A stretch of 64,000 bases of DNA, taken from contig NZ_BJZQ01000004.1 of assembly GCF_007992115.1 (NCBI RefSeq), forward strand, positions 62,001 to 126,000, written 5' to 3'. The translations under genes and the position numbers were made by a program. The notes under the pieces were generated by a model that ran no database searches, was not told the origin of the DNA, and worked only from the letters and a program-made list of their open reading frames with translations. The stretch is from Aeromicrobium flavum (GTDB lineage: Bacteria > Actinomycetota > Actinomycetes > Propionibacteriales > Nocardioidaceae). Below, piece by piece: positions 1-64,000 of this stretch (positions within the stretch are counted from its first letter, which is position 1; the number at the start of each line of letters is the position of its first letter).

Positions 1-1
1 G

Positions 2-205
2 CTGGCCGAGGACTGGGCCGACGCCGGCTTCCTGAGGATCCACCGCAGCCTCGTCGTGAACCGCGCGCACATCGTCGAGGTCCGGATGTCCTCGGGCCGC
101 GCGAGCGTCGTCGTCCCCGCTCCCGGTGGCGGCACGACCGAACTGCAGGTGGCCCGGCGGCACACGCGTGCGCTCCGCGAGCTGATCGGCGAGCACACGC
201 CGTGA
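2..205 (+). CDS. LytTR-family response regulator, C-terminal fragment
   Basis: Only the last 67 residues lie in the window; the gene begins upstream. The fragment contains 'FLRIHRSLVVN' followed by 'HIVEV', the typical end of a LytTR DNA-binding domain, in which the His-Arg-Ser stretch contacts DNA. Family knowledge: such proteins are response regulators of sensor kinase pairs and bind paired repeats upstream of their targets. Its stop overlaps the GTG of the next gene by 4 nt, so it is probably co-transcribed with the membrane protein and symporter that follow, and it may control solute uptake. The receiver domain cannot be seen here, so the response-regulator assignment is inferred. Confidence 0.8.
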   Translation: MAEDWADAGFLRIHRSLVVNRAHIVEVRMSSGRASVVVPAPGGGTTELQVARRHTRALRELIGEHTP

Positions 206-606
206 CGGAGCCGACCCCTCCGGCGGAGCCGTCGACCGGCCGGGTCCGGATCACCAGCCCGCTCTCGACGGCGTCGACCCATGTGCGCCGCACGGTGGGC
301 CAGGAGATCGACGAGGCCACCGGCGTCGGCGAGGTCTACATGCAGTCCCTCATCCGGTCCCAACTGCGCGCGGCGGCCACGGTCGCGATCACGCTGCTGC
401 TGACCGTCGTCAGCCTGCCCCTGGTCTTCCTGTGGGTCCCGGGCCTGAACGACGGCCGGGTCCTCGGCATCCCGCTGCCGTGGCTCGTCCTCGGGGGCGG
501 GGTCCATGCCGGCGTCATCGTGCTGGGCTGGCTGTACGTGCGCCACGTCGAGCGTGCCGAGCGCCTCTTCACGCACCTGGTCGAGCCGAGCGACGGCCGT
601 CCATGA
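202..606 (+). CDS. small two-helix membrane protein, DUF485-like symporter partner
   Basis: A 134-residue protein starting at GTG, overlapping the previous stop (GTGA). Residues ~1-50 are hydrophilic; two hydrophobic segments follow (about 54-78 and 88-112), then a short charged tail. The next gene, a sodium:solute symporter, overlaps it by 4 nt (ATGA). Small two-helix proteins of the DUF485 type precede acetate/pyruvate symporters in many actinobacteria, and the position here matches. The assignment rests on layout and topology rather than a clear motif. The N-terminal extension is longer than in typical DUF485 proteins. Confidence 0.6.
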   Translation: MTEPTPPAEPSTGRVRITSPLSTASTHVRRTVGQEIDEATGVGEVYMQSLIRSQLRAAATVAITLLLTVVSLPLVFLWVPGLNDGRVLGIPLPWLVLGGGVHAGVIVLGWLYVRHVERAERLFTHLVEPSDGRP

Positions 607-2108
607 GCCCCACGTGGGGGATCGTCGCGGTCTCGCTGGTCTCCATCGCAACGCTCGCCATCGGCGCCTTCGGCCTGCGGATCAGCCGGACCACGAGCGA
701 CTTCTACGTCGCCTCGCGGTCGGTCTCGCCGGTCCTCAACGGGTCGGCGATCAGCGGCGAGTACCTGTCGGCCGCCTCCTACCTGGGCATCGCGGGACTC
801 GTCCTCACCCACGGCGCCGACATGCTCTGGTACCCGATCGGGTGGACGGCGGGGTACCTGCTGCTGCTGGTGTTCGTCGCCGCACCGCTGCGGCGCTCGG
901 GCGCCTACACGATCCCCGACTTCGCCCAGGTGCGCCTGCAGTCGGTCGCGGTGCGGCGGGTGTCGACCGCGCTCGTCGTGGCGGTCGGGTGGCTGTACCT
1001 GCTGCCGCAGTTCCAGGGAGCCGGGCTGACCCTGCAGGCCGTCCTCGACGCGCCGCGCTGGGTCGGCACCGTGCTGGTGGCGGCCATCGTGACCCTCAAC
1101 GTCGTCCTGGGTGGCATGCGCTCGATCACGTTCGTGCAGGCTTTCCAGTACTGGCTGAAGCTGACCGCGCTGCTCGTGCCGCTGATGTTCCTGCTGCTGG
1201 CGTGGTCGCGCGACGGCCGGCCGGCCGCGCAGGCGTCGGCCGACTGGTGGACCCCGCTCGGCGTCGCCACCCCCGAGGCGATCTACGGCACCTACGCCGT
1301 CATCGTCGCGACCTTTTTGGGCACGATGGGCCTGCCCCACGTCGTGGTGCGCTTCTACACGAACCCCGACGGCCGGGCCGCGCGACGCACGACGCTGATC
1401 GTGATGGTGCTGATCTCGGCCTTCTACCTGCTGCCGACGTTCTACGGCGTGCTCGGACGGGTCTACGCCTTCGACCTGATCGCCTCCGGCCGCGCCGACA
1501 CCGTCGCCCTCGAGCTGCCGAGCCGGCTGATCGCCGGGTCGGGCGGCGAGCTCCTGACCGCCCTGGTCACGGCCGGGGCGTTCGCCGCGTTCCTCTCGAC
1601 CTCGTCGGGCGTGACGATGGCACTCGCGGGCGTGGTCGGCCAGGGCCTGAGCGACCACGGGCCGTGGCGCGGCCGGCTGTCGTCGATCGCGGCGCTGCGC
1701 ATCGCGGCCGCGGCGTGCGTGGCCGTGCCGCTGAGCCTGGCGTTCGTCGCCGAGCCGATCCCCGTGGCCAGCTCGGTGGTCTTCGCCTTCGCTCTGGCGG
1801 CCTCGACGTTCTGCCCCCTGCTGGTGCTCGGGATCTGGTGGCGGGGGCTCACCTCGGCCGGCGCGATCGCCGGACTGATCGGCGGCGGCGTGTGCGCCGG
1901 TGCCGCGCCCTTCGTCACCCTGGCCCTCGACGTCGACGGCTGGTGGGGCACGCTCATGAGCCAGCCGGCCGTCTGGTCGGTCCCGATCGGGTTCGGGCTG
2001 ATGATCGCCGTGTCACTCGCGACGCGATCACGGATCCCCGCCACCGTGGGGCGCACGATGGTGCGCCTGCACACGCCGGAGCGGGTGCAGGTCGACCGGC
2101 GGTTCTGA
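603..2108 (+). CDS. sodium:solute symporter (SSS family, acetate permease-like)
   Basis: A 501-residue polytopic membrane protein, the usual length of SSS carriers. It starts at the ATG overlapping the upstream stop. Residues 'DFYVASRSVSPVLNGSAI' followed by 'GEYLSAASYLGIAG' are the N-terminal signature of the ActP/MctC branch, which moves acetate, pyruvate or propionate with Na+ or H+. 'GTMGLPHVVVRFYT' in the middle is also conserved in that branch. About 13 transmembrane helices can be traced. Together with the small protein and the LytTR regulator upstream it probably forms a regulated carboxylate uptake unit; the substrate is inferred from the family. Confidence 0.85.
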   Translation: MSPTWGIVAVSLVSIATLAIGAFGLRISRTTSDFYVASRSVSPVLNGSAISGEYLSAASYLGIAGLVLTHGADMLWYPIGWTAGYLLLLVFVAAPLRRSGAYTIPDFAQVRLQSVAVRRVSTALVVAVGWLYLLPQFQGAGLTLQAVLDAPRWVGTVLVAAIVTLNVVLGGMRSITFVQAFQYWLKLTALLVPLMFLLLAWSRDGRPAAQASADWWTPLGVATPEAIYGTYAVIVATFLGTMGLPHVVVRFYTNPDGRAARRTTLIVMVLISAFYLLPTFYGVLGRVYAFDLIASGRADTVALELPSRLIAGSGGELLTALVTAGAFAAFLSTSSGVTMALAGVVGQGLSDHGPWRGRLSSIAALRIAAAACVAVPLSLAFVAEPIPVASSVVFAFALAASTFCPLLVLGIWWRGLTSAGAIAGLIGGGVCAGAAPFVTLALDVDGWWGTLMSQPAVWSVPIGFGLMIAVSLATRSRIPATVGRTMVRLHTPERVQVDRRF

Positions 2109-2109
2109 G

Positions 2110-2646
2110 TCAGACGCGGCGCGAGGTGTCGAGCCGGTCGAAGGCATCGAGGACCTGGCCCATCGTCGGCTTCTCGATCGTCGCGACCGGCGCCTCGGCG
2201 CGGCCCTCGCGCTCCTGGCGCAGGTGCCGCTTCACCGTCGACGTGGAGCAGCCCAGGCGCTGGGCCAGCTCGCGGCAGGTCTCGTCGGGATGGGCCTTGC
2301 GGGCCCCCATCACCTCGGCGTGGTCGACCGGTCCGCCGCCCACGCGGGCGGTGCCGTACGGGCTGGTGTCGACCTGGACCTCGATGCCGAGCTCGCGGCG
2401 CATCGTGCGGCGCTCGGCCTCGCTGGTGCACGCGAGGAACCCGGCGACGTCGACGTCGACGACGGCACGGTAGAGGCAGTCGGCCAGGACCGCGCAGCCG
2501 GCGCAACGGCGGTGGGCCGCGTCGCGCTTGGAGAGGTAGTCACGCCACTGCTCGACGGTGACGTCGCGGCGGCCCGGCGGGTTCAGCAGGGTCTCGTCCT
2601 GGTACATCGCCGGCGCCATGGCGCACGGTGGGAGGGTGGGCCTCAT
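2110..2646 (-). CDS. WhiB-like regulator with C-terminal helix-turn-helix
   Basis: A 178-residue protein. An AGGAG at 2653-2657 lies 6 nt before the ATG at 2646, which selects that start over an in-frame ATG at 2652. It has a cysteine at residue 8 ('LPPCAMAPAMY') and a Cys-x2-Cys-x5-Cys group ('HRRCAGCAVLADC') near residues 48-57, the pattern of WhiB [4Fe-4S] proteins, although the first gap (about 39) is longer than usual. 'GFLACTSEAERRTMRREL' replaces the common G-V/I-W-G-G turn. The C-terminal half carries a helix-turn-helix ('CRELAQRLGCSTSTVKRHL'), absent from typical WhiB proteins. It probably acts in the cytosol as a redox-responsive transcription factor; its targets cannot be seen. Confidence 0.7.
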   Translation of the reverse strand: MRPTLPPCAMAPAMYQDETLLNPPGRRDVTVEQWRDYLSKRDAAHRRCAGCAVLADCLYRAVVDVDVAGFLACTSEAERRTMRRELGIEVQVDTSPYGTARVGGGPVDHAEVMGARKAHPDETCRELAQRLGCSTSTVKRHLRQEREGRAEAPVATIEKPTMGQVLDAFDRLDTSRRV

Positions 2647-2678
2647 TGCCATCTCCTGGAGTTGCTGATGACTCCAGT

Positions 2679-3188
2679 CTAGAGGTACATTCCGCTCGTT
2701 TCGGAAGGTGTGACCTGTTCGTTGCCGTCGGTTCCGTCACCCTGGGGGCCGCCGGGAAGGGCGAGCCGCATGTTCTGCAGCTGGCTCTGCGCCTGCACCT
2801 GCTGGGCGTACAGCGCGGCCTGGATCCCGTGGAAGAGTCCCTCGAGCCAGCCGACCAGCTGGGCCTGGGCGACCCGCAGCTCGGCGTCGCTCGGAGCCTC
2901 GGCACCGAAGGGGAGGCTGAGCCGCTCGAGCTCGTCGACCAGCTCGGGCGCCAGGCCGTCCTTGAGCTCGTCGATCGACTGGTGGTGGATCTCGCGCAGC
3001 CGGGACCGGCTGGCCTCGTCGAGCGGAGCGGACTTCACCTCGTCGAGCAGCTGGCGGATCATGCCGCCGATGCGCATCACCTTCGCGGGCTGCTCGACCA
3101 GGTCGGTGAGCGGCGTGCGGGTGGGCTCGGAGTCCTGCGCGGCGGCCACGGGCTGGCCCTGGGGGTCGATGATCCGGTCGTCGGTCAT
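2679..3188 (-). CDS. bpa: bacterial proteasome activator Bpa
   Basis: A 169-residue cytosolic protein similar in length to mycobacterial Bpa (Rv3780, DUF2587). The central region (about residues 25-140) is predicted as long helices including 'DLVEQPAKVMRIGGMIRQLL' and 'VGWLEGLFHGIQAALYAQQV', characteristic of the family, which forms a dodecameric ring. The protein ends in 'SGMYL'; Bpa proteins dock on the 20S proteasome through a C-terminal G-x-Y-L tail, and that tail is preserved. Family role: ATP-independent opening of the proteasome gate for unfolded substrates such as HspR. It lies head to tail with the WhiB-like gene. No proteasome genes occur in this window. Confidence 0.92.
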   Translation of the reverse strand: MTDDRIIDPQGQPVAAAQDSEPTRTPLTDLVEQPAKVMRIGGMIRQLLDEVKSAPLDEASRSRLREIHHQSIDELKDGLAPELVDELERLSLPFGAEAPSDAELRVAQAQLVGWLEGLFHGIQAALYAQQVQAQSQLQNMRLALPGGPQGDGTDGNEQVTPSETSGMYL

Positions 3189-3231
3189 GGGCCCCAGCCT
3201 AGGCCGGGGAACCAGACCGCACGTCTCGACC

Positions 3232-4206
3232 TCAGCCGCGCAGGTCGAGCACGACCTTGCCCACGTGCGACGACTCCTCGAGGATCCGGTGGGCGTCGGC
3301 CACCCGCGACAGGGGCACGACCTCGTGGACGATCGGCCCCAGCCGGCCGGCCTCGATGAGCGGCCAGACCTGCTCGACGAGCTCGGCCACGATGGCCGCC
3401 TTCTCCTCCGCGGGACGGAAGCGCAGCGACGTCGCCGAGATCGTGCCCTGCTTCGCCAGCAGCGCGCCGAGGTTCAGCTCGCCCTTCATCCCGCCCTGCA
3501 TCCCGATGACGACGATCCGTCCCCCGCGAGCCAGCGCGGCGACGTTCTGGGCCAGGTACCTGCCGCCGATGATGTCCAGGACGACGTCGGCGCCGCCGAC
3601 CTCGCGGCACGCCTCGACGAAGTCGTCCTCGCGGTAGTTGACGACGACGTCCGCACCCAGGCCGCGCACGACCTCGGCCTTCTCGGCACTGCCGACCGTG
3701 GTGACCACGGTGGCGCCGAAGGCCTTCGCCAGGGGGACCAGCGTCGTGCCGATGCCGCTGCCGCCGCCGTGCACGAGCAGCGTCTGGCCCTCGGACAGCC
3801 CGGCCAGCATGAAGACGTTCGACCAGACGGTCGCGTAGGTCTCGGGGATGGCGGCTGCATCCACCAGCGAGACACCCGCCGGCACGCGCGCGACCTGACC
3901 CGCCGGAACGACGACCCGCTCGGCGTACCCGCCGCCGCTGAGCAGCGCGCAGACCTCGTCACCCACGGCGACGGACGTCACGCCCTCGCCGACCTCGGCC
4001 ACGACGCCGGAGCACTCGAGGCCGATGACGTCGGTCGTGCCGGGCGGCGGCGGGTAGTGCCCCTGCCGCTGCAGCAGGTCGGCCCGGTTGACCCCGGCCG
4101 CGGCGACGGTGATCGCCACCTCGCCCGGTCCGGGCTGGGGGTCGGGCAGTTCGGCGACGACGAGGCTGTCGGGGCCTCCGGGTTCTTCGACGATCACGGC
4201 TCGCAT
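3232..4206 (-). CDS. NAD(P)H quinone oxidoreductase, zinc-type alcohol dehydrogenase superfamily
   Basis: A 324-residue MDR-superfamily enzyme starting at the ATG at 4206 ('MRAVIVEEPGG'). The GroES-like substrate domain (about 1-125) contains 'GVNRADLLQRQGHYPPPPG', the signature of the PIG3/quinone oxidoreductase branch. The Rossmann domain follows with 'LLVHGGGSGIGTTLVPLAKAFG' split by the usual glycine-rich turn. The structural and catalytic zinc cysteines of true alcohol dehydrogenases are missing, as expected for this branch. It probably reduces quinones or enones with NADPH in the cytosol. It is divergent from the nitrilase-family gene, and only 34 nt separate the two start codons, so the promoters overlap. 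Confidence 0.85.
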   Translation of the reverse strand: MRAVIVEEPGGPDSLVVAELPDPQPGPGEVAITVAAAGVNRADLLQRQGHYPPPPGTTDVIGLECSGVVAEVGEGVTSVAVGDEVCALLSGGGYAERVVVPAGQVARVPAGVSLVDAAAIPETYATVWSNVFMLAGLSEGQTLLVHGGGSGIGTTLVPLAKAFGATVVTTVGSAEKAEVVRGLGADVVVNYREDDFVEACREVGGADVVLDIIGGRYLAQNVAALARGGRIVVIGMQGGMKGELNLGALLAKQGTISATSLRFRPAEEKAAIVAELVEQVWPLIEAGRLGPIVHEVVPLSRVADAHRILEESSHVGKVVLDLRG

Positions 4207-4240
4207 GGCCTCCACGGTAGTGACCGGCACACTGGTGCGT

Positions 4241-5014
4241 ATGCAGGTGACGCTCGTGCAGCTGGCCGCTGACCTCGACCCGGCCGCCAACCGTGAACTC
4301 GTCGTGGACTCGTTGCGCACCGTCGACGGACAGGACCTCGTGGTGCTGCCGGAGGCGATGATGCACGACTTCGGCCCGCCGGAGCACGACCTCGCCGCCG
4401 CGGCCGAGCCGCTGGACGGGCCGTTCGTGAACCTCCTGTCGCAGCAGGCGAGGCGCCTCGGCTCCACCATCGTCGCGGGCATGTTCGAGCGGACCGACGA
4501 CCTGCCGTACAACACCCTCGTCGTGCTCGGCCCGGACGGCGAACTGGTCACGACGTACCGCAAGATCCACCTCTACGACTCGTTCGGCTACCGGGAGTCC
4601 GAGCGGCTGCGCGCCGCCGACATCGCCCCGGTCGTGATCCCGGTCGGCGACCTCTCCCTGGGCCTGATGACCTGTTACGACCTGCGGTTCCCGGAGCTGT
4701 CACGGGCGTTGGTGGACGCCGGCGCCGAGGCGTTCGTCGTGCCCGCCGCCTGGGTCGCGGGCGAGCACAAGGTCGAGCACTGGCGCACGCTGCTGCGCGC
4801 GCGGGCGATCGAGAACACGGTCTGGGTCGCGGCCGCCGGGCAGGGCGGGTCGCGCTACAGCGGCCACTCCTTGGTCGCCGATCCGTGGGGAACTATCGTG
4901 GTCGAAGCCGCCGGGGGGAACGAGCAGGTCACCGCGCAGATGACGGTGGACGCCGTGCGGCGGTCCCGCGAGGTCAACCCCTCGCTCGCCAACCGGAGGA
5001 TGCAGACGCCGTGA
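4241..5014 (+). CDS. carbon-nitrogen hydrolase (nitrilase superfamily)
   Basis: A 257-residue cytosolic hydrolase beginning at ATG 4241. The three catalytic residues of the nitrilase fold are all present: Glu38 in 'VVLPEAMM', a lysine in 'TTYRKIHLYD' near residue 108, and a cysteine in 'GLMTCYDLRFPE' near residue 146. The sequence is closest to the Nit1/deaminated-glutathione amidase and omega-amidase branches, judging by 'KIHLYDSFGYRESE'. It may remove damaged (deaminated) glutathione-like or keto-amide metabolites; the substrate cannot be fixed by reading. Its stop overlaps the GTG of the next gene. Confidence 0.85.
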   Translation: MQVTLVQLAADLDPAANRELVVDSLRTVDGQDLVVLPEAMMHDFGPPEHDLAAAAEPLDGPFVNLLSQQARRLGSTIVAGMFERTDDLPYNTLVVLGPDGELVTTYRKIHLYDSFGYRESERLRAADIAPVVIPVGDLSLGLMTCYDLRFPELSRALVDAGAEAFVVPAAWVAGEHKVEHWRTLLRARAIENTVWVAAAGQGGSRYSGHSLVADPWGTIVVEAAGGNEQVTAQMTVDAVRRSREVNPSLANRRMQTP

Positions 5015-6063
5015 CGATCGCCCAGCCGGGCCGACGACGCCTCGACACGTCGGTCCCGACCCCGTACGAGGTCGCGACCCGCGAGCCGCGCGTCGCCTCC
5101 CGTCGATGGTCGCGCCTGCTGATCCTCGCGACGTTCGTCCTGTGGGTGCTCAGCACCGCGGGTGCGGCGACGTCGATCGCCGACGTGAACGCACCGTCGT
5201 GGCTGTGGCGGCCGTCGGCTGCCGCGCTGCTGGTGGCGTTCTCCCTGATCCTCACGCACCGGGTCGGCGGGTACATGCGCATCTGGGTCAGCCTCGCGAT
5301 CGTCCTGGCCGCGCTCGCCGTCGTCACCGAGGTCAACGGGCTCCTCGCGGCGGCTGCGGGGGCCACGGCCGTGCTGTCGGCCGTGACGTCGGTGGTCTTC
5401 ACCCGACCCGCCGACAGCCTGCTCGAGGTGCTGCGGGAGTACGTCGTGATGCTGTCCCTGGCGCTCAGCGGCGCCGCCGGCGTCGCCGCGTGGAACGCCA
5501 CGGTGGAGGTCCGCCCGTTCGGCCTCATGGTCATGGCCGTCTCGGTGACCTTGGCCGTCGCGATCGTGTGGCGGCTCGGATCCGGCCTCCACGGGCTGGG
5601 CCGCAACCAACTGAAGATCCTCATCGTCGTCGCCGTGCTGGCCGTCGGCCTGTTCTACTACGGCAGCTTCGTCCGCACGGCCGGCTCGCCCGCGCTGAAG
5701 AACCTGCTGGACGACACGATCGTGTGGCTGCGCCAGAACATCGGCGGCGTGCCGCGCCCGTACGAGTTCCTCATCGGCTTCCCGGCCCTGGTGGTCGGCA
5801 CCTCGATGCGCTCCCGGTACCGCGAGGGCTGGTGGGTCTGCGTCTTCGCCGTCGTCGGCACCGTGATCGTGGCGAACTCGCTCATCGACCCGCGGGCCTA
5901 CCCCTCGTACTTCGCGCTCTCGACGCTCTACAGCGCGATCATCGGCCTCGTGCTCGGGCTCGTCGTGCGCGCCGTGTTCTTCCGGCCGCGCGGCGGTCGT
6001 GCGGCCCGAGCGGTGCAGCAGTCCCGCCGTTCCGAGCCGAAGCGGCTCGCACCCCTGCGCTGA
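5011..6063 (+). CDS. polytopic membrane protein of unknown function
   Basis: A 350-residue protein with a GTG start overlapping the upstream stop (GTGA) and GGAGG about 12 nt upstream. After a charged 35-residue N-terminus come about ten hydrophobic segments with short loops, and a basic C-terminal tail. No catalytic or transport motif is recognised. A conserved-looking region 'GRNQLKILIVVAVLAVGLFY' and 'PYEFLIGFPALVVGTSM' could help a profile search. The operon-like link to the nitrilase-family gene gives no firm hint. A palindromic repeat lies just downstream. Confidence 0.65.
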   Translation: MTIAQPGRRRLDTSVPTPYEVATREPRVASRRWSRLLILATFVLWVLSTAGAATSIADVNAPSWLWRPSAAALLVAFSLILTHRVGGYMRIWVSLAIVLAALAVVTEVNGLLAAAAGATAVLSAVTSVVFTRPADSLLEVLREYVVMLSLALSGAAGVAAWNATVEVRPFGLMVMAVSVTLAVAIVWRLGSGLHGLGRNQLKILIVVAVLAVGLFYYGSFVRTAGSPALKNLLDDTIVWLRQNIGGVPRPYEFLIGFPALVVGTSMRSRYREGWWVCVFAVVGTVIVANSLIDPRAYPSYFALSTLYSAIIGLVLGLVVRAVFFRPRGGRAARAVQQSRRSEPKRLAPLR

Positions 6064-6098
6064 CCCCCGCGGACGCGCACCACCTTCCGCCGCCGCTG

Positions 6099-6163
6099 CC
6101 CACTTTTGGAACTCGTTCCACGTCGGATGGGACGTTCACGGTGAAACGAGTTCCAAAAGTGGG
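6099..6163. repeat. dispersed palindromic repeat, copy A (CCACTTTTGG family)
   Basis: Two 23-nt arms (6099-6121 and 6141-6163) pair with one mismatch around a 19-nt loop. The left arm begins CCCACTTTTGGAACTCG. It lies between the end of the membrane protein gene and tRNA-Ser(UGA), and a G-rich tract follows. Related copies are at about 24,603, 49,460 and 55,510. There is no T-run, so it is not a classical intrinsic terminator. Confidence 0.85.
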
Positions 6164-6244
6164 GGTGGGGCGATCCCGCATCCGGACGTCTCACGGCCGC
6201 TCTGCGAGAATCGCTCCAGGAGTCGTCGCCTCGGCGGTGGCCCT

Positions 6245-6333
6245 GGAGGGGTGCCGGAGTGGCCGATCGGAACCGCCTTGAAAGCGGTCGCTGGCAGCGA
6301 TGTCAGCCGCGGGTTCGAATCCCGCCCCCTCTG
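6245..6333 (+). tRNA. tRNA-Ser (anticodon UGA)
   Basis: Class II tRNA with a long variable arm. The acceptor GGAGGGG pairs with CCCCTCT (one G-U at the end). The anticodon stem ACCGC/GCGGT encloses loop CTTGAAA with TGA at 6279-6281. The T-arm is GCGGG-TTCGAAT-CCCGC. The CCA end is not encoded. All serine tRNA features are present. Confidence 0.95.
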
Positions 6334-6334
6334 C

Positions 6335-6778
6335 GTGACTCGTTACCGACTCGACCGGGCGCACCTGATGGTGCTCGCCGGCGCGTGCTTCATCGTGGCC
6401 GCCATCAGCGTGGTCGTGGCCTTCCTCGCGGCGGGCGGGGGCACCCTGTCCACCGGGGTGGTCATCGTGGCCGCGATCGTCGCCGTCGTGGCGCTGCTCG
6501 TGGCCGCGATCGCCAACCTGCGGCCTCCCGTGGTGCTGACCCTGGACCTCGCCGGCTACCGCGCGCGCGGCCGCCACGGCGACGGCACCTGGAAGCAGGT
6601 CGAGTCGGTCGAGGTCGACGACGGCCTGCTGCGCTTCACCGACGGCGCGGGCGCCGTCACCGCGTTCCCGCTCAGCCTCATCGACCGCACGCGCCGGGCC
6701 GAGCTGATCCGCGAGGTCTACGACCGGCTCAACACCGCGAACGGCTACCGCCGCTTCGATCCCACCGGCGGCAGCTGA
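6335..6778 (+). CDS. two-helix membrane protein with cytosolic C-terminal domain, unknown
   Basis: A 147-residue protein if started at the GTG directly after the tRNA; an in-frame ATG at 6368 would shorten it by 11 residues, and no ribosome site decides between them. Two hydrophobic segments (about residues 12-35 and 42-64) are followed by a soluble domain of about 80 residues with alternating strands ('WKQVESVEVDDGLLRFTDG') that resembles a small PH-like or cytosolic regulatory module. The function is unknown. The gene is squeezed between two serine tRNA genes, and transcription may enter from the first tRNA. Confidence 0.6.
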   Translation: MTRYRLDRAHLMVLAGACFIVAAISVVVAFLAAGGGTLSTGVVIVAAIVAVVALLVAAIANLRPPVVLTLDLAGYRARGRHGDGTWKQVESVEVDDGLLRFTDGAGAVTAFPLSLIDRTRRAELIREVYDRLNTANGYRRFDPTGGS

Positions 6779-6793
6779 CCCGGGAACGACAAA

Positions 6794-6819
6794 GGTGGAG
6801 CAGGATCACCTGCTCCACC
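6794..6819 (-). terminator. terminator downstream of tRNA-Ser(GCU)
   Basis: A perfect 11-bp stem (6794-6804 with 6809-6819) and an ATCA loop, followed on the minus strand by CTTTG. It lies just 3' of the minus-strand tRNA and could also stop the plus-strand gene ending at 6778. Confidence 0.75.
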
Positions 6820-6825
6820 CTTGGT

Positions 6826-6915
6826 TGGCGGAGATGGAGGGATTTGAACCCTCGAGAGGTTTGAACCTCAACCCGCTTAGCAGGCGGGCGCACTAGGCCA
6901 CTATGCGACATCTCC
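6826..6915 (-). tRNA. tRNA-Ser (anticodon GCU)
   Basis: Read on the minus strand, the acceptor GGAGATG pairs with CATCTCC, the anticodon loop is CTGCTAA (GCT), the variable arm is long, and the T-arm is GAGGG-TTCAAAT-CCCTC. A CCA end is encoded (6826-6828). Confidence 0.95.
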
Positions 6916-6959
6916 AGACAACCGGATCAGGATACCCACCCCGACCCCCAGTCACCGAA

Positions 6960-7607
6960 TCAGGGCGAGCGCTTGACGATCGAGGAGCCTCGCTCGTGGA
7001 ATTCCGAGGGCAGCTCCGCCAACGGCGTGGCCTCGTGGGGATGGTTCCGCATCCCGTCCAGGAGCAGGGCGCGCATCCGCTGGGCGAGCCATTCGCGGTT
7101 CTCCGGCGCGGCCGTGTGGACCGCGCCGAGCATGAGCGGAGCGGCGCTGAGGTCGGCGACCGACAGGTCGGGGCGTGCCATGCCCTCGGCGATGGCCCGT
7201 TCCACCAGCGACCGCAGGGTGCCCACCCACCGGTCGGTGGGACGGTAGTCCGGGTCGTTGATCGCCTGACGGCGCATGACCTCGGCCACGATGCGCCGGT
7301 CGATCATCACCTGCGTGGCCTCGTCGAGGACGAGCTCGATCCCCTCCCAGCCCGACTCGATGAGCAAGGCCCGCTCGGCGATCTCGTCGAAGAGCGCGAT
7401 GTGCCGGTCGTAGAGCGCGCGCCACAGCTCCTCCTGCGAGGCGAAGTTGCGGTAGAGGGTGCCCGTGCCGACCTTCGCCGCCGCCGCGAGCCCGTGCATG
7501 GGTGCGTCGAGGCCGTTCGCGGCGAAGTAGACCTCGGCGGTGTCGATGATGCGTTCCCGGTTGGCCACGGCGTCGCGGCGCATCGGAACACGGGGCGTTT
7601 CTGACAT
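6960..7607 (-). CDS. TetR/AcrR family transcriptional regulator
   Basis: A 215-residue protein starting at ATG 7607 ('MSETPRVPMRRDAVANRERI'). Residues ~10-55 form the TetR DNA-binding domain; 'LAAAAKVGTGTLYRNFASQEEL' carries the recognition helix and the typical Y-x-x-F end. The C-terminal part is an all-helical ligand-binding and dimer domain. No neighbour is an obvious target: a tRNA-Ser lies downstream and tRNA-Arg is divergent upstream. TetR proteins usually repress and respond to small ligands; ligand and operator are unknown here. Confidence 0.88.
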   Translation of the reverse strand: MSETPRVPMRRDAVANRERIIDTAEVYFAANGLDAPMHGLAAAAKVGTGTLYRNFASQEELWRALYDRHIALFDEIAERALLIESGWEGIELVLDEATQVMIDRRIVAEVMRRQAINDPDYRPTDRWVGTLRSLVERAIAEGMARPDLSVADLSAAPLMLGAVHTAAPENREWLAQRMRALLLDGMRNHPHEATPLAELPSEFHERGSSIVKRSP

Positions 7608-7707
7608 CGGATCCAACCTAGCGCGAGAGCGCGGAACGGGAGTTGCCTCACCCAATTTCGCACCTCGGCAGGGTTCACGGTAGACTCGTCGAGGCCCGTG
7701 AGGGCGT

Positions 7708-7783
7708 GCGCCCGTAGCTCAACGGATAGAGCATCTGACTACGGATCAGAAGGTTAGGGGTTCGAATCCCTTCGGGCGCACCA
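7708..7783 (+). tRNA. tRNA-Arg (anticodon ACG)
   Basis: The acceptor GCGCCCG/CGGGCGC, D-arm AGCTCAACGGATAGAGC, anticodon loop CTACGGA (ACG), T-arm AGGGG-TTCGAAT-CCCTT and an encoded CCA are all visible. Confidence 0.95.
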
Positions 7784-7785
7784 CG

Positions 7786-7819
7786 ACCCCCGGTCGACCA
7801 TCAGGTCGGCCGGGGGTTT
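7786..7819 (+). terminator. terminator of tRNA-Arg
   Basis: A 13-bp stem (7787-7799 with 7804-7816, one G-T pair), ATCA loop, then TTTCTTCG. It begins 3 nt after the CCA end. Confidence 0.85.
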
Positions 7820-7934
7820 CTTCGTTTCCAGCTCTTCGCCACCGTGGAACATCCTTGGCGGTCCTTGTCAGTGACTCCTGAGCAACACGCGCATTCCGTC
7901 ACGAGCGAGGAAAGGTCTGTGTCAGCCTCTTCGC

Positions 7935-8306
7935 ATGGAAACCGCTGCCATCACCGCCTGGACCCTGATCCAGGAGATCCCCATCCCCGCCGACGTGACC
8001 AATCTCCTCGTCGAGGGCGAGCAGGCGGTCGCGGCGTTCAAGACGTTCCGCGACTCCGCCGTATTCACCACCAAGCGCCTCATCGTGCGTGATGCCCAGG
8101 GGATGACGGGCAAGAAGGTCGAGGTCTACTCGCTTCCGTACAGCCGCATCGACATGTGGTCCTCCGAGAACGCCGGAGGGGTGTTCGACCGCAACTCTGA
8201 GCTGGAGCTGTGGACCAAGGCCGGTCACATCAAGATCAAGCTCGACAAGAAGATCGACATCCGCCGACTCGACCAGCTCATCGCCTGGGCAGTGCTCAAC
8301 GCCTGA
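7935..8306 (+). CDS. PH domain-containing protein (bPH type)
   Basis: A 123-residue soluble protein with the bacterial PH fold pattern throughout: 'LLVEGEQAVAAFKTFRDSAVFTTKRLIV' then 'YSLPYSRIDMWSSENAG' and a C-terminal helix. These proteins (bPH_1, formerly DUF1696) form small beta-barrels with an unknown, possibly stress-related role. The next gene encodes a CsbD-like stress protein, which supports a general stress context. The length equals one domain and no signal peptide is seen. Confidence 0.85.
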   Translation: METAAITAWTLIQEIPIPADVTNLLVEGEQAVAAFKTFRDSAVFTTKRLIVRDAQGMTGKKVEVYSLPYSRIDMWSSENAGGVFDRNSELELWTKAGHIKIKLDKKIDIRRLDQLIAWAVLNA

Positions 8307-8400
8307 GACATGGCGCCCGCCGGGTCCTTCTCGAGATGCGACCGCTGACCATCCGTGTTGGCATGGAAGCGAAAGCAGAGTCGAGAGGAAGGCTGGAGTC

Positions 8401-8574
8401 ATGGGACTTGATGACAAGTTGAAGAACACCGCTGAAGACCTCACCGGCAAGGGCAAGGAAGCCACCGGCAAGGCGACCGACGACGAGAAGCTCGAAGCCG
8501 AAGGCAAGGGCGACCAGGCCAAGTCCGACCTCAAGCAGGCCGGCGAGAACGTGAAGGACGCGTTCAAGCACTGA
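8401..8574 (+). CDS. CsbD family stress protein
   Basis: A 57-residue, very hydrophilic protein rich in Lys, Asp, Glu and Gly: 'MGLDDKLKNTAEDLTGKGKE' continues into 'GKGDQAKSDLKQAGENVKDA'. This matches the CsbD family, a sigma-B or starvation-induced group of unknown mechanism. GGAAGG and CTGGAG precede the ATG. A 19-bp perfect hairpin terminator follows 12 nt after the stop. Confidence 0.9.
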   Translation: MGLDDKLKNTAEDLTGKGKEATGKATDDEKLEAEGKGDQAKSDLKQAGENVKDAFKH

Positions 8575-8585
8575 GCCGCACCCCC

Positions 8586-8627
8586 ACGACGAGGGCCCCG
8601 GGAATCGCTTCCCGGGGCCCTCGTCGT
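8586..8627. terminator. strong 19-bp hairpin, bidirectional terminator
   Basis: A perfect 19-bp stem (8586-8604 with 8609-8627) and a TCGC loop between the convergent csbD-like gene and the minus-strand gene ending at 8645. The T-run is poor (CGTTGCG), but position and perfection indicate termination of both genes. Confidence 0.8.
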
Positions 8628-8644
8628 TGCGCTCGTGGCGCGGA

Positions 8645-9112
8645 TCAGATCGTCGGCGGCGCCGTCGTCCCGGTCGCGCCGGTCGGACCGGTCGGGGTCG
8701 TCGGGTACGTGGTGCCGGCCGTCGGCTGGCCCGGCGTCGTGTACGTCGAGGCGGTGTACGTCTGGTCGTCGGCCATCTTGGCCTTGACGAAGGCCGCGAT
8801 GCCCGCCACGCCAGCCGTCAACAGGCCGACGAACGCGAACTTCCGCAGGCCGACGAACCGCTGGCGCTTCTGGATCGGGAGCTTGTCGCTGACCTCGTTC
8901 GGCAGCTTGTCGACCAAGCCGTCGCGCAGGTCGAGGAGCTCGTTCTTGTCCGGGAGACGCTCGATGAGGTCGTCGCGCAGCGCCAGCCATTCGGACCGGT
9001 CGGGGAGTCGCTCGATGAGCTGATCCTTCAGCTCGCGCAACTCGGCCGCGTCCGGCAGCTGCTCCACGACGGTGTCGACGTGGTCCTTCACGCTCTTCTT
9101 GCCCTTGCCCAC
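8645..9112 (-). CDS. single-helix membrane protein with repeated leucine/charged motif, unknown
   Basis: A 155-residue protein. GTG 9112 is chosen because AAGGAG (9118-9123) lies 5 nt upstream. The N-terminal half has three near-repeats of about 17 residues ('ELKDQLIERLPDRSEW', 'LRDDLIERLPDKNELL', 'LRDGLVDKLPNEV'), likely an amphipathic helical array. One transmembrane helix follows ('KFAFVGLLTAGVAGIAAFV'), then a Thr/Pro/Gly-rich tail that may lie outside the cell. No family is recognised; the layout suggests a cytosolic coiled-coil scaffold tethered to the membrane. Confidence 0.65.
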   Translation of the reverse strand: MGKGKKSVKDHVDTVVEQLPDAAELRELKDQLIERLPDRSEWLALRDDLIERLPDKNELLDLRDGLVDKLPNEVSDKLPIQKRQRFVGLRKFAFVGLLTAGVAGIAAFVKAKMADDQTYTASTYTTPGQPTAGTTYPTTPTGPTGATGTTAPPTI

Positions 9113-9154
9113 AATGGCTCCTTCGCACAGATGTCGTCGGACTTCCATCGTGGC

Positions 9155-11557
9155 TCACGACGGGGTCAGTCGCACCTCGGCTCCCTCGATGACGACGTCG
9201 GCGGGGTCCTTGTCGGGCCGCAATCCGCGCCAGCTGGCGTGCCGCAGGCTCCCGTTCGGCGACCAGTCTCCGTAGACGACCTCGCCGACGACCCGGGGCG
9301 TCACCCACGTCGCGTCGCGGGACGCCGCGGTCTCCACCTCGTCGACGAAGGGTGACGTCTTGCGGGTCAGACCGTCGAGGAGCTGGCGCAGGCGCAGGCG
9401 CTCGGCCTCGGTGAATCCGGTGCCGACGCGACCGATGTACCGCAGGCCTCCCTCGACGGGGATCCCGAGCAGCAGCGAGCCGATCCCCCGCCCGCCCTTG
9501 CTGGGCCGCCACCCGCCGATCACGACCTCCTGCGCGTCCTGGTTCTTGATCTTGAGCCAGTCCGTCGAGCGCGCTCCCGGCACGTACGGCGCGGCACGGC
9601 GCTTGGCCACGATCCCCTCGAGCTTGTGGCGCCGACTCAGCGCGACGGCGTCCTCGAGCGACCCGCCGTGCGCCGGCGGCACCTGGACCAGCTCGCCGTC
9701 GAGCTCCAGCTCCTCGAGCGCCTCGCGCCGGTCGTCGTAGGAGAGGTCGCGCAACGAGGCCCCGTCGTGCTCGAGCAGGTCGAACAGCATCATCCGCGCC
9801 GGCACGGTGCGTCGCAGCCGCGCGACGTCGGCCGACTTCGTGACCCCCATCCGCTGCTGGAGGCGGCCGAAGCTGGGCACCCCCGCGTCGTCGAGCGCCA
9901 CGATCTCCCCGTCGAGGACCGCGTCGAGGCCGAGCGCCGCGAGCTCTTCGACGAGCTCGGGATAGCTGGCGCTCACGTCGTTGTGGTTGCGCGAGTACAG
10001 CCGCACGCTCTCTCCGTTGACGACCGCGACGCACCGGATCCCGTCCCATTTCAGCTCGTACGCCCACCCGTCGGCGGACGCGTCCCTGCCCCCGGCGAGC
10101 ACCGCGAGCATCGGCGGGACGAAGCCCGCACGGCCGGACTCCGTGGCCGACGCACCCCGGGACGGGGTGGCGGGAGCCGGGGGCGACGCGGCGGGCTGCT
10201 TCGCGACCGACTGCTCCTTCATCAGGTGGATGAGCCAGTTCTCACCGGTCTTGATCAGGGCGAGGCGCTTCGATCCGCCGAGGCCGCCGTCCGGCGACCC
10301 GTGCAGGGTGGCGATCACCTCGTGGTCGTTCCACTTCTCCAGGTCGTAGTGGCCGTGGTCCCAGATGGTGACGTGGCCGGCGCCGTACTCGCCCTTCGGG
10401 ATGTCGCCGGCGAAGGTCGCGTACTCCAGCGGATGGTCCTCGGTCTGGACCGCGAGGTGGTTGCCCTTGGCCGAGTCGGGGACGCCCTTCGGCAGGGCCC
10501 ACGACACGAGGACGCCGTCGCGCTCCAGGCGGAAGTCCCAGTGCAGACGGCTCGCGTGGTGCTCCTGGATGACGAAGATCGGGTCACCGGTCCGTCCGCG
10601 GACCACCGAGTCCGGCACGGGCTCGGGCGTCTTCGCCGCATCGCGCATCGAGCGGTAGGTCGCGAGCCGGTCGGTCACCGGCGCCGCCAGGGACGCCATC
10701 GGGTCGCCCCGCTCGGCGAGTCGTGCCGGCACCTCGTCGATCGTCAGGTGGCGGAGGTCGTCGTCGAGCTCGTCCCAGTCGCGCGGCACGGCCACCGTCG
10801 GATGGTCGCGCCCCCGCAGCGAGTACGGCGAGATCGTCGTCTTGTTGCCGTTGTTCTGGCTCCAGTCGACCAGGACCTTGCCGTGCCGCTTCGCCTTGGA
10901 CATGTCACTGACGACCAGCTCGGGCATGACGCCCTCCAGCGCCTGGGCCACCTGCTTGGCGAACGCGTTGATGTAGTCGGAGTCGTGCTCGCCGTCCAGG
11001 GGGGCGAACAGGTGGATCCCCTTGCTGCCGCTGGTGACCGGCACGCACTCGAGCCCGACGTCGGACATCAGCTCGCGGGCGGCGTGGGCGACCTCGACGC
11101 ACTCGGGCAGGCCGGCGCCCGGCCCGGGGTCGAGGTCGATGACGAGTCGGTCGGGGTTCTGGGCGACACCGGTGGCGTCCACCCGCCACTGCGGGACGTG
11201 CAGCTCCAGCGCCGCCACCTGACCGGCCCAGGCGAGGTCGGCCACGGACTCGAAGATCGGGTAGGTGTTCGTGCTCGTGCGGTGCTTGATCGAGACCCTG
11301 CGGATCCAGCTGGGGGCCGAGTCCGGCAGGTTCTTCTCGAAGAACACCTGCGCGTCGGAGCCGGTGCCGTTGACCCAGCGCTTGCGCGTGATGGGCCGTC
11401 CCGCCAGGTGCGGCAGCAGCCACGGCGCGACCTGGACGTAGTAGGCGATGACGTCGGCCTTGGTGGTTCCCGTGGCGGGATACATGACCTTGTCGCTGTT
11501 GGTCAGTCGCAACAGGCGACCGTCGACCGACACGGTCTGGGGAGACGTCCCTGCCAT
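9155..11557 (-). CDS. ligD: multifunctional ATP-dependent DNA ligase LigD
   Basis: An 800-residue NHEJ enzyme starting at ATG 11557 after GGAAGGGGGAC. Domain order is polymerase/primase (about 1-290), 3'-phosphoesterase (about 320-460, with 'HHASRLHWDFRLERDG'), then ligase (about 490-800) with the nucleotidyl lysine in 'YELKWDGIRCVAV' and the OB-fold end. This Pol-PE-Lig order is that of mycobacteria. It fills and seals double-strand breaks together with Ku, encoded 0.8 kb away at 12,329-13,159 on the same strand. A linker rich in Pro/Ala/Ser lies between PE and ligase. It is divergent from the GAF-ANTAR gene. Confidence 0.96.
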   Translation of the reverse strand: MAGTSPQTVSVDGRLLRLTNSDKVMYPATGTTKADVIAYYVQVAPWLLPHLAGRPITRKRWVNGTGSDAQVFFEKNLPDSAPSWIRRVSIKHRTSTNTYPIFESVADLAWAGQVAALELHVPQWRVDATGVAQNPDRLVIDLDPGPGAGLPECVEVAHAARELMSDVGLECVPVTSGSKGIHLFAPLDGEHDSDYINAFAKQVAQALEGVMPELVVSDMSKAKRHGKVLVDWSQNNGNKTTISPYSLRGRDHPTVAVPRDWDELDDDLRHLTIDEVPARLAERGDPMASLAAPVTDRLATYRSMRDAAKTPEPVPDSVVRGRTGDPIFVIQEHHASRLHWDFRLERDGVLVSWALPKGVPDSAKGNHLAVQTEDHPLEYATFAGDIPKGEYGAGHVTIWDHGHYDLEKWNDHEVIATLHGSPDGGLGGSKRLALIKTGENWLIHLMKEQSVAKQPAASPPAPATPSRGASATESGRAGFVPPMLAVLAGGRDASADGWAYELKWDGIRCVAVVNGESVRLYSRNHNDVSASYPELVEELAALGLDAVLDGEIVALDDAGVPSFGRLQQRMGVTKSADVARLRRTVPARMMLFDLLEHDGASLRDLSYDDRREALEELELDGELVQVPPAHGGSLEDAVALSRRHKLEGIVAKRRAAPYVPGARSTDWLKIKNQDAQEVVIGGWRPSKGGRGIGSLLLGIPVEGGLRYIGRVGTGFTEAERLRLRQLLDGLTRKTSPFVDEVETAASRDATWVTPRVVGEVVYGDWSPNGSLRHASWRGLRPDKDPADVVIEGAEVRLTPS

Positions 11558-11610
11558 CGATCGTCCCCCTTCCCCGTACGATTGCCTTTCCACATTCTGA
11601 AGGAGCGGCC

Positions 11611-12327
11611 GTGAACGTGCCCGATTTCTTCTCCGAGGTCGCGCTCGACCTGCACGAGCAGCCGACGACGGAGAAGACCGTCGAGTTGATCACCGAGTAC
11701 GCGAAGGTCGCGGCCGAGTGTGACGACGCCGGCATCATGCTCGTGCACAGCCGCACCCGCATCGAGACCGCAGCGTCGACGTCCGATCGTGTCGCCCTCT
11801 CACACCACCTGCAGCGCGACCTCGACGAGGGACCGTGCCTCGACGCCCTCGAGTCCGGGGGGAGCTTCGTCACGAACGACGTCCGGCTGGACCCACGCTG
11901 GCCGAAGTGGGGACCCGCGGTGGCCGACCTCGGGATCCACAGCGCCATGAGCGTGCTGCTGGAGACGCGCGACCGCCGCTACGGCTCCCTCAACCTCTAC
12001 GCGGAGCGATCCGGCGCGTTCGACGGCAACGACCTCGCCACCGCCATGATCTTCGCCCGGCACGCATCGGTGGCCCTGGCCAACGCCCATCAGGAGCAGG
12101 GCCTGCTGACCGCGATCGACGCCCGCAAGGTGATCGGCCAGGCGCAGGGCATCCTCATGGAGCGGTTCGACATCGATCCCGACCGTGCCTTCGACGTGCT
12201 GCGCCGCTACTCGCAGAACCACAACCAGAAGCTGCACGCCGTCGCGTCCTGGGTGGTCGACAACCGCAAGCGGTCCGTCCACGAGTTCCCCGACGACGTG
12301 GCCGCCCAGGGCATCATCACCACCTGA
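11611..12327 (+). CDS. GAF and ANTAR domain-containing regulator
   Basis: A 238-residue cytosolic protein; AAGGAG lies 5 nt before GTG 11611. The GAF domain spans about residues 20-160 ('DEGPCLDALESGGSF' and 'SAMSVLLETRDRRYGSLNLY'). The ANTAR RNA-binding domain occupies about 165-225 ('ARKVIGQAQGILMERFDIDPDRAFDVLRRYS'), with the alanine and aromatic residues used in binding tandem RNA hairpins. Family role: transcription antitermination in response to a small ligand or redox signal. It lies between ligD (divergent) and ku (convergent, 1 nt apart), so a link to DNA repair is possible but unproven. Confidence 0.9.
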   Translation: MNVPDFFSEVALDLHEQPTTEKTVELITEYAKVAAECDDAGIMLVHSRTRIETAASTSDRVALSHHLQRDLDEGPCLDALESGGSFVTNDVRLDPRWPKWGPAVADLGIHSAMSVLLETRDRRYGSLNLYAERSGAFDGNDLATAMIFARHASVALANAHQEQGLLTAIDARKVIGQAQGILMERFDIDPDRAFDVLRRYSQNHNQKLHAVASWVVDNRKRSVHEFPDDVAAQGIITT

Positions 12328-12328
12328 G

Positions 12329-13159
12329 TCAGGCCGACGACTTCTTCTTGGCGGCCTTCTTCTTGGGCTTCTCGGCGTCGCCCTTGCGCGCCTCGACGCT
12401 GCGCCGCAGCGCCTCCATCAGGTCGACGACCTCGCCGCCCTCGTCCTCCTGCTCGCCGAAGGTCGCCTCGGTGTCGATGCCCTCGCCGGCCTTCTGCTTG
12501 GCCTCGATGAGGGTCTTGAGCTGCTCCTGGTAGTCGTCGGTGAACTGGCTGGCGTCGAAGTCGCCCGCGAGCGACTCGATCAGCTGCCCCGCCATCGCGA
12601 GCTCCTTCTGGGTGACCTTCGTGGCGTTCTCCAGCACCGGGAAGTCGGCCGTGCGCACCTCGTCGTCCCAGAGCAGGGTCTGCAGCACCAGCACGTTGTC
12701 GCGCACGCGCAGGGCGCCCAGGCGGGTGCGCTGGCGCAGGGCGAAGGTGACGACCGCCGTCCGCTCGGTCTCCTCGAGCGCCTGGCGCAGCAGCGCGTAG
12801 GGCTTGAGCGCCTTCTCCTCGGGCTCGAGGAAGTACGGGTTGCCCAGCCGCAGCACGTCGATCTGGTCGTCCGGCACGAACTCCACGACGTCGATCTCGT
12901 GGCTGCGCTCGGCCGGGAGCGACTTGAGGTCCTCGTCGGTCAGGACGATCGTCTTCTCGCCGGCGTCGTAGGCCTTGTCGATGTTCTTGTAGGCCACGAT
13001 CTCCTTGCAGATCTCGCACCGGCGCTCGTAGCGGATGCGCCCGCCGTCCTCGTCGTGCACCTGGTGCAGCGACACGTCGTGGCTCTCGGTGGCGGAGTAC
13101 ACCTTCACCGGCACGTGGACCAGGCCGAAGCTGATGGCACCCTTCCAGATGGCTCGCAT
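12329..13159 (-). CDS. ku: Ku protein (non-homologous end joining)
   Basis: A 276-residue bacterial Ku starting at ATG 13159 ('MRAIWKGAISFGLVHVPVKVY', the invariant family start). The DNA-encircling core runs to about residue 240, and 'RRCEICKEIVAYKNIDKAYD' is also typical. The lysine-rich tail 'EKPKKKAAKKKSSA' matches the basic C-terminal extension that aids end binding and LigD recruitment. Together with ligD this is a complete two-component NHEJ system. The stop is 1 nt from that of the convergent GAF-ANTAR gene. Confidence 0.97.
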   Translation of the reverse strand: MRAIWKGAISFGLVHVPVKVYSATESHDVSLHQVHDEDGGRIRYERRCEICKEIVAYKNIDKAYDAGEKTIVLTDEDLKSLPAERSHEIDVVEFVPDDQIDVLRLGNPYFLEPEEKALKPYALLRQALEETERTAVVTFALRQRTRLGALRVRDNVLVLQTLLWDDEVRTADFPVLENATKVTQKELAMAGQLIESLAGDFDASQFTDDYQEQLKTLIEAKQKAGEGIDTEATFGEQEDEGGEVVDLMEALRRSVEARKGDAEKPKKKAAKKKSSA

Positions 13160-13176
13160 CTGGTCAGTATCCGCCC

Positions 13177-13899
13177 TCAGCGCCGCCAGCGCGAGCGCTT
13201 GGACGCGGCACCGGCCGGCCGCTCGATCGGGACGAAGCCCGGCGCGTAGGGCTCGAGATCGCCGACACGCTCCTCCAGCTGCGCGACGGCCCGCGGGAGG
13301 TCGTCGAACGTGACGCCCGCCAGCTGGTTGGGCGAGAACCGCCACCACGCCAGCTCCAGCAGCCGGTCGCGGGTCTCGGGGTCGACCCGGTCCCGGATCG
13401 GTCTGGCGGGGACGCCGCCCACGATCGAGTACGGCGCGACGTCCTCGGTGACGACCGCGCCGGCGGCCACCACGGCGCCGTCGCCGATCGTCACGTCGCG
13501 CAGGATCACGACCTTCGCGCCGATCCACACGTCGTTGCCGACGACGGACGGCTCGCCGCGGAACGACGGGCGGCCATCGGCCTCGGGGTCGATCACCTCG
13601 GAGGCGTCGGCGGAGAGGTGCCAGCCCCACGTCGCCTTCTTGTACTGGAACGAGTTCACGCCCAGCCACGTCAGCGGGTGGCCCGTGGCCCCGATCAGCA
13701 CGTCGGGCGCGAACTCGCAGTACCGGCCGATCGTCGCGGACTGCGACTCCATCCCGTGGGCCAGGCTGGTGAACGCACCGACGGTGGTCAGGCCGCCGCG
13801 GACCACGAGGTCGCCGAGCATCCGGATGGGCGGCTCGGCCAGGAGCCGTGACGATCCGACGAGCCGCAGTCCCTCGGTTCCTCGCGCATGCTCAGCCAC
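13177..13899 (-). CDS. CatB-related hexapeptide-repeat O-acetyltransferase
   Basis: A 240-residue protein with a GTG start at 13899. Left-handed beta-helix repeats are visible from residue 40 to 180 ('SQSATIGRYCEFAPDVLIG' and 'VVGNDVWIGAKVVILRDVTIGDGAVVAAGAVV'), the fold of xenobiotic/CatB-type acetyltransferases. The family's active-site His is likely the one in 'ATGHPL'. It presumably transfers acetyl from acetyl-CoA to a sugar, antibiotic or serine hydroxyl; the substrate is not evident. It is divergent from the ACT-domain gene. Confidence 0.85.
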   Translation of the reverse strand: MAEHARGTEGLRLVGSSRLLAEPPIRMLGDLVVRGGLTTVGAFTSLAHGMESQSATIGRYCEFAPDVLIGATGHPLTWLGVNSFQYKKATWGWHLSADASEVIDPEADGRPSFRGEPSVVGNDVWIGAKVVILRDVTIGDGAVVAAGAVVTEDVAPYSIVGGVPARPIRDRVDPETRDRLLELAWWRFSPNQLAGVTFDDLPRAVAQLEERVGDLEPYAPGFVPIERPAGAASKRSRWRR

Positions 13900-13968
13900 G
13901 TCCGTCAGCCTAGGGGCTGCGGCGCGCCCGTGGCCCGCGTTACACCGCCGCAACCCGGGCACGGAACA

Positions 13969-14628
13969 ATGAGTCCCATGGCGTTCCTGCTGCGCGTGGA
14001 GCTTCCCGACGTCCCGGGCTCCCTCGGCGCACTCGCGACGGCCCTCGGTGGGGCCGGAGCCGACATCGAGGCGATCGAGATCGTCGAGCACCGCTCGGAC
14101 GGCGTCGCGGTCGACGACGTCCTGCTGGAGCTCCCCCCGACCGTGATGCCTGACGCGCTGATCACGGCCTGTCAGGGCCTCGAGGGCGTGCACGTGCACT
14201 GGATCAGCCGGTACACCGCGGGCGCCAACCTGAGCATGGACCTCGAGGCGGTCGAGGCGTTCACCGACGAGCCCGACCTCGCCATCGAGCGGCTCATCGA
14301 GGTCATCCCGTCGACGTTCCGCACCGACTGGGCGCTCGCCGTCGGCCCGGGTGAGGACGGCGCCGCGTTCCTGTTCGGGTCGCCGGCCGCCCCGCGCGTC
14401 GTGCCCGAGTGCGACGCGTGGCTGGCCATCGAGCACGCGCGGTCGCTGGACGAGGTCGCGGCCTGGGACTCCACCGTGCTGGCGGGCTCCCCGGGCTCGA
14501 CGCGCTCGGGCACCCCGTTCTTCGTCGCCGTGGGCCGACACGGGGGCCCGGAGTTCCTGGCCTCCGAGATCGCCCGCCTCGGCCACATGGTGTCGCTGGC
14601 CGCCTCGGTGCAGACCGAGGGCGACTGA
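13969..14628 (+). CDS. ACT domain-containing protein
   Basis: A 219-residue cytosolic protein; a second start at ATG 13978 is possible ('MAFLLRVELPD'). The first 75 residues are an ACT domain ('LRVELPDVPGSLGALATALG', then 'GADIEAIEIVEH'), the fold that binds amino acids in regulators. The remaining part ('WALAVGPGEDGAAFLF' to the end) resembles a regulatory or GAF-like sensor module and has no catalytic motif that can be recognised. It probably senses an amino acid. The partner is unknown; the convergent SDR stops 1 nt away. Confidence 0.75.
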   Translation: MSPMAFLLRVELPDVPGSLGALATALGGAGADIEAIEIVEHRSDGVAVDDVLLELPPTVMPDALITACQGLEGVHVHWISRYTAGANLSMDLEAVEAFTDEPDLAIERLIEVIPSTFRTDWALAVGPGEDGAAFLFGSPAAPRVVPECDAWLAIEHARSLDEVAAWDSTVLAGSPGSTRSGTPFFVAVGRHGGPEFLASEIARLGHMVSLAASVQTEGD

Positions 14629-14629
14629 C

Positions 14630-15520
14630 CTACCGCTGGTCGGTGACCGGCGTGTGGGCGTGGTGGTAGCGACCCAGCGCGTTGACCTCGGCCTCCATCG
14701 CCGGCACGGTCTTGCGCGTCAGCAGCCGGATGTACGGCGTGGTCGCCGGTGAGTTCACGAACGCCTTCATCCAGTTCGCCAGCAGCACGGCCTTCGGCAC
14801 GTAGACCCGGCTCTTGCGCTTGGCCAGACCGATGAGGATCTTCTCCGCGCAGGTCTCGACGTCGGTGGTGGTGTTGGCCGGGTACGGCAGCTTGCCGCGG
14901 ATCGCCTTGAACGACGGCAGGTCGGCCTCGGCGTTGCGGACGATGTCGGTGTCGATCCACGACGGGTGGCAGATGCCGACCTTGATGCCCAGGTGCGCGA
15001 CCTCCTGGCGCAGCGCGACGCCGAGCGCCTCGTTGCCGGCCTTGCTGGCGCTGTAGGCGCTCAGGCCCGCGATGTTGGAGAACGCCGCGAGCGAGGACAC
15101 GACCAGCAGGTAGCCCTTCGTGCGCTCGAGGTGCGGCACCGCGTACTTGGCCGTGCGGAACACCCCGTTGAGGTTCACGTCGATCACGCGCTCGAAGGCG
15201 GCGTCGTCGATCTGGCGCACGGTGCCGTACGAGGCGATGCCCGCGTTGGCGACGACGTGGTCGAGGCGGCCGAAGTAGGCGGCCGCGGCGTCGATCGCGG
15301 TCCTGACCTCGTCGCTGCTGCGGACGTCGGCCTCCCACCAGGCGGCCGACTCGCCCAGCTCATCGGCCAGTTGGGTCATGAGCTCGGGCTCGAGCCCGAC
15401 GAGGGCGACCCGGCCGCCGTGCGCGACGTACGCGCGGGCGACGTGGGCGCCGATGCCGCGAGCCGCGCCGGTGATGAGGGCGACTTTGCCGCGGAACTGC
15501 TGGGGCTTCAGAGAGGACAT
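14630..15520 (-). CDS. short-chain dehydrogenase/reductase (SDR)
   Basis: A 296-residue classical SDR from ATG 15520. NAD(P)-binding 'ALITGAARGIGAHVARAYV' is near residue 15, the structural 'NAGIASYG' near 90, the catalytic Ser in 'LVVSSLAAF', and Tyr-x-x-x-Lys in 'AYSASKAGNEAL'. The C-terminal extension of about 70 residues is longer than in minimal SDRs and ends in 'YHHAHTPVTDQR'. It likely oxidises or reduces a lipid or steroid-like alcohol; the substrate is unknown. A palindromic operator-like site lies 10 nt before the start codon. Confidence 0.87.
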   Translation of the reverse strand: MSSLKPQQFRGKVALITGAARGIGAHVARAYVAHGGRVALVGLEPELMTQLADELGESAAWWEADVRSSDEVRTAIDAAAAYFGRLDHVVANAGIASYGTVRQIDDAAFERVIDVNLNGVFRTAKYAVPHLERTKGYLLVVSSLAAFSNIAGLSAYSASKAGNEALGVALRQEVAHLGIKVGICHPSWIDTDIVRNAEADLPSFKAIRGKLPYPANTTTDVETCAEKILIGLAKRKSRVYVPKAVLLANWMKAFVNSPATTPYIRLLTRKTVPAMEAEVNALGRYHHAHTPVTDQR

Positions 15521-15529
15521 GCGGTCAAG

Positions 15530-15542
15530 ATACCGTCGGTAT
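15530..15542. promoter_or_regulatory. candidate TetR-type operator upstream of the SDR
   Basis: A perfect palindrome ATACCG-T-CGGTAT 10 nt upstream of the SDR start codon. ATACCG/CGGTAT half-sites are common for actinobacterial TetR-family repressors of lipid genes. The regulator is not identified. Confidence 0.55.
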
Positions 15543-15662
15543 GTGGAATGTGTCACCCTCGATGTCATATTGGCGCCCCTTCCCGGGTGAATCACGTAAC
15601 GCAGGGTTAACGTGACCCACCTCATGTCCGGGGCCCTGACGATCCCGGCTATCCTCTGCGGG

Positions 15663-17231
15663 ATGAGCACCCCTCCACCCGAGCTCGGCTCGATGCGGAT
15701 CGGCGTCGTCAAGGAATCCGCCCCCGGCGAGACGCGAGTTGCGGCGACCCCGGCGACGGTGAAGCAGCTGACGGGCCTCGGTTACGTCGTCACCGTCGAA
15801 CGCGGCGCTGGTGAGGCCTCGAGCTTCACCGACGCGGCGTACGAGGCCGCCGGAGCGAACATCAGCGACAAGCCCGACACCTGGGCCAGCGACGTGATCT
15901 TCAAGGTCAACGCTCCCACCGAGATCGAGATCGCCCTCATGCTCGACGGCGCGACGCTGATCAGCATGATCAGCCCGGGCCTCAACCCGAAGCTCGTCGA
16001 CACGCTCGCGACCCGCCCCATCACCGTCATGGCCATGGACGCGGTGCCGCGCATCTCGCGCGCCCAGTCGATGGACGTGCTGTCGTCGATGGCCAACATC
16101 GCGGGCTACCGCGCAGTGGTCGAGGCGGCCCACGAGTTCGGCCGCTTCTTCACCGGTCAGGTCACCGCGGCGGGCAAGGTGCCTCCGGCCAAGGTCCTGG
16201 TCGCCGGCGCCGGCGTGGCCGGCCTCGCCGCGATCGGCGCGGCCTCCAGCCTCGGCGCGATCGTCCGCGCCACCGACCCCCGTCCCGAGGTCGCCGACCA
16301 GGTCAAGTCGATCGGCGGCGAGTACCTCGAGGTCGTCGTCCCCGACGAGGACAAGGAGGTCTCCTCCGACGGCTACGCCAAGGCCACCAGCGAGGCCTAC
16401 GACAAGCGCGCCGCCGAGATCTACTCCGAGCAGGCGGCCGACGTCGACATCGTCATCACCACGGCCCTGATCCCGGGCCGTCCCGCGCCTCGGCTCATCA
16501 CCGCCGCCGACGTGGCGACCATGAAGGCCGGCAGCGTCATCGTCGACATGGCCGCCGCCCAGGGTGGGAACGTCGAGGGCTCGGTCGCCGGCCAGAAGAT
16601 CGTCACCGACAACGGCGTGACGATCCTGGGCTACACCGACCTTGCGGGCCGCCTGCCCACCCAGGCCTCGCAGTTGTACGGCACCAACCTCGTCAACCTG
16701 ATGAAGCTGCTGACGCCCGGCAAGGACGGCCAGATCGTCCTCGACTGGGACGACGTCGTCCAGCGCGGCGTCACCGTCGTGCGCGACGGTGAGAAGACGT
16801 GGCCCCCGCCGCCCGTGCAGGTCTCGGCGGCCCCGGCGCCTGCGCCCGCCGCCGAGCCCAAGCCGGCGCCCGAGCCGAAGAAGCCGGTCAGCCCCGCGGT
16901 CAAGATCGGCGCGGCCACCATCGGCGTGCTGGTGTTCCTGTGGGTCCTGGCCACCGCGCCGGGCGAGCTGCCCCAGCACTTCACCGTCCTGGCCCTGTCG
17001 ATCGTGATCGGCTACTACGTGATCGGCAAGGTGCACCACGCGCTGCACACCCCGCTGATGAGCGTCACGAACGCGATCAGCGGCATCATCGTGGTCGGTG
17101 CCATGCTCCAGATCGGCGACGACGACGCGGTGATCCGCGCGCTGGCCTTCGTGGCCGTCCTCGTCGCCAGCATCAACGTCTTCGGTGGTTTCGCCGTGAC
17201 CCGACGCATGCTCAGCATGTTCTCGAAGTGA
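15663..17231 (+). CDS. pntA: NAD(P) transhydrogenase alpha subunit PntA
   Basis: A 522-residue protein of E. coli PntA length. Domain I (about 10-380) carries 'GIVKES'-like '[18 protein letters not shown]' and the Rossmann turn '[22 protein letters not shown]'. A Pro/Ala linker (about 385-415) leads to membrane domain IIa with four helices. The alpha1 and alpha2 parts are fused, unlike Rhodospirillum and many actinobacteria where they are separate genes. With PntB it uses proton entry to drive NADPH formation from NADH. It starts at ATG 15663; an in-frame ATG at 15693 is possible. pntB begins 12 nt downstream. Confidence 0.95.
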
Positions 17232-17242
17232 AGGGCTGACCT

Positions 17243-18649
17243 GTGACCGCCTTGTCCCTGGCCAATGCCGCGTACCTCGTCGCGGCCCTGTTGTTCATCC
17301 TCAGCCTCGCCGGCCTGAGCAAGCACGAGACCGCCCGCCGTGGTGTCGCCTTCGGCATCGCCGGCATGGCGATCGCGCTGGTCGCGACGTTCATCCTCGT
17401 CGCGAAGTCCGAGCCCGGCATCGGGCTCGTGCTGCTCATCGTCGCCATGGTGATCGGCGCCGCGATCGGCCTGTGGCGCGCGCGCATCGTCGAGATGACG
17501 GGCATGCCCGAGCTGATCGCCCTGCTGCACTCGTTCGTGGGCCTCGCGGCCGTCCTGGTCGGCTGGAACGGCTACCTCGAGTACCGCGACGAGCCCAACG
17601 ACCTGCCCGGCGACGCCGGCACCTTGCTCGACATCCACAACGCAGAGGTCTTCATCGGCGTCTTCATCGGTGCCGTCACGCTGACCGGCTCGATCGTGGC
17701 CTACCTCAAGCTGAGCGCCAAGATGAAGAGCGCCCCGCTCGTGCTGCCGGGCAAGAACTGGATCAACCTCGGCGCCCTGGTGCTGTTCGTCGCGCTGACG
17801 ATCTGGTTCGTCGTCAGCCCCGCCCTGTGGCTGCTGATCCTGGTCACGGTCGTCGCGCTCGCCCTCGGCTGGCACCTGGTCGCCTCGATCGGCGGCGGCG
17901 ACATGCCGGTCGTCGTCTCGATGCTCAACAGCTACTCCGGCTGGGCCGCGGCCGCGTCGGGCTTCCTGCTCGGCAACGACCTGCTGATCATCACCGGCGC
18001 GCTCGTGGGCTCCTCGGGTGCCTACCTGTCGTACATCATGTGCAAGGCGATGAACCGCTCGTTCATCTCCGTGATCGCGGGCGGCTTCGGCATCGAGGCG
18101 GGCCCGTCCGACGACACCGACTACGGCGAGCACCGTGAGATCACGGCCGAGTCGGCCGCCGAGCTGCTGGCCGGCGCGAAGAGCGTCGTCATCACGCCCG
18201 GCTACGGCATGGCCGTGGCGCAGGCGCAGTACCCGGTCGCCGACCTGACCGCGCGCCTGCGCGAGAAGGGCGTCGACGTCCGGTTCGGCATCCACCCGGT
18301 CGCGGGCCGCCTGCCGGGGCACATGAACGTGCTGCTGGCCGAGGCCAAGGTCCCGTACGACATCGTCCTGGAGATGGACGAGATCAACGACGACCTCGCC
18401 GAGACCGACGTCGTGCTCGTCATCGGCGCCAACGACACGGTCAACCCGGCCGCCGCCGAGGACCCGACCAGCCCCATCGCCGGCATGCCCGTCCTGCACG
18501 TGTGGGAGGCCAAGCACGTCATCGTGTTCAAACGCTCGATGGCGGCCGGCTACGCGGGCGTCCAGAACCCGCTGTTCTTCCGTGAGAACAGCCAGATGCT
18601 GTTCGGTGACGCCAAGGACCGCGTCGAGGACATCATCAAGGCCCTCTGA
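17243..18649 (+). CDS. pntB: NAD(P) transhydrogenase beta subunit PntB
   Basis: A 468-residue protein with a GTG start 12 nt after pntA. The N-terminal membrane domain has about nine helices ('[21 protein letters not shown]' region and '[22 protein letters not shown]'). The C-terminal NADP-binding domain III holds '[21 protein letters not shown]', '[21 protein letters not shown]' and '[14 protein letters not shown]', all diagnostic. It completes the proton-translocating transhydrogenase in the cytoplasmic membrane. A large palindrome (18,673-18,741) follows, where it meets a convergent gene. Confidence 0.96.
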
Positions 18650-18672
18650 CCGCTACCCGCCTCCGGCGGGCC

Positions 18673-18741
18673 AGATGTGTAGCGCTCCCCACCTGTTTCG
18701 GCCCCTCGAGGCCGGATCCGGGTGGGGAGCGCTTCACATCT
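18673..18741. repeat. large intergenic palindrome between convergent pntB and MFS gene
   Basis: Arms of 21 nt (18,673-18,693 and 18,721-18,741) pair with one mismatch. The 27-nt loop has its own inner hairpin (CGGCC/GGCCG). The last base is the first base of the MFS stop codon. The overall size matches the CCACTTTTGG palindromes but the sequence differs. It is probably a bidirectional terminator or a separate palindromic family. Confidence 0.75.
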
Positions 18742-20180
18742 CAGCCGTTCGCGGCCTGCAGCTGCGAGCGCACGGAGACGGCCAGGGCCAGGGCAAGCAC
18801 GCCCGCGGACGTCAGGAGCGCGACCCGTAGGCCCGCGTCGCCCCCGTGGCTCGACGCCGTGAGGCCGTAGACGGTCATCAGCGCGGCCGTGCCGAGGGCC
18901 GAGCCGATCCGCTGACCCGTCTGCAGGGCACCGCCGGCGGCGCCGCCCACGCTCGGCGGCACGTCCCGGAGCGTCAGCGCCTGGTTCGGGGAGACGACGC
19001 CGCCGCCGCCCAGCCCGGCGATGAACAGCAGCGGGGCGAACGTCCACCACAGGGCCGTGGTGCTCTGCCCCGGGGCGACGACGGCGATCGCGACGAAGCC
19101 GAGGATGATCACCGCCAGCGCGGCGAGCGTGACCTTGCGACCCACGCGACTGACCAGCCGCCCCGCGGGCGTCGACGTGAGTGCGGCGCCGAGCGCGAAC
19201 GGGGTGAGCAGGAGTCCGGTCTGCAGGGCGCTCAGGTCGCGCTCGCCCTGGAGCCACACCGACGAGACCAGGAAGACCCCCGTGAAGCCCGCGAAGTACA
19301 GCGCCCCGATCACCACCCCGCTGCCGTAGGTGGGCAGCTCGCCGAGCATCTCGACGTCCAGCAGCGGCGCGCGATTGCGGGACCGCACGGACCGCTCCCA
19401 CCGCACGAACCCGAATGCCAGGGGCGGCACCGCCAGCACCAGCAGCAGCGGCAGCCCAGCGCCCGACTCGGCCTCGATGAGCGGGAACAGCAGGCACAGC
19501 ACGGTCAGTCCGAGGAGGACGGCGCCGACCACGTCGACGCGCTCCCGGTCGGCGTCGCCGCGGGCGACCGGCACCAGGCGTCGCACCGCGACCAGGGCGA
19601 CCAGGCCGACCGGGACGTTGATCAGGAAGATCAGCCGCCACCCCAGATCGTCCCCTGCGAGCGCGATGACGGCGCCGCCGAGGACCGGACCGATCCCGGA
19701 CGCCACCGAGACGGTCAGACCGAAGTAGCCGAACGCGCGACCTCGCTCCGCCCCGGAGAAGAGCTCCTGGATCAGCCCCGAGCTCTGGGGCGTGAGGAGC
19801 CCGGCGGCTGCCCCCTGCACCAGCCGCGCTGCGACGACCAGGCCCGCACTCGGCGCCAGGCCGACCGCGGCACTGGCGAGCACGAAGGCGATGAGGCCGA
19901 CCGTCATCAACCGACGGCGACCGTACGCGTCTCCGAGGTGTCCGCCGGCCACGAGGACGAGACCGAACGTCAGGGCGTAGCCGGAGACGACCCACTGCAC
20001 CGTGCCGGTCGTGGAGTCGAGGCCCTCCCGGATGGACGGGACCGCGACGTTGACGACCGTGACGTCCAGCAGGGTCATGAACCCGACCACGAGCGTCACG
20101 GCCAGGATCCGCCAGCGGCGAGGGTCGGGCTCGTCGACCGCGATCGGCTCGGGGCCGCCGCCCGTCGTCTCGTCGCCCAC
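18741..20180 (-). CDS. MFS drug exporter, DHA2 (14-helix) family
   Basis: A 479-residue membrane protein with about 14 hydrophobic segments. DHA2 motifs are visible: 'LDVTVVNVAVPSIREGL' in helix 1, 'GGHLGDAYGRRRLMTVGL' in loop 2-3 (motif A), and 'GPVLGGAVIA' (motif C). It likely exports drugs or hydrophobic compounds by proton antiport in the cytoplasmic membrane. No local regulator is adjacent. It starts at ATG 20180, and the upstream gene add ends 24 nt away in the same direction. Confidence 0.9.
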   Translation of the reverse strand: MGDETTGGGPEPIAVDEPDPRRWRILAVTLVVGFMTLLDVTVVNVAVPSIREGLDSTTGTVQWVVSGYALTFGLVLVAGGHLGDAYGRRRLMTVGLIAFVLASAAVGLAPSAGLVVAARLVQGAAAGLLTPQSSGLIQELFSGAERGRAFGYFGLTVSVASGIGPVLGGAVIALAGDDLGWRLIFLINVPVGLVALVAVRRLVPVARGDADRERVDVVGAVLLGLTVLCLLFPLIEAESGAGLPLLLVLAVPPLAFGFVRWERSVRSRNRAPLLDVEMLGELPTYGSGVVIGALYFAGFTGVFLVSSVWLQGERDLSALQTGLLLTPFALGAALTSTPAGRLVSRVGRKVTLAALAVIILGFVAIAVVAPGQSTTALWWTFAPLLFIAGLGGGGVVSPNQALTLRDVPPSVGGAAGGALQTGQRIGSALGTAALMTVYGLTASSHGGDAGLRVALLTSAGVLALALAVSVRSQLQAANG

Positions 20181-20204
20181 CCGACCACTGTGCCGCCGGG
20201 CGCG

Positions 20205-21212
20205 TCACCTGTCCTGTCGAGCGCCCGCGATCTCGTCGCGCAGGTGGGCCTTCATCGGCTCGGGGGCGAAGCTGGCATCGACCGCGGCCGTGGCCAGCGC
20301 CCGCAGTCCGGCCTCGTCGAGGTCGAGCAGCTCGGCCGCGATGGCGTACTCGTCGTTGAGCGTGGTGCCGAACATCGGCGGGTCGTCCGAGTTGATCGTG
20401 ACGGTGACGCCGGCCTCCACCAGGGCGGCGAGGGGATGCTCGTCGAGCGACGGCACCGAGCGCGTGCGCACGTTGGACGTCGGGCACACCTCCAGCGCGA
20501 TCCCGTCGGCCACGAGCCGCTCCATCAGGGCGGGGTCCTGGGCCGCGGCGATGCCGTGGCCGATCCGCTCGGCGCCGAGCGTGTCGATGCTGTCCCAGAT
20601 CGACTGCGGACCGGTCGACTCGCCGGCGTGGGGCACGCTGTGCAGGCCGGCGGCCCGGGCGCGCTCGAAGTGTGAGGCGAACTGCGGACGCGGCACGCCG
20701 ATCTCGGGCCCGCCCAGGCCGAAGCCCACCAGGGAGCCCGGACCGAGCCGCAGGGCCGTGTCGAGGGTGACGTCGGCCGCGGGGAGCCCGGACTCGCCGG
20801 GGATGTCGAAAATCCACTGCAGCGCGACGCCGAAGTCGCGCTCGACGGCGGCGCGGGCGTCCTCGATCGCCTCGACGTAGGCCTCGGCCGCGATCCCGCG
20901 CACGATCGACGTGTACGGCGTCATCGTCAGCTCGGCGTACCGCACGTTCTGCGCGGCGAGGTCGCGCCCGACCTCGTGGGTCAGGGTCCAGATGTCCTCG
21001 GGCGTGCGGAGCAGGTCGACCACCGAGAGGTAGACCTCGATGAAGTGTGCGAAGTCGGTGAAGGTGAAGTACTCGGCGAGCGCCGCCGCATCGGCGGGCA
21101 CCGGCGAGTCGGGGTGGCGCTCGGCCAGCCGGGCGACGGTGTCGGGCGACGCCGAGCCGACGTGGTGGACGTGCAGCTCGGCCTTGGGCAGCGCCGCGAT
21201 GAAGTCCTGCAT
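20205..21212 (-). CDS. add: adenosine deaminase
   Basis: A 335-residue metallohydrolase. Zinc ligands are seen as H-x-H in 'AELHVHHVGS' near residue 14, a His in 'HSVPHAGEST', and an Asp in 'TINSDDPPMF'; 'RIGHGIAA' is also conserved. It deaminates adenosine to inosine in purine salvage. The 'HVHHVGSAS' start differs from the HLHLDG form of classical enzymes, so adenine or another aminopurine substrate cannot be excluded. The ATG overlaps the upp stop (TGATG), giving a two-gene salvage operon. Confidence 0.85.
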   Translation of the reverse strand: MQDFIAALPKAELHVHHVGSASPDTVARLAERHPDSPVPADAAALAEYFTFTDFAHFIEVYLSVVDLLRTPEDIWTLTHEVGRDLAAQNVRYAELTMTPYTSIVRGIAAEAYVEAIEDARAAVERDFGVALQWIFDIPGESGLPAADVTLDTALRLGPGSLVGFGLGGPEIGVPRPQFASHFERARAAGLHSVPHAGESTGPQSIWDSIDTLGAERIGHGIAAAQDPALMERLVADGIALEVCPTSNVRTRSVPSLDEHPLAALVEAGVTVTINSDDPPMFGTTLNDEYAIAAELLDLDEAGLRALATAAVDASFAPEPMKAHLRDEIAGARQDR

Positions 21213-21853
21213 CAGTCGACGATGCCGTAGAGCCGGTCCCCCGCGTCGCCCAGGCCCGGCACGATGTAGCCGTTCTCGTCGAGGCGCTCGTCGAGGCCGG
21301 CGCTGAACAGGTGCACCGGGACGTCGATGTGGGCGGTGTCCCGCTCGAGCCGCTCGATGCCCTCGGGCGCCGACAGCAGCGTGATCGCGGTGATCTCCCG
21401 GGCGCCGCGCGCGACGAGGAAGTCGATCGCCATGGCGAGGGTGCCGCCCGTGGCCAGCATCGGGTCGAGCACGTAGCACTGGCGGCCGTCGAGCCGGTCC
21501 GGGAGCCGCTCGGCGTACGTCTCGGCCTCGAAGGTCTCCTCGTTGCGGATCATGCCCAGGAAGCCGACCTCGGCCGTGGGCAGCAGCCGCTGCATGCCCT
21601 CGAGCATGCCCAGGCCCGCACGCAGGATCGGCACGACCAGCGGACCGGGGCTGGTGAGCCGCACGCCCTGGGTGGTGGTGAGGGGCGTGGTGACCTCGAC
21701 GGTCTCGACACTGACCTCACGGGTCGCCTCGTACGCCAGCAGCGTGACGAGCTCCTCGGTGAGCCGACGGAAGGTCGGCGAATCGGTGCGCGCGTCGCGC
21801 AGGACCGAGAGCTTGTGGGAGATGAGCGGGTGGTCGGCGACATGGACACGCAT
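21212..21853 (-). CDS. upp: uracil phosphoribosyltransferase
   Basis: A 213-residue cytosolic enzyme of standard length. The PRPP-binding loop is '[12 protein letters not shown]', and the uracil-binding C-terminus is '[16 protein letters not shown]'. '[18 protein letters not shown]' is also typical. It makes UMP from uracil and PRPP. It is translationally coupled to add. It is divergent from the tadA pair with a 46-nt gap that must hold both promoters. Confidence 0.96.
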
Positions 21854-21899
21854 GGGTCGAGGGTAGCGGCCGTGTGCGGACGTCTGTCACCATCGCAGG

Positions 21900-22361
21900 G
21901 TGGCCGAGGACGATGTCGACTTCGTGATCGCCGCGTACCGAGACGATGGTGCGTGGACCGTCGTCGAACTCCCGCCACGGCTGGGCGAGGATTTCGAGGG
22001 ATTCACCGACGCCCTCGCGCGATTCCCGTCCGACGTCGGCGTCCTGGGGCTGGCCTCGGTCAACGACGACTTCTTCCTGATCGTGCGCCGCAGCGGCGAC
22101 CACGTGCGCGCCCTGCTCTCCGACGCCACCGCGGTGTGGGACTGGCCGGTCGCGGCCGACCTCGCCGAGCTGGTGAACGCCCCGGACGGGGACGAGGAGC
22201 CGGTGCCCGTGGGCGACCTCGAGATCGTCAGCGACCTGGGCCTGGCCTCCGTCGAGCTCAGCCTGCTCTGCGACGACGACGATCTCTTCCCCGACGAGGC
22301 GCTGGCCGACGTGGCCGAGAAGCTGGGCTTCGGCGAGCAGTTCGAGGCGATCGTCGGGTGA
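21900..22361 (+). CDS. tRNA adenosine deaminase-associated protein
   Basis: A 153-residue acidic protein. The sequence ('FVIAAYRDDGAWTVVELPP', 'SVNDDFFLIVRRSG', 'ATAVWDWPVAADL') matches the actinobacterial family that always precedes tadA. Its stop overlaps the tadA GTG (GTGA). The molecular role is not known; the tight coupling suggests it acts with TadA. The N-terminal half has the strand pattern of a small sensor-like fold, and there is no catalytic motif. Confidence 0.88.
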   Translation: MAEDDVDFVIAAYRDDGAWTVVELPPRLGEDFEGFTDALARFPSDVGVLGLASVNDDFFLIVRRSGDHVRALLSDATAVWDWPVAADLAELVNAPDGDEEPVPVGDLEIVSDLGLASVELSLLCDDDDLFPDEALADVAEKLGFGEQFEAIVG

Positions 22362-22798
22362 CCTGGGACCCGTTCATGCGACGGGCCCTCGAACTGGCTC
22401 GTGAGGCTGCCGACGGCGGCGACGTGCCGGTCGGTGCGGTCGTCGTGCACGAGGGCCGGATCGTCGGCGAGGGCCGCAACACCCGCGAGCGCGACGCCGA
22501 CCCCACCGGCCACGCGGAGGTGGTGGCCCTGCGCGAGGCTTCGCGGTCCCTGGGCCGCTGGCGACTCGACGGGTGCACCCTCGTGGTCACGCTCGAGCCC
22601 TGCACGATGTGCGCGGGCGCCCTGGTGGCGGCCCGGGTCGACCGCCTGGTGTTCGGCGCCTGGGACGACAAGGCCGGCGCCGTCGGGTCGCTGTGGGACG
22701 TGGTGCGCGACCGGCGCCTCAACCACCGCCCCGAGGTCCTCGCCGACGTGCTCGCCGCCGACTCCTCCGTGCTGCTGCGCTCCTTCTTCGGTCGCTGA
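22358..22798 (+). CDS. tadA: tRNA-specific adenosine-34 deaminase
   Basis: A 146-residue zinc deaminase of the CDA fold. The active site is complete: His-Ala-Glu in 'PTGHAEVVAL' and 'PCTMCAGAL' with both zinc cysteines. 'GDVPVGAVVVHEGRIVGEG' is the conserved N-terminal strand. It converts A34 to inosine in tRNA-Arg(ACG), and the substrate tRNA gene is in this window at 7,708-7,783. It starts at GTG 22358, overlapping the partner gene. Confidence 0.95.
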   Translation: MTWDPFMRRALELAREAADGGDVPVGAVVVHEGRIVGEGRNTRERDADPTGHAEVVALREASRSLGRWRLDGCTLVVTLEPCTMCAGALVAARVDRLVFGAWDDKAGAVGSLWDVVRDRRLNHRPEVLADVLAADSSVLLRSFFGR

Positions 22799-22845
22799 CA
22801 GTCTCAGCCGCCCCCGGGAATAGTCCGCGCCGGCCCACGTTTTAG

Positions 22846-22863
22846 TAGTTGAATGTTTAACTA
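22846..22863. promoter_or_regulatory. candidate MarR-type operator
   Basis: An inverted repeat TAGTTGAA-TG-TTTAACTA (7 of 8 pairs) lies 20 nt before the LLM oxidoreductase ATG. TAGTTGAA/TTCAACTA half-sites are typical of MarR-family repressors. It may control the flavin oxidoreductase and reductase pair. Confidence 0.6.
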
Positions 22864-22883
22864 ACTTCTGGGAGACTGAGGTC

Positions 22884-23990
22884 ATGAGCAGCATGCAGAT
22901 CGGCATCTTCACCGTCGGCGACGTCACGACGGACCCCACGAACGGCACGACGCCCAGCGAGCACGAGCGCATCAAGAACACGGTCGCGATCGCGAAGAAG
23001 GCCGAGGAGGTGGGCCTCGACGTCTTCGCGACCGGCGAGCACCACAACCCGCCGTTCGTCCCGTCCAGCCCGACCACGACGCTGGCCTACATCGGCGCGC
23101 AGACCGAGAAGATCATCCTCTCGACCTCGACGACGCTCATCACGACGAACGACCCGGTCAAGATCGCCGAGGACTACGCGACGCTGCAACACCTCGTCGA
23201 CGGCCGCATGGACCTCATGCTCGGCCGCGGCAACACCGCCCCGGTCTACCCGTGGTTCGGCAAGGACATCAGCAAGGCCGTCGAGCTGACGATCGAGAAC
23301 TACCAGCTGCTGCAGAAGCTCTGGAGCGAGCCGGTCGTCAACTGGGAGGGGAAGTTCCGCACGCCGCTGCAGGGCTACACCTCGACCCCCGCGCCGCTGG
23401 ACGGAGTCGCACCGTTCGTGTGGCACGGCTCCATCCGCACGCCCGAGGTCGCCGAGCTGGCCGCCTTCTACGGCGACGGCTACTTCGCCAACAACATCTT
23501 CTGGCCGAAGGAGCACTACATCCGGTTGATCAACTTCTACCGGCAGCGCTACGCCCACTACGGCCACGGCACCCCCGAGCAGGCCATCGTCGGTCTCGGC
23601 GGCCAGTTCTTCATGCGCAGGAACAGCCAGGACGCGGTCAACGAGTTCCGGCCGTACTTCGACAACGCGCCGGTCTACGGCCACGGCCCGAGCATGGAGG
23701 ACTTCACCGAGCAGACGCCGCTCACGGTGGGCAGCCCCCAGCAGGTGCTGGAGCGCACGCTGGCGTTCGCGGACTACTTCGGCGACTACCAGCGCCAGCT
23801 GTTCCTCGTCGACCACGCGGGCCTGCCGCTGAAGACGGTGCTCGAGCAGCTCGACCTGCTCGGCGAGATCCTGCCCACGATGCGTGCCGAGTTCAACGCG
23901 CGCCGCCCGGCGAACGTGCCGGACGCCCCCACCCACGCCGCTCGCGTCGCCGCGCGCGACGCCGCCCTGAACGAGGAGGTCTCGGCATGA
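22884..23990 (+). CDS. LLM class flavin-dependent oxidoreductase
   Basis: A 368-residue luciferase-like TIM barrel. 'LDVFATGEHHNPPFVPSSP' carries the flavin-site His pair, and 'LQHLVDGRMDLMLGRGNT' is the phosphate-binding loop typical of the FMN branch. The next gene, overlapping by 4 nt, encodes an FMN reductase, so this is probably a two-component monooxygenase using FMNH2. A GAGGAGG site precedes the downstream start. The substrate is unknown; the MarR-like site upstream hints at induction by an aromatic or toxic compound. Confidence 0.88.
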   Translation: MSSMQIGIFTVGDVTTDPTNGTTPSEHERIKNTVAIAKKAEEVGLDVFATGEHHNPPFVPSSPTTTLAYIGAQTEKIILSTSTTLITTNDPVKIAEDYATLQHLVDGRMDLMLGRGNTAPVYPWFGKDISKAVELTIENYQLLQKLWSEPVVNWEGKFRTPLQGYTSTPAPLDGVAPFVWHGSIRTPEVAELAAFYGDGYFANNIFWPKEHYIRLINFYRQRYAHYGHGTPEQAIVGLGGQFFMRRNSQDAVNEFRPYFDNAPVYGHGPSMEDFTEQTPLTVGSPQQVLERTLAFADYFGDYQRQLFLVDHAGLPLKTVLEQLDLLGEILPTMRAEFNARRPANVPDAPTHAARVAARDAALNEEVSA

Positions 23991-24586
23991 CGCGTCTCGT
24001 CGCGCTGTCAGCGGGCGTCGGCGAGCCGTCGACCACGCGCATGCTGGCCGACCGGCTCGCCGCGGCCTCGGGCACGGCGCTCGGCGGCGCCAGCATCGAG
24101 GTGGTGAACCTGCGCGACTTCGCGCACGAGATCACCGATGCGGCGCTCACCGGCTTCGCGGCGCCCCGGCTGCAGCACGTGTACGACCAGGTCGGGGCGG
24201 CCGACGCGTTGATCGTCGTCGTCCCGACGTTCAAGGCGTCCTACCCGGGCCTGTTCAAGTCGTTCGTCGACGCCCTCGACAACGACGCCCTGATCGGCAA
24301 GGTCGTGCTGCTCGCGGCCACCGGTGGCACGGCGCGCCACTCGATGGTCATCGACTTCGCGCTGCGTCCGCTGTTCGCGTACCTGCAGTCCGTGATCGTG
24401 CCGACGGGCGTGTTCGCCAGCCCGCACGACTGGGGCTCCGCGGGCGAGGGCACGCTGCAGAGCCGGATCGAGCGCGCCGCGGGCGAGCTCGCCAGCCTGC
24501 TCGCCGGCGCGGGCTCGGGCCGCTCGAAGGACGACGAGATCGACCTGTTCAGCGAGACGATGCTGTCGATCAGCCAGCCCGACTGA
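23987..24586 (+). CDS. NAD(P)H-dependent FMN reductase partner
   Basis: A 199-residue flavodoxin-like reductase whose ATG overlaps the monooxygenase stop (ATGA). 'LVALSAGVGEPSTTRMLADRL' is the FMN phosphate loop and 'VVPTFKASYPGLFKSFVDAL' the flavin-ring contact of the NADPH-dependent FMN reductase family. It supplies reduced FMN to the partner. The Cys/Thr-rich 'LAATGGTARHSMVIDFAL' segment is typical. A palindromic repeat follows the stop. Confidence 0.88.
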   Translation: MTRLVALSAGVGEPSTTRMLADRLAAASGTALGGASIEVVNLRDFAHEITDAALTGFAAPRLQHVYDQVGAADALIVVVPTFKASYPGLFKSFVDALDNDALIGKVVLLAATGGTARHSMVIDFALRPLFAYLQSVIVPTGVFASPHDWGSAGEGTLQSRIERAAGELASLLAGAGSGRSKDDEIDLFSETMLSISQPD

Positions 24587-24602
24587 CTCCCCGCCCTCAA
24601 CT

Positions 24603-24667
24603 CCACTTTTGGAACTGGATCCACGCGATCTCGTCCAAATGACGTGAATCCGGTTCCAGAAGTCGGG
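24603..24667. repeat. dispersed palindromic repeat, copy B (CCACTTTTGG family)
   Basis: The left arm CCACTTTTGGAACTGGATCC pairs with a right arm (about 24,643-24,667) containing GGTTCCAGAAGTCGG, with a few mismatches. The loop is about 18 nt. It lies between two convergent genes. This copy is the most diverged of the four. Confidence 0.8.
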
Positions 24668-24683
24668 AGGGGCGCGGGTCGAG

Positions 24684-25730
24684 TCAGGCCGCGGCGCGCA
24701 CCAGCAGCGCGAGGGTCGGCACGCAGGTCACGGCCAGGAGGGCGGCGTTGAGGCGTCGGTGCTCCCACAGGATCGCGGCGTACTCCCGCAAGATCGCGCT
24801 GGGCCAGAAGTAGAGCGCGGTCCGCGCTCCGAGGCCGTAGCCGTCGAGTCCGACCTGCCGGAGCAGCAGGGCCGCCCTCAGCACGTGGTAGTCGTTCGTG
24901 ACGACCGCGAACCGACCGCCGTCCACCCCGTGCCGGGCAGCCACCTGCGCGCTGAACCTCAGGTTCTCCTCCGTCGAGGTCGACGCGTCCTCGAGCCACA
25001 GCAGGTCGCGATCGACACCTGCCTCGACGAGGTGGTTGGCCATCGCGACCGCTTCGGGCACGACCTCGTCTGACCCCTGCCCACCGGAGCAGATCAGGTG
25101 CGTGTCCCGGCCCCGGGCACGGGATCGGTCGAGTGCCTCGCGGCCTCGGTCCAGACGCGCGGCCAGCAACGGCGTGGGGCGGTCGCCGCGGAGTCCGGCG
25201 CCGAGCACGATCACCGCGTCGACCGGGCGGGCCCAACGCCGGGCGGCCCAGCCGTAGAGCAGGCCGTAGCCGACGAAGGCGACGAACAGGACGGCCAGGT
25301 ACGTGACGGGAGCCGCGAGGGCGACGAGCCAGAGGAACAGCTCACGCGCGACGTCCGTGTGGTTCTGGTCGACCCACCAGACCGTCAGCACGAAGGCGCA
25401 GAATCCCAACACCCCGACCCCGAACACGAACGAGAGCAGGTGGGCCGGACTGCGGCCCTCACGCCGGACCATCGCGATCCCGTTCGCGACGCTCGCCACG
25501 CCGAGCACCAGCAGCGCGGCGTAGGCGAGCAGCAGGACGCCGAGCATCGCCCACGCGAGCGGGAGCGGATCGTCGGAGTCGTCGAGCACCAAGGCCGCTC
25601 GACCGAGGACGCCGATGGTCGCAAGACCGGCCGCGAGCGCGATCAGCACCGCGATGCTCAACCGGCGCGGGTCACGCCACGCGAGGACGCCCGCGGCTGT
25701 CGCCAGCAACGCCACGAGTGCCCACCCCAC
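24684..25730 (-). CDS. YdcF/SanA-like membrane protein (DUF218)
   Basis: A 348-residue protein. About six membrane segments occupy residues 1-165. The DUF218 domain follows: 'AVIVLGAGLRGDRPTPLLAARLDRG', 'LICSGGQGSDEVVPEAVAM', 'LEDASTSTEENLRFSA' and 'VVTNDYHVLRAALL'. The final helix lies at the C-terminus. SanA/ElyC/YdcF proteins act in envelope integrity or murein precursor handling. The Asp and Asn/Tyr-His residues of the putative active site are present. It ends convergent with the FMN reductase. Confidence 0.85.
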   Translation of the reverse strand: MGWALVALLATAAGVLAWRDPRRLSIAVLIALAAGLATIGVLGRAALVLDDSDDPLPLAWAMLGVLLLAYAALLVLGVASVANGIAMVRREGRSPAHLLSFVFGVGVLGFCAFVLTVWWVDQNHTDVARELFLWLVALAAPVTYLAVLFVAFVGYGLLYGWAARRWARPVDAVIVLGAGLRGDRPTPLLAARLDRGREALDRSRARGRDTHLICSGGQGSDEVVPEAVAMANHLVEAGVDRDLLWLEDASTSTEENLRFSAQVAARHGVDGGRFAVVTNDYHVLRAALLLRQVGLDGYGLGARTALYFWPSAILREYAAILWEHRRLNAALLAVTCVPTLALLVRAAA

Positions 25731-25807
25731 GCGTCGGACTCTAGTCGGCGCGGCGCCCGAGAACCCCGATTGGGACGGAACCGGGTCGCTGACGTAAACT
25801 CCTCGGC

Positions 25808-25897
25808 GGTGGCGTGTCCGAGCGGCCTAAGGAGCACGCCTCGAAAGCGTGTGTGGGTTCACGCCCACCGTGGGTTCAAATCCCACCGCCACCGCCA
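25808..25897 (+). tRNA. tRNA-Ser (anticodon CGA)
   Basis: The acceptor GGTGGCG/CGCCACC, anticodon loop CTCGAAA (CGA), long variable arm, T-arm GTGGG-TTCAAAT-CCCAC and encoded CCA are all visible. Confidence 0.95.
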
Positions 25898-25905
25898 GCG
25901 TGACC

Positions 25906-25941
25906 AGAGCCCCCGTCGAGTGCGAACTCGACGGGGGCTCT
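25906..25941 (+). terminator. terminator of tRNA-Ser(CGA)
   Basis: A perfect 16-bp stem (25,906-25,921 with 25,926-25,941), GCGA loop, starting 9 nt after the CCA end. Confidence 0.85.
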
Positions 25942-26015
25942 CTCATCCCCGAACTCCCTCCCTCGGCGATCCGCGCCGATAGGATCGCGGCCACCCCCGG
26001 GAGGAGGAGGAGACC

Positions 26016-26495
26016 GTGCACGTCCGCACACCCGTCGCACCGTGGCTCGTCGTCGCGGTGCTCGTCGCCGTCGCAGCGGCCGCGGTGATCGCCTTGGACG
26101 ACTCGGACAGCGACGTCACTCGGGCTTCGGTCCGGGGAGACCTCGCCTCGCTGCCCGGGATACCGCTCGTTCTTCCCGACCAGGTGCCCGAGGGCTACTC
26201 GTGGCAGGGCCTGGACTCCCACGAGATCGACCCCTCGGGTCGGGTCGTCGGTCGCTCGTCGACGTTCGCGGCATGGGGGAACCTCGATCACGCGCCGACC
26301 GTGCAGGTCTGCTCGCACACGCCCGCGGTGCAGACCTGTCCCCGGGGTGACTGGTCGATCGAGCGGAAGGTCGACGGACTGGGCGTGACGATCGCCTTCA
26401 TGGGCGGGCAGCGCGACCGCGCCGGAGACACGGCGTTCTGGGAGTCCGTGCGACTGTCGGACTCGCTCGACGTCTCCTGGCTGGACGAGGGCTAG
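26016..26495 (+). CDS. membrane-anchored or secreted hypothetical protein
   Basis: A 159-residue protein; GAGGAGGAGG lies 7 nt before GTG 26016. Residues ~9-27 ('PWLVVAVLVAVAAAAVIAL') form one membrane anchor or uncleaved signal. The outside part has two cysteines ('VQVCSHTPAVQTCPRGDW') that may form a disulfide. No family is recognised. The composition and 'PDQVPEGYSWQGLDSHE' recall extracellular DUF4367-like domains, but this is weak. It stands alone between a tRNA and a convergent gene. Confidence 0.65.
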   Translation: MHVRTPVAPWLVVAVLVAVAAAAVIALDDSDSDVTRASVRGDLASLPGIPLVLPDQVPEGYSWQGLDSHEIDPSGRVVGRSSTFAAWGNLDHAPTVQVCSHTPAVQTCPRGDWSIERKVDGLGVTIAFMGGQRDRAGDTAFWESVRLSDSLDVSWLDEG

Positions 26496-26520
26496 GGAAC
26501 GCGCGAGCTGACGCCGCCGC

Positions 26521-27390
26521 TCAGATCTCCTGGAGCCGCGGCGCGGTCTTCTCGGCGAACTCGCTGACCCAGCCGACCGGGTCGGGGCCGTGCGGCGAGA
26601 CCGAGACCGACTGAATGCCGAGCTCGGCGTAGGCGGCGACGTCCTCGAGGAACTTCTCGGGATCCTTCACGGCGTCACCGGGCGACTGCAGGGTCCGCAG
26701 GATGTCGGCGGGGTCGCGGCCCACGTCGGCGCAGTGCTGGTCGAGGACCTCGAGCTTGTGCTTGATGACGTCGGTGCCGGCGGGGAAGAGGTTGCAGGCG
26801 TCGCCGTACTCGGCCACGAAGCGCAGCGTCTTCTTCTCGCCCATGCCGCCGAGCAGGATCGGCGGGTGCGGCTCCTGGATCGGCGCGGGATGGCAGATCG
26901 TCTCGGCGAGCTGGTAGTGCTTGCCCTCGTACGCGCCGTCGTCGTCACTCCACATCTGGTGGATGATCTGCAGCGTCTCCTCGAGCCGCTCGAACCGCTC
27001 CTTCATGTCGGGGTACGGCACGCCGAGACCGTGGTGCTCGCGCTCGTACCAGGCGGCGCCGAGTCCCAGGATCGCGCGACCCCCGGACAGCACGTCCAGG
27101 GTCGTGGCGATCTTCGCCAGCAGGCCCGGGTGCCGGTACGTGACCCCGGTGACGAGCAGGCCCAGCTTCACGCGCTCGGTCACGCCGGCCAGGTAGCCCA
27201 GGGCCGTGTAACCCTCGAGCATCGGGTCCTCGGACTTCCCGACGGTCTCCATCTGGAAGTAGTGGTCCATCAGGGTGACGGCGTCGGCACCGGCCTGCTC
27301 GGCCCGGCGCGCCGTCTCGGCGAGGGTCGGGGCGAGCGACTGCGGCTCGCCGGGGATCGTGAAGTTGTAGACGTGAACGCTGAAACGCAT
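26521..27390 (-). CDS. LLM class F420-dependent oxidoreductase
   Basis: A 289-residue luciferase-like enzyme from ATG 27390. 'GADAVTLMDHYFQME', 'YRHPGLLAKIATTLDVLSGG' and 'LGLGAAWYEREHHGLGVPYP' are hallmarks of the actinobacterial F420 branch. It likely transfers hydride between F420 and an unknown substrate. The next gene on the same strand (27,394-27,921) ends 4 nt before this start, so the two are probably co-transcribed. Confidence 0.85.
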   Translation of the reverse strand: MRFSVHVYNFTIPGEPQSLAPTLAETARRAEQAGADAVTLMDHYFQMETVGKSEDPMLEGYTALGYLAGVTERVKLGLLVTGVTYRHPGLLAKIATTLDVLSGGRAILGLGAAWYEREHHGLGVPYPDMKERFERLEETLQIIHQMWSDDDGAYEGKHYQLAETICHPAPIQEPHPPILLGGMGEKKTLRFVAEYGDACNLFPAGTDVIKHKLEVLDQHCADVGRDPADILRTLQSPGDAVKDPEKFLEDVAAYAELGIQSVSVSPHGPDPVGWVSEFAEKTAPRLQEI

Positions 27391-27393
27391 TCC

Positions 27394-27921
27394 TCAGCCT
27401 AGGCACGCTTCGACGACGCCGTCGACCGCTGAGCGGTCGCAGAAGTCGACGCGACGCGGTTCCAGGGCGTCGAGCATGGCCTGCTCCTCGGTGGTGCGCT
27501 CCTGCTTGGCCTTCAGGCTGCGGCGGATCGCGGCCATCATCGACCGCTCGAGCAGGCTCAGCCGATCGCGGTCCAGCGCGCCGCGCACGTGCCGGACGGC
27601 CAGGCGGTCCCGCAGCTCGGGCGAGAGCTTCGACGCCACCAGCTCGTCGCGCTTCGTCGACAATGCCGGGTCGCTCAATCCCACGGTGACGAGCACCCAG
27701 CGCGTCGCGGTCTCGAGCTCCATCGCGCGACGCAGGTCGCCGATGCCGCGCAGCTGCGGTCCGTAGATCGAGGCGCAGAACACCACCGTGCCCTGGGCGG
27801 CCAGTCGCTGAGGGGTGACGTCGTCGACCGCGGCGACCGGGGCACCGAGCGCCTCCCCGATCCACTCGGCGTACCGCTGGGCGGAACCGTACTTCGAGGC
27901 GTGCACGACGAGGGTGGTCAC
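27394..27921 (-). CDS. flavodoxin domain-containing protein (HemG-like)
   Basis: A 175-residue protein with a GTG start. 'TLVVHASKYGSAQRYAEWIGEAL' is the FMN phosphate-binding loop of the flavodoxin_5/HemG group, and 'VVFCASIYGPQLRGIGDLRRAM' provides the second flavin loop. Family members include menaquinone-dependent protoporphyrinogen oxidase, but the C-terminal part here is divergent, so a general flavodoxin role is safer. It is coupled to the F420-type oxidoreductase downstream and divergent from aroQ. Confidence 0.8.
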   Translation of the reverse strand: MTTLVVHASKYGSAQRYAEWIGEALGAPVAAVDDVTPQRLAAQGTVVFCASIYGPQLRGIGDLRRAMELETATRWVLVTVGLSDPALSTKRDELVASKLSPELRDRLAVRHVRGALDRDRLSLLERSMMAAIRRSLKAKQERTTEEQAMLDALEPRRVDFCDRSAVDGVVEACLG

Positions 27922-27985
27922 GTCCCGAGGCTAGGCGGCCGGCGGGGTCACCCGTCAGTGCCGCGGCCCCCGGTAGGTTGGCGCC

Positions 27986-28432
27986 GTGACCACGCGCCGG
28001 CTGCTGCTCGTCAACGGGCCCAACCTGAACCTGCTCGGCACGCGTGAGCCCGAGATCTACGGCTCCGAGACCCTCGATGACGTCGAGGCCCTGGTCACGG
28101 AGGCCGCCACGGCCCACGGGTACGAGGTGCGGTCGGTCCAGAGCAACCACGAGGGCGTGCTGATCGACGCGATCCACGCCGCCCGCGAGGACTGCTCCGG
28201 CATCGTCATCAACCCCGGCGGCCTGACGCACACCTCCGTGGTCCTGCGAGACGCGCTCTCGGGCGTGGCGCTCCCCGTGGCAGAGATCCACATCTCCGAC
28301 GTGATGGCGCGCGAGCCGTTCCGCCACCACTCGTACGTGGCGGACGTCGCCGTCGTTCACGTCATCGGCGAGGGCGTGCCCGGCTACCGCACGGCCACCG
28401 ATCGCCTCATCGCGCACATCGCCGGCCGATAA
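27986..28432 (+). CDS. aroQ: 3-dehydroquinate dehydratase, type II
   Basis: A 148-residue enzyme with a GTG start. The N-terminal 'LLLVNGPNLNLLGTREPEIYG' contains the catalytic Arg and Tyr; 'SNHEGVLIDAIHAA' and 'INPGGLTHTSVVLRDAL' follow, and the catalytic His is in 'EIHISD'. It removes water from 3-dehydroquinate in the shikimate pathway. It stands alone here, 36 nt before the antiporter gene. Confidence 0.97.
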   Translation: MTTRRLLLVNGPNLNLLGTREPEIYGSETLDDVEALVTEAATAHGYEVRSVQSNHEGVLIDAIHAAREDCSGIVINPGGLTHTSVVLRDALSGVALPVAEIHISDVMAREPFRHHSYVADVAVVHVIGEGVPGYRTATDRLIAHIAGR

Positions 28433-28468
28433 GATCGGTCCACCGACGACGGCTGGGAAGGGGATGAT

Positions 28469-29974
28469 GTGACCTCCCACGACCTCGACGTCATCCTGCT
28501 GACGGGGTCGGGAGTCCTCATCCTCGCCGTGCTGGCCGTGCGGCTCTCGGTGGGCATCGGGCTGCCGTCGCTGCTGATGTACCTCGGCCTGGGCATCCTC
28601 ATCGGCTACGACGGGGCCGGCGTCCAGTTCGCCGACGCCAACATCGCCCTGGTGCTGGGCCTGTCGGCGCTGATCCTCATCCTCGCCGAGGGCGGCCTCA
28701 CCACGAACTGGGCGCGGATGAAGCCGTCGCTGGGGCTGGGCGTCCTGCTCGCCACACTGAGCACCTCCCTGAGCGTCGTCATCGTCGCCGGGGGCGCCCA
28801 CTACCTGTTCGGCCTGGACTGGCAGCTGGCCGTCCTCATCGCCGCGGTGCTCTCACCCACCGACGCGGCCGCCGTCTTCTCCGTGCTGCGCACCGTGCCG
28901 CTGAAGTCGCGCGTCTCCGGCGTGCTCGAGGCCGAGTCGGGCCTCAACGACGCCCCGATCGTCGTCCTCGTCACCGCGATCAGCGTCGGCGAGATCGGCG
29001 AGTACGGCCCGGCGGGCTTCTTCGCCCTCGTCGTCTTCGAGCTGGTGATCGGCGCGCTGATCGGCCTCCTCGTGGGTGCCGGCGGGGCGAAGCTGCTGCG
29101 CCGCGCCGCGCTCCCGGCCGCGGGCCTGTACCCGCTCGTCGTGTTCGCCATGACCGTGCTGGCCTACGCGCTGGCGGCCACCATCCACGCCAGCGGGTTC
29201 GCCGCCGTCTACGTCGCCGCGGTGGTCCTGGGCAACACGGAGCTGCCCCACCGGTCGGCCACGCGCTCGTTCGTCGAGGGCATCGGCTGGCTCGCCCAGA
29301 TCGGCCTGTTCGTCATGCTCGGCCTGCTCGTGCACCCCAGCGACATCGCGCTGTGGCACCTCGGCGTCGGGGTGGGGGTCGGCGCCCTGCTGACCTTCGT
29401 CGCGCGCCCGGTGTCGGTGGCCGCGTCGGCCGTCTGGTTCCGCGTCGGCTGGCGCGAGCAGCTGTTCATCAGCTGGGCCGGCCTCCGCGGCGCGGTGCCC
29501 ATCGTCCTGGCCACCATCCCGCTCGCCAACGGCGTCCCGCACTCGATCGACCTGTTCAACATGACGTTCGTGGCCGTGGTCGTCTACACGATCATCCAGG
29601 CCGGTCCGCTGGGCCGATTGGCGCGGTGGTGCGGCGTCGAGACCGACCGGGGCCGCGACGTCGAGATCGACGCTGCTCCCCTCGAGCGCATCTCGGCCGA
29701 CCTGCTGCAGATCCACGTGCCGCCGGCGTCACGCCTCGCCGGGGTCGAGGTCGGCGAGCTGCGGCTGCCGCAGGGCGCCTCCGTCACGATGGTCGTGCGC
29801 GACGAGTCCACCCTCGTGCCGCACCGCACGACCCGGATCCTGGTGGACGACGAGCTGCTGGTCGTCACCACGCGCGACCTGCGCGAGCAGGTCGAGCGAC
29901 GGCTGCGCGACGTGGCGCGCCATGGTCGCCTCGCCGGCTGGGACCTCGACCCGCGCGCCGACCGGGACGCCTAG
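28469..29974 (+). CDS. cation/proton antiporter, CPA1 NhaP2-like, with RCK-C domain
   Basis: A 501-residue membrane protein; GGAAGGGGATGAT precedes GTG 28469. Twelve or so helices span residues 1-400, including 'LSPTDAAAVFSVLRTVPL' with the ion-binding Thr-Asp, and 'ESGLNDAPIVVLVT' with the second Asp. The last ~95 residues ('SRLAGVEVGELRLPQGASVTMVV') form a TrkA-C (RCK-C) ligand-binding domain, as in potassium/proton antiporters such as NhaP2/CvrA. It probably regulates internal K+ or pH. No operon partner is seen. Confidence 0.9.
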   Translation: MTSHDLDVILLTGSGVLILAVLAVRLSVGIGLPSLLMYLGLGILIGYDGAGVQFADANIALVLGLSALILILAEGGLTTNWARMKPSLGLGVLLATLSTSLSVVIVAGGAHYLFGLDWQLAVLIAAVLSPTDAAAVFSVLRTVPLKSRVSGVLEAESGLNDAPIVVLVTAISVGEIGEYGPAGFFALVVFELVIGALIGLLVGAGGAKLLRRAALPAAGLYPLVVFAMTVLAYALAATIHASGFAAVYVAAVVLGNTELPHRSATRSFVEGIGWLAQIGLFVMLGLLVHPSDIALWHLGVGVGVGALLTFVARPVSVAASAVWFRVGWREQLFISWAGLRGAVPIVLATIPLANGVPHSIDLFNMTFVAVVVYTIIQAGPLGRLARWCGVETDRGRDVEIDAAPLERISADLLQIHVPPASRLAGVEVGELRLPQGASVTMVVRDESTLVPHRTTRILVDDELLVVTTRDLREQVERRLRDVARHGRLAGWDLDPRADRDA

Positions 29975-29987
29975 CCACCTCGGTTCG

Positions 29988-30500
29988 CTACGGCAGCGTG
30001 ATGGCCGGGACGCAGACCGACACGTCGCGGCTGGCCTTGACCTTCGTCTTGGCCTTCTTCAGTCCCTTGTAGTCGGGGCCGATGAGGACCGAGATGCCGT
30101 CCTCGGTCTCGAAGTCGGGGGCCGCCTTGGCGACCTTGCCCTTGAACTGCTGGGCGACGAGCTTGACCCGGGGGTCGTCGGGGTCGGGCGCGAGGACCGT
30201 GACGTTCTTGACCTTCACCCGGCCGGGGTTGTTCTTCGCGACGCCGCCGAGGAAGCCACGGCGCTCCAGGTTGATCTTGACGCGGTTGGCGATGCCGGCG
30301 CGCTTGCTGGAGTTGTAGACGTGCACCATGACGAGGTTGCTGCTGAGCACCTCGCCGCGGGCGACCTTCTTGATCTCGCAGGTGGCCTCCTCGGCCACGG
30401 GCTCAGGCTTGGAGAAGGCGAGGTTGACGCCCAGGAACGTCCCCGCGACGAAGACTCCTGCCGCGCCGAGGACGACGAGACGCTCGATGGCTCTGCTCAT
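29988..30500 (-). CDS. LytR C-terminal domain protein, membrane anchored
   Basis: A 170-residue protein from ATG 30500. One N-terminal helix ('LVVLGAAGVFVAGTFLGVNLAF') is a membrane anchor. The outside domain 'NLVMVHVYNSSKRAGIANRVKINLERRGF' followed by 'VLAPDPDDPRVKLVAQQF' is the LytR_C module found alone or after LytR-CpsA-Psr enzymes; it likely binds cell wall polymers. It overlaps the upstream small gene by 4 nt. Confidence 0.85.
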   Translation of the reverse strand: MSRAIERLVVLGAAGVFVAGTFLGVNLAFSKPEPVAEEATCEIKKVARGEVLSSNLVMVHVYNSSKRAGIANRVKINLERRGFLGGVAKNNPGRVKVKNVTVLAPDPDDPRVKLVAQQFKGKVAKAAPDFETEDGISVLIGPDYKGLKKAKTKVKASRDVSVCVPAITLP

Positions 30501-30799
30501 GCCTGCTTGCCGATCGTGTGGACGCGGGCGTGGACCATGGTGCGCTGCTGGAGCGCGGCACGCAGTGCGCGGTGGAGGCCGTCCTCGAGGAAGAGCTCGC
30601 CCTTCCAGCCGACGACGTGGGCGAACAGGTCGCCGAAGTAGGTGGAGTCGGTGTCGAGCAGCGTCTCGAGGTCGAGGGTCGTCTTCGTCGTCGTGAGGTC
30701 GTCGAGGCGGACCTGGGTGGGCGCGATGGCAGCCCACTGACTCTGGGTCAGTCCATGGTCGGGGTAAGGCCGCCCGTCCCCCACGCGGCGAAAGATCAC
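30497..30799 (-). CDS. conserved actinobacterial protein, partner of LytR_C gene
   Basis: A 100-residue soluble protein with a GTG start. 'DGRPYPDHGLTQSQWAAIAPTQVRLDDL' and 'DTDSTYFGDLFAHVVGWKGELFLEDGLHRALRAAL' are strongly conserved in actinobacteria, where automatic pipelines often call it a VapB-family antitoxin. I see no antitoxin DNA-binding motif and no toxin gene beside it; the neighbour is the LytR_C protein, overlapping by 4 nt. The function is unknown. Confidence 0.75.
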   Translation of the reverse strand: MIFRRVGDGRPYPDHGLTQSQWAAIAPTQVRLDDLTTTKTTLDLETLLDTDSTYFGDLFAHVVGWKGELFLEDGLHRALRAALQQRTMVHARVHTIGKQA

Positions 30800-30873
30800 C
30801 CGCCCAGTCTAAGGGGCCCGCCACGGCAAAGTTCGCGACCGCCATGCCGGCCTCGGGGAACTAGCCTGAGCAC

Positions 30874-32613
30874 ATGACCGACACCGAGCCCTCCGCCGAC
30901 GCCGTCGCGGCCGCTGCCAAGACCGCCGCCGACGCCCGGATCGCCGCCGACGAGGCGCAGCGCCGGGCCGACGAGCTCGCGGCAGCGGCAGCGGCGGCCC
31001 AGGAGGCCGCGCAGCAGGGCGCCGCCGAGGCACCTGCCGCCGCGCCGGTCGCGAGCGAGCAGGCCGACGCGATCCGCGCCGGCTACACGTTCGACGGGCT
31101 GGCGCTCGAGATCGGCGCGCTCGTCGAGAACGGCGAGCCGCGCGCGGACGTCCCCGTGCGGATCCCCTTCGCGATGCTGAACCGCCACGGCCTCGTCGCA
31201 GGAGCGACGGGCACCGGCAAGACGAAGACCCTGCAGGTGCTCGCGGAGCAGGTGTCCGCCGGTGGCGTGCCGGTCTTCGCCGCCGACATCAAGGGCGACC
31301 TGTCGGGCATCGCGACGCCGGGCACGCCCAGCGAGAAGCTGCTGGCACGCACGCAGAGCATCGGCCAGGACTGGCAGCCGCTCGCCGCGCCCGCGGAGTT
31401 CTACTCGCTCGGCTCGAAGGGCGTCGGGGTGCCGATCCGCGCCACCGTCGAGTCCTTCGGCCCGATCCTGCTGGCCAAGGTGCTCGACCTCAACGCCACG
31501 CAGGAGTCGTCGCTCTCGCTGGTCTTCCACTACGCCCGCAAGACGGGCCTGCGCCTGGTGACGCTCGAGGACCTGCGGGCCGTCGTGGCGCACCTCGACA
31601 GCGACGAGGGCAAGCCCGAGCTCAAGGCCATCGGCGGCCTGTCGAGCGCCACGGTGGGCGTCATCCTGCGTGAGCTCGTGACGTTCGCCGACACCGGCGC
31701 CGACGCCTTCTTCGGCGAGCCGGCGTTCGACGTCACCGACATCCTGCGCACGAGCGAGTCCGGCGCCGGGGTCGTGTCGCTCCTCGAGGTGCCCGGCGTG
31801 CAGGACCAGCCCGAGCTGTTCTCCACCTTCCTGATGTACCTGCTGCGCGAGCTGTTCGCGACGCTGCCCGAGGTGGGCGACACCGACAAGCCCAGGCTGG
31901 TCTTCTTCTTCGACGAGGCGCACCTGCTGTTCAAGGGCGCGTCGAAGGACTTCCTCGAGATCGTCGTGCAGACGGTGCGCCTGATCCGCTCGAAGGGCGT
32001 CGGCATCTTCTTCGTCACCCAGACCCCCAAGGACGTGCCCGACGACGTGCTGGCCCAGCTCGGCTCGCGCGTCCAGCACCAGCTGCGCGCCCACACGCCC
32101 CAGGATGCCAAGGCGCTGAAGGCGACCGTGTCGACCTACCCCCACTCGGGCTACGACCTCGGCGCCGTGCTGACGCAGCTGGCCACGGGCGAGGCGATCG
32201 TGACGGTCATGAACGAGAAGGGCGCGCCGTCGCCCGTGGCCTGGACCCGCGTGCGGGCCCCGCAGGGATCGATGGAGCCCACCCCCGCCGAGACGATGCA
32301 CGCGGCCGTCGCCGCCTCGCCGCTCACGGCGAAGTACGCGCCCGCCCCGTCGGGTGAGGGCGCCGCCGCCGTGCTGGGCGCCAGGACGAAGGCGGCCACC
32401 GAGGCCGTCGCGGCCGAGGCCGAGCGCCAGCGCGCGGCGGAGGAGGCCGAGAGGCTCGAGAAGGACCTCGGCCGCTCGCGTTCGACGAGCACCGGCACCC
32501 GACGTCGAACCCGCACGTCGACCCGGATGTCGCCGATGGACCGCGCGATCAACGAGGCCAGCCGGACGGCCGCCCGCGAGATCATCAAAGCCATCTTCAA
32601 GAGGAAGCGGTGA
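30874..32613 (+). CDS. HerA-like helicase/ATPase (DUF853)
   Basis: A 579-residue protein. Residues 1-65 are Ala/Glu-rich, likely a coiled coil. The ATPase follows with Walker A 'GLVAGATGTGKTKTLQVLAE' near residue 108 and Walker B 'LVFFFDEAHLLF' near residue 345. The C-terminal part is charged and basic, ending 'AREIIKAIFKRKR'. The DUF853 family is related to HerA/FtsK motors; its role, probably DNA end processing or translocation, is not settled. The M14-like gene follows 4 nt later, so co-transcription is likely but the link is unclear. Confidence 0.88.
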   Translation: MTDTEPSADAVAAAAKTAADARIAADEAQRRADELAAAAAAAQEAAQQGAAEAPAAAPVASEQADAIRAGYTFDGLALEIGALVENGEPRADVPVRIPFAMLNRHGLVAGATGTGKTKTLQVLAEQVSAGGVPVFAADIKGDLSGIATPGTPSEKLLARTQSIGQDWQPLAAPAEFYSLGSKGVGVPIRATVESFGPILLAKVLDLNATQESSLSLVFHYARKTGLRLVTLEDLRAVVAHLDSDEGKPELKAIGGLSSATVGVILRELVTFADTGADAFFGEPAFDVTDILRTSESGAGVVSLLEVPGVQDQPELFSTFLMYLLRELFATLPEVGDTDKPRLVFFFDEAHLLFKGASKDFLEIVVQTVRLIRSKGVGIFFVTQTPKDVPDDVLAQLGSRVQHQLRAHTPQDAKALKATVSTYPHSGYDLGAVLTQLATGEAIVTVMNEKGAPSPVAWTRVRAPQGSMEPTPAETMHAAVAASPLTAKYAPAPSGEGAAAVLGARTKAATEAVAAEAERQRAAEEAERLEKDLGRSRSTSTGTRRRTRTSTRMSPMDRAINEASRTAAREIIKAIFKRKR

Positions 32614-32617
32614 GCCC

Positions 32618-33385
32618 ATGCACGCACGAGTCCTGAGGACCGGGACGGCACTCGTCCTGTCCGCCGGGTTGGTCGCGCCGACGCTGGCCGGCGTGCCGGC
32701 GCAGGCCGCCGAGACGACCTACGTGAAGAAGAAGGTCGTCATCGGCACCAGCCACGAGGGGCGCAAGATCGTCGCCTGGTTCCGCGGCGACCCGAACGCG
32801 AAGCGCACGCTGCTCATCGTCGGCCAGATGCACGGCGACGAGCCCGCGGGCCGCAAGACGGCCCAGCACGCCGTCAAGCGGGTGAAGCCCAAGCGGGGCA
32901 CCGGGCTCTGGATCATCCCGACGATGAACCCCGACGGCGCGGCGAAGGGCCGGCGCACCAACGCCCGCGGCGTCGACCTGAACCGCAACTGGCCCACCAG
33001 CGGCTGGATCAAGGGCACCAAGGGCTCGCGCACCTACGGCGGCTCCAAGAAGGCCAGTGAGCGCGAGACGCGCGTGATGATGAAGTTCCTCAAGAAGCAC
33101 CAGCCGCGCTACATCACCTCGCTGCACCAGCCGCTGAAGGGCATCGGCAAGTCCGGCAAGGACGTGGCGTTCGAGAAGCGCCTCGCCAAGGAGCTCAAGC
33201 TCAAGCGCAAGTACTTCGGGGTCGCCCAGGGCAAGGGCACCTCGCCGACGATGACCGGGTGGTACAACCGCTACCACGGCAAGCGCGGCACGGCGATCAC
33301 GGTGGAGTTCGGCAAGAAGCCGTCGAGCGCGTCCGTCAAGGGAGCCAGCCGCGGCCTCATGCGCGCGGCGCGCGTACACCCCTAG
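32618..33385 (+). CDS. secreted M14-family zinc carboxypeptidase-like protein
   Basis: A 255-residue protein from ATG 32618. The Sec signal peptide is 'RTGTALVLSAGLVAPTLAG' with cleavage near 'AQAAE'. Zinc-site motifs are 'VGQMHGDEPAG' (His and Glu) and a later His in 'ITSLHQPLKGIG'; 'VDLNRNWPT' gives the substrate-binding Asn-Arg, and 'ITVEFGKK' the general-base Glu. The mature protein is very basic (many Lys), which suggests a cell-wall target such as peptidoglycan peptides. It is shorter than typical M14 enzymes. Confidence 0.85.
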   Translation: MHARVLRTGTALVLSAGLVAPTLAGVPAQAAETTYVKKKVVIGTSHEGRKIVAWFRGDPNAKRTLLIVGQMHGDEPAGRKTAQHAVKRVKPKRGTGLWIIPTMNPDGAAKGRRTNARGVDLNRNWPTSGWIKGTKGSRTYGGSKKASERETRVMMKFLKKHQPRYITSLHQPLKGIGKSGKDVAFEKRLAKELKLKRKYFGVAQGKGTSPTMTGWYNRYHGKRGTAITVEFGKKPSSASVKGASRGLMRAARVHP

Positions 33386-33393
33386 GAATGAGA

Positions 33394-33481
33394 GGACCCC
33401 TCGCGTACCCGACAGGGACCACTGACCCTTGCTGCATTCCTGCCCTGGGGGAGTTGGGTGATGTGCCGCCACGCGAGGGGC
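33394..33481 (-). ncRNA. ffs: signal recognition particle RNA, small (4.5S) type
   Basis: On the minus strand the SRP core CAGGGCAGGAATGCAGCA is present, the GGAA tetraloop and Ffh-binding internal loops of SRP RNA. The ends CCCCTCGCGT (33,471-33,480) and ACGCGAGGGG (33,397-33,406) pair to close a single long hairpin of about 88 nt. Ends are approximate. It lies just after the M14-like gene and divergent from tRNA-Ser(GGA). Confidence 0.93.
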
Positions 33482-33590
33482 TGGACACCAATATACGGGC
33501 CCGCCGGTGACACGGGGAGCCGACCTCCGCCAGCGACGCGATCCGATCCCGATTGGCCCGGCTCCGCGGGTGCCACGTAGACTCCCTCGC

Positions 33591-33678
33591 GGAGGATTCG
33601 CATAGTGGCCTAGTGCGCTCGCTTGGAAAGCGGGTTGAGTGAAAGCTCTCAGGGGTTCGAATCCCCTATCCTCCGCCA
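33591..33678 (+). tRNA. tRNA-Ser (anticodon GGA), integration target
   Basis: The acceptor GGAGGAT pairs with ATCCTCC, the loop TTGGAAA carries GGA, the variable arm is long, and CCA is encoded. The 3' 24 nt plus one base are repeated at 47,918-47,942. The tRNA is intact, so the attL side restored it. Confidence 0.96.
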
Positions 33679-33679
33679 G
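33655..33679 (+). repeat. left attachment site core (attL), 25 bp
   Basis: These 25 nt, covering the T-loop to the CCA end of tRNA-Ser(GGA) plus one G, match 47,918-47,942 perfectly in direct orientation. Flanks differ on both sides. Confidence 0.95.
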
Positions 33680-33739
33680 TGGTTGAGCGCCTCTGACCTG
33701 CGAAGACATCTCCCGGGTCGGGGCGCTCACCTGCTTCAT

Positions 33740-33756
33740 GTGCTGAGATAAGTGCT
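33740..33756. repeat. putative integrase arm-type sites, left end
   Basis: Two GTGCT repeats at 33,740 and 33,752 (12-nt period) after CAT. The right end has the same arrangement at 47,781 and 47,793. CTGAGATA is also repeated at 33,743 and 33,765. Confidence 0.5.
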
Positions 33757-33785
33757 AAGAGCCTCTGAGATACGCCCGGAACGAG

Positions 33786-34925
33786 TCAGAACGGTGGCTC
33801 TTCAGCCTTGACAGGCGTCGCGACTTTCCGCTGCGACTCGACAATCCGGTCCGTCAGTTCGATGGTCGACAGGTACACCCAGAACACCCAATCGAGGTAG
33901 TCGTCCGCGTAGTCCGCCTTCTGGTCGGCGCGTTGATGGCGAATTGCGAACTCGTTGGCGATCTGGAAGAGCGCTCCCTCGTCCTTCTTGAGGAGGTTGT
34001 CCTTCAGGTGCTGGCGCCTCCGCTCAAGCACTCCAGACAGCGACACACAAGCCGCCCTCTTGTCGAGCCGGGATGCGCCACGAGCGCGGAATTGCGCGAT
34101 GGCGTGTCGGACTTCCGCGGCGTCATCGTCGTGCTGGTTCGCATTGGCAGAAACTCGCTCCAGAGTCCGCAACACAAGTTCGTCTCGGTCATCCCCTGGA
34201 GCGCGGACCAGTCGCCCCCTGTCTTCGCCTGAATCCGCCAGCGCTAGCCCAAGGTCGCCCTGCGCGAACAGGGCGTTGGTCTTCCAGCGGTAAATCCCCT
34301 GACCAACTCCCGGGACGTAGTCATCGAAATGCCAGCCGCAGTTGCCGTAGGTGTGGTCGTATCTCAACCGGGGACGCGCAACCAGGTCGTGAATGACCTC
34401 GACAAGTGTGTAGAAGTCGTCGACACCCAAGGGCGACTCTGACGTAAGGGGCCACGCAATCCGAAGACCCGCCCGCCTCAACACCTCTGACTCGATCTTG
34501 CGGTCAGGCGGCGGTACCGGCTCGCCGTCCACGCACTCCTTCGGCGCCACTCTGGAGAGGAATCCGAGCCTCTGGAATTCGAACATCTCCGCAGCCCACT
34601 CCCGTTGCACTTCGAGCATGGACAGCATGGCCGCAGGGGCATCCGGCCGGGTCCGCGCGTTCCAATAGCGCGCTCGCTCCGTCGGGAACTGGTCGACGTC
34701 GTTCGCCAGTTGAGTCAAGTAGGTACGGTCCTTCGGGGCCCCACCCCAGCCAGTGCTCCGTAACCGACGCTCGAACTCCTGCTTGGGCTCCGGACCATCG
34801 AAGGCGTCCTCCAGCAGGATCGCTCCAGCCGTTTCGTAACCGGCGATCGACGCGATCGCTCGGGACTCCGCAGCGAATACCTCGCGAGGCCAAGTTAAGT
34901 GGAACTCGGGGCCGTACGAATTCAT
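33786..34925 (-). CDS. unknown element cargo protein at the attL end
   Basis: A 379-residue soluble protein from ATG 34925. No known domain is recognised. The C-terminal 90 residues look conserved in style: 'GVLERRRQHLKDNLLKKDEG', 'LFQIANEFAIRHQRADQKAD' and 'DWVFWVYLSTIELTDRIVES', a helical region. Trp-rich stretches ('YGNCGWHFDDYVPG') lie in the middle. The position between attL and the integrase is a common cargo slot, often used for defence genes. GC is lower than in the chromosome. It may be a defence or abortive-infection protein, but that is only inferred from position. Confidence 0.6.
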   Translation of the reverse strand: MNSYGPEFHLTWPREVFAAESRAIASIAGYETAGAILLEDAFDGPEPKQEFERRLRSTGWGGAPKDRTYLTQLANDVDQFPTERARYWNARTRPDAPAAMLSMLEVQREWAAEMFEFQRLGFLSRVAPKECVDGEPVPPPDRKIESEVLRRAGLRIAWPLTSESPLGVDDFYTLVEVIHDLVARPRLRYDHTYGNCGWHFDDYVPGVGQGIYRWKTNALFAQGDLGLALADSGEDRGRLVRAPGDDRDELVLRTLERVSANANQHDDDAAEVRHAIAQFRARGASRLDKRAACVSLSGVLERRRQHLKDNLLKKDEGALFQIANEFAIRHQRADQKADYADDYLDWVFWVYLSTIELTDRIVESQRKVATPVKAEEPPF

Positions 34926-35065
34926 CCCCGAAGGCTAGCGCCGGTTGCACTCCCACGATTGGTTCTATGTCCCAGAACGTGCGCCAGTTTCCAAGTCTCC
35001 CTCGGTTCAAGTCACCGTCGGCGGGCGGCGAATCGCCGGCTGAACTCTCGACTTGCGCGTAGCAA

Positions 35066-36331
35066 CTATGAGCCCTCAAGGTGCGCCGCAAAGCGATCCG
35101 CCGCAGCCTTCTGCATCGTCGGGGTCACGTGGCTGTAGATGTTCATCGTCGTCGTGATCGTCGAGTGTCCGAGTCGTTCTTGGACGACCTTGGGATGTTC
35201 TCCCAGTTCAAGCAGCAGGGTCGCGTGCGTGTGCCGCAGGCCCTTGAGGGTCAGCGCCGGCAGGTCGATGAGGTCGTCCTGCGCTCTCCGGACGCGGTAC
35301 CTCCAACGCCGGCTGATCTCGTTGGGCGACCGGATCTCGCCCGCGTCGTTGCCGAACACGTAGGCGTCGGCCCGCGCGAGGTCGAGGGAGATGGTTCCGC
35401 GCGTGGTCTTGTACGACTTGAGCACGGCCAGCGTCTCGGAATCGAGGTCGATCACGCGCGCCGAGCCGGTTTTCGTCGTCTTCGCCTTGTTGCGCACCGT
35501 GACGTCCGCAGCGCGCCTGATCGCGAGCCGGCCGGTCGCGAAGTTCAGGTCCGCCCAACGCAGCGCGAGTGCCTCGCCGCGGCGAACTCCGGTGTAGGCG
35601 ATGGCGTGCCACAGCGGGAAGAGGTCGTCGTCGAACACGTCCCGATTCCACCGCAGGAACGCATGGAGCTCGACGCCCGTCCAAGTAAGAATCTCGGGGC
35701 GCTGAGCCCGGATCTGTGAGGCGCGCGGGGCGTTGACCGTGCGCTTCTTTCGGGCCGGGTTGATCGCGATGATTCCTTCGTCCACGGCTGCGTCGAGGAT
35801 CGCCCCGAGGACGACGTGGACCTTGTTGACCGTGTTGGCCGCCAGCGGTGTGCCGTATCCCCGCTTGTCCCGCCGGCCAGAGGCCTCCAGTTCTCGGTAG
35901 TGCCGCCCGATTCTGGTGGCGGTCAGGTGGTCGAGCCGGATGTCGCCGAGCGCCGGGACGATGTGGTTGCGGATGATCTTCTCGTAGCCCAGCATCGTCG
36001 AGGCTTCGAGCCGCAGGGACGCACACCACGACGTGGCGAAGCTGCCGAGAGTTGGCACCCTCCCTTGGAACCGCTCGTTCTGGGCTCGCTTCTTCAGCGC
36101 AGCGGCCAAGGCGTCCTGCGCCTCCTCCAGGTTCTTGAAGCCACCACGGGTCAGCCGCGTGTCACCGAGTTCCGGCTGTTCGGGGTCCTTGGGGACGTAG
36201 ATCTGGAACCGCCACCGTCGGCCCTGGCGGGTGTCGTAGGCGGTGATCGACCCGGCGTGGCGAGACCGGGATCGGCGCTGGCGGTTCGCCGACGCCTGTT
36301 CGTCACCTCGGGTGGACGTTGACTGGGTCAT
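35066..36331 (-). CDS. int: tyrosine-type site-specific integrase
   Basis: A 421-residue recombinase. The N-terminal arm-binding domain contains 'SITAYDTRQGRRWRFQIYVPKD' (AP2-like). The core-binding SAM-like domain is about 85-190. Catalytic residues are Arg in 'YTGVRRGEALALRW' near 248, His-x-x-x in 'GLRHTHATLLLELGEHPK', Arg/His in 'QERLGHSTITTT', and the Tyr nucleophile in 'MNIYSHVTP' near 397. It integrates the element into tRNA-Ser(GGA). The XRE gene overlaps it by 4 nt upstream, so the two form one transcript. Confidence 0.96.
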   Translation of the reverse strand: MTQSTSTRGDEQASANRQRRSRSRHAGSITAYDTRQGRRWRFQIYVPKDPEQPELGDTRLTRGGFKNLEEAQDALAAALKKRAQNERFQGRVPTLGSFATSWCASLRLEASTMLGYEKIIRNHIVPALGDIRLDHLTATRIGRHYRELEASGRRDKRGYGTPLAANTVNKVHVVLGAILDAAVDEGIIAINPARKKRTVNAPRASQIRAQRPEILTWTGVELHAFLRWNRDVFDDDLFPLWHAIAYTGVRRGEALALRWADLNFATGRLAIRRAADVTVRNKAKTTKTGSARVIDLDSETLAVLKSYKTTRGTISLDLARADAYVFGNDAGEIRSPNEISRRWRYRVRRAQDDLIDLPALTLKGLRHTHATLLLELGEHPKVVQERLGHSTITTTMNIYSHVTPTMQKAAADRFAAHLEGS

Positions 36332-36942
36332 GGTGTGTCCGTGCTTGGGGCGGGCCCCCAGCGGCTCGGGTCTTCCTGCACAATGCGATCGGCGGCGGCG
36401 GGATCGAGCGCAACGATTCGGGCCTTGATGAAGAGCAGTCGATCTTCGTCCTTGGCAATCCGCGCCTCGTACTCAGCAGCCGTGGTGATGCCCTCATCCT
36501 GGCCCTTGGCCACGTGCATCTCGACCAGATTCTTGTTGAGCTCAATGCGGCGTCGTGTCGACTCCGCCTGCCCGTACCAGAACCACACGAGTCTACCCGC
36601 GATGAGCGGGCTGAGATCGCGCATCCATGCCCAGATCTCCTCGTCGAGATAGTCCCCGTCCGGCAGACCCGTCGGCGCCGGGGCATCCTCGGGCGGGGTA
36701 AGGAGCGCCGCCGGTGTCGTGTCCAAGACGTAGGCGAACACAACAAGATCGTCGACGTCGACACGGCGCTCTTCGTTCTCGATCTTGCTGATCGCGGAGT
36801 GAGAGATGGCGCGGCCCGCTCGTTGGACCCGTGACGCAAGTTCGCGCAGGTCCAAGCCCGCGCTCTGACGTGCACGTCGGAGGTTGGCCGCCACGTGGGC
36901 ATTGGTGTTGCCGGCTGGGTTCCCACGTTGCCGCTGTTTCAT
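36328..36942 (-). CDS. XRE-family repressor with C-terminal domain
   Basis: A 204-residue protein. ATG 36942 is chosen because a promoter (TTGCTG, 17 nt, TATGGT) places its transcription start at or next to this ATG, a leaderless arrangement common in actinobacteria; a GTG at 36,972 is an alternative. The HTH is 'ANLRRARQSAGLDLRELASR' to 'SHSAISKIENEERRVDVDDL'. The C-terminal part ('WAWMRDLSPLIAGRLVWFWYG', 'AEYEARIAKDEDRLLFIKARI') is helical and charged, perhaps for dimers. It probably represses the excisionase-like gene. It overlaps int by 4 nt. Confidence 0.85.
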   Translation of the reverse strand: MKQRQRGNPAGNTNAHVAANLRRARQSAGLDLRELASRVQRAGRAISHSAISKIENEERRVDVDDLVVFAYVLDTTPAALLTPPEDAPAPTGLPDGDYLDEEIWAWMRDLSPLIAGRLVWFWYGQAESTRRRIELNKNLVEMHVAKGQDEGITTAAEYEARIAKDEDRLLFIKARIVALDPAAADRIVQEDPSRWGPAPSTDTP

Positions 36943-36948
36943 ATAAGA

Positions 36949-36994
36949 ACCATACAACGCGATACTTGACACAGCAACTCGAGGCGCCTAGATT
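36949..36994. promoter_or_regulatory. overlapping divergent promoters for XRE and excisionase-like genes
   Basis: Plus strand: TTGACA 36,966-36,971, 17-nt spacer, TAGATT 36,989-36,994, reading to the excisionase-like gene. Minus strand: TTGCTG 36,977-36,972, 17-nt spacer, TATGGT 36,954-36,949, reading to the XRE gene. Each -35 box lies in the other promoter's spacer, so occupancy should be mutually exclusive. Confidence 0.7.
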
Positions 36995-36999
36995 CGAAG

Positions 37000-37017
37000 G
37001 ACTCCATTACTGGAGTC
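37000..37017. promoter_or_regulatory. candidate XRE operator at the excisionase-like transcription start
   Basis: A perfect inverted repeat GACTCCA-TTAC-TGGAGTC sits 5-22 nt after the -10 box of the plus-strand promoter, where a bound repressor would block initiation. Confidence 0.6.
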
Positions 37018-37036
37018 AGATGAGGCGGGGGCAGGC

Positions 37037-37246
37037 ATGCAGCCGAGCACGGTGACGATCGACCAGATCCGCAGTTCTCGCAGCCTGGTCATCACGCGAG
37101 TGGAAGCAGCGGCGGCGCTCGGCGTCGACCCGCGCACCGTGACCGTGGGGATCGAGAACGGCAGTATCCCCTCGGTCCGACTCGGCAGGCGAGTCGTCAT
37201 TCCACGCGAGAAGTTCCTGCGGCTGTTCGACCCGAAGGACGCGTGA
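37037..37246 (+). CDS. xis: excisionase-family HTH DNA-binding protein
   Basis: A 69-residue protein with a MerR/excisionase-type winged helix: 'VITRVEAAAALGVDPRTVTV', 'IENGSIPSVRLGRRVVIPREKFLRLF'. GGCGGGGGCAGGC precedes the ATG. Such small HTH_17 proteins direct the integrase toward excision or regulate element genes. Its own promoter overlaps that of the XRE repressor, forming a simple switch. The gene symbol is by analogy only. Confidence 0.8.
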   Translation: MQPSTVTIDQIRSSRSLVITRVEAAAALGVDPRTVTVGIENGSIPSVRLGRRVVIPREKFLRLFDPKDA

Positions 37247-37347
37247 CTCAACCTGCGCGGTTCGGCTGAACATAAAGGTGAGCGGCTCTGCCGCATTTCT
37301 CGCTTAGATGCCTTAAAGTAGAAATGTGGTCATGAGAGGCAACGCTG

Positions 37348-38655
37348 ATGGGTGAGTACATCGAGCGTCTGTGGCGACCCGATGACGCCGGTGGACTGAG
37401 CCGCAAGGACCGCACCCCTGGGCGCTTCCTGGCGTACGTGCCGGACGAGCTGGGGGATCACCTCCCGATCCTCGGAGCCGAGGCGCAGGAGGCCGCGGAG
37501 GACGCGCTGGCCGTGTTGGCGCGCGCCGACGAGCGGATCGGGGCGGGCGGCGGCTACCTGAACCACCTGCTGATCCGCTCCGAGTCCATCTCGTCGTCGT
37601 GGATCGAGGGAAACCGGGTCACCCCGAAGAGACTGGCGATCGCCGAGCTGCTGCATCACGGCCCCCGGCAGGCCCTCGACGTGGTGGCCAACGTGCGGGC
37701 CACGGAGTCGGCCATCGCGGATCTCGCGGAGCGGGACCACCCGATCACGACCGAAGACATCGTGACGCTGCAACACCTCATCGAGCCGCGCCTCGACCGG
37801 GGTCTCCGCCACGAGCAGAACTGGGTCGGCGGTGCCGGGTGGTCTCCGTTGCGTGCCGACTTCGTCCCGCCTCCCGAGAGCGAGGTGCCGCGCCTCGTCG
37901 CCGACCTGGCGCGCTTCCTCACAGCGACAGCGGGCAATCCGGTGGTGCGCGCAGCCATCGCGCACGCGCAGTTCGAGACGATCCACCCTTTCGTCGACGG
38001 CAACGGCCGCACCGGACGTGCGCTGATCCACACGGTGTTGCGTCGCGCCGACGCGGTCCGGCACACCCTCATCCCGATCAGCACCGTGCTCGCCGGCGAC
38101 ACGGACAGCTACATCGCCGGCCTGACCGGATACCGATCCGATCCACCCCAACTGGATGCATGGGTGACCGGGTTCGCCCTCGCTACCGAGCGCGCCACCG
38201 GCAATGCCGTGCGACTGGCCGAGAGCATCACCGCCCTCGATGAACAACTCCGCGACGAGTTGGTGTCCTTCCGCCGCGACCGCGGCCGAAGTCCGGCAGT
38301 GCCCCGTCGCGACGCGGCAGTGTGGCGGATCCTGGAGTCGCTGGCCGCAGAGCCGGTGATGACGGCCGAGTCGGTCAGCACCAAGTTGAACGTGTCGCCG
38401 GCGGCGGCCCACCGAGCGCTGACCGAACTCGCCGAGGCACAGATCCTGGGCCGGACGACCGACCGAGGGCGTCTGGTGTGCTGGACAGCCGACCGGCATC
38501 TGGCCCTGGTCACCCTCACTGAACGGAGCAACCGCGTCGGCGGTGCCGACACACGCGATCGCCGGCCCCGTCGTGGCTCGGCGGCACCCCAGATCAATGC
38601 GTTCGATCGACCCCGGTCGGCCCAACGGACCGATCCCGGCATCCAAGGCCCCTGA
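37348..38655 (+). CDS. Fic family protein (AMPylator-like), self-inhibited type
   Basis: A 435-residue protein. The Fic motif 'HPFVDGNGRTGR' at residues 213-224 is complete, including catalytic His213. An inhibitory helix with 'SISSSWIEGNRV' and Glu87 lies N-terminal, the class II (built-in) arrangement that keeps the enzyme off. A C-terminal winged helix (about 325-390, 'SVSTKLNVSPAAAHRALTELAE') is typical of long Fic proteins. It may transfer AMP to a host or plasmid protein, or act as a toxin-like control factor. It lies on the element before the relaxase, convergent with it. Confidence 0.92.
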   Translation: MGEYIERLWRPDDAGGLSRKDRTPGRFLAYVPDELGDHLPILGAEAQEAAEDALAVLARADERIGAGGGYLNHLLIRSESISSSWIEGNRVTPKRLAIAELLHHGPRQALDVVANVRATESAIADLAERDHPITTEDIVTLQHLIEPRLDRGLRHEQNWVGGAGWSPLRADFVPPPESEVPRLVADLARFLTATAGNPVVRAAIAHAQFETIHPFVDGNGRTGRALIHTVLRRADAVRHTLIPISTVLAGDTDSYIAGLTGYRSDPPQLDAWVTGFALATERATGNAVRLAESITALDEQLRDELVSFRRDRGRSPAVPRRDAAVWRILESLAAEPVMTAESVSTKLNVSPAAAHRALTELAEAQILGRTTDRGRLVCWTADRHLALVTLTERSNRVGGADTRDRRPRRGSAAPQINAFDRPRSAQRTDPGIQGP

Positions 38656-38673
38656 AGCTCGGGCCAGGCGCAC

Positions 38674-41600
38674 CTACAGCGAAGGACCTCGATCCGGCGA
38701 CGGATAGCGGGAGTGGCCGCGGTCCGACTCGCGGGCACGAACGACGCGGGCACGCTCCTCGACCTCGTGCCGCGCGCCGGCCCGTTCGGCGATGTAGTCG
38801 GCCGCATCCGCCACCCTGACCGCGGCGATGGTCGCGAGGTCACGGCGCGCTGCGTCGATGTGTCGCTGCCACCACGAGATCTGCTCGGCGGGCCTGATCG
38901 GGCGACCCGCAGCGCCGAACAGGCGGAGTCGCAGCGCGGCACGTTCGTCCTCCTGCGTGGCGAGCGTCGCTCCCAGCGCTTGCCACGCCGCGGCAAACTG
39001 CTGTCGTGCGCGAACCACTCGCGGGTCGGAGTCGGCGACCCGAGCGGCTGCTTCGTGAGCCCAGCTCGGGACGGATTCGCGGTGGTCGGGCAGCCGCCCC
39101 CACCGGTGCCGTCCGTGTTCCTGGATACTGGCGCATTGAGCCGACGCGTCCTCGACGGCGCGGGCGGCCGTTCGGCGTGCCCAACCACGGGTGGCGCGTT
39201 GGGCGGCTGATGCGGTCCACAGCCGTTCTCGTGCGTCGAGGTACTCCGTGCCGTCGATGACGGCCTGCTCGATCAGCGGGGCCGACACCTCCGACTCCGT
39301 GCTCGTCACTCGCGCTTGGGCGGCGTCGACCTCGGCGTGGCGATGCTCGATCTCCGCCTGGTGCTCGCTGCCTTGCTCGGCCAGGACGATGTCGACCTGC
39401 TTCCACCACTGGACCTGGTCGGCGGCGTGGTCGACCAGCGCGGCGAGCCGGCTCCGTTCGGCGTTGACGATCGCGACCGGGCCACGGTCGACCAGACCTG
39501 CGACGGCTTCGGCCGCCAACGCGGTGGCGTGAGCCAGCCCTCGGTCGGCGCGGTCGCGCTGCGCGGCATCGATGAACTGGTCGCGGGCGTCGGTTAGGTC
39601 GGAGGCGACAAGATGCAGCAAGTTGTTCCCGCGTCCTCGGGTCATACCGACGTACACACTCGAGGCGTTGAGACCGTCGCTCACGATCGTGTGCGACCCG
39701 GTCGCGGTGATGCCTTGGACGCCATACGCGGTGCAGGCGTACGCCAGGTGTGTGTGCTCGCGCACATAGGCGGCCGGCAGCGGCACCGTGCGCTGGATTC
39801 CTCCGCCCGGTTCTGCCGGTCGCACCCAGACGGCGCCGTCGTCGTTGACGTACTGCACGCGCCACATCTGGCGGTTTGCGACAGAGATCGCTGGGTCGTT
39901 CCGGCGGGTCTGGAGCAGGTCGCCAACCCCGATCGGCAAACCGTCGTTTCCCACCGCGATGCGTGTGTCGTCGACCAGTCCCGCTGCAACGCCGCGCTCA
40001 CGGATGGCCTCGTTGAGCTGCCGTGCTTCGTCGTTGGACGCCACCGTGATCGACTCACCATCTCGGGCCTGCGAGGCGACCAGATCGTGTGCCGCGTCGG
40101 CGTCGGCGTGCAGACGGATCAGCCCGAGTCGGTGGAGCTCGTCGAACACCGCGCCGGGGTCGCGACCGTCGCGCATCCGGACGGTCAGGGTGGCGTACTC
40201 GGGGTCGGTGAACCGATGGACCTGTGCCATGTCGATCGTCCGGCCGCGCAACTCGGCGGCGATGTTGAGCACGCCTCCACGTCCGACGGCGGGCAGCTGC
40301 GCGCGATCACCGACCAGCGCGATCTTCGCACCGGCCTCGTTGGCCACGGTCAGCAGCGCGATGGCGGTCCGCTGGTCCAACATCCCGGCCTCGTCGACGA
40401 CGATCCTCTCCCCGGCCTGCACCGCGGCGTGAAGTGGGATGCCGGCGTACGGCACTCCCGTCTGCGGGTCGGGCTCGCCGACTGCGAGGCGGGTCCAGAC
40501 GCCGTCGGCGTTCCAGCGCCAGCCGTGGGCGTGGACCAAGGCCGCGACCGACTCGGCTTCGATGCCCAGCTCACGGTGCGCGACCTCGGCGGCGACCTTG
40601 GTCGGTGCGACCACCCGCACTCGCCCGCCCTCGGCCCTGATCGCCTCGATGGCCGTCGCGAGCATGGTCGTCTTCCCGGCACCGGCAGCGCCCTCGACGA
40701 TCACCAGGGGATCAGTCGAGGCGACTACTGCCGCTGCCCGCACCTGATCGGCGTCCAGTTCCTGCCGCAGCGATGCGGCATGGACGGTGGCGTCGGGGAG
40801 CTCTACCGAGTGGTCGGCGACGCGCGCTGTCAGCAGGTCCCGCAGCCGAGTCTCGTCAGCGACGACCGCGAGCGAGGTCCAGTGCGCGACGTGCTCCGGC
40901 ATGGGCGCCTCGGGCGGCAGGATCGAGAAGCAGTCGCTTGCTGCCAGGGCGGTCGCGAGCTCGATGAACTCGCGCAGGTCAGCCGGGGCGGCCCGCACCC
41001 CTGACTCGTTCACGACCCGTGCCACCTGCTCGCCGATGGTGTGGGTGGTCCACGCCGATGCGGTGGCGGCGCAGCGGTTCAAGGCTCGCGAGGCGACCTG
41101 TTGCGCCGACAATTCGTCGAGCGAAGCCGCCGCCAGCCGTCGCTGCTGCACCAGGGCATCGGGGTCGCAGCCTGCCGCGCGCAGTTCGGCGACCCAGGCA
41201 GACTCCTCGCGCAGCGTCGTGGGCTTCTTCGCCGGACGATCAAGCGCCCACGCCCGGGCACGCAGGCGCACCGCCACCGCCGGGCCGATCGCTTCGCCGG
41301 GGTGGTCGTCCTGCCACCCATCCTCAAGCCGTTCCAGATTGCGGCACACCTGTTCGGCGCGCTTGCTCATGGCGCGATTGAACGGCTCCAACTCGACGAC
41401 TTCACCCGAGACCGGGTCCAGGGTCAGACCCCGGCGGTCCAGCACGGCCGCGAGCTCCGGATGCGCGGCCAACACGTCCGTCCCGAGTGCCCGGATCGCT
41501 CCTTGCTGCTTGAACAACGCCGCGGTGTCCAGGCCACGCCACTGACCGGCAGCCCACACGCGAGTGCCGATCTGGAGATGGACGTGGCGGTGGGGATCAC

Positions 41601-42096
41601 CGGCGCGTGAGGTCCGGTGCGCCACCGCGACGGTCTGCAATCGCTCGACCGGCACGACCTCCTGACGTCCCCGAGGGCCCACGCGAGTGACCGAGTGGCG
41701 GGCCAGCCAGTGCTGGATCTGCGCCACCGCGTCCTGCTGCGCGGTGCCCAGCGCTTCCGAGACGTCCGGATACAGGGCGGCTGCGATCGACAGGCTCTTC
41801 GGAGCGTTGACCACCATCTCGGCGAACCGCGGTGAGCCGCGGCGACCATCCCCGGACAGACGTGGAACACCCATCGACCGCGACGTCATCGGATTGGTCC
41901 AGTCGACCCACCCCGCGTAGGTGGCGGGATCCAGATCCCGCGAAGCAACCACCGCGCCCGCGCCGTCCAGCGTGGTGAACGAAGCCACCGAACCGTCAGC
42001 ACCCAAGTAGTAGTCATCGGCCCGTGAGCGCTCAGCCTCGACATAGCGGCGCGCGTCAGCGCCGCTACCTCGAAACAAGATCACTCCGCCGTGCAT
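38674..42096 (-). CDS. MobF-type relaxase-helicase (TraA/TrwC-like)
   Basis: An 1140-residue protein. The start is placed at ATG 42096 ('MHGGVILFRGSG'), the conserved start of this actinobacterial family; the open frame runs 123 codons further without coding character. The relaxase domain (about 1-300) has the metal-binding 'DPHRHVHLQIGTRVW' His cluster near 168. A RecD-like helicase follows with Walker A 'IVEGAAGAGKTTMLA' near 468 and 'ERIVVDEAGMLDQRT'. The last 300 residues are helical. It would nick at oriT and unwind DNA for transfer. No coupling protein is near. Confidence 0.93.
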   Translation of the reverse strand: MHGGVILFRGSGADARRYVEAERSRADDYYLGADGSVASFTTLDGAGAVVASRDLDPATYAGWVDWTNPMTSRSMGVPRLSGDGRRGSPRFAEMVVNAPKSLSIAAALYPDVSEALGTAQQDAVAQIQHWLARHSVTRVGPRGRQEVVPVERLQTVAVAHRTSRAGDPHRHVHLQIGTRVWAAGQWRGLDTAALFKQQGAIRALGTDVLAAHPELAAVLDRRGLTLDPVSGEVVELEPFNRAMSKRAEQVCRNLERLEDGWQDDHPGEAIGPAVAVRLRARAWALDRPAKKPTTLREESAWVAELRAAGCDPDALVQQRRLAAASLDELSAQQVASRALNRCAATASAWTTHTIGEQVARVVNESGVRAAPADLREFIELATALAASDCFSILPPEAPMPEHVAHWTSLAVVADETRLRDLLTARVADHSVELPDATVHAASLRQELDADQVRAAAVVASTDPLVIVEGAAGAGKTTMLATAIEAIRAEGGRVRVVAPTKVAAEVAHRELGIEAESVAALVHAHGWRWNADGVWTRLAVGEPDPQTGVPYAGIPLHAAVQAGERIVVDEAGMLDQRTAIALLTVANEAGAKIALVGDRAQLPAVGRGGVLNIAAELRGRTIDMAQVHRFTDPEYATLTVRMRDGRDPGAVFDELHRLGLIRLHADADAAHDLVASQARDGESITVASNDEARQLNEAIRERGVAAGLVDDTRIAVGNDGLPIGVGDLLQTRRNDPAISVANRQMWRVQYVNDDGAVWVRPAEPGGGIQRTVPLPAAYVREHTHLAYACTAYGVQGITATGSHTIVSDGLNASSVYVGMTRGRGNNLLHLVASDLTDARDQFIDAAQRDRADRGLAHATALAAEAVAGLVDRGPVAIVNAERSRLAALVDHAADQVQWWKQVDIVLAEQGSEHQAEIEHRHAEVDAAQARVTSTESEVSAPLIEQAVIDGTEYLDARERLWTASAAQRATRGWARRTAARAVEDASAQCASIQEHGRHRWGRLPDHRESVPSWAHEAAARVADSDPRVVRARQQFAAAWQALGATLATQEDERAALRLRLFGAAGRPIRPAEQISWWQRHIDAARRDLATIAAVRVADAADYIAERAGARHEVEERARVVRARESDRGHSRYPSPDRGPSL

Positions 42097-42406
42097 GCTC
42101 CGCTGCGTTTCTAGTATCGCAAAATGTGTATCTACCACGGTAGCATACGTCCATTCGAGTCGAGAAGCGAATTTCGAGGCGGTTGACGCGATCGACGTAG
42201 TAACGGCGGTGGCGTTGGCTCCGTCGATGGCGTCGCAGCTGATAAGTCCGACCTGGAGCTCCTCATAAATTCCCAGGACGGCAAGGTGTGGCTGGTTTGA
42301 CGAGCGGGCGCAAGTGATGGTCACGGACCACCGCCACCCGATATCAACGTTCTCCGCAGAACCCGCTGGTCGCCTCTTGTCGATGGCCGTCGGGGAGATG
42401 ACGAAC
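42097..42406. other. non-coding region upstream of relaxase, candidate oriT
   Basis: 310 nt without a convincing gene, lower GC than around it. At 42,128-42,148 an imperfect inverted repeat GTATCTACC-AC-GGTAGCATAC could be a hairpin next to a nick site, because MobF oriTs are usually beside the relaxase gene. The open frame extending from the relaxase through here has no coding character. Confidence 0.4.
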
Positions 42407-42818
42407 ATGAAGGAGTTGCTTGCTGCCGCCGCCGGGACCTTCGTCGTCGCTGCCGGGGTGACCACTTTGGCGGGCTCCGCTTGGGGCGATGAGTAACCTC
42501 CTCCGGCCGAACCGACCGCCTACGTCGCCGCCTCTGGGGTGACCCCTGATGGTCGTACATACGGACCACTTGCCGATGATCTGAAGGCCGCGGTTCCGTA
42601 TCTGGTGAGCGTGCACGGAGACCACGGAGGATTCGGTTACACGGAATCCGACTTGGTGTTTGCCGAGCCGCCCGCCGACTTGGGGCCCGACGACCCGGGA
42701 CCCTCGGAGTACGTAGAGAACAGTCCCAAGACTGTTCCCCGTCTACGCCGAGGATGGCAAGACGCGGATTGACACGTTCACCTTGAGCGAGCCGGTTCAC
42801 GAAGCGAGCCAGGACTAA
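42407..42818 (+). pseudogene. broken gene for a small secreted protein
   Basis: GGGGAG precedes ATG 42407. The start 'MKELLAAAAGTFVVAAGVTT' is a signal peptide. The frame is cut by TAA at 42,494, then continues in the same frame ('PTAYVAASGVTPDGRTYGPL', 'LVSVHGDHGGFGYTESDLVF'). A frameshift near 42,735 is needed to reach the sensible end 'YAEDGKTRIDTFTLSEPVH' before TAA 42,816. Two lesions make it a pseudogene. The family is not recognised. Confidence 0.75.
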
Positions 42819-43121
42819 CCAATCGATCCGGATCTCACGAAACCCGCATGTTCTCTGGCGCGAGATTGCGGCTTCGTCGACCACGACCAGCAGCCTGACG
42901 CGATCACCCAGAGACGCGAGTTCTCGCATCTAAAATTCGCAATCTGGGACGAAGCAGACTCCACCAGGTCGCGGTGATCCACGAGCTCGGCCTCAACCGG
43001 TGCCGGCAGTCGAGCGAGCCTCGTCAAGTGGCGCTCGACCACACGCTGCCCGCCGGCCGACAAACGATGGAAGGCCAGGAGCGCAGCTCGAAAGGGTCGC
43101 CCGTGCCGAGCTCGTGCCGTA
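42819..43121. other. intergenic stretch with no recognisable gene
   Basis: About 300 nt. Short frames on both strands lack ribosome sites and recognisable similarity. A minus-strand frame containing 'FHRLSAGGQRVVERHLTRL' has a helical look and may be a remnant of an XRE-type regulator, but this cannot be supported. Confidence 0.4.
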
Positions 43122-43170
43122 AACGAAGAACACTCCCGAACGCCGTGAGAGTTTGGGAGTGTTCTTCGTT
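43122..43170 (-). terminator. strong terminator after the S1 protease pseudogene
   Basis: A 20-bp stem (43,122-43,141 with 43,151-43,170, one G-T pair) and 9-nt loop, 17 nt after the protease stop codon on the minus strand. The minus-strand stem ends in TTCTTCGTT. The intact terminator shows the gene was once functional. Confidence 0.85.
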
Positions 43171-43186
43171 CTTCGGGGCTGCCCGG

Positions 43187-44480
43187 CTAGTGCAGTTCGA
43201 CTTCCAAGTCGGTCCAGTAGTCCGTGATATTCCGGATCGGAATGAAGAAGGTGCGTCGCCAGCAGTTCCCACCTGGGCTGAAGGCGGTCGACGGGCATGA
43301 AACCCTGTCTGCCGCAACGTCGTAGATGCCTGCCGAGATGATGCCTCGGACTCCGGCCGAGCCGTCTGCTCGGACCCTATAGACGGGTCCGCCGCTGTCT
43401 CCGTGCGTGCTGGTTGCGGAATGTCGGAACGCTTCACGATGTGGCCGTTACAGATGCTCGACGAGTCTCCAGGGCACAGAATCTGGGCTCCCATCTCAGT
43501 CACTAGCGCGTTGCAGTGGTCCCCGGAGTTTGCGCCTCCAGTGCAGAGCGCATCCCCGGCGGCACTTCCTCCCGCGCCGGTAACCCATCGCGAACTCGAA
43601 CTCCCGTAGCCGCCGGACCAGACCTTGGGGCTGGTTCCGCCCTCTGGATCGATTCGCATGGCGTCGATAGAGGGGTGACGTACCGTGACGTTGGTGCCTC
43701 CTGACGTAATCAGGGTGCCTGCCGCGGTCCGCCATGCGGCGTTGCCGCCTGGGTCACAGTGAGCAGCAGAGATCAGCCGACCGTATCCACCCGGAGTCAC
43801 TGCGGCGACTCCCAGAGAGCAAGTCGAGTTCGTACTGTCTTTGCGCATAATTCCAGCTCCGAACCAAGGGGAGCTGTCGTTCTGCCGGGCGAGGCCGGTT
43901 ACTGACGCTTGGCGGCCGTGACGGGAGTCCCCGCGATCCGTTCCAAGTCAGCCTCCAGCTCGTTGGTTGACCGCGTGTCGTCGGCCTCGCCGCGAACGCT
44001 TGCCTTGAGGCCGCTGAAGTCTTCGGCGGGCGTGACGTACGCGATCAAGGGCTCACCACTCTTGGCCCGCGCGTTGAGCAGGAGGGCGGCTCCAGCCTTT
44101 CTCAGTTCATCTTCTGAGTACTTGGACTTGCGGATGATCAGTTCGGTCCCGGCGGGAGGGTTCTGCTGTAGTTCAGCGAGTTCCGCAGGAACTTCGCCCT
44201 TCCAGTTGAGGACCACGGTGGAGGGGTCGCTGCCTGCTTGCAGCGATGCTTCGTATCCGAGGATGTCGTGCAGCGCTGTGGTCAGTTTTTCTGTGTTCTC
44301 CGCGGTCCGGATGTCGTCGAGGCTGACTCCGTCTGGGATGGAGGTAACGACGGTGTCGTCCTTCGCTTCCAGCTCGGTCACCGAGTCATCTGGTGAAGGC
44401 AACCCGCTCGGCAGCGCGACAGCGCCGGCGGGGATCAGCAATAAGGGCGCAATCGACGCCAGCACTACGAATCGCTTCAT
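43187..44480 (-). pseudogene. secreted S1 (trypsin-like) serine protease with propeptide, two frameshifts
   Basis: The gene begins at ATG 44480 with a signal peptide ('FVVLASIAPLLLIPAGAVAL') and a propeptide of about 165 residues, ending at a stop 43,899. A frame change near 43,900-43,915 continues it: 'ASVTGLARQNDSSPWFGAG', catalytic His in 'GRLISAAHCDPGG', Asp in 'HPSIDAMRID'. A second change near 43,410-43,430 is needed to reach 'HSATSTHGDSGGPVYRV' with the catalytic Ser, ending 'WTDLEVELH' at TAG 43,187-43,189. The total (about 430 residues) fits streptogrisin-type proteases. All three triad residues survive, so the decay is recent. A strong terminator follows. Confidence 0.85.
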
Positions 44481-44587
44481 GAACTTTCTCCCTTGTGGAT
44501 ACGCGCGTAACCATGCTCCGCCGCAAACGCCTTGTCAATCGAGGTCCTGGCGGGCACACCCCAGACACCGCGGCGTTCACGAGAATG

Positions 44588-45203
44588 GTGACCTCGTTGA
44601 ACATCGGGAACGATGAACCCGAAACGGACCAGAAGGAGATGGCCTAGATCGCCGCGGAAGAGCGCCAAGCCCTTGGCTTCGGATTGATGGACCCTTGGAC
44701 CCCTGCCTCCTCGCGGGCAAGTGGGGGCATCCCGGTGTACCCAATCACCGCCCTTGTCGAGGACGAACGGCCCCGACGCGACCATTGAGCACTTCCAGAC
44801 CACAAGTCTATGCGGGGGTCCGCCGCCCTGATCCCTGTCGGTCGAAGCCGGATCATTGTCGAGAACGACAGCCACCATACCGTCCGACGACGATCGAGCG
44901 TGGCGCACGAGATGAGCCACCACTCGCTGTCTTCCCCGAGGGAGTCCTCTGCTTCAGACCACGACAGGCTGTGCAGCACGACCGTAGAGAAGCTGGCCCT
45001 CTTTATGTCCGGCCAAACTTCTAGCACCGAAGGCCGCCTGCAAGAAGCTCGCGTTCCGCCGGGCCGACAACGCCACGGTGGCCGCTACGTTCAACATCAG
45101 CACCCAGATGGCTCAGATGCAGATGAAGGGTCCACGAACATACGTCAACACGCTCTGGCGAAGCAGGCGCGCGCGCAGGCACCGTCGTAGACCGCCAGCG
45201 TGA
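44588..45203 (+). pseudogene. ImmA/IrrE-family metallopeptidase, degraded
   Basis: Reading across frames restores the family. 'IAAEERQALGFGLMDPW' and 'GGIPVYPITALVEDE' form the N-terminal part, 'IIVENDSHHTVRRRSSVAHE' with the zinc motif H-E-M-S-H follows, and in another frame 'KKLAFRRADNATVAATFNIS' then 'TQMAQMQM' is the C-terminal helix pair. In-frame stops occur at 'MA*IAAE' (about 44,645) and 'RRDH*ALPD', and a frameshift lies between about 44,940 and 45,030. ImmA peptidases cleave XRE-type repressors of mobile elements, so this may once have relieved the element's repressor. Confidence 0.75.
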
Positions 45204-45259
45204 CTACTTGGCTTGTGGGTGACAGCCAGCGGATCGGGTGTGACTCTCCTCAGACGAAG

Positions 45260-45604
45260 TTACGGGGACGGGGCAACGTCGAGCAGGTCAACCGGTGCAC
45301 CGGACACGACCGAGACCACTCTGAGAAGCTCTTTCCACAATTCTGGGCGACCCCGGGCGAAGGGGCGGGGTCCACGACCTGCTTTCGAGCCCTCATCGAC
45401 GAGCAAGCCGGCCGCAACAAGACGGAGCAAAACCGGCCGCACGACGCTGTCGGAACGGCCGATCGCGGCAGCCACCTGCCTCGTCGTCACCGTTCCGTCG
45501 GGGGCTGCAAGCAAGATGTGGGCAGACGCCAGCACCTCCGAGAACGCCGCGTTGTTGAACAACGCGGCAGACACGCTCCTAGCATCAGCGAACTGCCCCT
45601 GCAT
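45260..45604 (-). CDS. winged-helix transcriptional regulator (Rrf2/MarR-like size)
   Basis: A 114-residue protein from ATG 45604. The segment 'DARSVSAALFNNAAFSEVLASAHILL' precedes a winged helix 'TVTTRQVAAAIGRSDSVVRPVLLRLVAAGLL' (about residues 37-75). The last 35 residues ('GRPELWKELLRVVSVVSG') may form the dimer helix. The long open frame upstream is not coding. It is divergent from the PRTase-like gene, and inverted repeats lie in the shared 59-nt gap, so it probably regulates itself and that gene. Confidence 0.75.
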   Translation of the reverse strand: MQGQFADARSVSAALFNNAAFSEVLASAHILLAAPDGTVTTRQVAAAIGRSDSVVRPVLLRLVAAGLLVDEGSKAGRGPRPFARGRPELWKELLRVVSVVSGAPVDLLDVAPSP

Positions 45605-45617
45605 CACAATAGTGTAG

Positions 45618-45636
45618 GTGACGCGAACTACGTCAC
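45618..45636. promoter_or_regulatory. candidate operator between wHTH and PRTase-like genes
   Basis: An inverted repeat GTGACG-CGAACTA-CGTCAC in the divergent gap, flanked by GTGTA (45,612) and TACAC (45,641). Fits an autoregulatory site. Confidence 0.5.
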
Positions 45637-45663
45637 GCGTTACACGCCACGAAAGAGGCCAAG

Positions 45664-46125
45664 ATGACCTTGCTTCATTCTGCCGCGCGCACGATCGTGC
45701 CCCCCCGGTCCCTTGCCGGCCGGGTGCTCGAGGGGCAGGGACACCTTCGCTACCTCGCCACCCCTGACGGCCTACGCGACGCCTCTCAAAGGATCGCAGA
45801 CGCCGCGATAAGCCTCGGATGCTCCAGCGTCGCGTCCGTGTCACAGCACGCTGCCGGTCCTCTCGCAGCCGCAACGCTTCTGAACCCAGACCTTCAACTT
45901 GTCTCGATGGACCATCTCTGGGCAGGAGAAGTCGACAAACTACTACTCGTCGAGACGGTTGCGGTCTCGGGACACCAGGTCCGAGCCGCTATCGAACGAG
46001 CGCTCGAAGCTGGCGCGACTTGGGTGGGTGTCGTCATTCTCTTTCCTGTCCTGGGGACAAACGAGCTCGGACTCGTTGAGGCGTTCGGGCTCGCAGCGGC
46101 AGACGCCGTGTACGTTGCGGCGTAG
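45664..46125 (+). CDS. phosphoribosyltransferase-like protein, noncanonical
   Basis: A 153-residue protein from ATG 45664. The Rossmann-like PRTase pattern is visible: 'VASVSQHAAGPLAAATLLNP' (first loop) and 'VDKLLLVETVAVSGHQVRAAIERALEAGA', which matches the PRPP motif V-L-L-V-D-D-V-x-T-T-G but with Glu-Thr in place of Asp-Asp. 'TWVGVVILFPVLG' is the next strand. The altered acidic pair suggests an inactive or regulatory member, or a different nucleotide ligand. It sits in a cassette with a wHTH regulator and a protein kinase. The function is unknown. Confidence 0.65.
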   Translation: MTLLHSAARTIVPPRSLAGRVLEGQGHLRYLATPDGLRDASQRIADAAISLGCSSVASVSQHAAGPLAAATLLNPDLQLVSMDHLWAGEVDKLLLVETVAVSGHQVRAAIERALEAGATWVGVVILFPVLGTNELGLVEAFGLAAADAVYVAA

Positions 46126-46151
46126 GGCCCGGTCTCCACGATCCGGGGAGT

Positions 46152-46604
46152 TCAGAGGGCACAAGCAACGAAGGCAGCCCCAGCGGCGTCCGCATCAGCC
46201 GCGCCCGCCAGTGCCTTGCCCTTCATAATCAACTCGGGGCCTCTCAGGCCAACCACATTTCCGAGCACACGCTTGTCGCCCAACGTGACGAGGTGTGTTG
46301 CCCCACGCAACACACCGACTGCTGCACCCTCACCGCGTAGCCGTAGCTTCGTTTCCTTCGTCAGACCGGCGCGTGCCGCGAACCCGGCCTCCATCAACGC
46401 GGCAGCACGGATGGGGTGTACCTGAAGTTGCGAGGACAACGCCTGCACAAGATCGAGCAACTGAACCTCGGGTTCCGTCCCGGCAGTTGTCGCGTACTCG
46501 AAGCGCCTCGAGACCGCCATCTGGTCAGCCTCGTCGATAACCACTCCGCGCAGCACGGGACAACCGTGCTTGATTCTTACGGTGACTCCGACCACAAGCG
46601 CCAT
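46152..46604 (-). CDS. unknown protein of the terminal cassette
   Basis: A 150-residue protein. It starts with a strand-like 'ALVVGVTVRIKHGCPVLRGVVIDE', then a helical region 'LLDLVQALSSQLQVHPIRAAALMEA' and an Ala/Gly-rich end. The order of strands could fit an RNase H-like or ASKHA fold, but no catalytic acid pattern is convincing. Its start lies only 22 nt from the kinase start, so the two genes share a divergent control region. No family is recognised. Confidence 0.55.
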   Translation of the reverse strand: MALVVGVTVRIKHGCPVLRGVVIDEADQMAVSRRFEYATTAGTEPEVQLLDLVQALSSQLQVHPIRAAALMEAGFAARAGLTKETKLRLRGEGAAVGVLRGATHLVTLGDKRVLGNVVGLRGPELIMKGKALAGAADADAAGAAFVACAL

Positions 46605-46626
46605 TCCGGCACCGTACTCTTCCGGA

Positions 46627-47691
46627 GTGAACTCCGTCAGTACGGCCGTGGTGGGGGACCTGTTCGCCGGCAGGTACCTGATCGAAGCGCGTCTCGGAGA
46701 CGGCGCCTACGGCGAGGTCTGGCGCGCCAAGGACCGGCACCGAGACCAAGTGGTCGCTCTGAAGATCCTCTCGAGCACCCAGCCGGACGACGCTTGGCAA
46801 GAAGCTCGACGCCTCACCGAGCTTGAGAGTCCCAACATCCTGCGGGTCAGCAACGCCGACCTCGCGATCGACGTTCCGTACATTGCATCAGCGCTAGCTA
46901 CCAGAGGTACCGCTGCCGATGAGATGAAGCCGCTCGGGATGGCGCCTGCCCGGGCAGTGCACCTGATCCGAGGCACGTTGCGAGGCCTGCAACTGTGCCA
47001 CGATCGGAGGATTCTTCACCGCGACGTGAAGCCGGCGAACATCTTCATCGGAGGGACAGGCGACGCCCAGCTGGGAGACTTCGGCTGTGCGGCACTAATG
47101 GCACCCGACGATACCGGCAACCCGCACGGCGACCCGGACATCAGAGCACTGGAGGTCCTGAAGGGCGGTTCGTGCACGAGAAGTTCGGACATTTACAGCG
47201 CCGGCCTCTCCCTCTACGCGATGCTGACCGGGTCGCTGCCGTTCTCGTTGGCCGCCCTGGGTGACTTCAAAGCTCTTAGGGAAGCCGTCACAGCCGGGAT
47301 GCCAGATGTGCGAGACGTTGCTCCTCACGTCAGCCTCGGCCTCGCGCAGGTGGTACGGAAAGCCACTGCGCCCAAGCCAGCGGACCGGTACGGAACGGTC
47401 GCAGAATTCAGCGCTGCGCTCGCCAAGCACGCAACTGCCCACGCGGACATCTGGCGAGTTGAACCTTCGTCGGCTGCGCACTTGGACCACGTGGGGCACG
47501 ACCGCTGTTGGACGGCCGTTCGTAGGCACGATGCTCAGATGATTTACGTCTGCGTCGACCCGTCTGGTCGAAAGTGGGACGTGTTGGTGCGGCGTTCGAG
47601 CGGCCGGCGCGCGAACACCCTCTGCCGCAGCGGTCTGAACTCTTCGGCTACGACTGTCCACCTCCGGAGAATCTTCGATAAGCTGCGCTGA
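46627..47691 (+). CDS. Ser/Thr protein kinase (Hanks type), soluble
   Basis: A 354-residue protein; GTG 46627 ('VNSVSTAVVGDLFAGRYLIE') is preferred because the kinase fold begins just after it, although the open frame extends 19 codons upstream. The kinase domain has 'LGDGAYGEVWRAKD' (Gly loop), Lys in 'VVALKILSS', 'RRILHRDVKPANIFIG' with catalytic Asp near 133, and 'LGDFGCAAL'. The C-terminal 85 residues ('CWTAVRRHDAQMIYVCVDPSGRKWDVLVRR') form an extra domain with no known match. No membrane helix is found, unlike PknB-type kinases. It is the last gene before attR and may sense or signal in a defence response. Confidence 0.85.
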   Translation: MNSVSTAVVGDLFAGRYLIEARLGDGAYGEVWRAKDRHRDQVVALKILSSTQPDDAWQEARRLTELESPNILRVSNADLAIDVPYIASALATRGTAADEMKPLGMAPARAVHLIRGTLRGLQLCHDRRILHRDVKPANIFIGGTGDAQLGDFGCAALMAPDDTGNPHGDPDIRALEVLKGGSCTRSSDIYSAGLSLYAMLTGSLPFSLAALGDFKALREAVTAGMPDVRDVAPHVSLGLAQVVRKATAPKPADRYGTVAEFSAALAKHATAHADIWRVEPSSAAHLDHVGHDRCWTAVRRHDAQMIYVCVDPSGRKWDVLVRRSSGRRANTLCRSGLNSSATTVHLRRIFDKLR

Positions 47692-47917
47692 TCCGCTGGA
47701 CGCATCGTGCATCGCCAAGAGTCGGGCTCCGGGCCCGCCGCATTCCCTCGCTGCGGCGCAGGCTTCCGCTTCGCTCCCATGTGCTAACTCAGGTGCTACC
47801 GACGGTGTAGATCTACGAATCCAGATGAATCTCTCCGTTGCGGCAGCGAGCTCTTTTCCCTCCGTTTCTGGGCGTTGTCGTCATGCTTCGATTCTTCGCG
47901 CAACCCCGCGATGAACA
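47692..47917. other. right end of the element, non-coding, with arm-type repeats
   Basis: About 225 nt between the kinase stop and attR with no gene. GTGCT repeats at 47,781 and 47,793 (12-nt period, preceded by CAT) copy the left-end arrangement and may be integrase arm sites. Confidence 0.5.
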
Positions 47918-47942
47918 GTTCGAATCCCCTATCCTCCGCCAG
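47918..47942 (+). repeat. right attachment site core (attR), 25 bp
   Basis: A perfect direct copy of 33,655-33,679 (tRNA-Ser T-loop to CCA plus G). No tRNA body precedes it, so this is the displaced 3' end. Confidence 0.95.
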
Positions 47943-47943
47943 C

Positions 47944-47979
47944 CAGAGCCGACCCCCGGATCTCCGAGGGTCGGTTCTG
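47944..47979 (+). terminator. displaced native terminator of tRNA-Ser(GGA)
   Basis: A 12-bp stem (47,944-47,955 with 47,968-47,979, one G-T pair) right after attR. It probably followed the tRNA directly before the element inserted. Confidence 0.65.
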
Positions 47980-48103
47980 TCGTTCTCGGGGCCTCGCCGG
48001 CCCGCTGCTCATAATGCGGACACTGCCGATCCATGGCACCGTCATTCCCGACCGAAACGGTCGTCGCATCCGCGTCGGCCCTCATCGAGGGAAGGGACCT
48101 GAC

Positions 48104-48319
48104 ATGTACTTCGGTGGATCCATTGCTCTCATCGCGATCGGCGCGATTCTCGCGTTCGCGGTGACCGACGCCATCAACGGCGTCGACCTGACCATGGTCG
48201 GCTACATCTGCATGGCGGCCGGCGCGCTCGGCATCGTGCTGAGCCTGATCGTCAACAGCCGTCGCGGCGACGCCGCCGTCCGCGACACCCGTCGCGACGA
48301 CATCCCGCCGGCTCGCTGA
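48104..48319 (+). CDS. small two-helix membrane protein (DUF6458-like)
   Basis: A 71-residue protein; GGGAAGGG lies 7 nt before ATG 48104. Two helices ('GGSIALIAIGAILAFAV' and 'VGYICMAAGALGIVLSLIV') flank a short loop 'TDAINGVDLTM', with a basic, Asp-rich tail. This pattern is frequent in actinobacteria as a short conserved membrane protein of unknown role. A plus-strand frame extends upstream but lacks coding character. Confidence 0.8.
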   Translation: MYFGGSIALIAIGAILAFAVTDAINGVDLTMVGYICMAAGALGIVLSLIVNSRRGDAAVRDTRRDDIPPAR

Positions 48320-48386
48320 GTCGTCACGGCACGCCCGGGTCGGCGCCCGTCGGAAGCATCTGACACCGGCTGGCGTTGACCCGGAC

Positions 48387-49436
48387 ATGCGCGGTGAATA
48401 CAAGGTCCCCGGAGGCAAGCTGGTCGCGGTCGATCTCGAGGTCGAGAACGAACGCCTGAGCCAGGTCAGTGTCTCCGGGGATTTCTTTCTCGAGCCAGAA
48501 GAGGCTCTCCTCGACGTCAACGCAGCCCTGACCGGCCTCTCCGTCGACGCGTCCGTCGAACAGCTGACGTCGTCGATCGAGGGCGCCGTCGACTCCCAGA
48601 CCGCCTTCATCGGCTTCACGCCCGAGGCCGTCGGCATCGCTGTCCGCCGCGCGCTCGGCAAGGCCACCGGGTGGCACGACCACACGTTCGACGTCATCGG
48701 TCCGGTCACGATGGACCCCGCGATGCACGTCGCGCTCGACGAGGTGATCGGCCGCGAGGTGGCCGACGGCACCCGTCCGCCGACGTTCCGCTTCTGGGAC
48801 TGGGACAGTCCGCTGGTCGTGATCGGCTCGTTCCAGAGCTACGTCAACGAGATCGACGCCGACGGCGCCGCCCAGCACGGCATCGACGTCGTGCGCCGCG
48901 TCTCCGGCGGCGGTGCGATGTTCATGGAGCCTGGCAACTGCATCACCTACTCCCTCGTCGTGCCGGGTTCCCTGGTCGAGGGACTCAGCTTCGAGCGCTC
49001 GTACTCGTTCCTCGACGACTGGGTGATCGAGGCGCTGGCCGAGGTGGGGGTCAAGGCGCACTTCGTGCCGCTCAACGACATCGCCAGCGACGCCGGCAAG
49101 ATCGGCGGCGCGGCACAGAAGCGGTTCGCCGGCGGCTCGGTGCTGCACCACGTGACGATGGCGTACGACATCGACGCGGACAAGATGACCGAGGTGCTGC
49201 GCATCGGCCGCGAGAAGATGAGCGACAAGGGCACCCGCTCGGCCAACAAACGCGTCGACCCCATGCGCTCGCAGACCGGCCTGTCCCGCGACGCCATCAT
49301 CGACGCGTTCCTGCAGACCTTCCGCCGTCGCTACGCGACCCACGAGTCCGACTACACCGAGGCCGAGCTGGCCGAGGCGCGCGAGCTGGTCGCCGCCAAG
49401 TTCTCGACCCCGGAGTGGACCCACCGCGTGCCCTGA
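48387..49436 (+). CDS. lipoate-protein ligase A with fused LplB-like domain
   Basis: A 349-residue protein. The first ~95 residues ('YKVPGGKLVAVDLEVENERL', 'GDFFLEPEEALLDVNAALTG') match the small accessory LplB domain (or LplA C-terminal domain). The LplA catalytic domain follows (about 105-345) with 'VVRRVSGGGAMFMEPGNCIT' (the R-R-x-x-G-G-G motif) and 'DIASDAGKIGGAAQKRFAGG' holding the catalytic Lys. It ligates lipoate (or octanoate) to lipoyl domains using ATP. The accessory domain is at the N-terminus, reversed from E. coli. It stands alone. Confidence 0.88.
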   Translation: MRGEYKVPGGKLVAVDLEVENERLSQVSVSGDFFLEPEEALLDVNAALTGLSVDASVEQLTSSIEGAVDSQTAFIGFTPEAVGIAVRRALGKATGWHDHTFDVIGPVTMDPAMHVALDEVIGREVADGTRPPTFRFWDWDSPLVVIGSFQSYVNEIDADGAAQHGIDVVRRVSGGGAMFMEPGNCITYSLVVPGSLVEGLSFERSYSFLDDWVIEALAEVGVKAHFVPLNDIASDAGKIGGAAQKRFAGGSVLHHVTMAYDIDADKMTEVLRIGREKMSDKGTRSANKRVDPMRSQTGLSRDAIIDAFLQTFRRRYATHESDYTEAELAEARELVAAKFSTPEWTHRVP

Positions 49437-49459
49437 GCACGCCCGCGTCCCAGCCCCCC

Positions 49460-49520
49460 CACTTTTGGAACCGGATCCACCCTCCGACAGACACATCGCG
49501 TGGATCCGTTTCCAAAAGTG
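49460..49520. repeat. dispersed palindromic repeat, copy C (CCACTTTTGG family)
   Basis: Arms 49,460-49,480 and 49,500-49,520 (21 nt, one mismatch) around a 19-nt loop. C-rich before and GGGAGGGG after. It lies between convergent genes. Confidence 0.88.
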
Positions 49521-49555
49521 CGGGAGGGGACCCAGCCGCGGCCGGACGGTGAGAT

Positions 49556-49596
49556 AACGAGACCCGCCGACCCCCGAGGGGGTGGCGGGTCTCGTT
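49556..49596. terminator. bidirectional terminator, convergent genes
   Basis: A 13-bp stem (49,556-49,568 with 49,584-49,596) and a C/G-rich inner hairpin, ending TCGTTCG. It is just past the acyl-CoA dehydrogenase stop on the minus strand. Confidence 0.75.
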
Positions 49597-49607
49597 CGTG
49601 AGGTGAC

Positions 49608-50708
49608 TCAGCCGATCGGGTCGAAGACGTCGTGGTCGCCCACGGTCGCCGCGAGACGGGCGCGGTGGAACTCGCCGTCGCCGATCAGGTGCTCGATCGC
49701 GATGAGGCGGCTGGCGTAGTGACCGACCGAGTACTCGGCGGTCATGCCGATGCCGCCGTGCAGCTGGATCGAGTCCAGGCCGATGTGACGGCCCGCGACG
49801 CTGACCTGCAGCGCCGAGTGCGAGGCCGCCGCGGCCAGCTGCGCCGGCGTGGTGTCCTCGTCGGCCGCCACGATCGTGGCCCACGTGATCGTGCTGCGCG
49901 CGAGCTCGAGCGCCACGTACATGTCCGAGGCCCGGTGGTTGAGCGCCTGGAACGTGTTGAGCGTGACGCCGAACTGCTTGCGCGTCTTGAGGTAGGCGAC
50001 CGTGGTCGTCAGCGCGGTCTCCATGGCACCGAGCGCCTCGTGGGCGTACGCGATGCGGGCCCGGTCGAGCGCGACCTCGATCGCGCCGGTCTGGTCGCCG
50101 CCCTCGCCGAGCTGGACCGCGGGGGTGTCGCCGAAGGTGACCGTGGCCGCGCGGCCGCCGTCGTTGGTGACGACGGTCTCGACCGCCGTGGCGCCCTCGA
50201 CCAAAAACACGCCCGTGCCGCCCTCGGGCAGCGCGGCGGTGACCAGCAGCAGGTCGGCCCGCTCGGCCTGGACGACGGGGGCCTTGACGCCGTTGAGCTT
50301 GCCGTCGGCGAACGTCACCGAGGACGCCTCGGCCGACCAGCGCTTGCCCGGCTCCAGCCACGCCAGGATCGGCAGGATCTCGCCGCCGGCGACGGCGTCG
50401 ACGTACTGCTTCTTCTGGTCGTCGGTGCCCAGGGCGTCGATCAGGCCGCCGGCCAGGACGATCGCCTCGACGAACGGGTCGGGCGCGATGACCTTGCCCA
50501 GCTCCTCGGCGGCGAGCGAGACCTCGACGGCGCTGGCCTCGAACGGCAGGCTCAGCACGCCCATCTCGGCGAGCTGCTCCCACGCGGCGAAGCCGGCATC
50601 GGTCTTGGTGATCTCACGACGGGTCTCGGACGAGTCGTAGACGTTGGTGATCAGACCGCGGACGGCCTTGACGAGAGCCTTCTGCTCGGAATCGATGGTG
50701 AAGTCCAT
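49608..50708 (-). CDS. acyl-CoA dehydrogenase, second subunit
   Basis: A 366-residue protein from ATG 50708. The ACAD fold is seen ('ALVKAVRGLITNVYDSSETR' at the start, FAD-contact 'YLKTRKQFGVTLNTFQALNH', and 'DSIQLHGGIGMTAEYSVGHY'). The position of the catalytic Glu is occupied by a Gly/Thr-type stretch in the final motif, as in the non-catalytic partner of alpha2-beta2 FadE complexes. The preceding ACAD gene ends 1 nt upstream. The pair likely oxidises a steroid-type or branched acyl-CoA. Confidence 0.87.
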   Translation of the reverse strand: MDFTIDSEQKALVKAVRGLITNVYDSSETRREITKTDAGFAAWEQLAEMGVLSLPFEASAVEVSLAAEELGKVIAPDPFVEAIVLAGGLIDALGTDDQKKQYVDAVAGGEILPILAWLEPGKRWSAEASSVTFADGKLNGVKAPVVQAERADLLLVTAALPEGGTGVFLVEGATAVETVVTNDGGRAATVTFGDTPAVQLGEGGDQTGAIEVALDRARIAYAHEALGAMETALTTTVAYLKTRKQFGVTLNTFQALNHRASDMYVALELARSTITWATIVAADEDTTPAQLAAAASHSALQVSVAGRHIGLDSIQLHGGIGMTAEYSVGHYASRLIAIEHLIGDGEFHRARLAATVGDHDVFDPIG

Positions 50709-50709
50709 G

Positions 50710-51825
<1,116 letters not shown>

Positions 51826-51839
51826 GAGTGCCCCTTCGC

Positions 51840-51857
51840 ACTAAGCGCTTGCTTAGT
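51840..51857. promoter_or_regulatory. candidate TetR/KstR2-type operator of the ACAD pair
   Basis: A perfect inverted repeat ACTAAGC-GCTT-GCTTAGT, close to the KstR2-type A-x-CAAG...CTTG-x-T form. A TATTCT -10-like box lies just upstream on the minus strand, so binding would block initiation. Confidence 0.65.
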
Positions 51858-51895
51858 CTTGAGAATACTGTGCAACTGCCGTTGACACCAGCGAG

Positions 51896-53203
51896 TCACT
51901 TCCGCTTGGACTTGGCACGGAAGGGCCCCACCAGACGTGGCCCGGACAGCCGTCGCTCGAGTCGCCGCGTCTCGCGGCCGAGCGGTTGTGCAGCATACTC
52001 ACCGAGGATGACACCGGCCGCCAGGGCCAGCGCGACCGCGGTGGCGGTGATGCCCGACGAGATGCCCGAGAGGTTCTCCTCGGCCAGCTGAGCCAGCGAC
52101 CGATAGATCGTCAGGCCCGGCAGCAGCGGCACGATGGCCGGCACCACCATCACGAGTGCCGGCACCCGCAGCCAGCGCGACGCCGGATAGCTGACGACGC
52201 CGATCAGGAACGCCGCGATCCCCGCGCCCCAGGGCCGGTCGAGGCCGTTCTGCACGAGCGCGGAGGACAGCGCGCCGGCCCCCGCCCCGATCAGGGCGAT
52301 CACCGGGCTCGACGACCAGGGCGCGTACGACTGCACGGCGAACCCGGCGGCGGCGATGCCCGCGCCGATCGTGACGAACGGCAGGTGCGACAGGTCGGGC
52401 CAGATCGTGCCGGACCCGAGGTCGACCCCGAGCATCCGGCCGACCATGAGGCCGCCGCTGACGCCCGCCACGATGCCGCCGGTGGCGAGCATGACTTCGA
52501 GCAGGCGCGCCACGGCCGTCAGGTGGTAGCCGGTCAGGGCGTCCTGGATGGCGCCCATCAGGCCCAGCCCCGCCAGCAGCACGACGATGTTGGCGGCGAT
52601 GACCAACGACGGCGGCGCCGGCAGCGAGAGGGCCGCCGCCGAGACCGCGATGAGCGACGCGCACAGCCCGCCCACGACCTGGATGTAGAAGTCGGGGAGC
52701 CGGCGCACCTCCAGCGGCCGCCGGAGCAGCTCGATCGCCACGGCGGCGACGAACGCGGTCAGCGAGACGAAGAGGCCGCCGCCGAGCATGAGCGCGACCC
52801 CGGCGCCGACGAGGCCCGAGGCACCCACCACGACCGAGCGCGGCCGGGCGTGGCCGCTGGTCTGGATCGCGGCGAGCCGCGACCGTGCCTCGTCGAGGTC
52901 GATCTCGTCGTTCAGCAGGTCGCTGACCAGCCGGTCGATGGCGGTGACGTCCTCGAAGTCGGTCTCGCGGCGGACGACGTTGCGACGCAGGAGCAGGGGC
53001 GGCTCGTCGAGCTGTTGGTCGTGGACCATCGTCAGCATGATGTGGGTGACGTCGACGTAGGTGCCGCGCAGGCCGAGGTGCCGGCAGATCGACGACATCG
53101 TCGCCGAGACGTCGGCGGTGCCCGCCCCGTTGGACAGCAGCATCTCGCCCGCCTTCAGCGCGAGGTCCATGATCCGCAGGGTCTGCGGTGCCGAGCTACT
53201 CAT
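51896..53203 (-). CDS. threonine/serine exporter, ThrE family
   Basis: A 435-residue protein. The N-terminal part ('LKAGEMLLSNGAGTADVSATMSSIC', 'LGLRGTYVDVTHIMLTM') is the DUF1212/ThrE domain with a cytosolic hydrolase-like region, and about ten helices follow. The second half (about 290-400, 'IGAGAGALSSALVQNG', 'PALVMVVPAIVPLLPGLTIY') is the DUF3815 part; both are fused as in Corynebacterium ThrE. It probably exports threonine and serine with proton antiport. A basic tail ends the protein. It stands alone. Confidence 0.9.
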   Translation of the reverse strand: MSSSAPQTLRIMDLALKAGEMLLSNGAGTADVSATMSSICRHLGLRGTYVDVTHIMLTMVHDQQLDEPPLLLRRNVVRRETDFEDVTAIDRLVSDLLNDEIDLDEARSRLAAIQTSGHARPRSVVVGASGLVGAGVALMLGGGLFVSLTAFVAAVAIELLRRPLEVRRLPDFYIQVVGGLCASLIAVSAAALSLPAPPSLVIAANIVVLLAGLGLMGAIQDALTGYHLTAVARLLEVMLATGGIVAGVSGGLMVGRMLGVDLGSGTIWPDLSHLPFVTIGAGIAAAGFAVQSYAPWSSSPVIALIGAGAGALSSALVQNGLDRPWGAGIAAFLIGVVSYPASRWLRVPALVMVVPAIVPLLPGLTIYRSLAQLAEENLSGISSGITATAVALALAAGVILGEYAAQPLGRETRRLERRLSGPRLVGPFRAKSKRK

Positions 53204-53284
53204 GGCTCCACCCTGTCGGATGACGCGCGACGGCGGACCGGGCCATGGCCCTGCCCGCCGTCGAGCATCGTCAGACGTCCGCGA

Positions 53285-54352
53285 TCATGCCTTCTTGAGC
53301 ACCCGCTGCACGTACGGCTGGTTCGCGGCGTTCCAGTCCAAGCGGCCCACGTAGAGGTACTTCGGGCCTTCCTTGCGCTTGAAGTTCGGTCGATGACCGT
53401 TCCAGAAGAACCACCAACGTCCCAGCGAGTCGCCGACGGCCTGCGCGTTGCCGCGGCCCAACGTGTTGGTGCCCTTCGGGAACGTCAGGCGCGTGGGCTT
53501 CGTCGACCAACCGCGCCACGGATCGGTGGACTGGCGGTACTGGGTCCAGTACTTCGGCGTGCCGTACCAGCCCCACGACGTGAACAGCGTGAACGTGCCG
53601 CCCCGTTCGACCATCACCGGGTTCTCCTCGATGTACCGGTGGCGCTTGCGAATCAGCTGGACGCTGCGCGGCTTCTGGTTCACGGGGTTCGCGATGACGC
53701 GGTGGGGCGACACCGGGTCGAGGTTGAGCATGCGGGTGGACGTGTCCCACATGATCGTGCCGTTCTTCTTGTAGGAACGCTGGGTCTTGAACAGCAGCAC
53801 CGTCCGGCCGCCCACGACAGCCGGTGTCGCGTCGATCAGGCCGATGCGGCGCTTGCCGCCGACCGGATCCTGTGGCTTGGTCTTCTTGTTGCCGCGCCAG
53901 CAGGCGATCGGCTGGCGCGCGGGCTTGAACGGGCCGCGGTGCGTCTTGGCGGTGCCCGTGCCGATGCACCGGGTCGTGGTGCTGCCGCGCACGAGGGCCG
54001 AGTAGTAGACGACCCACGTCCCGGTCGCGCCGCGGACGATGGAGGGTGCCCAGACACCCCGCTTCTTGGGGTTGGCCCACTTCGGGGCCGGCTTCAGCAG
54101 CCGCTCCTTCGTCGACTTCCACGGACCCCGCGGGTGGGCGGCCGTGCGGATGACCCCGGCCTTGTCCCAGCGCCCGGTGCGCAGCATGACGAAGCCCCCG
54201 CCGGGAACCTCGGCGACGCCCGGGTTCGCCCAGCTCTTCAGGATCGGCTGGTCCGGCGCCGCCTGCGCCGCGGGTGCGACGAGTGCGCCGGTGGCGAGCA
54301 CGGCGAGCGCGGTGGCTCCCGCCGTGGCCACGCGTGTGTACAGATTCCTCAT
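53285..54352 (-). CDS. secreted GH43-like (arabinanase-type) beta-propeller protein
   Basis: A 355-residue protein from ATG 54352. The signal peptide is 'GATALAVLATGALVAPAAQA', cleaved near residue 32. The mature part has five repeats of the GH43/GH62-type propeller: 'WANPGVAEVPGGGFVML', 'GVWAPSIVRGATGTWVVYYS', 'GLIDATPAVVGGRTVLLF', 'RYIEENPVMVERGGTFTLF', 'GNAQAVGDSLGRWWFFW'. The Asp and Glu in 'IDATP' and 'IEENP' fit the catalytic pair of GH43. It likely acts on plant arabinan or xylan, or on cell-wall arabinan. A palindromic operator lies 20 nt upstream. Confidence 0.82.
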   Translation of the reverse strand: MRNLYTRVATAGATALAVLATGALVAPAAQAAPDQPILKSWANPGVAEVPGGGFVMLRTGRWDKAGVIRTAAHPRGPWKSTKERLLKPAPKWANPKKRGVWAPSIVRGATGTWVVYYSALVRGSTTTRCIGTGTAKTHRGPFKPARQPIACWRGNKKTKPQDPVGGKRRIGLIDATPAVVGGRTVLLFKTQRSYKKNGTIMWDTSTRMLNLDPVSPHRVIANPVNQKPRSVQLIRKRHRYIEENPVMVERGGTFTLFTSWGWYGTPKYWTQYRQSTDPWRGWSTKPTRLTFPKGTNTLGRGNAQAVGDSLGRWWFFWNGHRPNFKRKEGPKYLYVGRLDWNAANQPYVQRVLKKA

Positions 54353-54371
54353 GAGTTTCCTTCCCCCGATG

Positions 54372-54391
54372 GATCGACCAGACGGTCGATC
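54372..54391. promoter_or_regulatory. candidate TetR-type operator of the GH43-like gene
   Basis: A perfect inverted repeat GATCGACC-AGAC-GGTCGATC, 19 nt before the ATG. GACC-N4-GGTC cores are common TetR sites; the regulator is not in this window. Confidence 0.6.
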
Positions 54392-54497
54392 GGAGCATAA
54401 CTCCGACGGGGGACACCGCGGCGTTTCCGCGGACGGGCCTGCCCGGGGGTCGTCCGCGTCCTAGGGTGGTCACGCCGACGACGTCCCAGGAGGACCC

Positions 54498-55475
54498 ATG
54501 AGCGAGTGGACCGAGGACATCCTCACGGACCCCTACGAGCGGATGACGCTCGATCTGGGCACCGACCCCGACGGCGAGGGCGCCATCACCGCCACGCTGG
54601 TCCGGCGCCGCTTCGAGGGCGAGCCGCGGGCCGCGATGATCTACGTGCACGGGTTCACCGACTACTTCTTCCAGACCGAGCTGGCCGAGTTCTACGCCGA
54701 CCGCGGCTACGCCTTCTACTCGCTCGACCTGCGCAAGTGCGGCCGGTCGCTGTCCGACGGGCACACGCCGCACTACGTCTCGGACCTGTCGCTGTACGAC
54801 GCGGAGCTCGACCGGGCGCTCAAGATCGTCCGCTCGGAGGTGCCCGACGTGCCGATCGTGCTGTCGGCGCACTCCACCGGCGGGCTGATCCTGCCGCTGT
54901 GGCTCGACCGCATGAACCTCGAGCCCGGCGGCGCGCGCGGCCGCGGCATCGCCGGGCTCGTGCTCAACAGCCCGTGGTTCGACCTCCAGGGCGCGCCGTG
55001 GATGCGCACCATCGGCACCCAGGCGATCCGCGCGTTCTCCAAGGCCAAGCCCCGCACGCCGATGAAGCTGCCGTCGACCGACGCGTACGGCGTGAGCCTG
55101 CACCACGAACACGGTGGCCAGTGGGACTACGACCTGGTGTGGAAGCCGCTGGCCGGGTTCCCCGTGACCTTCGGCTGGATGACGGCCGTGCGCCGGGGGC
55201 ACGCGGCGCTGCACCGCGGGCTCGACATCGGCGTGCCGTCGCTCGTGCTGCGCTCGCACCGCACGTGGTTCAGCCGCAAGCACCACGAGAAGACCGACAC
55301 CTCGGACGCCGTCCTCGACGTGCGCCAGATCGGGCGCTGGGCCGGCTGCCTCGGTGGCGACGTCACCTCGCTGCAGGTCCGCGACGCGCGCCACGACGTC
55401 TACCTGTCGAACGATGAGCCCCGCGCGGAGGCCTACCGGCTCACGGCCGAGTGGCTCGACCGCTGGATCCCATGA
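54498..55475 (+). CDS. alpha/beta hydrolase (serine hydrolase)
   Basis: A 325-residue protein; AGGAGG lies 6 nt before ATG 54498. 'MIYVHGFTDYFFQTELAEFY' gives the oxyanion loop, the nucleophile Ser is in 'VLSAHSTGGLILPLW' (H-S-T-G in place of G-x-S-x-G), and 'LQVRDARHDVYLSNDEPRAE' holds the catalytic His. It is related to monoacylglycerol lipase/S33 proteins with a helical lid. The substrate is unknown. A palindromic repeat follows. Confidence 0.85.
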   Translation: MSEWTEDILTDPYERMTLDLGTDPDGEGAITATLVRRRFEGEPRAAMIYVHGFTDYFFQTELAEFYADRGYAFYSLDLRKCGRSLSDGHTPHYVSDLSLYDAELDRALKIVRSEVPDVPIVLSAHSTGGLILPLWLDRMNLEPGGARGRGIAGLVLNSPWFDLQGAPWMRTIGTQAIRAFSKAKPRTPMKLPSTDAYGVSLHHEHGGQWDYDLVWKPLAGFPVTFGWMTAVRRGHAALHRGLDIGVPSLVLRSHRTWFSRKHHEKTDTSDAVLDVRQIGRWAGCLGGDVTSLQVRDARHDVYLSNDEPRAEAYRLTAEWLDRWIP

Positions 55476-55509
55476 GCCGTCTCTGGGACGGTCGAGACCG
55501 CGCCCCCAG

Positions 55510-55572
55510 CCACTTTTGGTCCCGGATCCACGTGGATCCGGCGGGCCGACGTGCATCCGGGACCAAAAGTGG
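55510..55572. repeat. dispersed palindromic repeat, copy D (CCACTTTTGG family)
   Basis: Arms 55,510-55,533 and 55,549-55,572 (24 nt, one mismatch). Here GGTCC/GGACC replaces the GGAAC/GTTCC of other copies in both arms, a compensatory change. It lies between two plus-strand genes and reaches the ribosome site of the second. Confidence 0.9.
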
Positions 55573-55587
55573 AAAGGGGGCTGCCGG

Positions 55588-56178
55588 ATGAGCCGCACGA
55601 TCGGGTTCGACCTCGACATGACGCTGATCGACTCGCGGCCGGGGATCCGCGCCGTGTACGAGGAGCTGTCGCGGCAGACCGGCGTGTTCATCGACGCCGA
55701 GCTGGCCGTGTCGCGGCTGGGCCCGCCGCTGACCTGGGAGCTGCAGCACTGGTTCCCCACCGACGTCGTCCCGGAGATGTTCACGCGGTACCGCGCCATG
55801 TACCAGGAGATCGCGGTCCCCCGCGTGCTGGCGATGCCCGGTGCCGCCGAGGTCCTCGCCGCCGCGCAGGAGCTGGGGCGCGCCATCGTCATCACGGCCA
55901 AGAACGCCTCCAACGCCGAGCACCACCTCGCCCACTTGGCCCTGCCCCATGACGCGGTGATCGGCGATGCGTGGCGCGAGCAGAAGTCCGAGGTCCTGAT
56001 GCACCACGGTGCCGACACCTACGTCGGCGACCACGTGCACGACATGGACGCGGCCCGGATCGCCCGGGTGACGGGCATCGGCGTCACCACCGGACCGTGC
56101 TCGGCGGACGAGCTCAGCGAGGCCGGCGCAGACCACGTCGTGCCCGATCTCGACGCGGTACGCGCTCTCCTGCGCTGA
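55588..56178 (+). CDS. HAD family hydrolase (phosphatase)
   Basis: A 196-residue protein from ATG 55588; the GGAAAGGGGG upstream overlaps the palindromic repeat. HAD motif I is 'IGFDLDMTLIDS' (D-x-D), motif II 'AIVITAKNASNAEHH', motif III Lys in 'REQKSEVL', motif IV 'YVGDHVHDMDAARIA'. A helical cap of about 70 residues follows motif I, as in phosphoglycolate phosphatase-like enzymes. The substrate is unknown. dnaX starts 41 nt later. Confidence 0.9.
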   Translation: MSRTIGFDLDMTLIDSRPGIRAVYEELSRQTGVFIDAELAVSRLGPPLTWELQHWFPTDVVPEMFTRYRAMYQEIAVPRVLAMPGAAEVLAAAQELGRAIVITAKNASNAEHHLAHLALPHDAVIGDAWREQKSEVLMHHGADTYVGDHVHDMDAARIARVTGIGVTTGPCSADELSEAGADHVVPDLDAVRALLR

Positions 56179-56219
56179 GGGTCGGACCGCTGTCAGGACG
56201 GGCGTCTAGGGTGGTCCTC

Positions 56220-58193
56220 GTGGACGCACCCCTGGCCCTGTATCGGCGCTACCGACCCGAGACGTTCGCCGAGGTCATCGGTCAGGATCACGTGACCGCG
56301 CCGTTGCGTCACGCCCTGGCCAACAACCGGGTCAACCACGCGTACCTCTTCAGCGGCCCGCGCGGCTGCGGCAAGACCACCAGCGCCCGGATCCTGGCGC
56401 GCGCGCTCAACTGCGAGAAGGCGCCGATCTCCGACCCGTGCGGCGAGTGCCAGAGCTGTCGCGACCTGGCGCGCGGCGGGCCCGGCAGCATCGACGTCAT
56501 CGAGATCGACGCGGCCAGCCACGGCGGCGTCGACGACGCCCGCGACCTGCGCGAGCGCGCGTTCTTCGCGCCCGTCAGCAGCCGCTACAAGGTCTACATC
56601 ATCGACGAGGCCCACATGGTCTCCCCGCAGGGCTTCAACGCCCTGCTGAAGCTGGTCGAGGAACCGCCGCCGCACCTGAAGTTCATCTTCGCCACGACCG
56701 AGCCCGACAAGGTCATCGGCACGATCCGCTCGCGCACGCACCACTACCCCTTCCGGCTGGTGCCGCCCAAGCTGCTCAGCGACTACATGCTCCAGCTGTG
56801 CCGCAGCGAGGACGTCGGCCTCGAGGCCACGGCCCTGCCGCTGGTCGTGCGGGCCGGCGGTGGCTCCGTGCGTGACTCGCTCAGCGTGCTCGACCAGTTG
56901 CTCGCCGGCTCCGGTCCCGACGGCATCACGTACGACCTCGCGGTCCAGCTGCTGGGGTACACGCCCGACTCGCTGCTCGACGAAGCGGTCGAGGCGTTCG
57001 CCGCCAGCGACGCGGCCACCGTCTTCGGGGTCGTCGACAAGGTGATCGAGTCCGGCCAGGACCCCCGCCGCTTCGCCGAGGACCTGCTGCAGCGCTTCCG
57101 CGACCTGGTGATCCTCAAGGCCGTGCCCACCGCCGCCGAGACGGGCCTGCTCGAGACGCCGGCCGACCGCACGGCGGTCCTCATGCGGCAGGTCGCGGGC
57201 TTCGAGCCCACCGAGCTCACCCGCGCCGCCGACCTCGTCAGCACCGCCCTCACCGAGTTCCGGGGGGCCACGGCGCCGCGCCTGATGCTCGAGCTGATGT
57301 GCGCCCGGATCCTCGTGCCCGGTGCCGACAACTCCGTCGAGGGGTTCCACGCCCGGCTCGATCGGCTGGAGCGTCGCCTCTCCGGCGCCGCCCCGGCGCC
57401 CGAGACGGTGGCCGCGCCCCCTGCTGCGCCGGCACCGACGCCCGCGGCGGCTCCCGCGCCCCAGCCGACGCCGCAGCCTGCGCCGGCACCGTCCGCTCCC
57501 GCCGCCACCGAGGACGAGCCCAGTGGCTGGGGATCGACGCCCGAAGCGCCGGAGCCCGAGGCGGCCACGCCGACCCCCGAGCCCGTCGAGCCGGCACAGC
57601 CCGCCGCGGTCGCGCCGACTCCCGAGCCCCAGGCGGCCCCCGCACCCTCGCCCGAGCCCGCGGCCGCCCCCGGCGCCCTCACCACGGCCGACGTCCGGCG
57701 GATGTGGCCGCAGGTCCTCGAGCGCGTCCAGCAGCTGCGCCGCTTCACCTGGGTCATGCTCAGCCAGAACGCCCAGGTCGCCGCGCTCGACGGCTCCACG
57801 CTGACCCTCGCGCTGGTGAACACCGGGGCCCGCGACTCGTTCACCAAGAGCGGGTCCGACCAGATCGTCCAGCAGGCGCTGTCCGACGTCATGGCCGTCC
57901 AGTGGCGCATCGAGGCGATCGTCGATCCCTCCGCCACGCCCGCCGGCACCACCGCCACGTCGGCTCCGGCCGCCACTCCGGCCCCGGCACCCGCCGCGCC
58001 CACCGAGTCGCGCGTGCCCGAGTCGGTCCGCGAGGCGCTGCGCCAGGGCCCGGTCCCCATCACCCGGGTCGACCCCGACGCGGGCGTCGACCCCGACGAC
58101 CCCGTCGTCGACGACGGCTCGCAGGACGCGGAGGCGCTCCTGGCCGAGCACCTGGGGGCCGAGGTCATTGACGAGACTCCCCACGGGCGCTGA
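56220..58193 (+). CDS. dnaX: DNA polymerase III subunits gamma and tau
   Basis: A 657-residue clamp loader from GTG 56220 ('VDAPLALYRRYRPETFAEVIG'). Walker A 'FSGPRGCGKTTSARILA' is near residue 45, the zinc cysteines in 'CGECQSC', the Walker B 'VYIIDEAHMVS', and sensor 1 'IFATTEPDKV'. Residues ~395-490 are a Pro/Ala linker, and the tau-type C-terminus ('VRRMWPQVLERVQQLRRFTWVML') should bind polymerase alpha. It loads the sliding clamp at replication. The next gene starts inside its last 26 nt. Confidence 0.97.
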   Translation: MDAPLALYRRYRPETFAEVIGQDHVTAPLRHALANNRVNHAYLFSGPRGCGKTTSARILARALNCEKAPISDPCGECQSCRDLARGGPGSIDVIEIDAASHGGVDDARDLRERAFFAPVSSRYKVYIIDEAHMVSPQGFNALLKLVEEPPPHLKFIFATTEPDKVIGTIRSRTHHYPFRLVPPKLLSDYMLQLCRSEDVGLEATALPLVVRAGGGSVRDSLSVLDQLLAGSGPDGITYDLAVQLLGYTPDSLLDEAVEAFAASDAATVFGVVDKVIESGQDPRRFAEDLLQRFRDLVILKAVPTAAETGLLETPADRTAVLMRQVAGFEPTELTRAADLVSTALTEFRGATAPRLMLELMCARILVPGADNSVEGFHARLDRLERRLSGAAPAPETVAAPPAAPAPTPAAAPAPQPTPQPAPAPSAPAATEDEPSGWGSTPEAPEPEAATPTPEPVEPAQPAAVAPTPEPQAAPAPSPEPAAAPGALTTADVRRMWPQVLERVQQLRRFTWVMLSQNAQVAALDGSTLTLALVNTGARDSFTKSGSDQIVQQALSDVMAVQWRIEAIVDPSATPAGTTATSAPAATPAPAPAAPTESRVPESVREALRQGPVPITRVDPDAGVDPDDPVVDDGSQDAEALLAEHLGAEVIDETPHGR

Positions 58194-60840
58194 GCCGACG
58201 CGCGCGCCCGTCCGACGACGGCTCGCGCTCGACGCCTCACCCACGGAGGTCCTGCGCCGCCTGCGGGGCCGCGACCGCCTCGTCGCGCTGATCGGCGCGT
58301 GGCACCAGGGCGAGGCCCTGATCGCGTGTGAGCCCACCCGCCTGCTCGACGCGTGGGACGAGGTCGACCTGCCCCGGCACAGCGGTGACGGGTTCGGCGG
58401 CGGGTGGATCGGCGCGTGGGGGTACCGCCTCGGCCGGTACGTCGAGGACCTGCCCGACGGGCCACCTCGTCCCGTCCCCCAGCCCGACCACCGCGTCGGC
58501 TTCTACGACCTCGTGCTGCGCCGCGTGCGGGGCACGTGGTGGCTGGAGTCGACCGGCGAGCCCGACCCGTTGCGCGTGACCGAACTCCTCGACGCCGTCT
58601 CCCGCCCGGTCGCTCCCGAGCCGTTCTCCACCGGCACCTTCGCGATGACTCCGTCGCCGGCCCTGCACCGCGAGGCCGTCCGCCGGGCCCTCGACCACAT
58701 CGCCGCGGGCGACATCTTCCAGGTCAACCTGTGCGCTCGCCTCGAGACCGAGTTCACGGGCGACCCCCTCGACGCGTTCTGCGCGGGCGTCGACCAGCTG
58801 GCACCGGCCTACGCCGCCTTCGTCTCCTCGCCCGAGGGCGCGCTCGCCAGCTTCTCACCCGAGCTGTTCCTGCGGCGCACCGGCGACGAGGTCCTGGCCT
58901 CTCCCATCAAGGGCACGGCCCCGCTCACGGCCGACCCGCTCGAGTTGGAGGCGTCGGCGAAGAACCGCGCCGAGAACGTCATGATCGTCGACCTCATGCG
59001 CAACGACCTGGGTCGCGTCGCGGTGCCGGGGTCCGTCCGGGTGCCGGCCCTGAACCGGCTCGAGCGGCACAGCGTGTGGCACCTGGTCTCGGACGTCGTG
59101 GCCCACCTCCCCACGGGGGTGGGCGACGGCGACCTGCTGCGCGCCACCTTCCCGCCCGGCTCCGTCACGGGCGCACCCAAGGTGCGCGCGATGGAGATCA
59201 TCGCCGACCTCGAGGCCACCGGGCGTGAGGCCTACACCGGTGCGATCGGGCACGTCAGTGCGACGGCCGGCCTCGAGCTCAACGTCGTGATCCGCACCTT
59301 CGAGTTCGCCCCGCAGACCGACGGCACCTCCCGCGTGTGGCTCGGCGTGGGCGGCGGGATCGTGGCCGACTCCGACCCCGACGACGAGTACGCCGAGTGC
59401 CTCCACAAGGCGCGGCCGCTGGTCGAGGCGATCGGCGGACGCCTGGACCTGGAGTCCCCTCGCCGCTCCCCGCTGGCCCTCGCGGAGCCCTCGGAGGGCG
59501 ACGCGGTCCGGCCCGTCGACCTCGGCCGCGGGATCTTCGAGACGGTGCTCGTGCTCGACGACCGCGCCGTCGACCTCGACGCGCACCTCGCCCGCCTCGA
59601 CGCCGGCGTCCGGGCCGTCCACGGCACCACGGTGCGGGCCGGCCTCGAGGAGGCGGTGCGTCGTCAGGTCGCCGGACTGTCCGGGCGACACCGTCTGCGC
59701 ATCGACGCGGCGCCGCACGACGGCGACGTGCGGATCTCGATGACCGTCACCAAGGCCGGTCCCGCCGAGGCCTCGTGGTCACTCGTCCCTCGCCTCGTCC
59801 CGTCCGGCCTGGGTCCGCACAAGTGGGCCGACCGCGACCGGGTGCCCGTCGTACCCGGCCACGAGCCGCTCATCATCGACACCGACGGCTCGGTGCTGGA
59901 GACCGCCCGCGCCAACCTCTTCGCGGTGCTCGACGACGGTCTGCACACCCCCGCTCTCGACGGTCGCCTGCTGCCCGGCACGGTGCGGGCGCGCGTCATC
60001 GAGGTCGCCGGTGCGCTCGGCCTGCCCGTCCTGCAGCACCGGATGACCACGGCCCTGCTGGCCGAGGCCACCGAGGTCTTCGCCACCAACGCGCTGCGCG
60101 GCATCGTGCCGGTCACCTCCTGCGAGGGCGTCGGCCGCTGGTCGCCCGGCCCCGTCACCGCCCGCCTCACCGAGGCCTACCGCGGTGCCCTGCGGGGCGA
60201 CGGATCCTTCGACCTCCGGGTCACCCCCACGACCCCGAGGTCGAAGGATCCGTCCCCGTCGGCGCGGGCCCGGGTGCTGTTCATCGACAACTACGACTCG
60301 TTCGTGTTCAACCTCGTGCAGTACGCGCGCGAGCTGGGGGCCGAGGCCGAGGTGGTGCGCAACGACGAGACCTCCGTCGATGAGCTGCTGCGCGGCGACT
60401 TCACGCACGTCGTCGTCTCGCCGGGGCCCGGCACGCCCGCCGAGGCCGGGATCAGCGCTGAGGTCGTCCGCCGGTTCACCACCCCGCTGCTCGGCGTCTG
60501 CCTGGGCCATCAGGTGATCGGCGAGGTCTTCGGCGCCCGCGTCGTCCGCGCCGACCGGGTCGTGCACGGCAAGTCCTCGCTCGTGCACCACGACGGCCTC
60601 GGCGTCTTCGCGGGGCTGCCGTCACCGATGACGTGCGCCCGCTACCACTCCCTCGTGGTCGAGGACGTGCGCGAGCCGCTGGTCGTCACCGCGCGCACCG
60701 GATCCGGCGTCGTCATGGGCCTGCGCCACCGCGACCAGCCCATCGAGGGCGTGCAGATGCACCCGGAGTCGATCCTCACGTCCCACGGCCACGACCTGGT
60801 CGCCGCCTTCCTGCGCCGGAGCGGATCACGCATCGTCTGA
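58168..60840 (+). CDS. pabBCA: trifunctional aminodeoxychorismate synthase/lyase PabB-PabC-PabA
   Basis: An 890-residue fusion, probably starting at TTG 58168 inside dnaX. PabB (about 1-425) has 'FSPELFLRRTGDEVLASPIKGT' and 'VMIVDLMRNDLGRVAVPGSV'. PabC, the PLP lyase (about 440-675), starts 'DLGRGIFETVLVLDDRAVDL' and carries its PLP Lys in 'GLGPHKWADRDR'. PabA (about 697-890) has the nucleophile Cys778 in 'LLGVCLGHQVIG' and His-Glu in 'VQMHPESILTSHG'. All steps from chorismate and glutamine to 4-aminobenzoate (folate) are thus on one chain. PabA is at the C-terminus, unlike Streptomyces PabA-PabB. The linker 677-696 is encoded by a palindrome. Confidence 0.92.
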   Translation: MTRLPTGAEPTRAPVRRRLALDASPTEVLRRLRGRDRLVALIGAWHQGEALIACEPTRLLDAWDEVDLPRHSGDGFGGGWIGAWGYRLGRYVEDLPDGPPRPVPQPDHRVGFYDLVLRRVRGTWWLESTGEPDPLRVTELLDAVSRPVAPEPFSTGTFAMTPSPALHREAVRRALDHIAAGDIFQVNLCARLETEFTGDPLDAFCAGVDQLAPAYAAFVSSPEGALASFSPELFLRRTGDEVLASPIKGTAPLTADPLELEASAKNRAENVMIVDLMRNDLGRVAVPGSVRVPALNRLERHSVWHLVSDVVAHLPTGVGDGDLLRATFPPGSVTGAPKVRAMEIIADLEATGREAYTGAIGHVSATAGLELNVVIRTFEFAPQTDGTSRVWLGVGGGIVADSDPDDEYAECLHKARPLVEAIGGRLDLESPRRSPLALAEPSEGDAVRPVDLGRGIFETVLVLDDRAVDLDAHLARLDAGVRAVHGTTVRAGLEEAVRRQVAGLSGRHRLRIDAAPHDGDVRISMTVTKAGPAEASWSLVPRLVPSGLGPHKWADRDRVPVVPGHEPLIIDTDGSVLETARANLFAVLDDGLHTPALDGRLLPGTVRARVIEVAGALGLPVLQHRMTTALLAEATEVFATNALRGIVPVTSCEGVGRWSPGPVTARLTEAYRGALRGDGSFDLRVTPTTPRSKDPSPSARARVLFIDNYDSFVFNLVQYARELGAEAEVVRNDETSVDELLRGDFTHVVVSPGPGTPAEAGISAEVVRRFTTPLLGVCLGHQVIGEVFGARVVRADRVVHGKSSLVHHDGLGVFAGLPSPMTCARYHSLVVEDVREPLVVTARTGSGVVMGLRHRDQPIEGVQMHPESILTSHGHDLVAAFLRRSGSRIV
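60199..60254. repeat. palindrome inside the PabC-PabA linker
   Basis: A perfect 18-bp inverted repeat (60,199-60,216 with 60,237-60,254) around a 20-nt loop, in frame within the fusion gene. It encodes residues ~677-696. Size and position suggest a former intergenic element captured in the fusion. Confidence 0.85.
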
Positions 60841-60868
60841 GACGATGGAGGCACGGCCCCAAGCAGGC

Positions 60869-60912
60869 CGCCGGACGAGTGGAGTCGTACCCGGATCGCG
60901 ACAAGACGGCCA
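60869..60912 (+). ncRNA. guanidine-III riboswitch (ykkC-III)
   Basis: The sequence CCGGACGAG (60,871), GTCGTACCCGG (60,884) and ACAAGACGGC (60,901) in order matches the short guanidine-III consensus, with CCGGACGAG...CCGG and ACAAGACGGC forming its pseudoknot. It ends 14 nt before the ATG of a SugE-like exporter, near the GAGGAG ribosome site, so guanidinium probably frees translation. Confidence 0.85.
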
Positions 60913-60926
60913 CCGAGGAGTGCGTC

Positions 60927-61244
60927 ATGTCGTGGATCGTCCTGGTCGTCTCGGGCCTGTTCGAAGCCGTCTGGGCCACCGCCCTCGGCCGCAGTGAGGG
61001 CCTCACCAAGCTCGGGCCGACGCTCGTGTTCGGTGGCGCGCTGATCGTCAGCATGGGCGGCCTGGCCTGGGCCATGCGCGGACTGCCGGTGGGCACGTCC
61101 TACGCCGTGTGGGTCGCGATCGGCGCGGCCGGCACCGTCACGTACGCGATGGTCACCGGCACCGAACCGGCCTCGGTGGCGAAGATCGCGCTGTTGCTGG
61201 GCCTGATCGGGTGCGTCGTCGGGCTGAAGATGCTGGACCACTGA
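60927..61244 (+). CDS. guanidinium exporter, SMR family (Gdx/SugE-like)
   Basis: A 105-residue, four-helix protein; GAGGAG lies 6 nt before the ATG. The substrate-binding Glu is in helix 1 ('SGLFEAVWATALGRSEG'), 'PVGTSYAVWVAIGAAGTV' forms helix 3. The sequence fits SugE/Gdx rather than EmrE-type exporters, and the guanidine-III riboswitch upstream supports guanidinium as substrate. It works as an antiparallel dimer exchanging guanidinium for protons. Confidence 0.93.
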   Translation: MSWIVLVVSGLFEAVWATALGRSEGLTKLGPTLVFGGALIVSMGGLAWAMRGLPVGTSYAVWVAIGAAGTVTYAMVTGTEPASVAKIALLLGLIGCVVGLKMLDH

Positions 61245-61257
61245 CTAGGCTGGCGGC

Positions 61258-61854
61258 GTGTACGAAAGTGTGATCCAGGACCTCATCGACGAGCTCGGAC
61301 GTCTGCCGGGCATCGGCCCGAAGAGCGCCCAGCGGATCGCCTTCCACCTCCTCGACGCCGACCCCGACGACGTGAAGCGCTTCGCGCAGACGCTGGTCGA
61401 CGCCAAGACCAAGGTGCTGTTCTGCTCGGTGTGCGGCAACGTCACCGTCGACACGACGTGCCGCATCTGCGCCGACCCGCGACGGGACGAGTCCGTCCTG
61501 TGCGTGGTCGAGGAGAGCAAGGACGTCATCGCGATCGAGCGCACGCGCGAGTTCCGCGGCCGGTACCACGTGCTCGGCGGCGCGATCAGTCCGATCGCCG
61601 GCATCGGACCCGACCAGCTGCGCATCAAGGAGCTGCTCCTGCGCCTGCAGGACGGCGCCGTCACCGAGGTCATCATCGCCACCGATCCGAACCTCGAGGG
61701 CGAGGCCACCGCGACGTACCTGATGCGGATGCTGGTGCCGATCGGCCTGCGGGTCACGAAGCTCGCCAGCGGCCTGCCCGTCGGCGGCGACCTGGAGTAC
61801 GCCGACGAGGTCACCCTCGGTCGCGCGTTCGAGGGCCGCACCGCCGTCGGCTGA
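61258..61854 (+). CDS. recR: recombination protein RecR
   Basis: A 198-residue protein with a GTG start ('[20 protein letters not shown]'). The helix-hairpin-helix '[17 protein letters not shown]', the zinc cysteines in '[19 protein letters not shown]', and the Toprim domain '[16 protein letters not shown]' with '[15 protein letters not shown]' are all present. It acts with RecFO to load RecA on gapped DNA. It normally follows dnaX and ybaB; here the pab fusion and an exporter lie between and no ybaB is seen. Confidence 0.97.
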
Positions 61855-61931
61855 GGGTGACCGTCGACCGCGAAGACTTCCCTCGTCCGACGGCCGGACT
61901 GGAATCTCGGGGCAGCCGGAGCACGGGCTAG

Positions 61932-64000
<2,069 letters not shown>

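Follow-up and report, generated by a model that had tools for sequence, protein, structure and literature searches.

A guanidine-III riboswitch preceding a predicted guanidinium exporter gene in Aeromicrobium flavum

The aptamer and the gene behind it

Does the region in front of a small membrane protein gene of Aeromicrobium flavum contain a riboswitch for guanidine, a toxic compound, and by which step of gene expression would it act? The window, i.e. the whole stretch of DNA that was analysed, has a length of 64,000 nt. An earlier note, made from the sequence alone, had proposed that a riboswitch of the ykkC-III class (another name for guanidine-III) controls a SugE/Gdx exporter at this position. 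We observed an aptamer with its ligand bases, a gene of identifiable type directly adjacent to it, and conservation of both in relatives. It is very likely that the riboswitch is a translational ON switch for a single Gdx-type guanidinium exporter. The elements of the locus are the following:

60850-60914, + strand: guanidine-III (ykkC-III) aptamer, including its 5′ hairpin
60854-60870, + strand: 5′ hairpin of the aptamer model, CGGCC/GGCCG (Rfam alignment and predicted fold)
60871-60911, + strand: pseudoknot core, with P1 at 60871-60874/60891-60894 and P2 at 60884-60888/60906-60910
60915-60920, + strand: Shine-Dalgarno motif GAGGAG (read from the sequence)
60927-61244, + strand: gene of a gdx/sugE-type SMR exporter of 105 aa (PF00893, Gdx residues, best PDB match)

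A cmscan search of the 64-kb window gave a match to RF01763 at 60850-60914 that covers the full model (positions 1-67) with 49.1 bits, compared with a gathering score of 36 (E 3.6e-7). When 60700-61300 was scanned alone, this was the sole match up to E 1, and the guanidine-I, -II, and -IV riboswitches had no match in that interval at the same limit. It is also the single guanidine-III match in the organism's own genome (3.09 Mb, 31 contigs). The element is a guanidine-III riboswitch aptamer and an ordinary member of the published class; the class assignment of the earlier note, which had named a low covariance score as the result that would speak against it, is thus upheld. The short consensus pieces indeed follow each other in the order claimed, i.e. 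CCGGACGAG at 60871-60879, CGUACCCGG at 60886-60894, and GCGACAAGACG at 60898-60908, the last with one additional C at 60899 that is likewise present in the Rfam consensus. The element also ends beside the ribosome site, as had been stated, with the Shine-Dalgarno motif starting at the base after the Rfam match. The right element had been recognised, but its left edge had been set at 60869, 19 bases too late, because the 5′ hairpin is part of the Rfam model.

The gene starts with an ATG at 60927 and ends with a stop codon at 61242-61244. Its product belongs to the SMR family (PF00893, 61.0 bits, cut-off 23.7) and is the only SMR match in its own genome.

For comparison, we estimated how widely the aptamer occurs. 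Guanidine-III was found in 32 of 49 genomes of the genus, in 171 of 294 genomes sampled from the family, and in 51 of 396 genomes sampled from the phylum (42 of the 51 over the cut-off). The locus comparisons below are based on 149 loci from genus and family (L001-L049 and L085-L184), representing most but not all matches, as weaker ones were left out. Within 750 bases downstream of the aptamer, 142 of the 149 have a Gdx-like gene, which bears out the earlier claim that gene and riboswitch support each other; five have a gene for a CBU_0592-like membrane protein, and two have neither.

No exporter was recognised behind the aptamer of L163, which precedes a short frame beginning MVKPAGHDIPPHG, or behind that of L108, where a broken-looking start is followed by a frame labelled by eye as aminotransferase-like. 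At L175 (genome G066) and L334 (G295), one guanidine-III aptamer is followed by two SMR genes in tandem.

Proposed control of the start codon

In the published model, folding of the aptamer around the ligand exposes the ribosome site (PMC5696562, PMC12186494); the structure paper itself calls the guanidine-III mechanism less well established (PMC5696562). Two further elements are predicted for the window:

60838-60846, + strand: likely extended -10 promoter, TGAGACGAT (predicted from a motif across aligned loci)
60897-60934, + strand: predicted ligand-free hairpin, with 60897-60903/60928-60934, 60905-60908/60923-60926, and 60911-60913/60920-60922 paired (MFE fold)

The motif at 60838-60846 is the likely promoter and would reuse the end of the upstream pab gene, the stop codon of which is the TGA within TGAGACGAT. 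It has no recognisable -35 element. Of the 149 loci, 83 carry the pattern TGnnAnnnT between 46 and 21 nt ahead of A5 of the aptamer and 66 lack it; some of the latter have TAnnnT lacking the TG (by eye). In three windows of the same length further upstream, the pattern occurs in 1, 3, and 1 of the 149 loci; these control windows are probably mostly coding, so that part of the contrast may reflect composition. A generic two-hexamer promoter scan of 60700-61400 yielded nothing, the promoter being visible only through the comparison of loci, and no terminator-like sites were found in this interval.

We infer the following ligand response and direction of switching, together with the promoter and the masking hairpin. 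Transcription would begin about 6-8 bases past the -10 element at 60841-60846, i.e. at about 60852-60854, right at the foot of the 5′ hairpin. As long as guanidine is lacking, the conserved 3′ aptamer strand (GCGACAAGACG) would pair with the start region CGUC-AUG-UCG and mask the start codon. Upon binding of guanidinium by G7 and G17, the pseudoknot would take this strand away and the start region would open, and the Gdx protein then made would pump guanidinium out of the cell.

In the MFE fold of the leader, the start codon lies partly within a stem, and the loop holds most of the Shine-Dalgarno motif. The leader (60841-60935) is not more stable than shuffled sequences (z -0.45), so that the stability of the fold does not by itself count as evidence. 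Part of the complementary sequence at the start is conserved: GTC directly precedes the start in 91 of the 146 loci included in this count, and CGTC in 55, compared with GTC in one of 20 SMR genes without a riboswitch. The starts of these 20 genes were assigned by eye, and 11 of the genes seem to be closely related to one another. Five of the 20 controls have ATC before the start and TC alone is not rare, so the contrast lies in the G.

To quantify the pairing between the 3′ strand of the aptamer and the start region, 145 loci were used, i.e. the 149 without the two lacking a recognised downstream gene, L159 (no anchor), and L175 (start misset). The window has 8.82 expected pairs, compared with 1.51 in shuffles, and the family average is 3.94, compared with 1.60. 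The pairing exceeds the shuffled mean in 107 of the 145 loci and reaches an empirical p of 0.05 in just 63, with 40 shuffles for each. Among nine loci listed individually, L038 shows almost no such pairing.

We then barred the core and the 5′ hairpin from pairing. In the window, the unpaired probability rose from 0.43 to 0.77 for the start codon and fell from 0.70 to 0.34 for the Shine-Dalgarno motif. Over the 145 loci, the start opened in 83 and closed in 41, and the Shine-Dalgarno motif opened in 32 and closed in 92. With the core alone barred, the corresponding values were 73 and 47 for the start, and 42 and 82 for the Shine-Dalgarno motif. On these counts the model favours masking of the start codon over exposure of the Shine-Dalgarno motif, though not at every locus. 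Start-codon masking is therefore the likelier form of control here as far as the modelling goes, the support of which is mixed.

A different view accepts the aptamer and the Gdx gene as genuine and places control mainly at the level of mRNA stability, with the folded aptamer keeping RNase E away from the transcript. A review citing Richards and Belasco 2021 states that guanidine-III, once it has bound guanidine, also guards the mRNA against scanning by RNase E (PMC12186494), and a start at about 60852 would put the aptamer at the extreme 5′ end of the transcript. The mixed outcome of the accessibility model across loci also speaks for this view. Against it, most loci retain a GTC in front of the start that is complementary to the aptamer, which control by stability alone does not need. 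We regard control mainly by stability as rather unlikely, and retain the masking of the start codon as the preferred reading.

Ligand bases and type of exporter

Bases were numbered according to the 41-base scheme of the Thermobifida fusca structure (PMC5696562), with C1 at 60871. The ligand bases are present, with C6 at 60876, G7 at 60877, and G17 at 60887, and the core is kept between 60875 and 60908. Position 6 is C in 148 of the 149 loci, whereas G7, G17, U18, A19, and C20 are invariant. The 24 nt at the 5′ hairpin have a folding energy of -4 kcal/mol or lower in 148 of the 149.

The T. fusca H-type pseudoknot is described as having four pairs in P1 and seven in P2 (PMC5696562). In the window, P1 has all four pairs and P2 five of seven: the inner five are kept, one of them as U-G (15-38), and positions 13-40 and 12-41 do not form standard pairs. 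Across the family, the pairs of P1 are kept in 145-149 of 149 loci and the five inner ones of P2 in 139-145 of 145; the two outermost are kept in just 45 and 60 of 145 when counted in a fixed register that does not allow for insertions or deletions. Two-sided changes, counted as loci and not as independent events, were found in both stems. In P1, pair 1-24 changes from C-G to U-A in five loci, and 3-22 from G-C to C-G in three and to U-A in two; in P2, pair 14-39 changes from G-C to C-G in six and to A-U in two.

Could the aptamer have decayed or shifted to another ligand, so that guanidine is no longer sensed? Its 49.1 bits lie in the lower portion of the scores of the family, which reach 70.4, and the U-G pair and the two non-standard outer positions of P2 point in the same direction. 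In contrast, the ligand-contacting and core bases are kept, and the gene encodes an intact Gdx. Moreover, the form TGGAGTCG is common to L020 and to all seven loci at the pab-recR site described below, the window included, and thus represents a maintained lineage variant. A loss of guanidine sensing is very improbable, and we continue with an aptamer that would respond to guanidinium.

The 105-residue protein has all of the Gdx residues E13, W16, S42, Y59, and W62. W16 is reported to mark Gdx proteins, while Qac types carry Gly or Ala at this position (PMC7695847). Up to E 0.001, two distinct PDB sequences match the protein, 6wk5 and 8vxu; both carry the deposited name 'Multidrug resistance protein, SMR family'. 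The better one is 6wk5 (E 1.8e-18, residues 1-102), which we take to be Gdx-Clo; both matches would be of this type. The NCBI SugE equivalog NF008512 scores 91.3 bits, under its curated cut-off of 126. The protein is therefore filed as a Gdx-type SMR protein and not as that equivalog, and what supports the Gdx label is the set of residues, the riboswitch, and the nearest protein of solved structure. With this caution about the SugE score, the earlier description as an SMR protein of the guanidinium-specific type stands, and we classify the product as a Gdx-type SMR protein and predicted guanidinium exporter. That it is instead a Qac-type multidrug pump, as might be argued from the SugE score and from weak matches to Smr, Qac, Bcr, and Ebr models, is very improbable, given the presence of W16, the kind of structures matched, and scores of at most 39.9 bits for the 15 other SMR models, which have cut-offs of 160 and more.

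A guanidine carboxylase was also sought in the same genome with TIGR02712. None of the 15 matches exceeded the cut-off, and they appear to be ordinary biotin carboxylase, biotin carrier, and carboxyltransferase parts.

Probable gain and loss of the unit and its relation to known systems

The gene behind the exporter is recR, and one more element marks the 3′ edge of the unit:

61246-61251, + strand: likely recR -10 element, TAGGCT (read from the sequence), 6 nt before the recR GTG (61258)

This element begins one base past the gdx stop codon. TAGACT or TAGGCT also precedes recR in several relatives, among them ones without the gdx unit. The recR gene probably has its own promoter. Given the distance of just 6 bases to the GTG, its message would be leaderless.

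The upstream neighbour, pab, is an 890-residue frame at 58168-60840 that joins three folate-precursor enzymes, i.e. a chorismate-binding PabB part, a class IV aminotransferase (PabC-like) part, and a glutamine amidotransferase PabA part. The linker between the PabC and PabA parts contains a perfect 18-base inverted repeat, GACGGATCCTTCGACCTC / GAGGTCGAAGGATCCGTC, at 60199-60254. Each arm occurs once in the window, and the relatives L022 and L024 have a partial version only.

A recR match was obtained in 46 genomes of the genus, and 30 loci were examined, including that of the window. In seven of the 30, gdx lies directly before recR, and in six of these seven pab is the next gene upstream; L017/L053 has a further frame, alcohol-dehydrogenase-like by eye, between pab and gdx. 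The proteins of the seven loci form one side of a branch in a tree of 43 (support 92/98; 91% of 200 bootstrap trees), in which L159 has a misset start and a long branch, and L015, L043, and L049 have a few extra residues at the start. This grouping fits a single gain, and the unit was probably gained once between pab and recR. At L059, L060, L061, and L076, pab and recR are 6-9 bases apart with nothing between them, and the respective genomes (G022, G019, G009, and G046) have no guanidine-III match anywhere. At L063, L064, and L070, the gaps between pab and recR are 75-169 bases, without gdx.

A loss was found as well, elsewhere in the genus. Genomes G014 (L285) and G001 (L286) share gdx and the gene upstream of it, with flanks that align at 86% and 87%, and the 105 bases that hold the aptamer in G001 face 7 bases in G014. 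No aptamer was detected at the G014 locus up to E 0.1 (cmscan), and gdx overlaps the stop codon of the upstream gene (TGATG). This arrangement suggests a natural riboswitch loss in G014, with control probably changed to translational coupling.

Taken further, these comparisons lead to a tentative, two-part generalisation, which we consider somewhat more likely to fail than to hold. First, a platform would be shared across the family in which GTC-AUG-UC, the sequence at the start, reproduces the complement of the ligand-core strand of the aptamer, so that the start codon and not the Shine-Dalgarno motif is switched. Second, promoter, aptamer, ramp, and gdx would together be a cassette that is complete in itself at about 400 bases, borrows the stop codon and promoter of its neighbours, and can be acquired between housekeeping genes or precisely lost.

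Guanidine-III aptamers also occur in front of another kind of gene. Directly 5′ of a gene for a small membrane protein of the CBU_0592 family (NF047864), an aptamer was found in 14 of 38 loci scanned (L287, L288, L289, L292, L293, L294, L296, L298, L300, L301, L302, L303, L306, and L310); the CBU_0592-like frame of L310 has an internal stop. Within the family, 8 of 294 genomes have a relative of CBU_0592, and six of the eight loci have an aptamer over the gathering score, the weakest with 36.8 bits. Class-wide, a relative is present in 37 of 394 genomes, and 8 of 30 loci scanned have an aptamer over the gathering score. These eight aptamers span five further families; three of them score 38.0-38.7 bits and one 36.9. 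Five aligned CBU_0592-like proteins of the family share E59-x-V-W62-A, which resembles E13-A-V-W16-A of Gdx. A profile comparison with SMR proteins gave a probability of 1.4%, i.e. no homology was shown, and a Pfam search of the CBU_0592-like proteins returned no match. The recurrent position behind the aptamer suggests that the CBU_0592-family protein may be a second guanidine-related membrane protein. A literature search with the term CBU_0592 returned no paper; the link to the aptamer may already be recorded under another name.

With this locus, a documented class gains a clean guanidine-III/Gdx pair, and no second one was found in the genome. The class, its pairing with such genes, and the ON direction are already published (PMC7266159, PMC2864571, PMC12186494): guanidine-III is described upstream of emrE (SMR) and speB genes (PMC2864571) and as occurring mainly in Actinobacteria (PMC12186494). 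What goes beyond this is a concrete model of start-codon masking, together with cases of gain and loss of the unit that arose naturally among close relatives; the platform model and the CBU_0592 lead are the main points of interest.

Compared with RF01763 and the T. fusca structure 5NWQ (PMC5696562), the conserved core, the ligand bases, and the P1 pseudoknot are alike. The differences lie in P2, with its U-G pair and non-standard outer positions, and in the distance to the ribosome site, which follows immediately here; in T. fusca, 16 nt are reported to separate the riboswitch 3′ end from a ribosome site (PMC5696562). The exporter has the five diagnostic residues and the length in common with Gdx-Clo (PMC7695847). 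The guanidine-I, -II, and -IV riboswitches have the same ligand and similar target genes (PMC12186494), but their folds differ. Identity of the exporter with 6wk5, presumably Gdx-Clo, is 37%.
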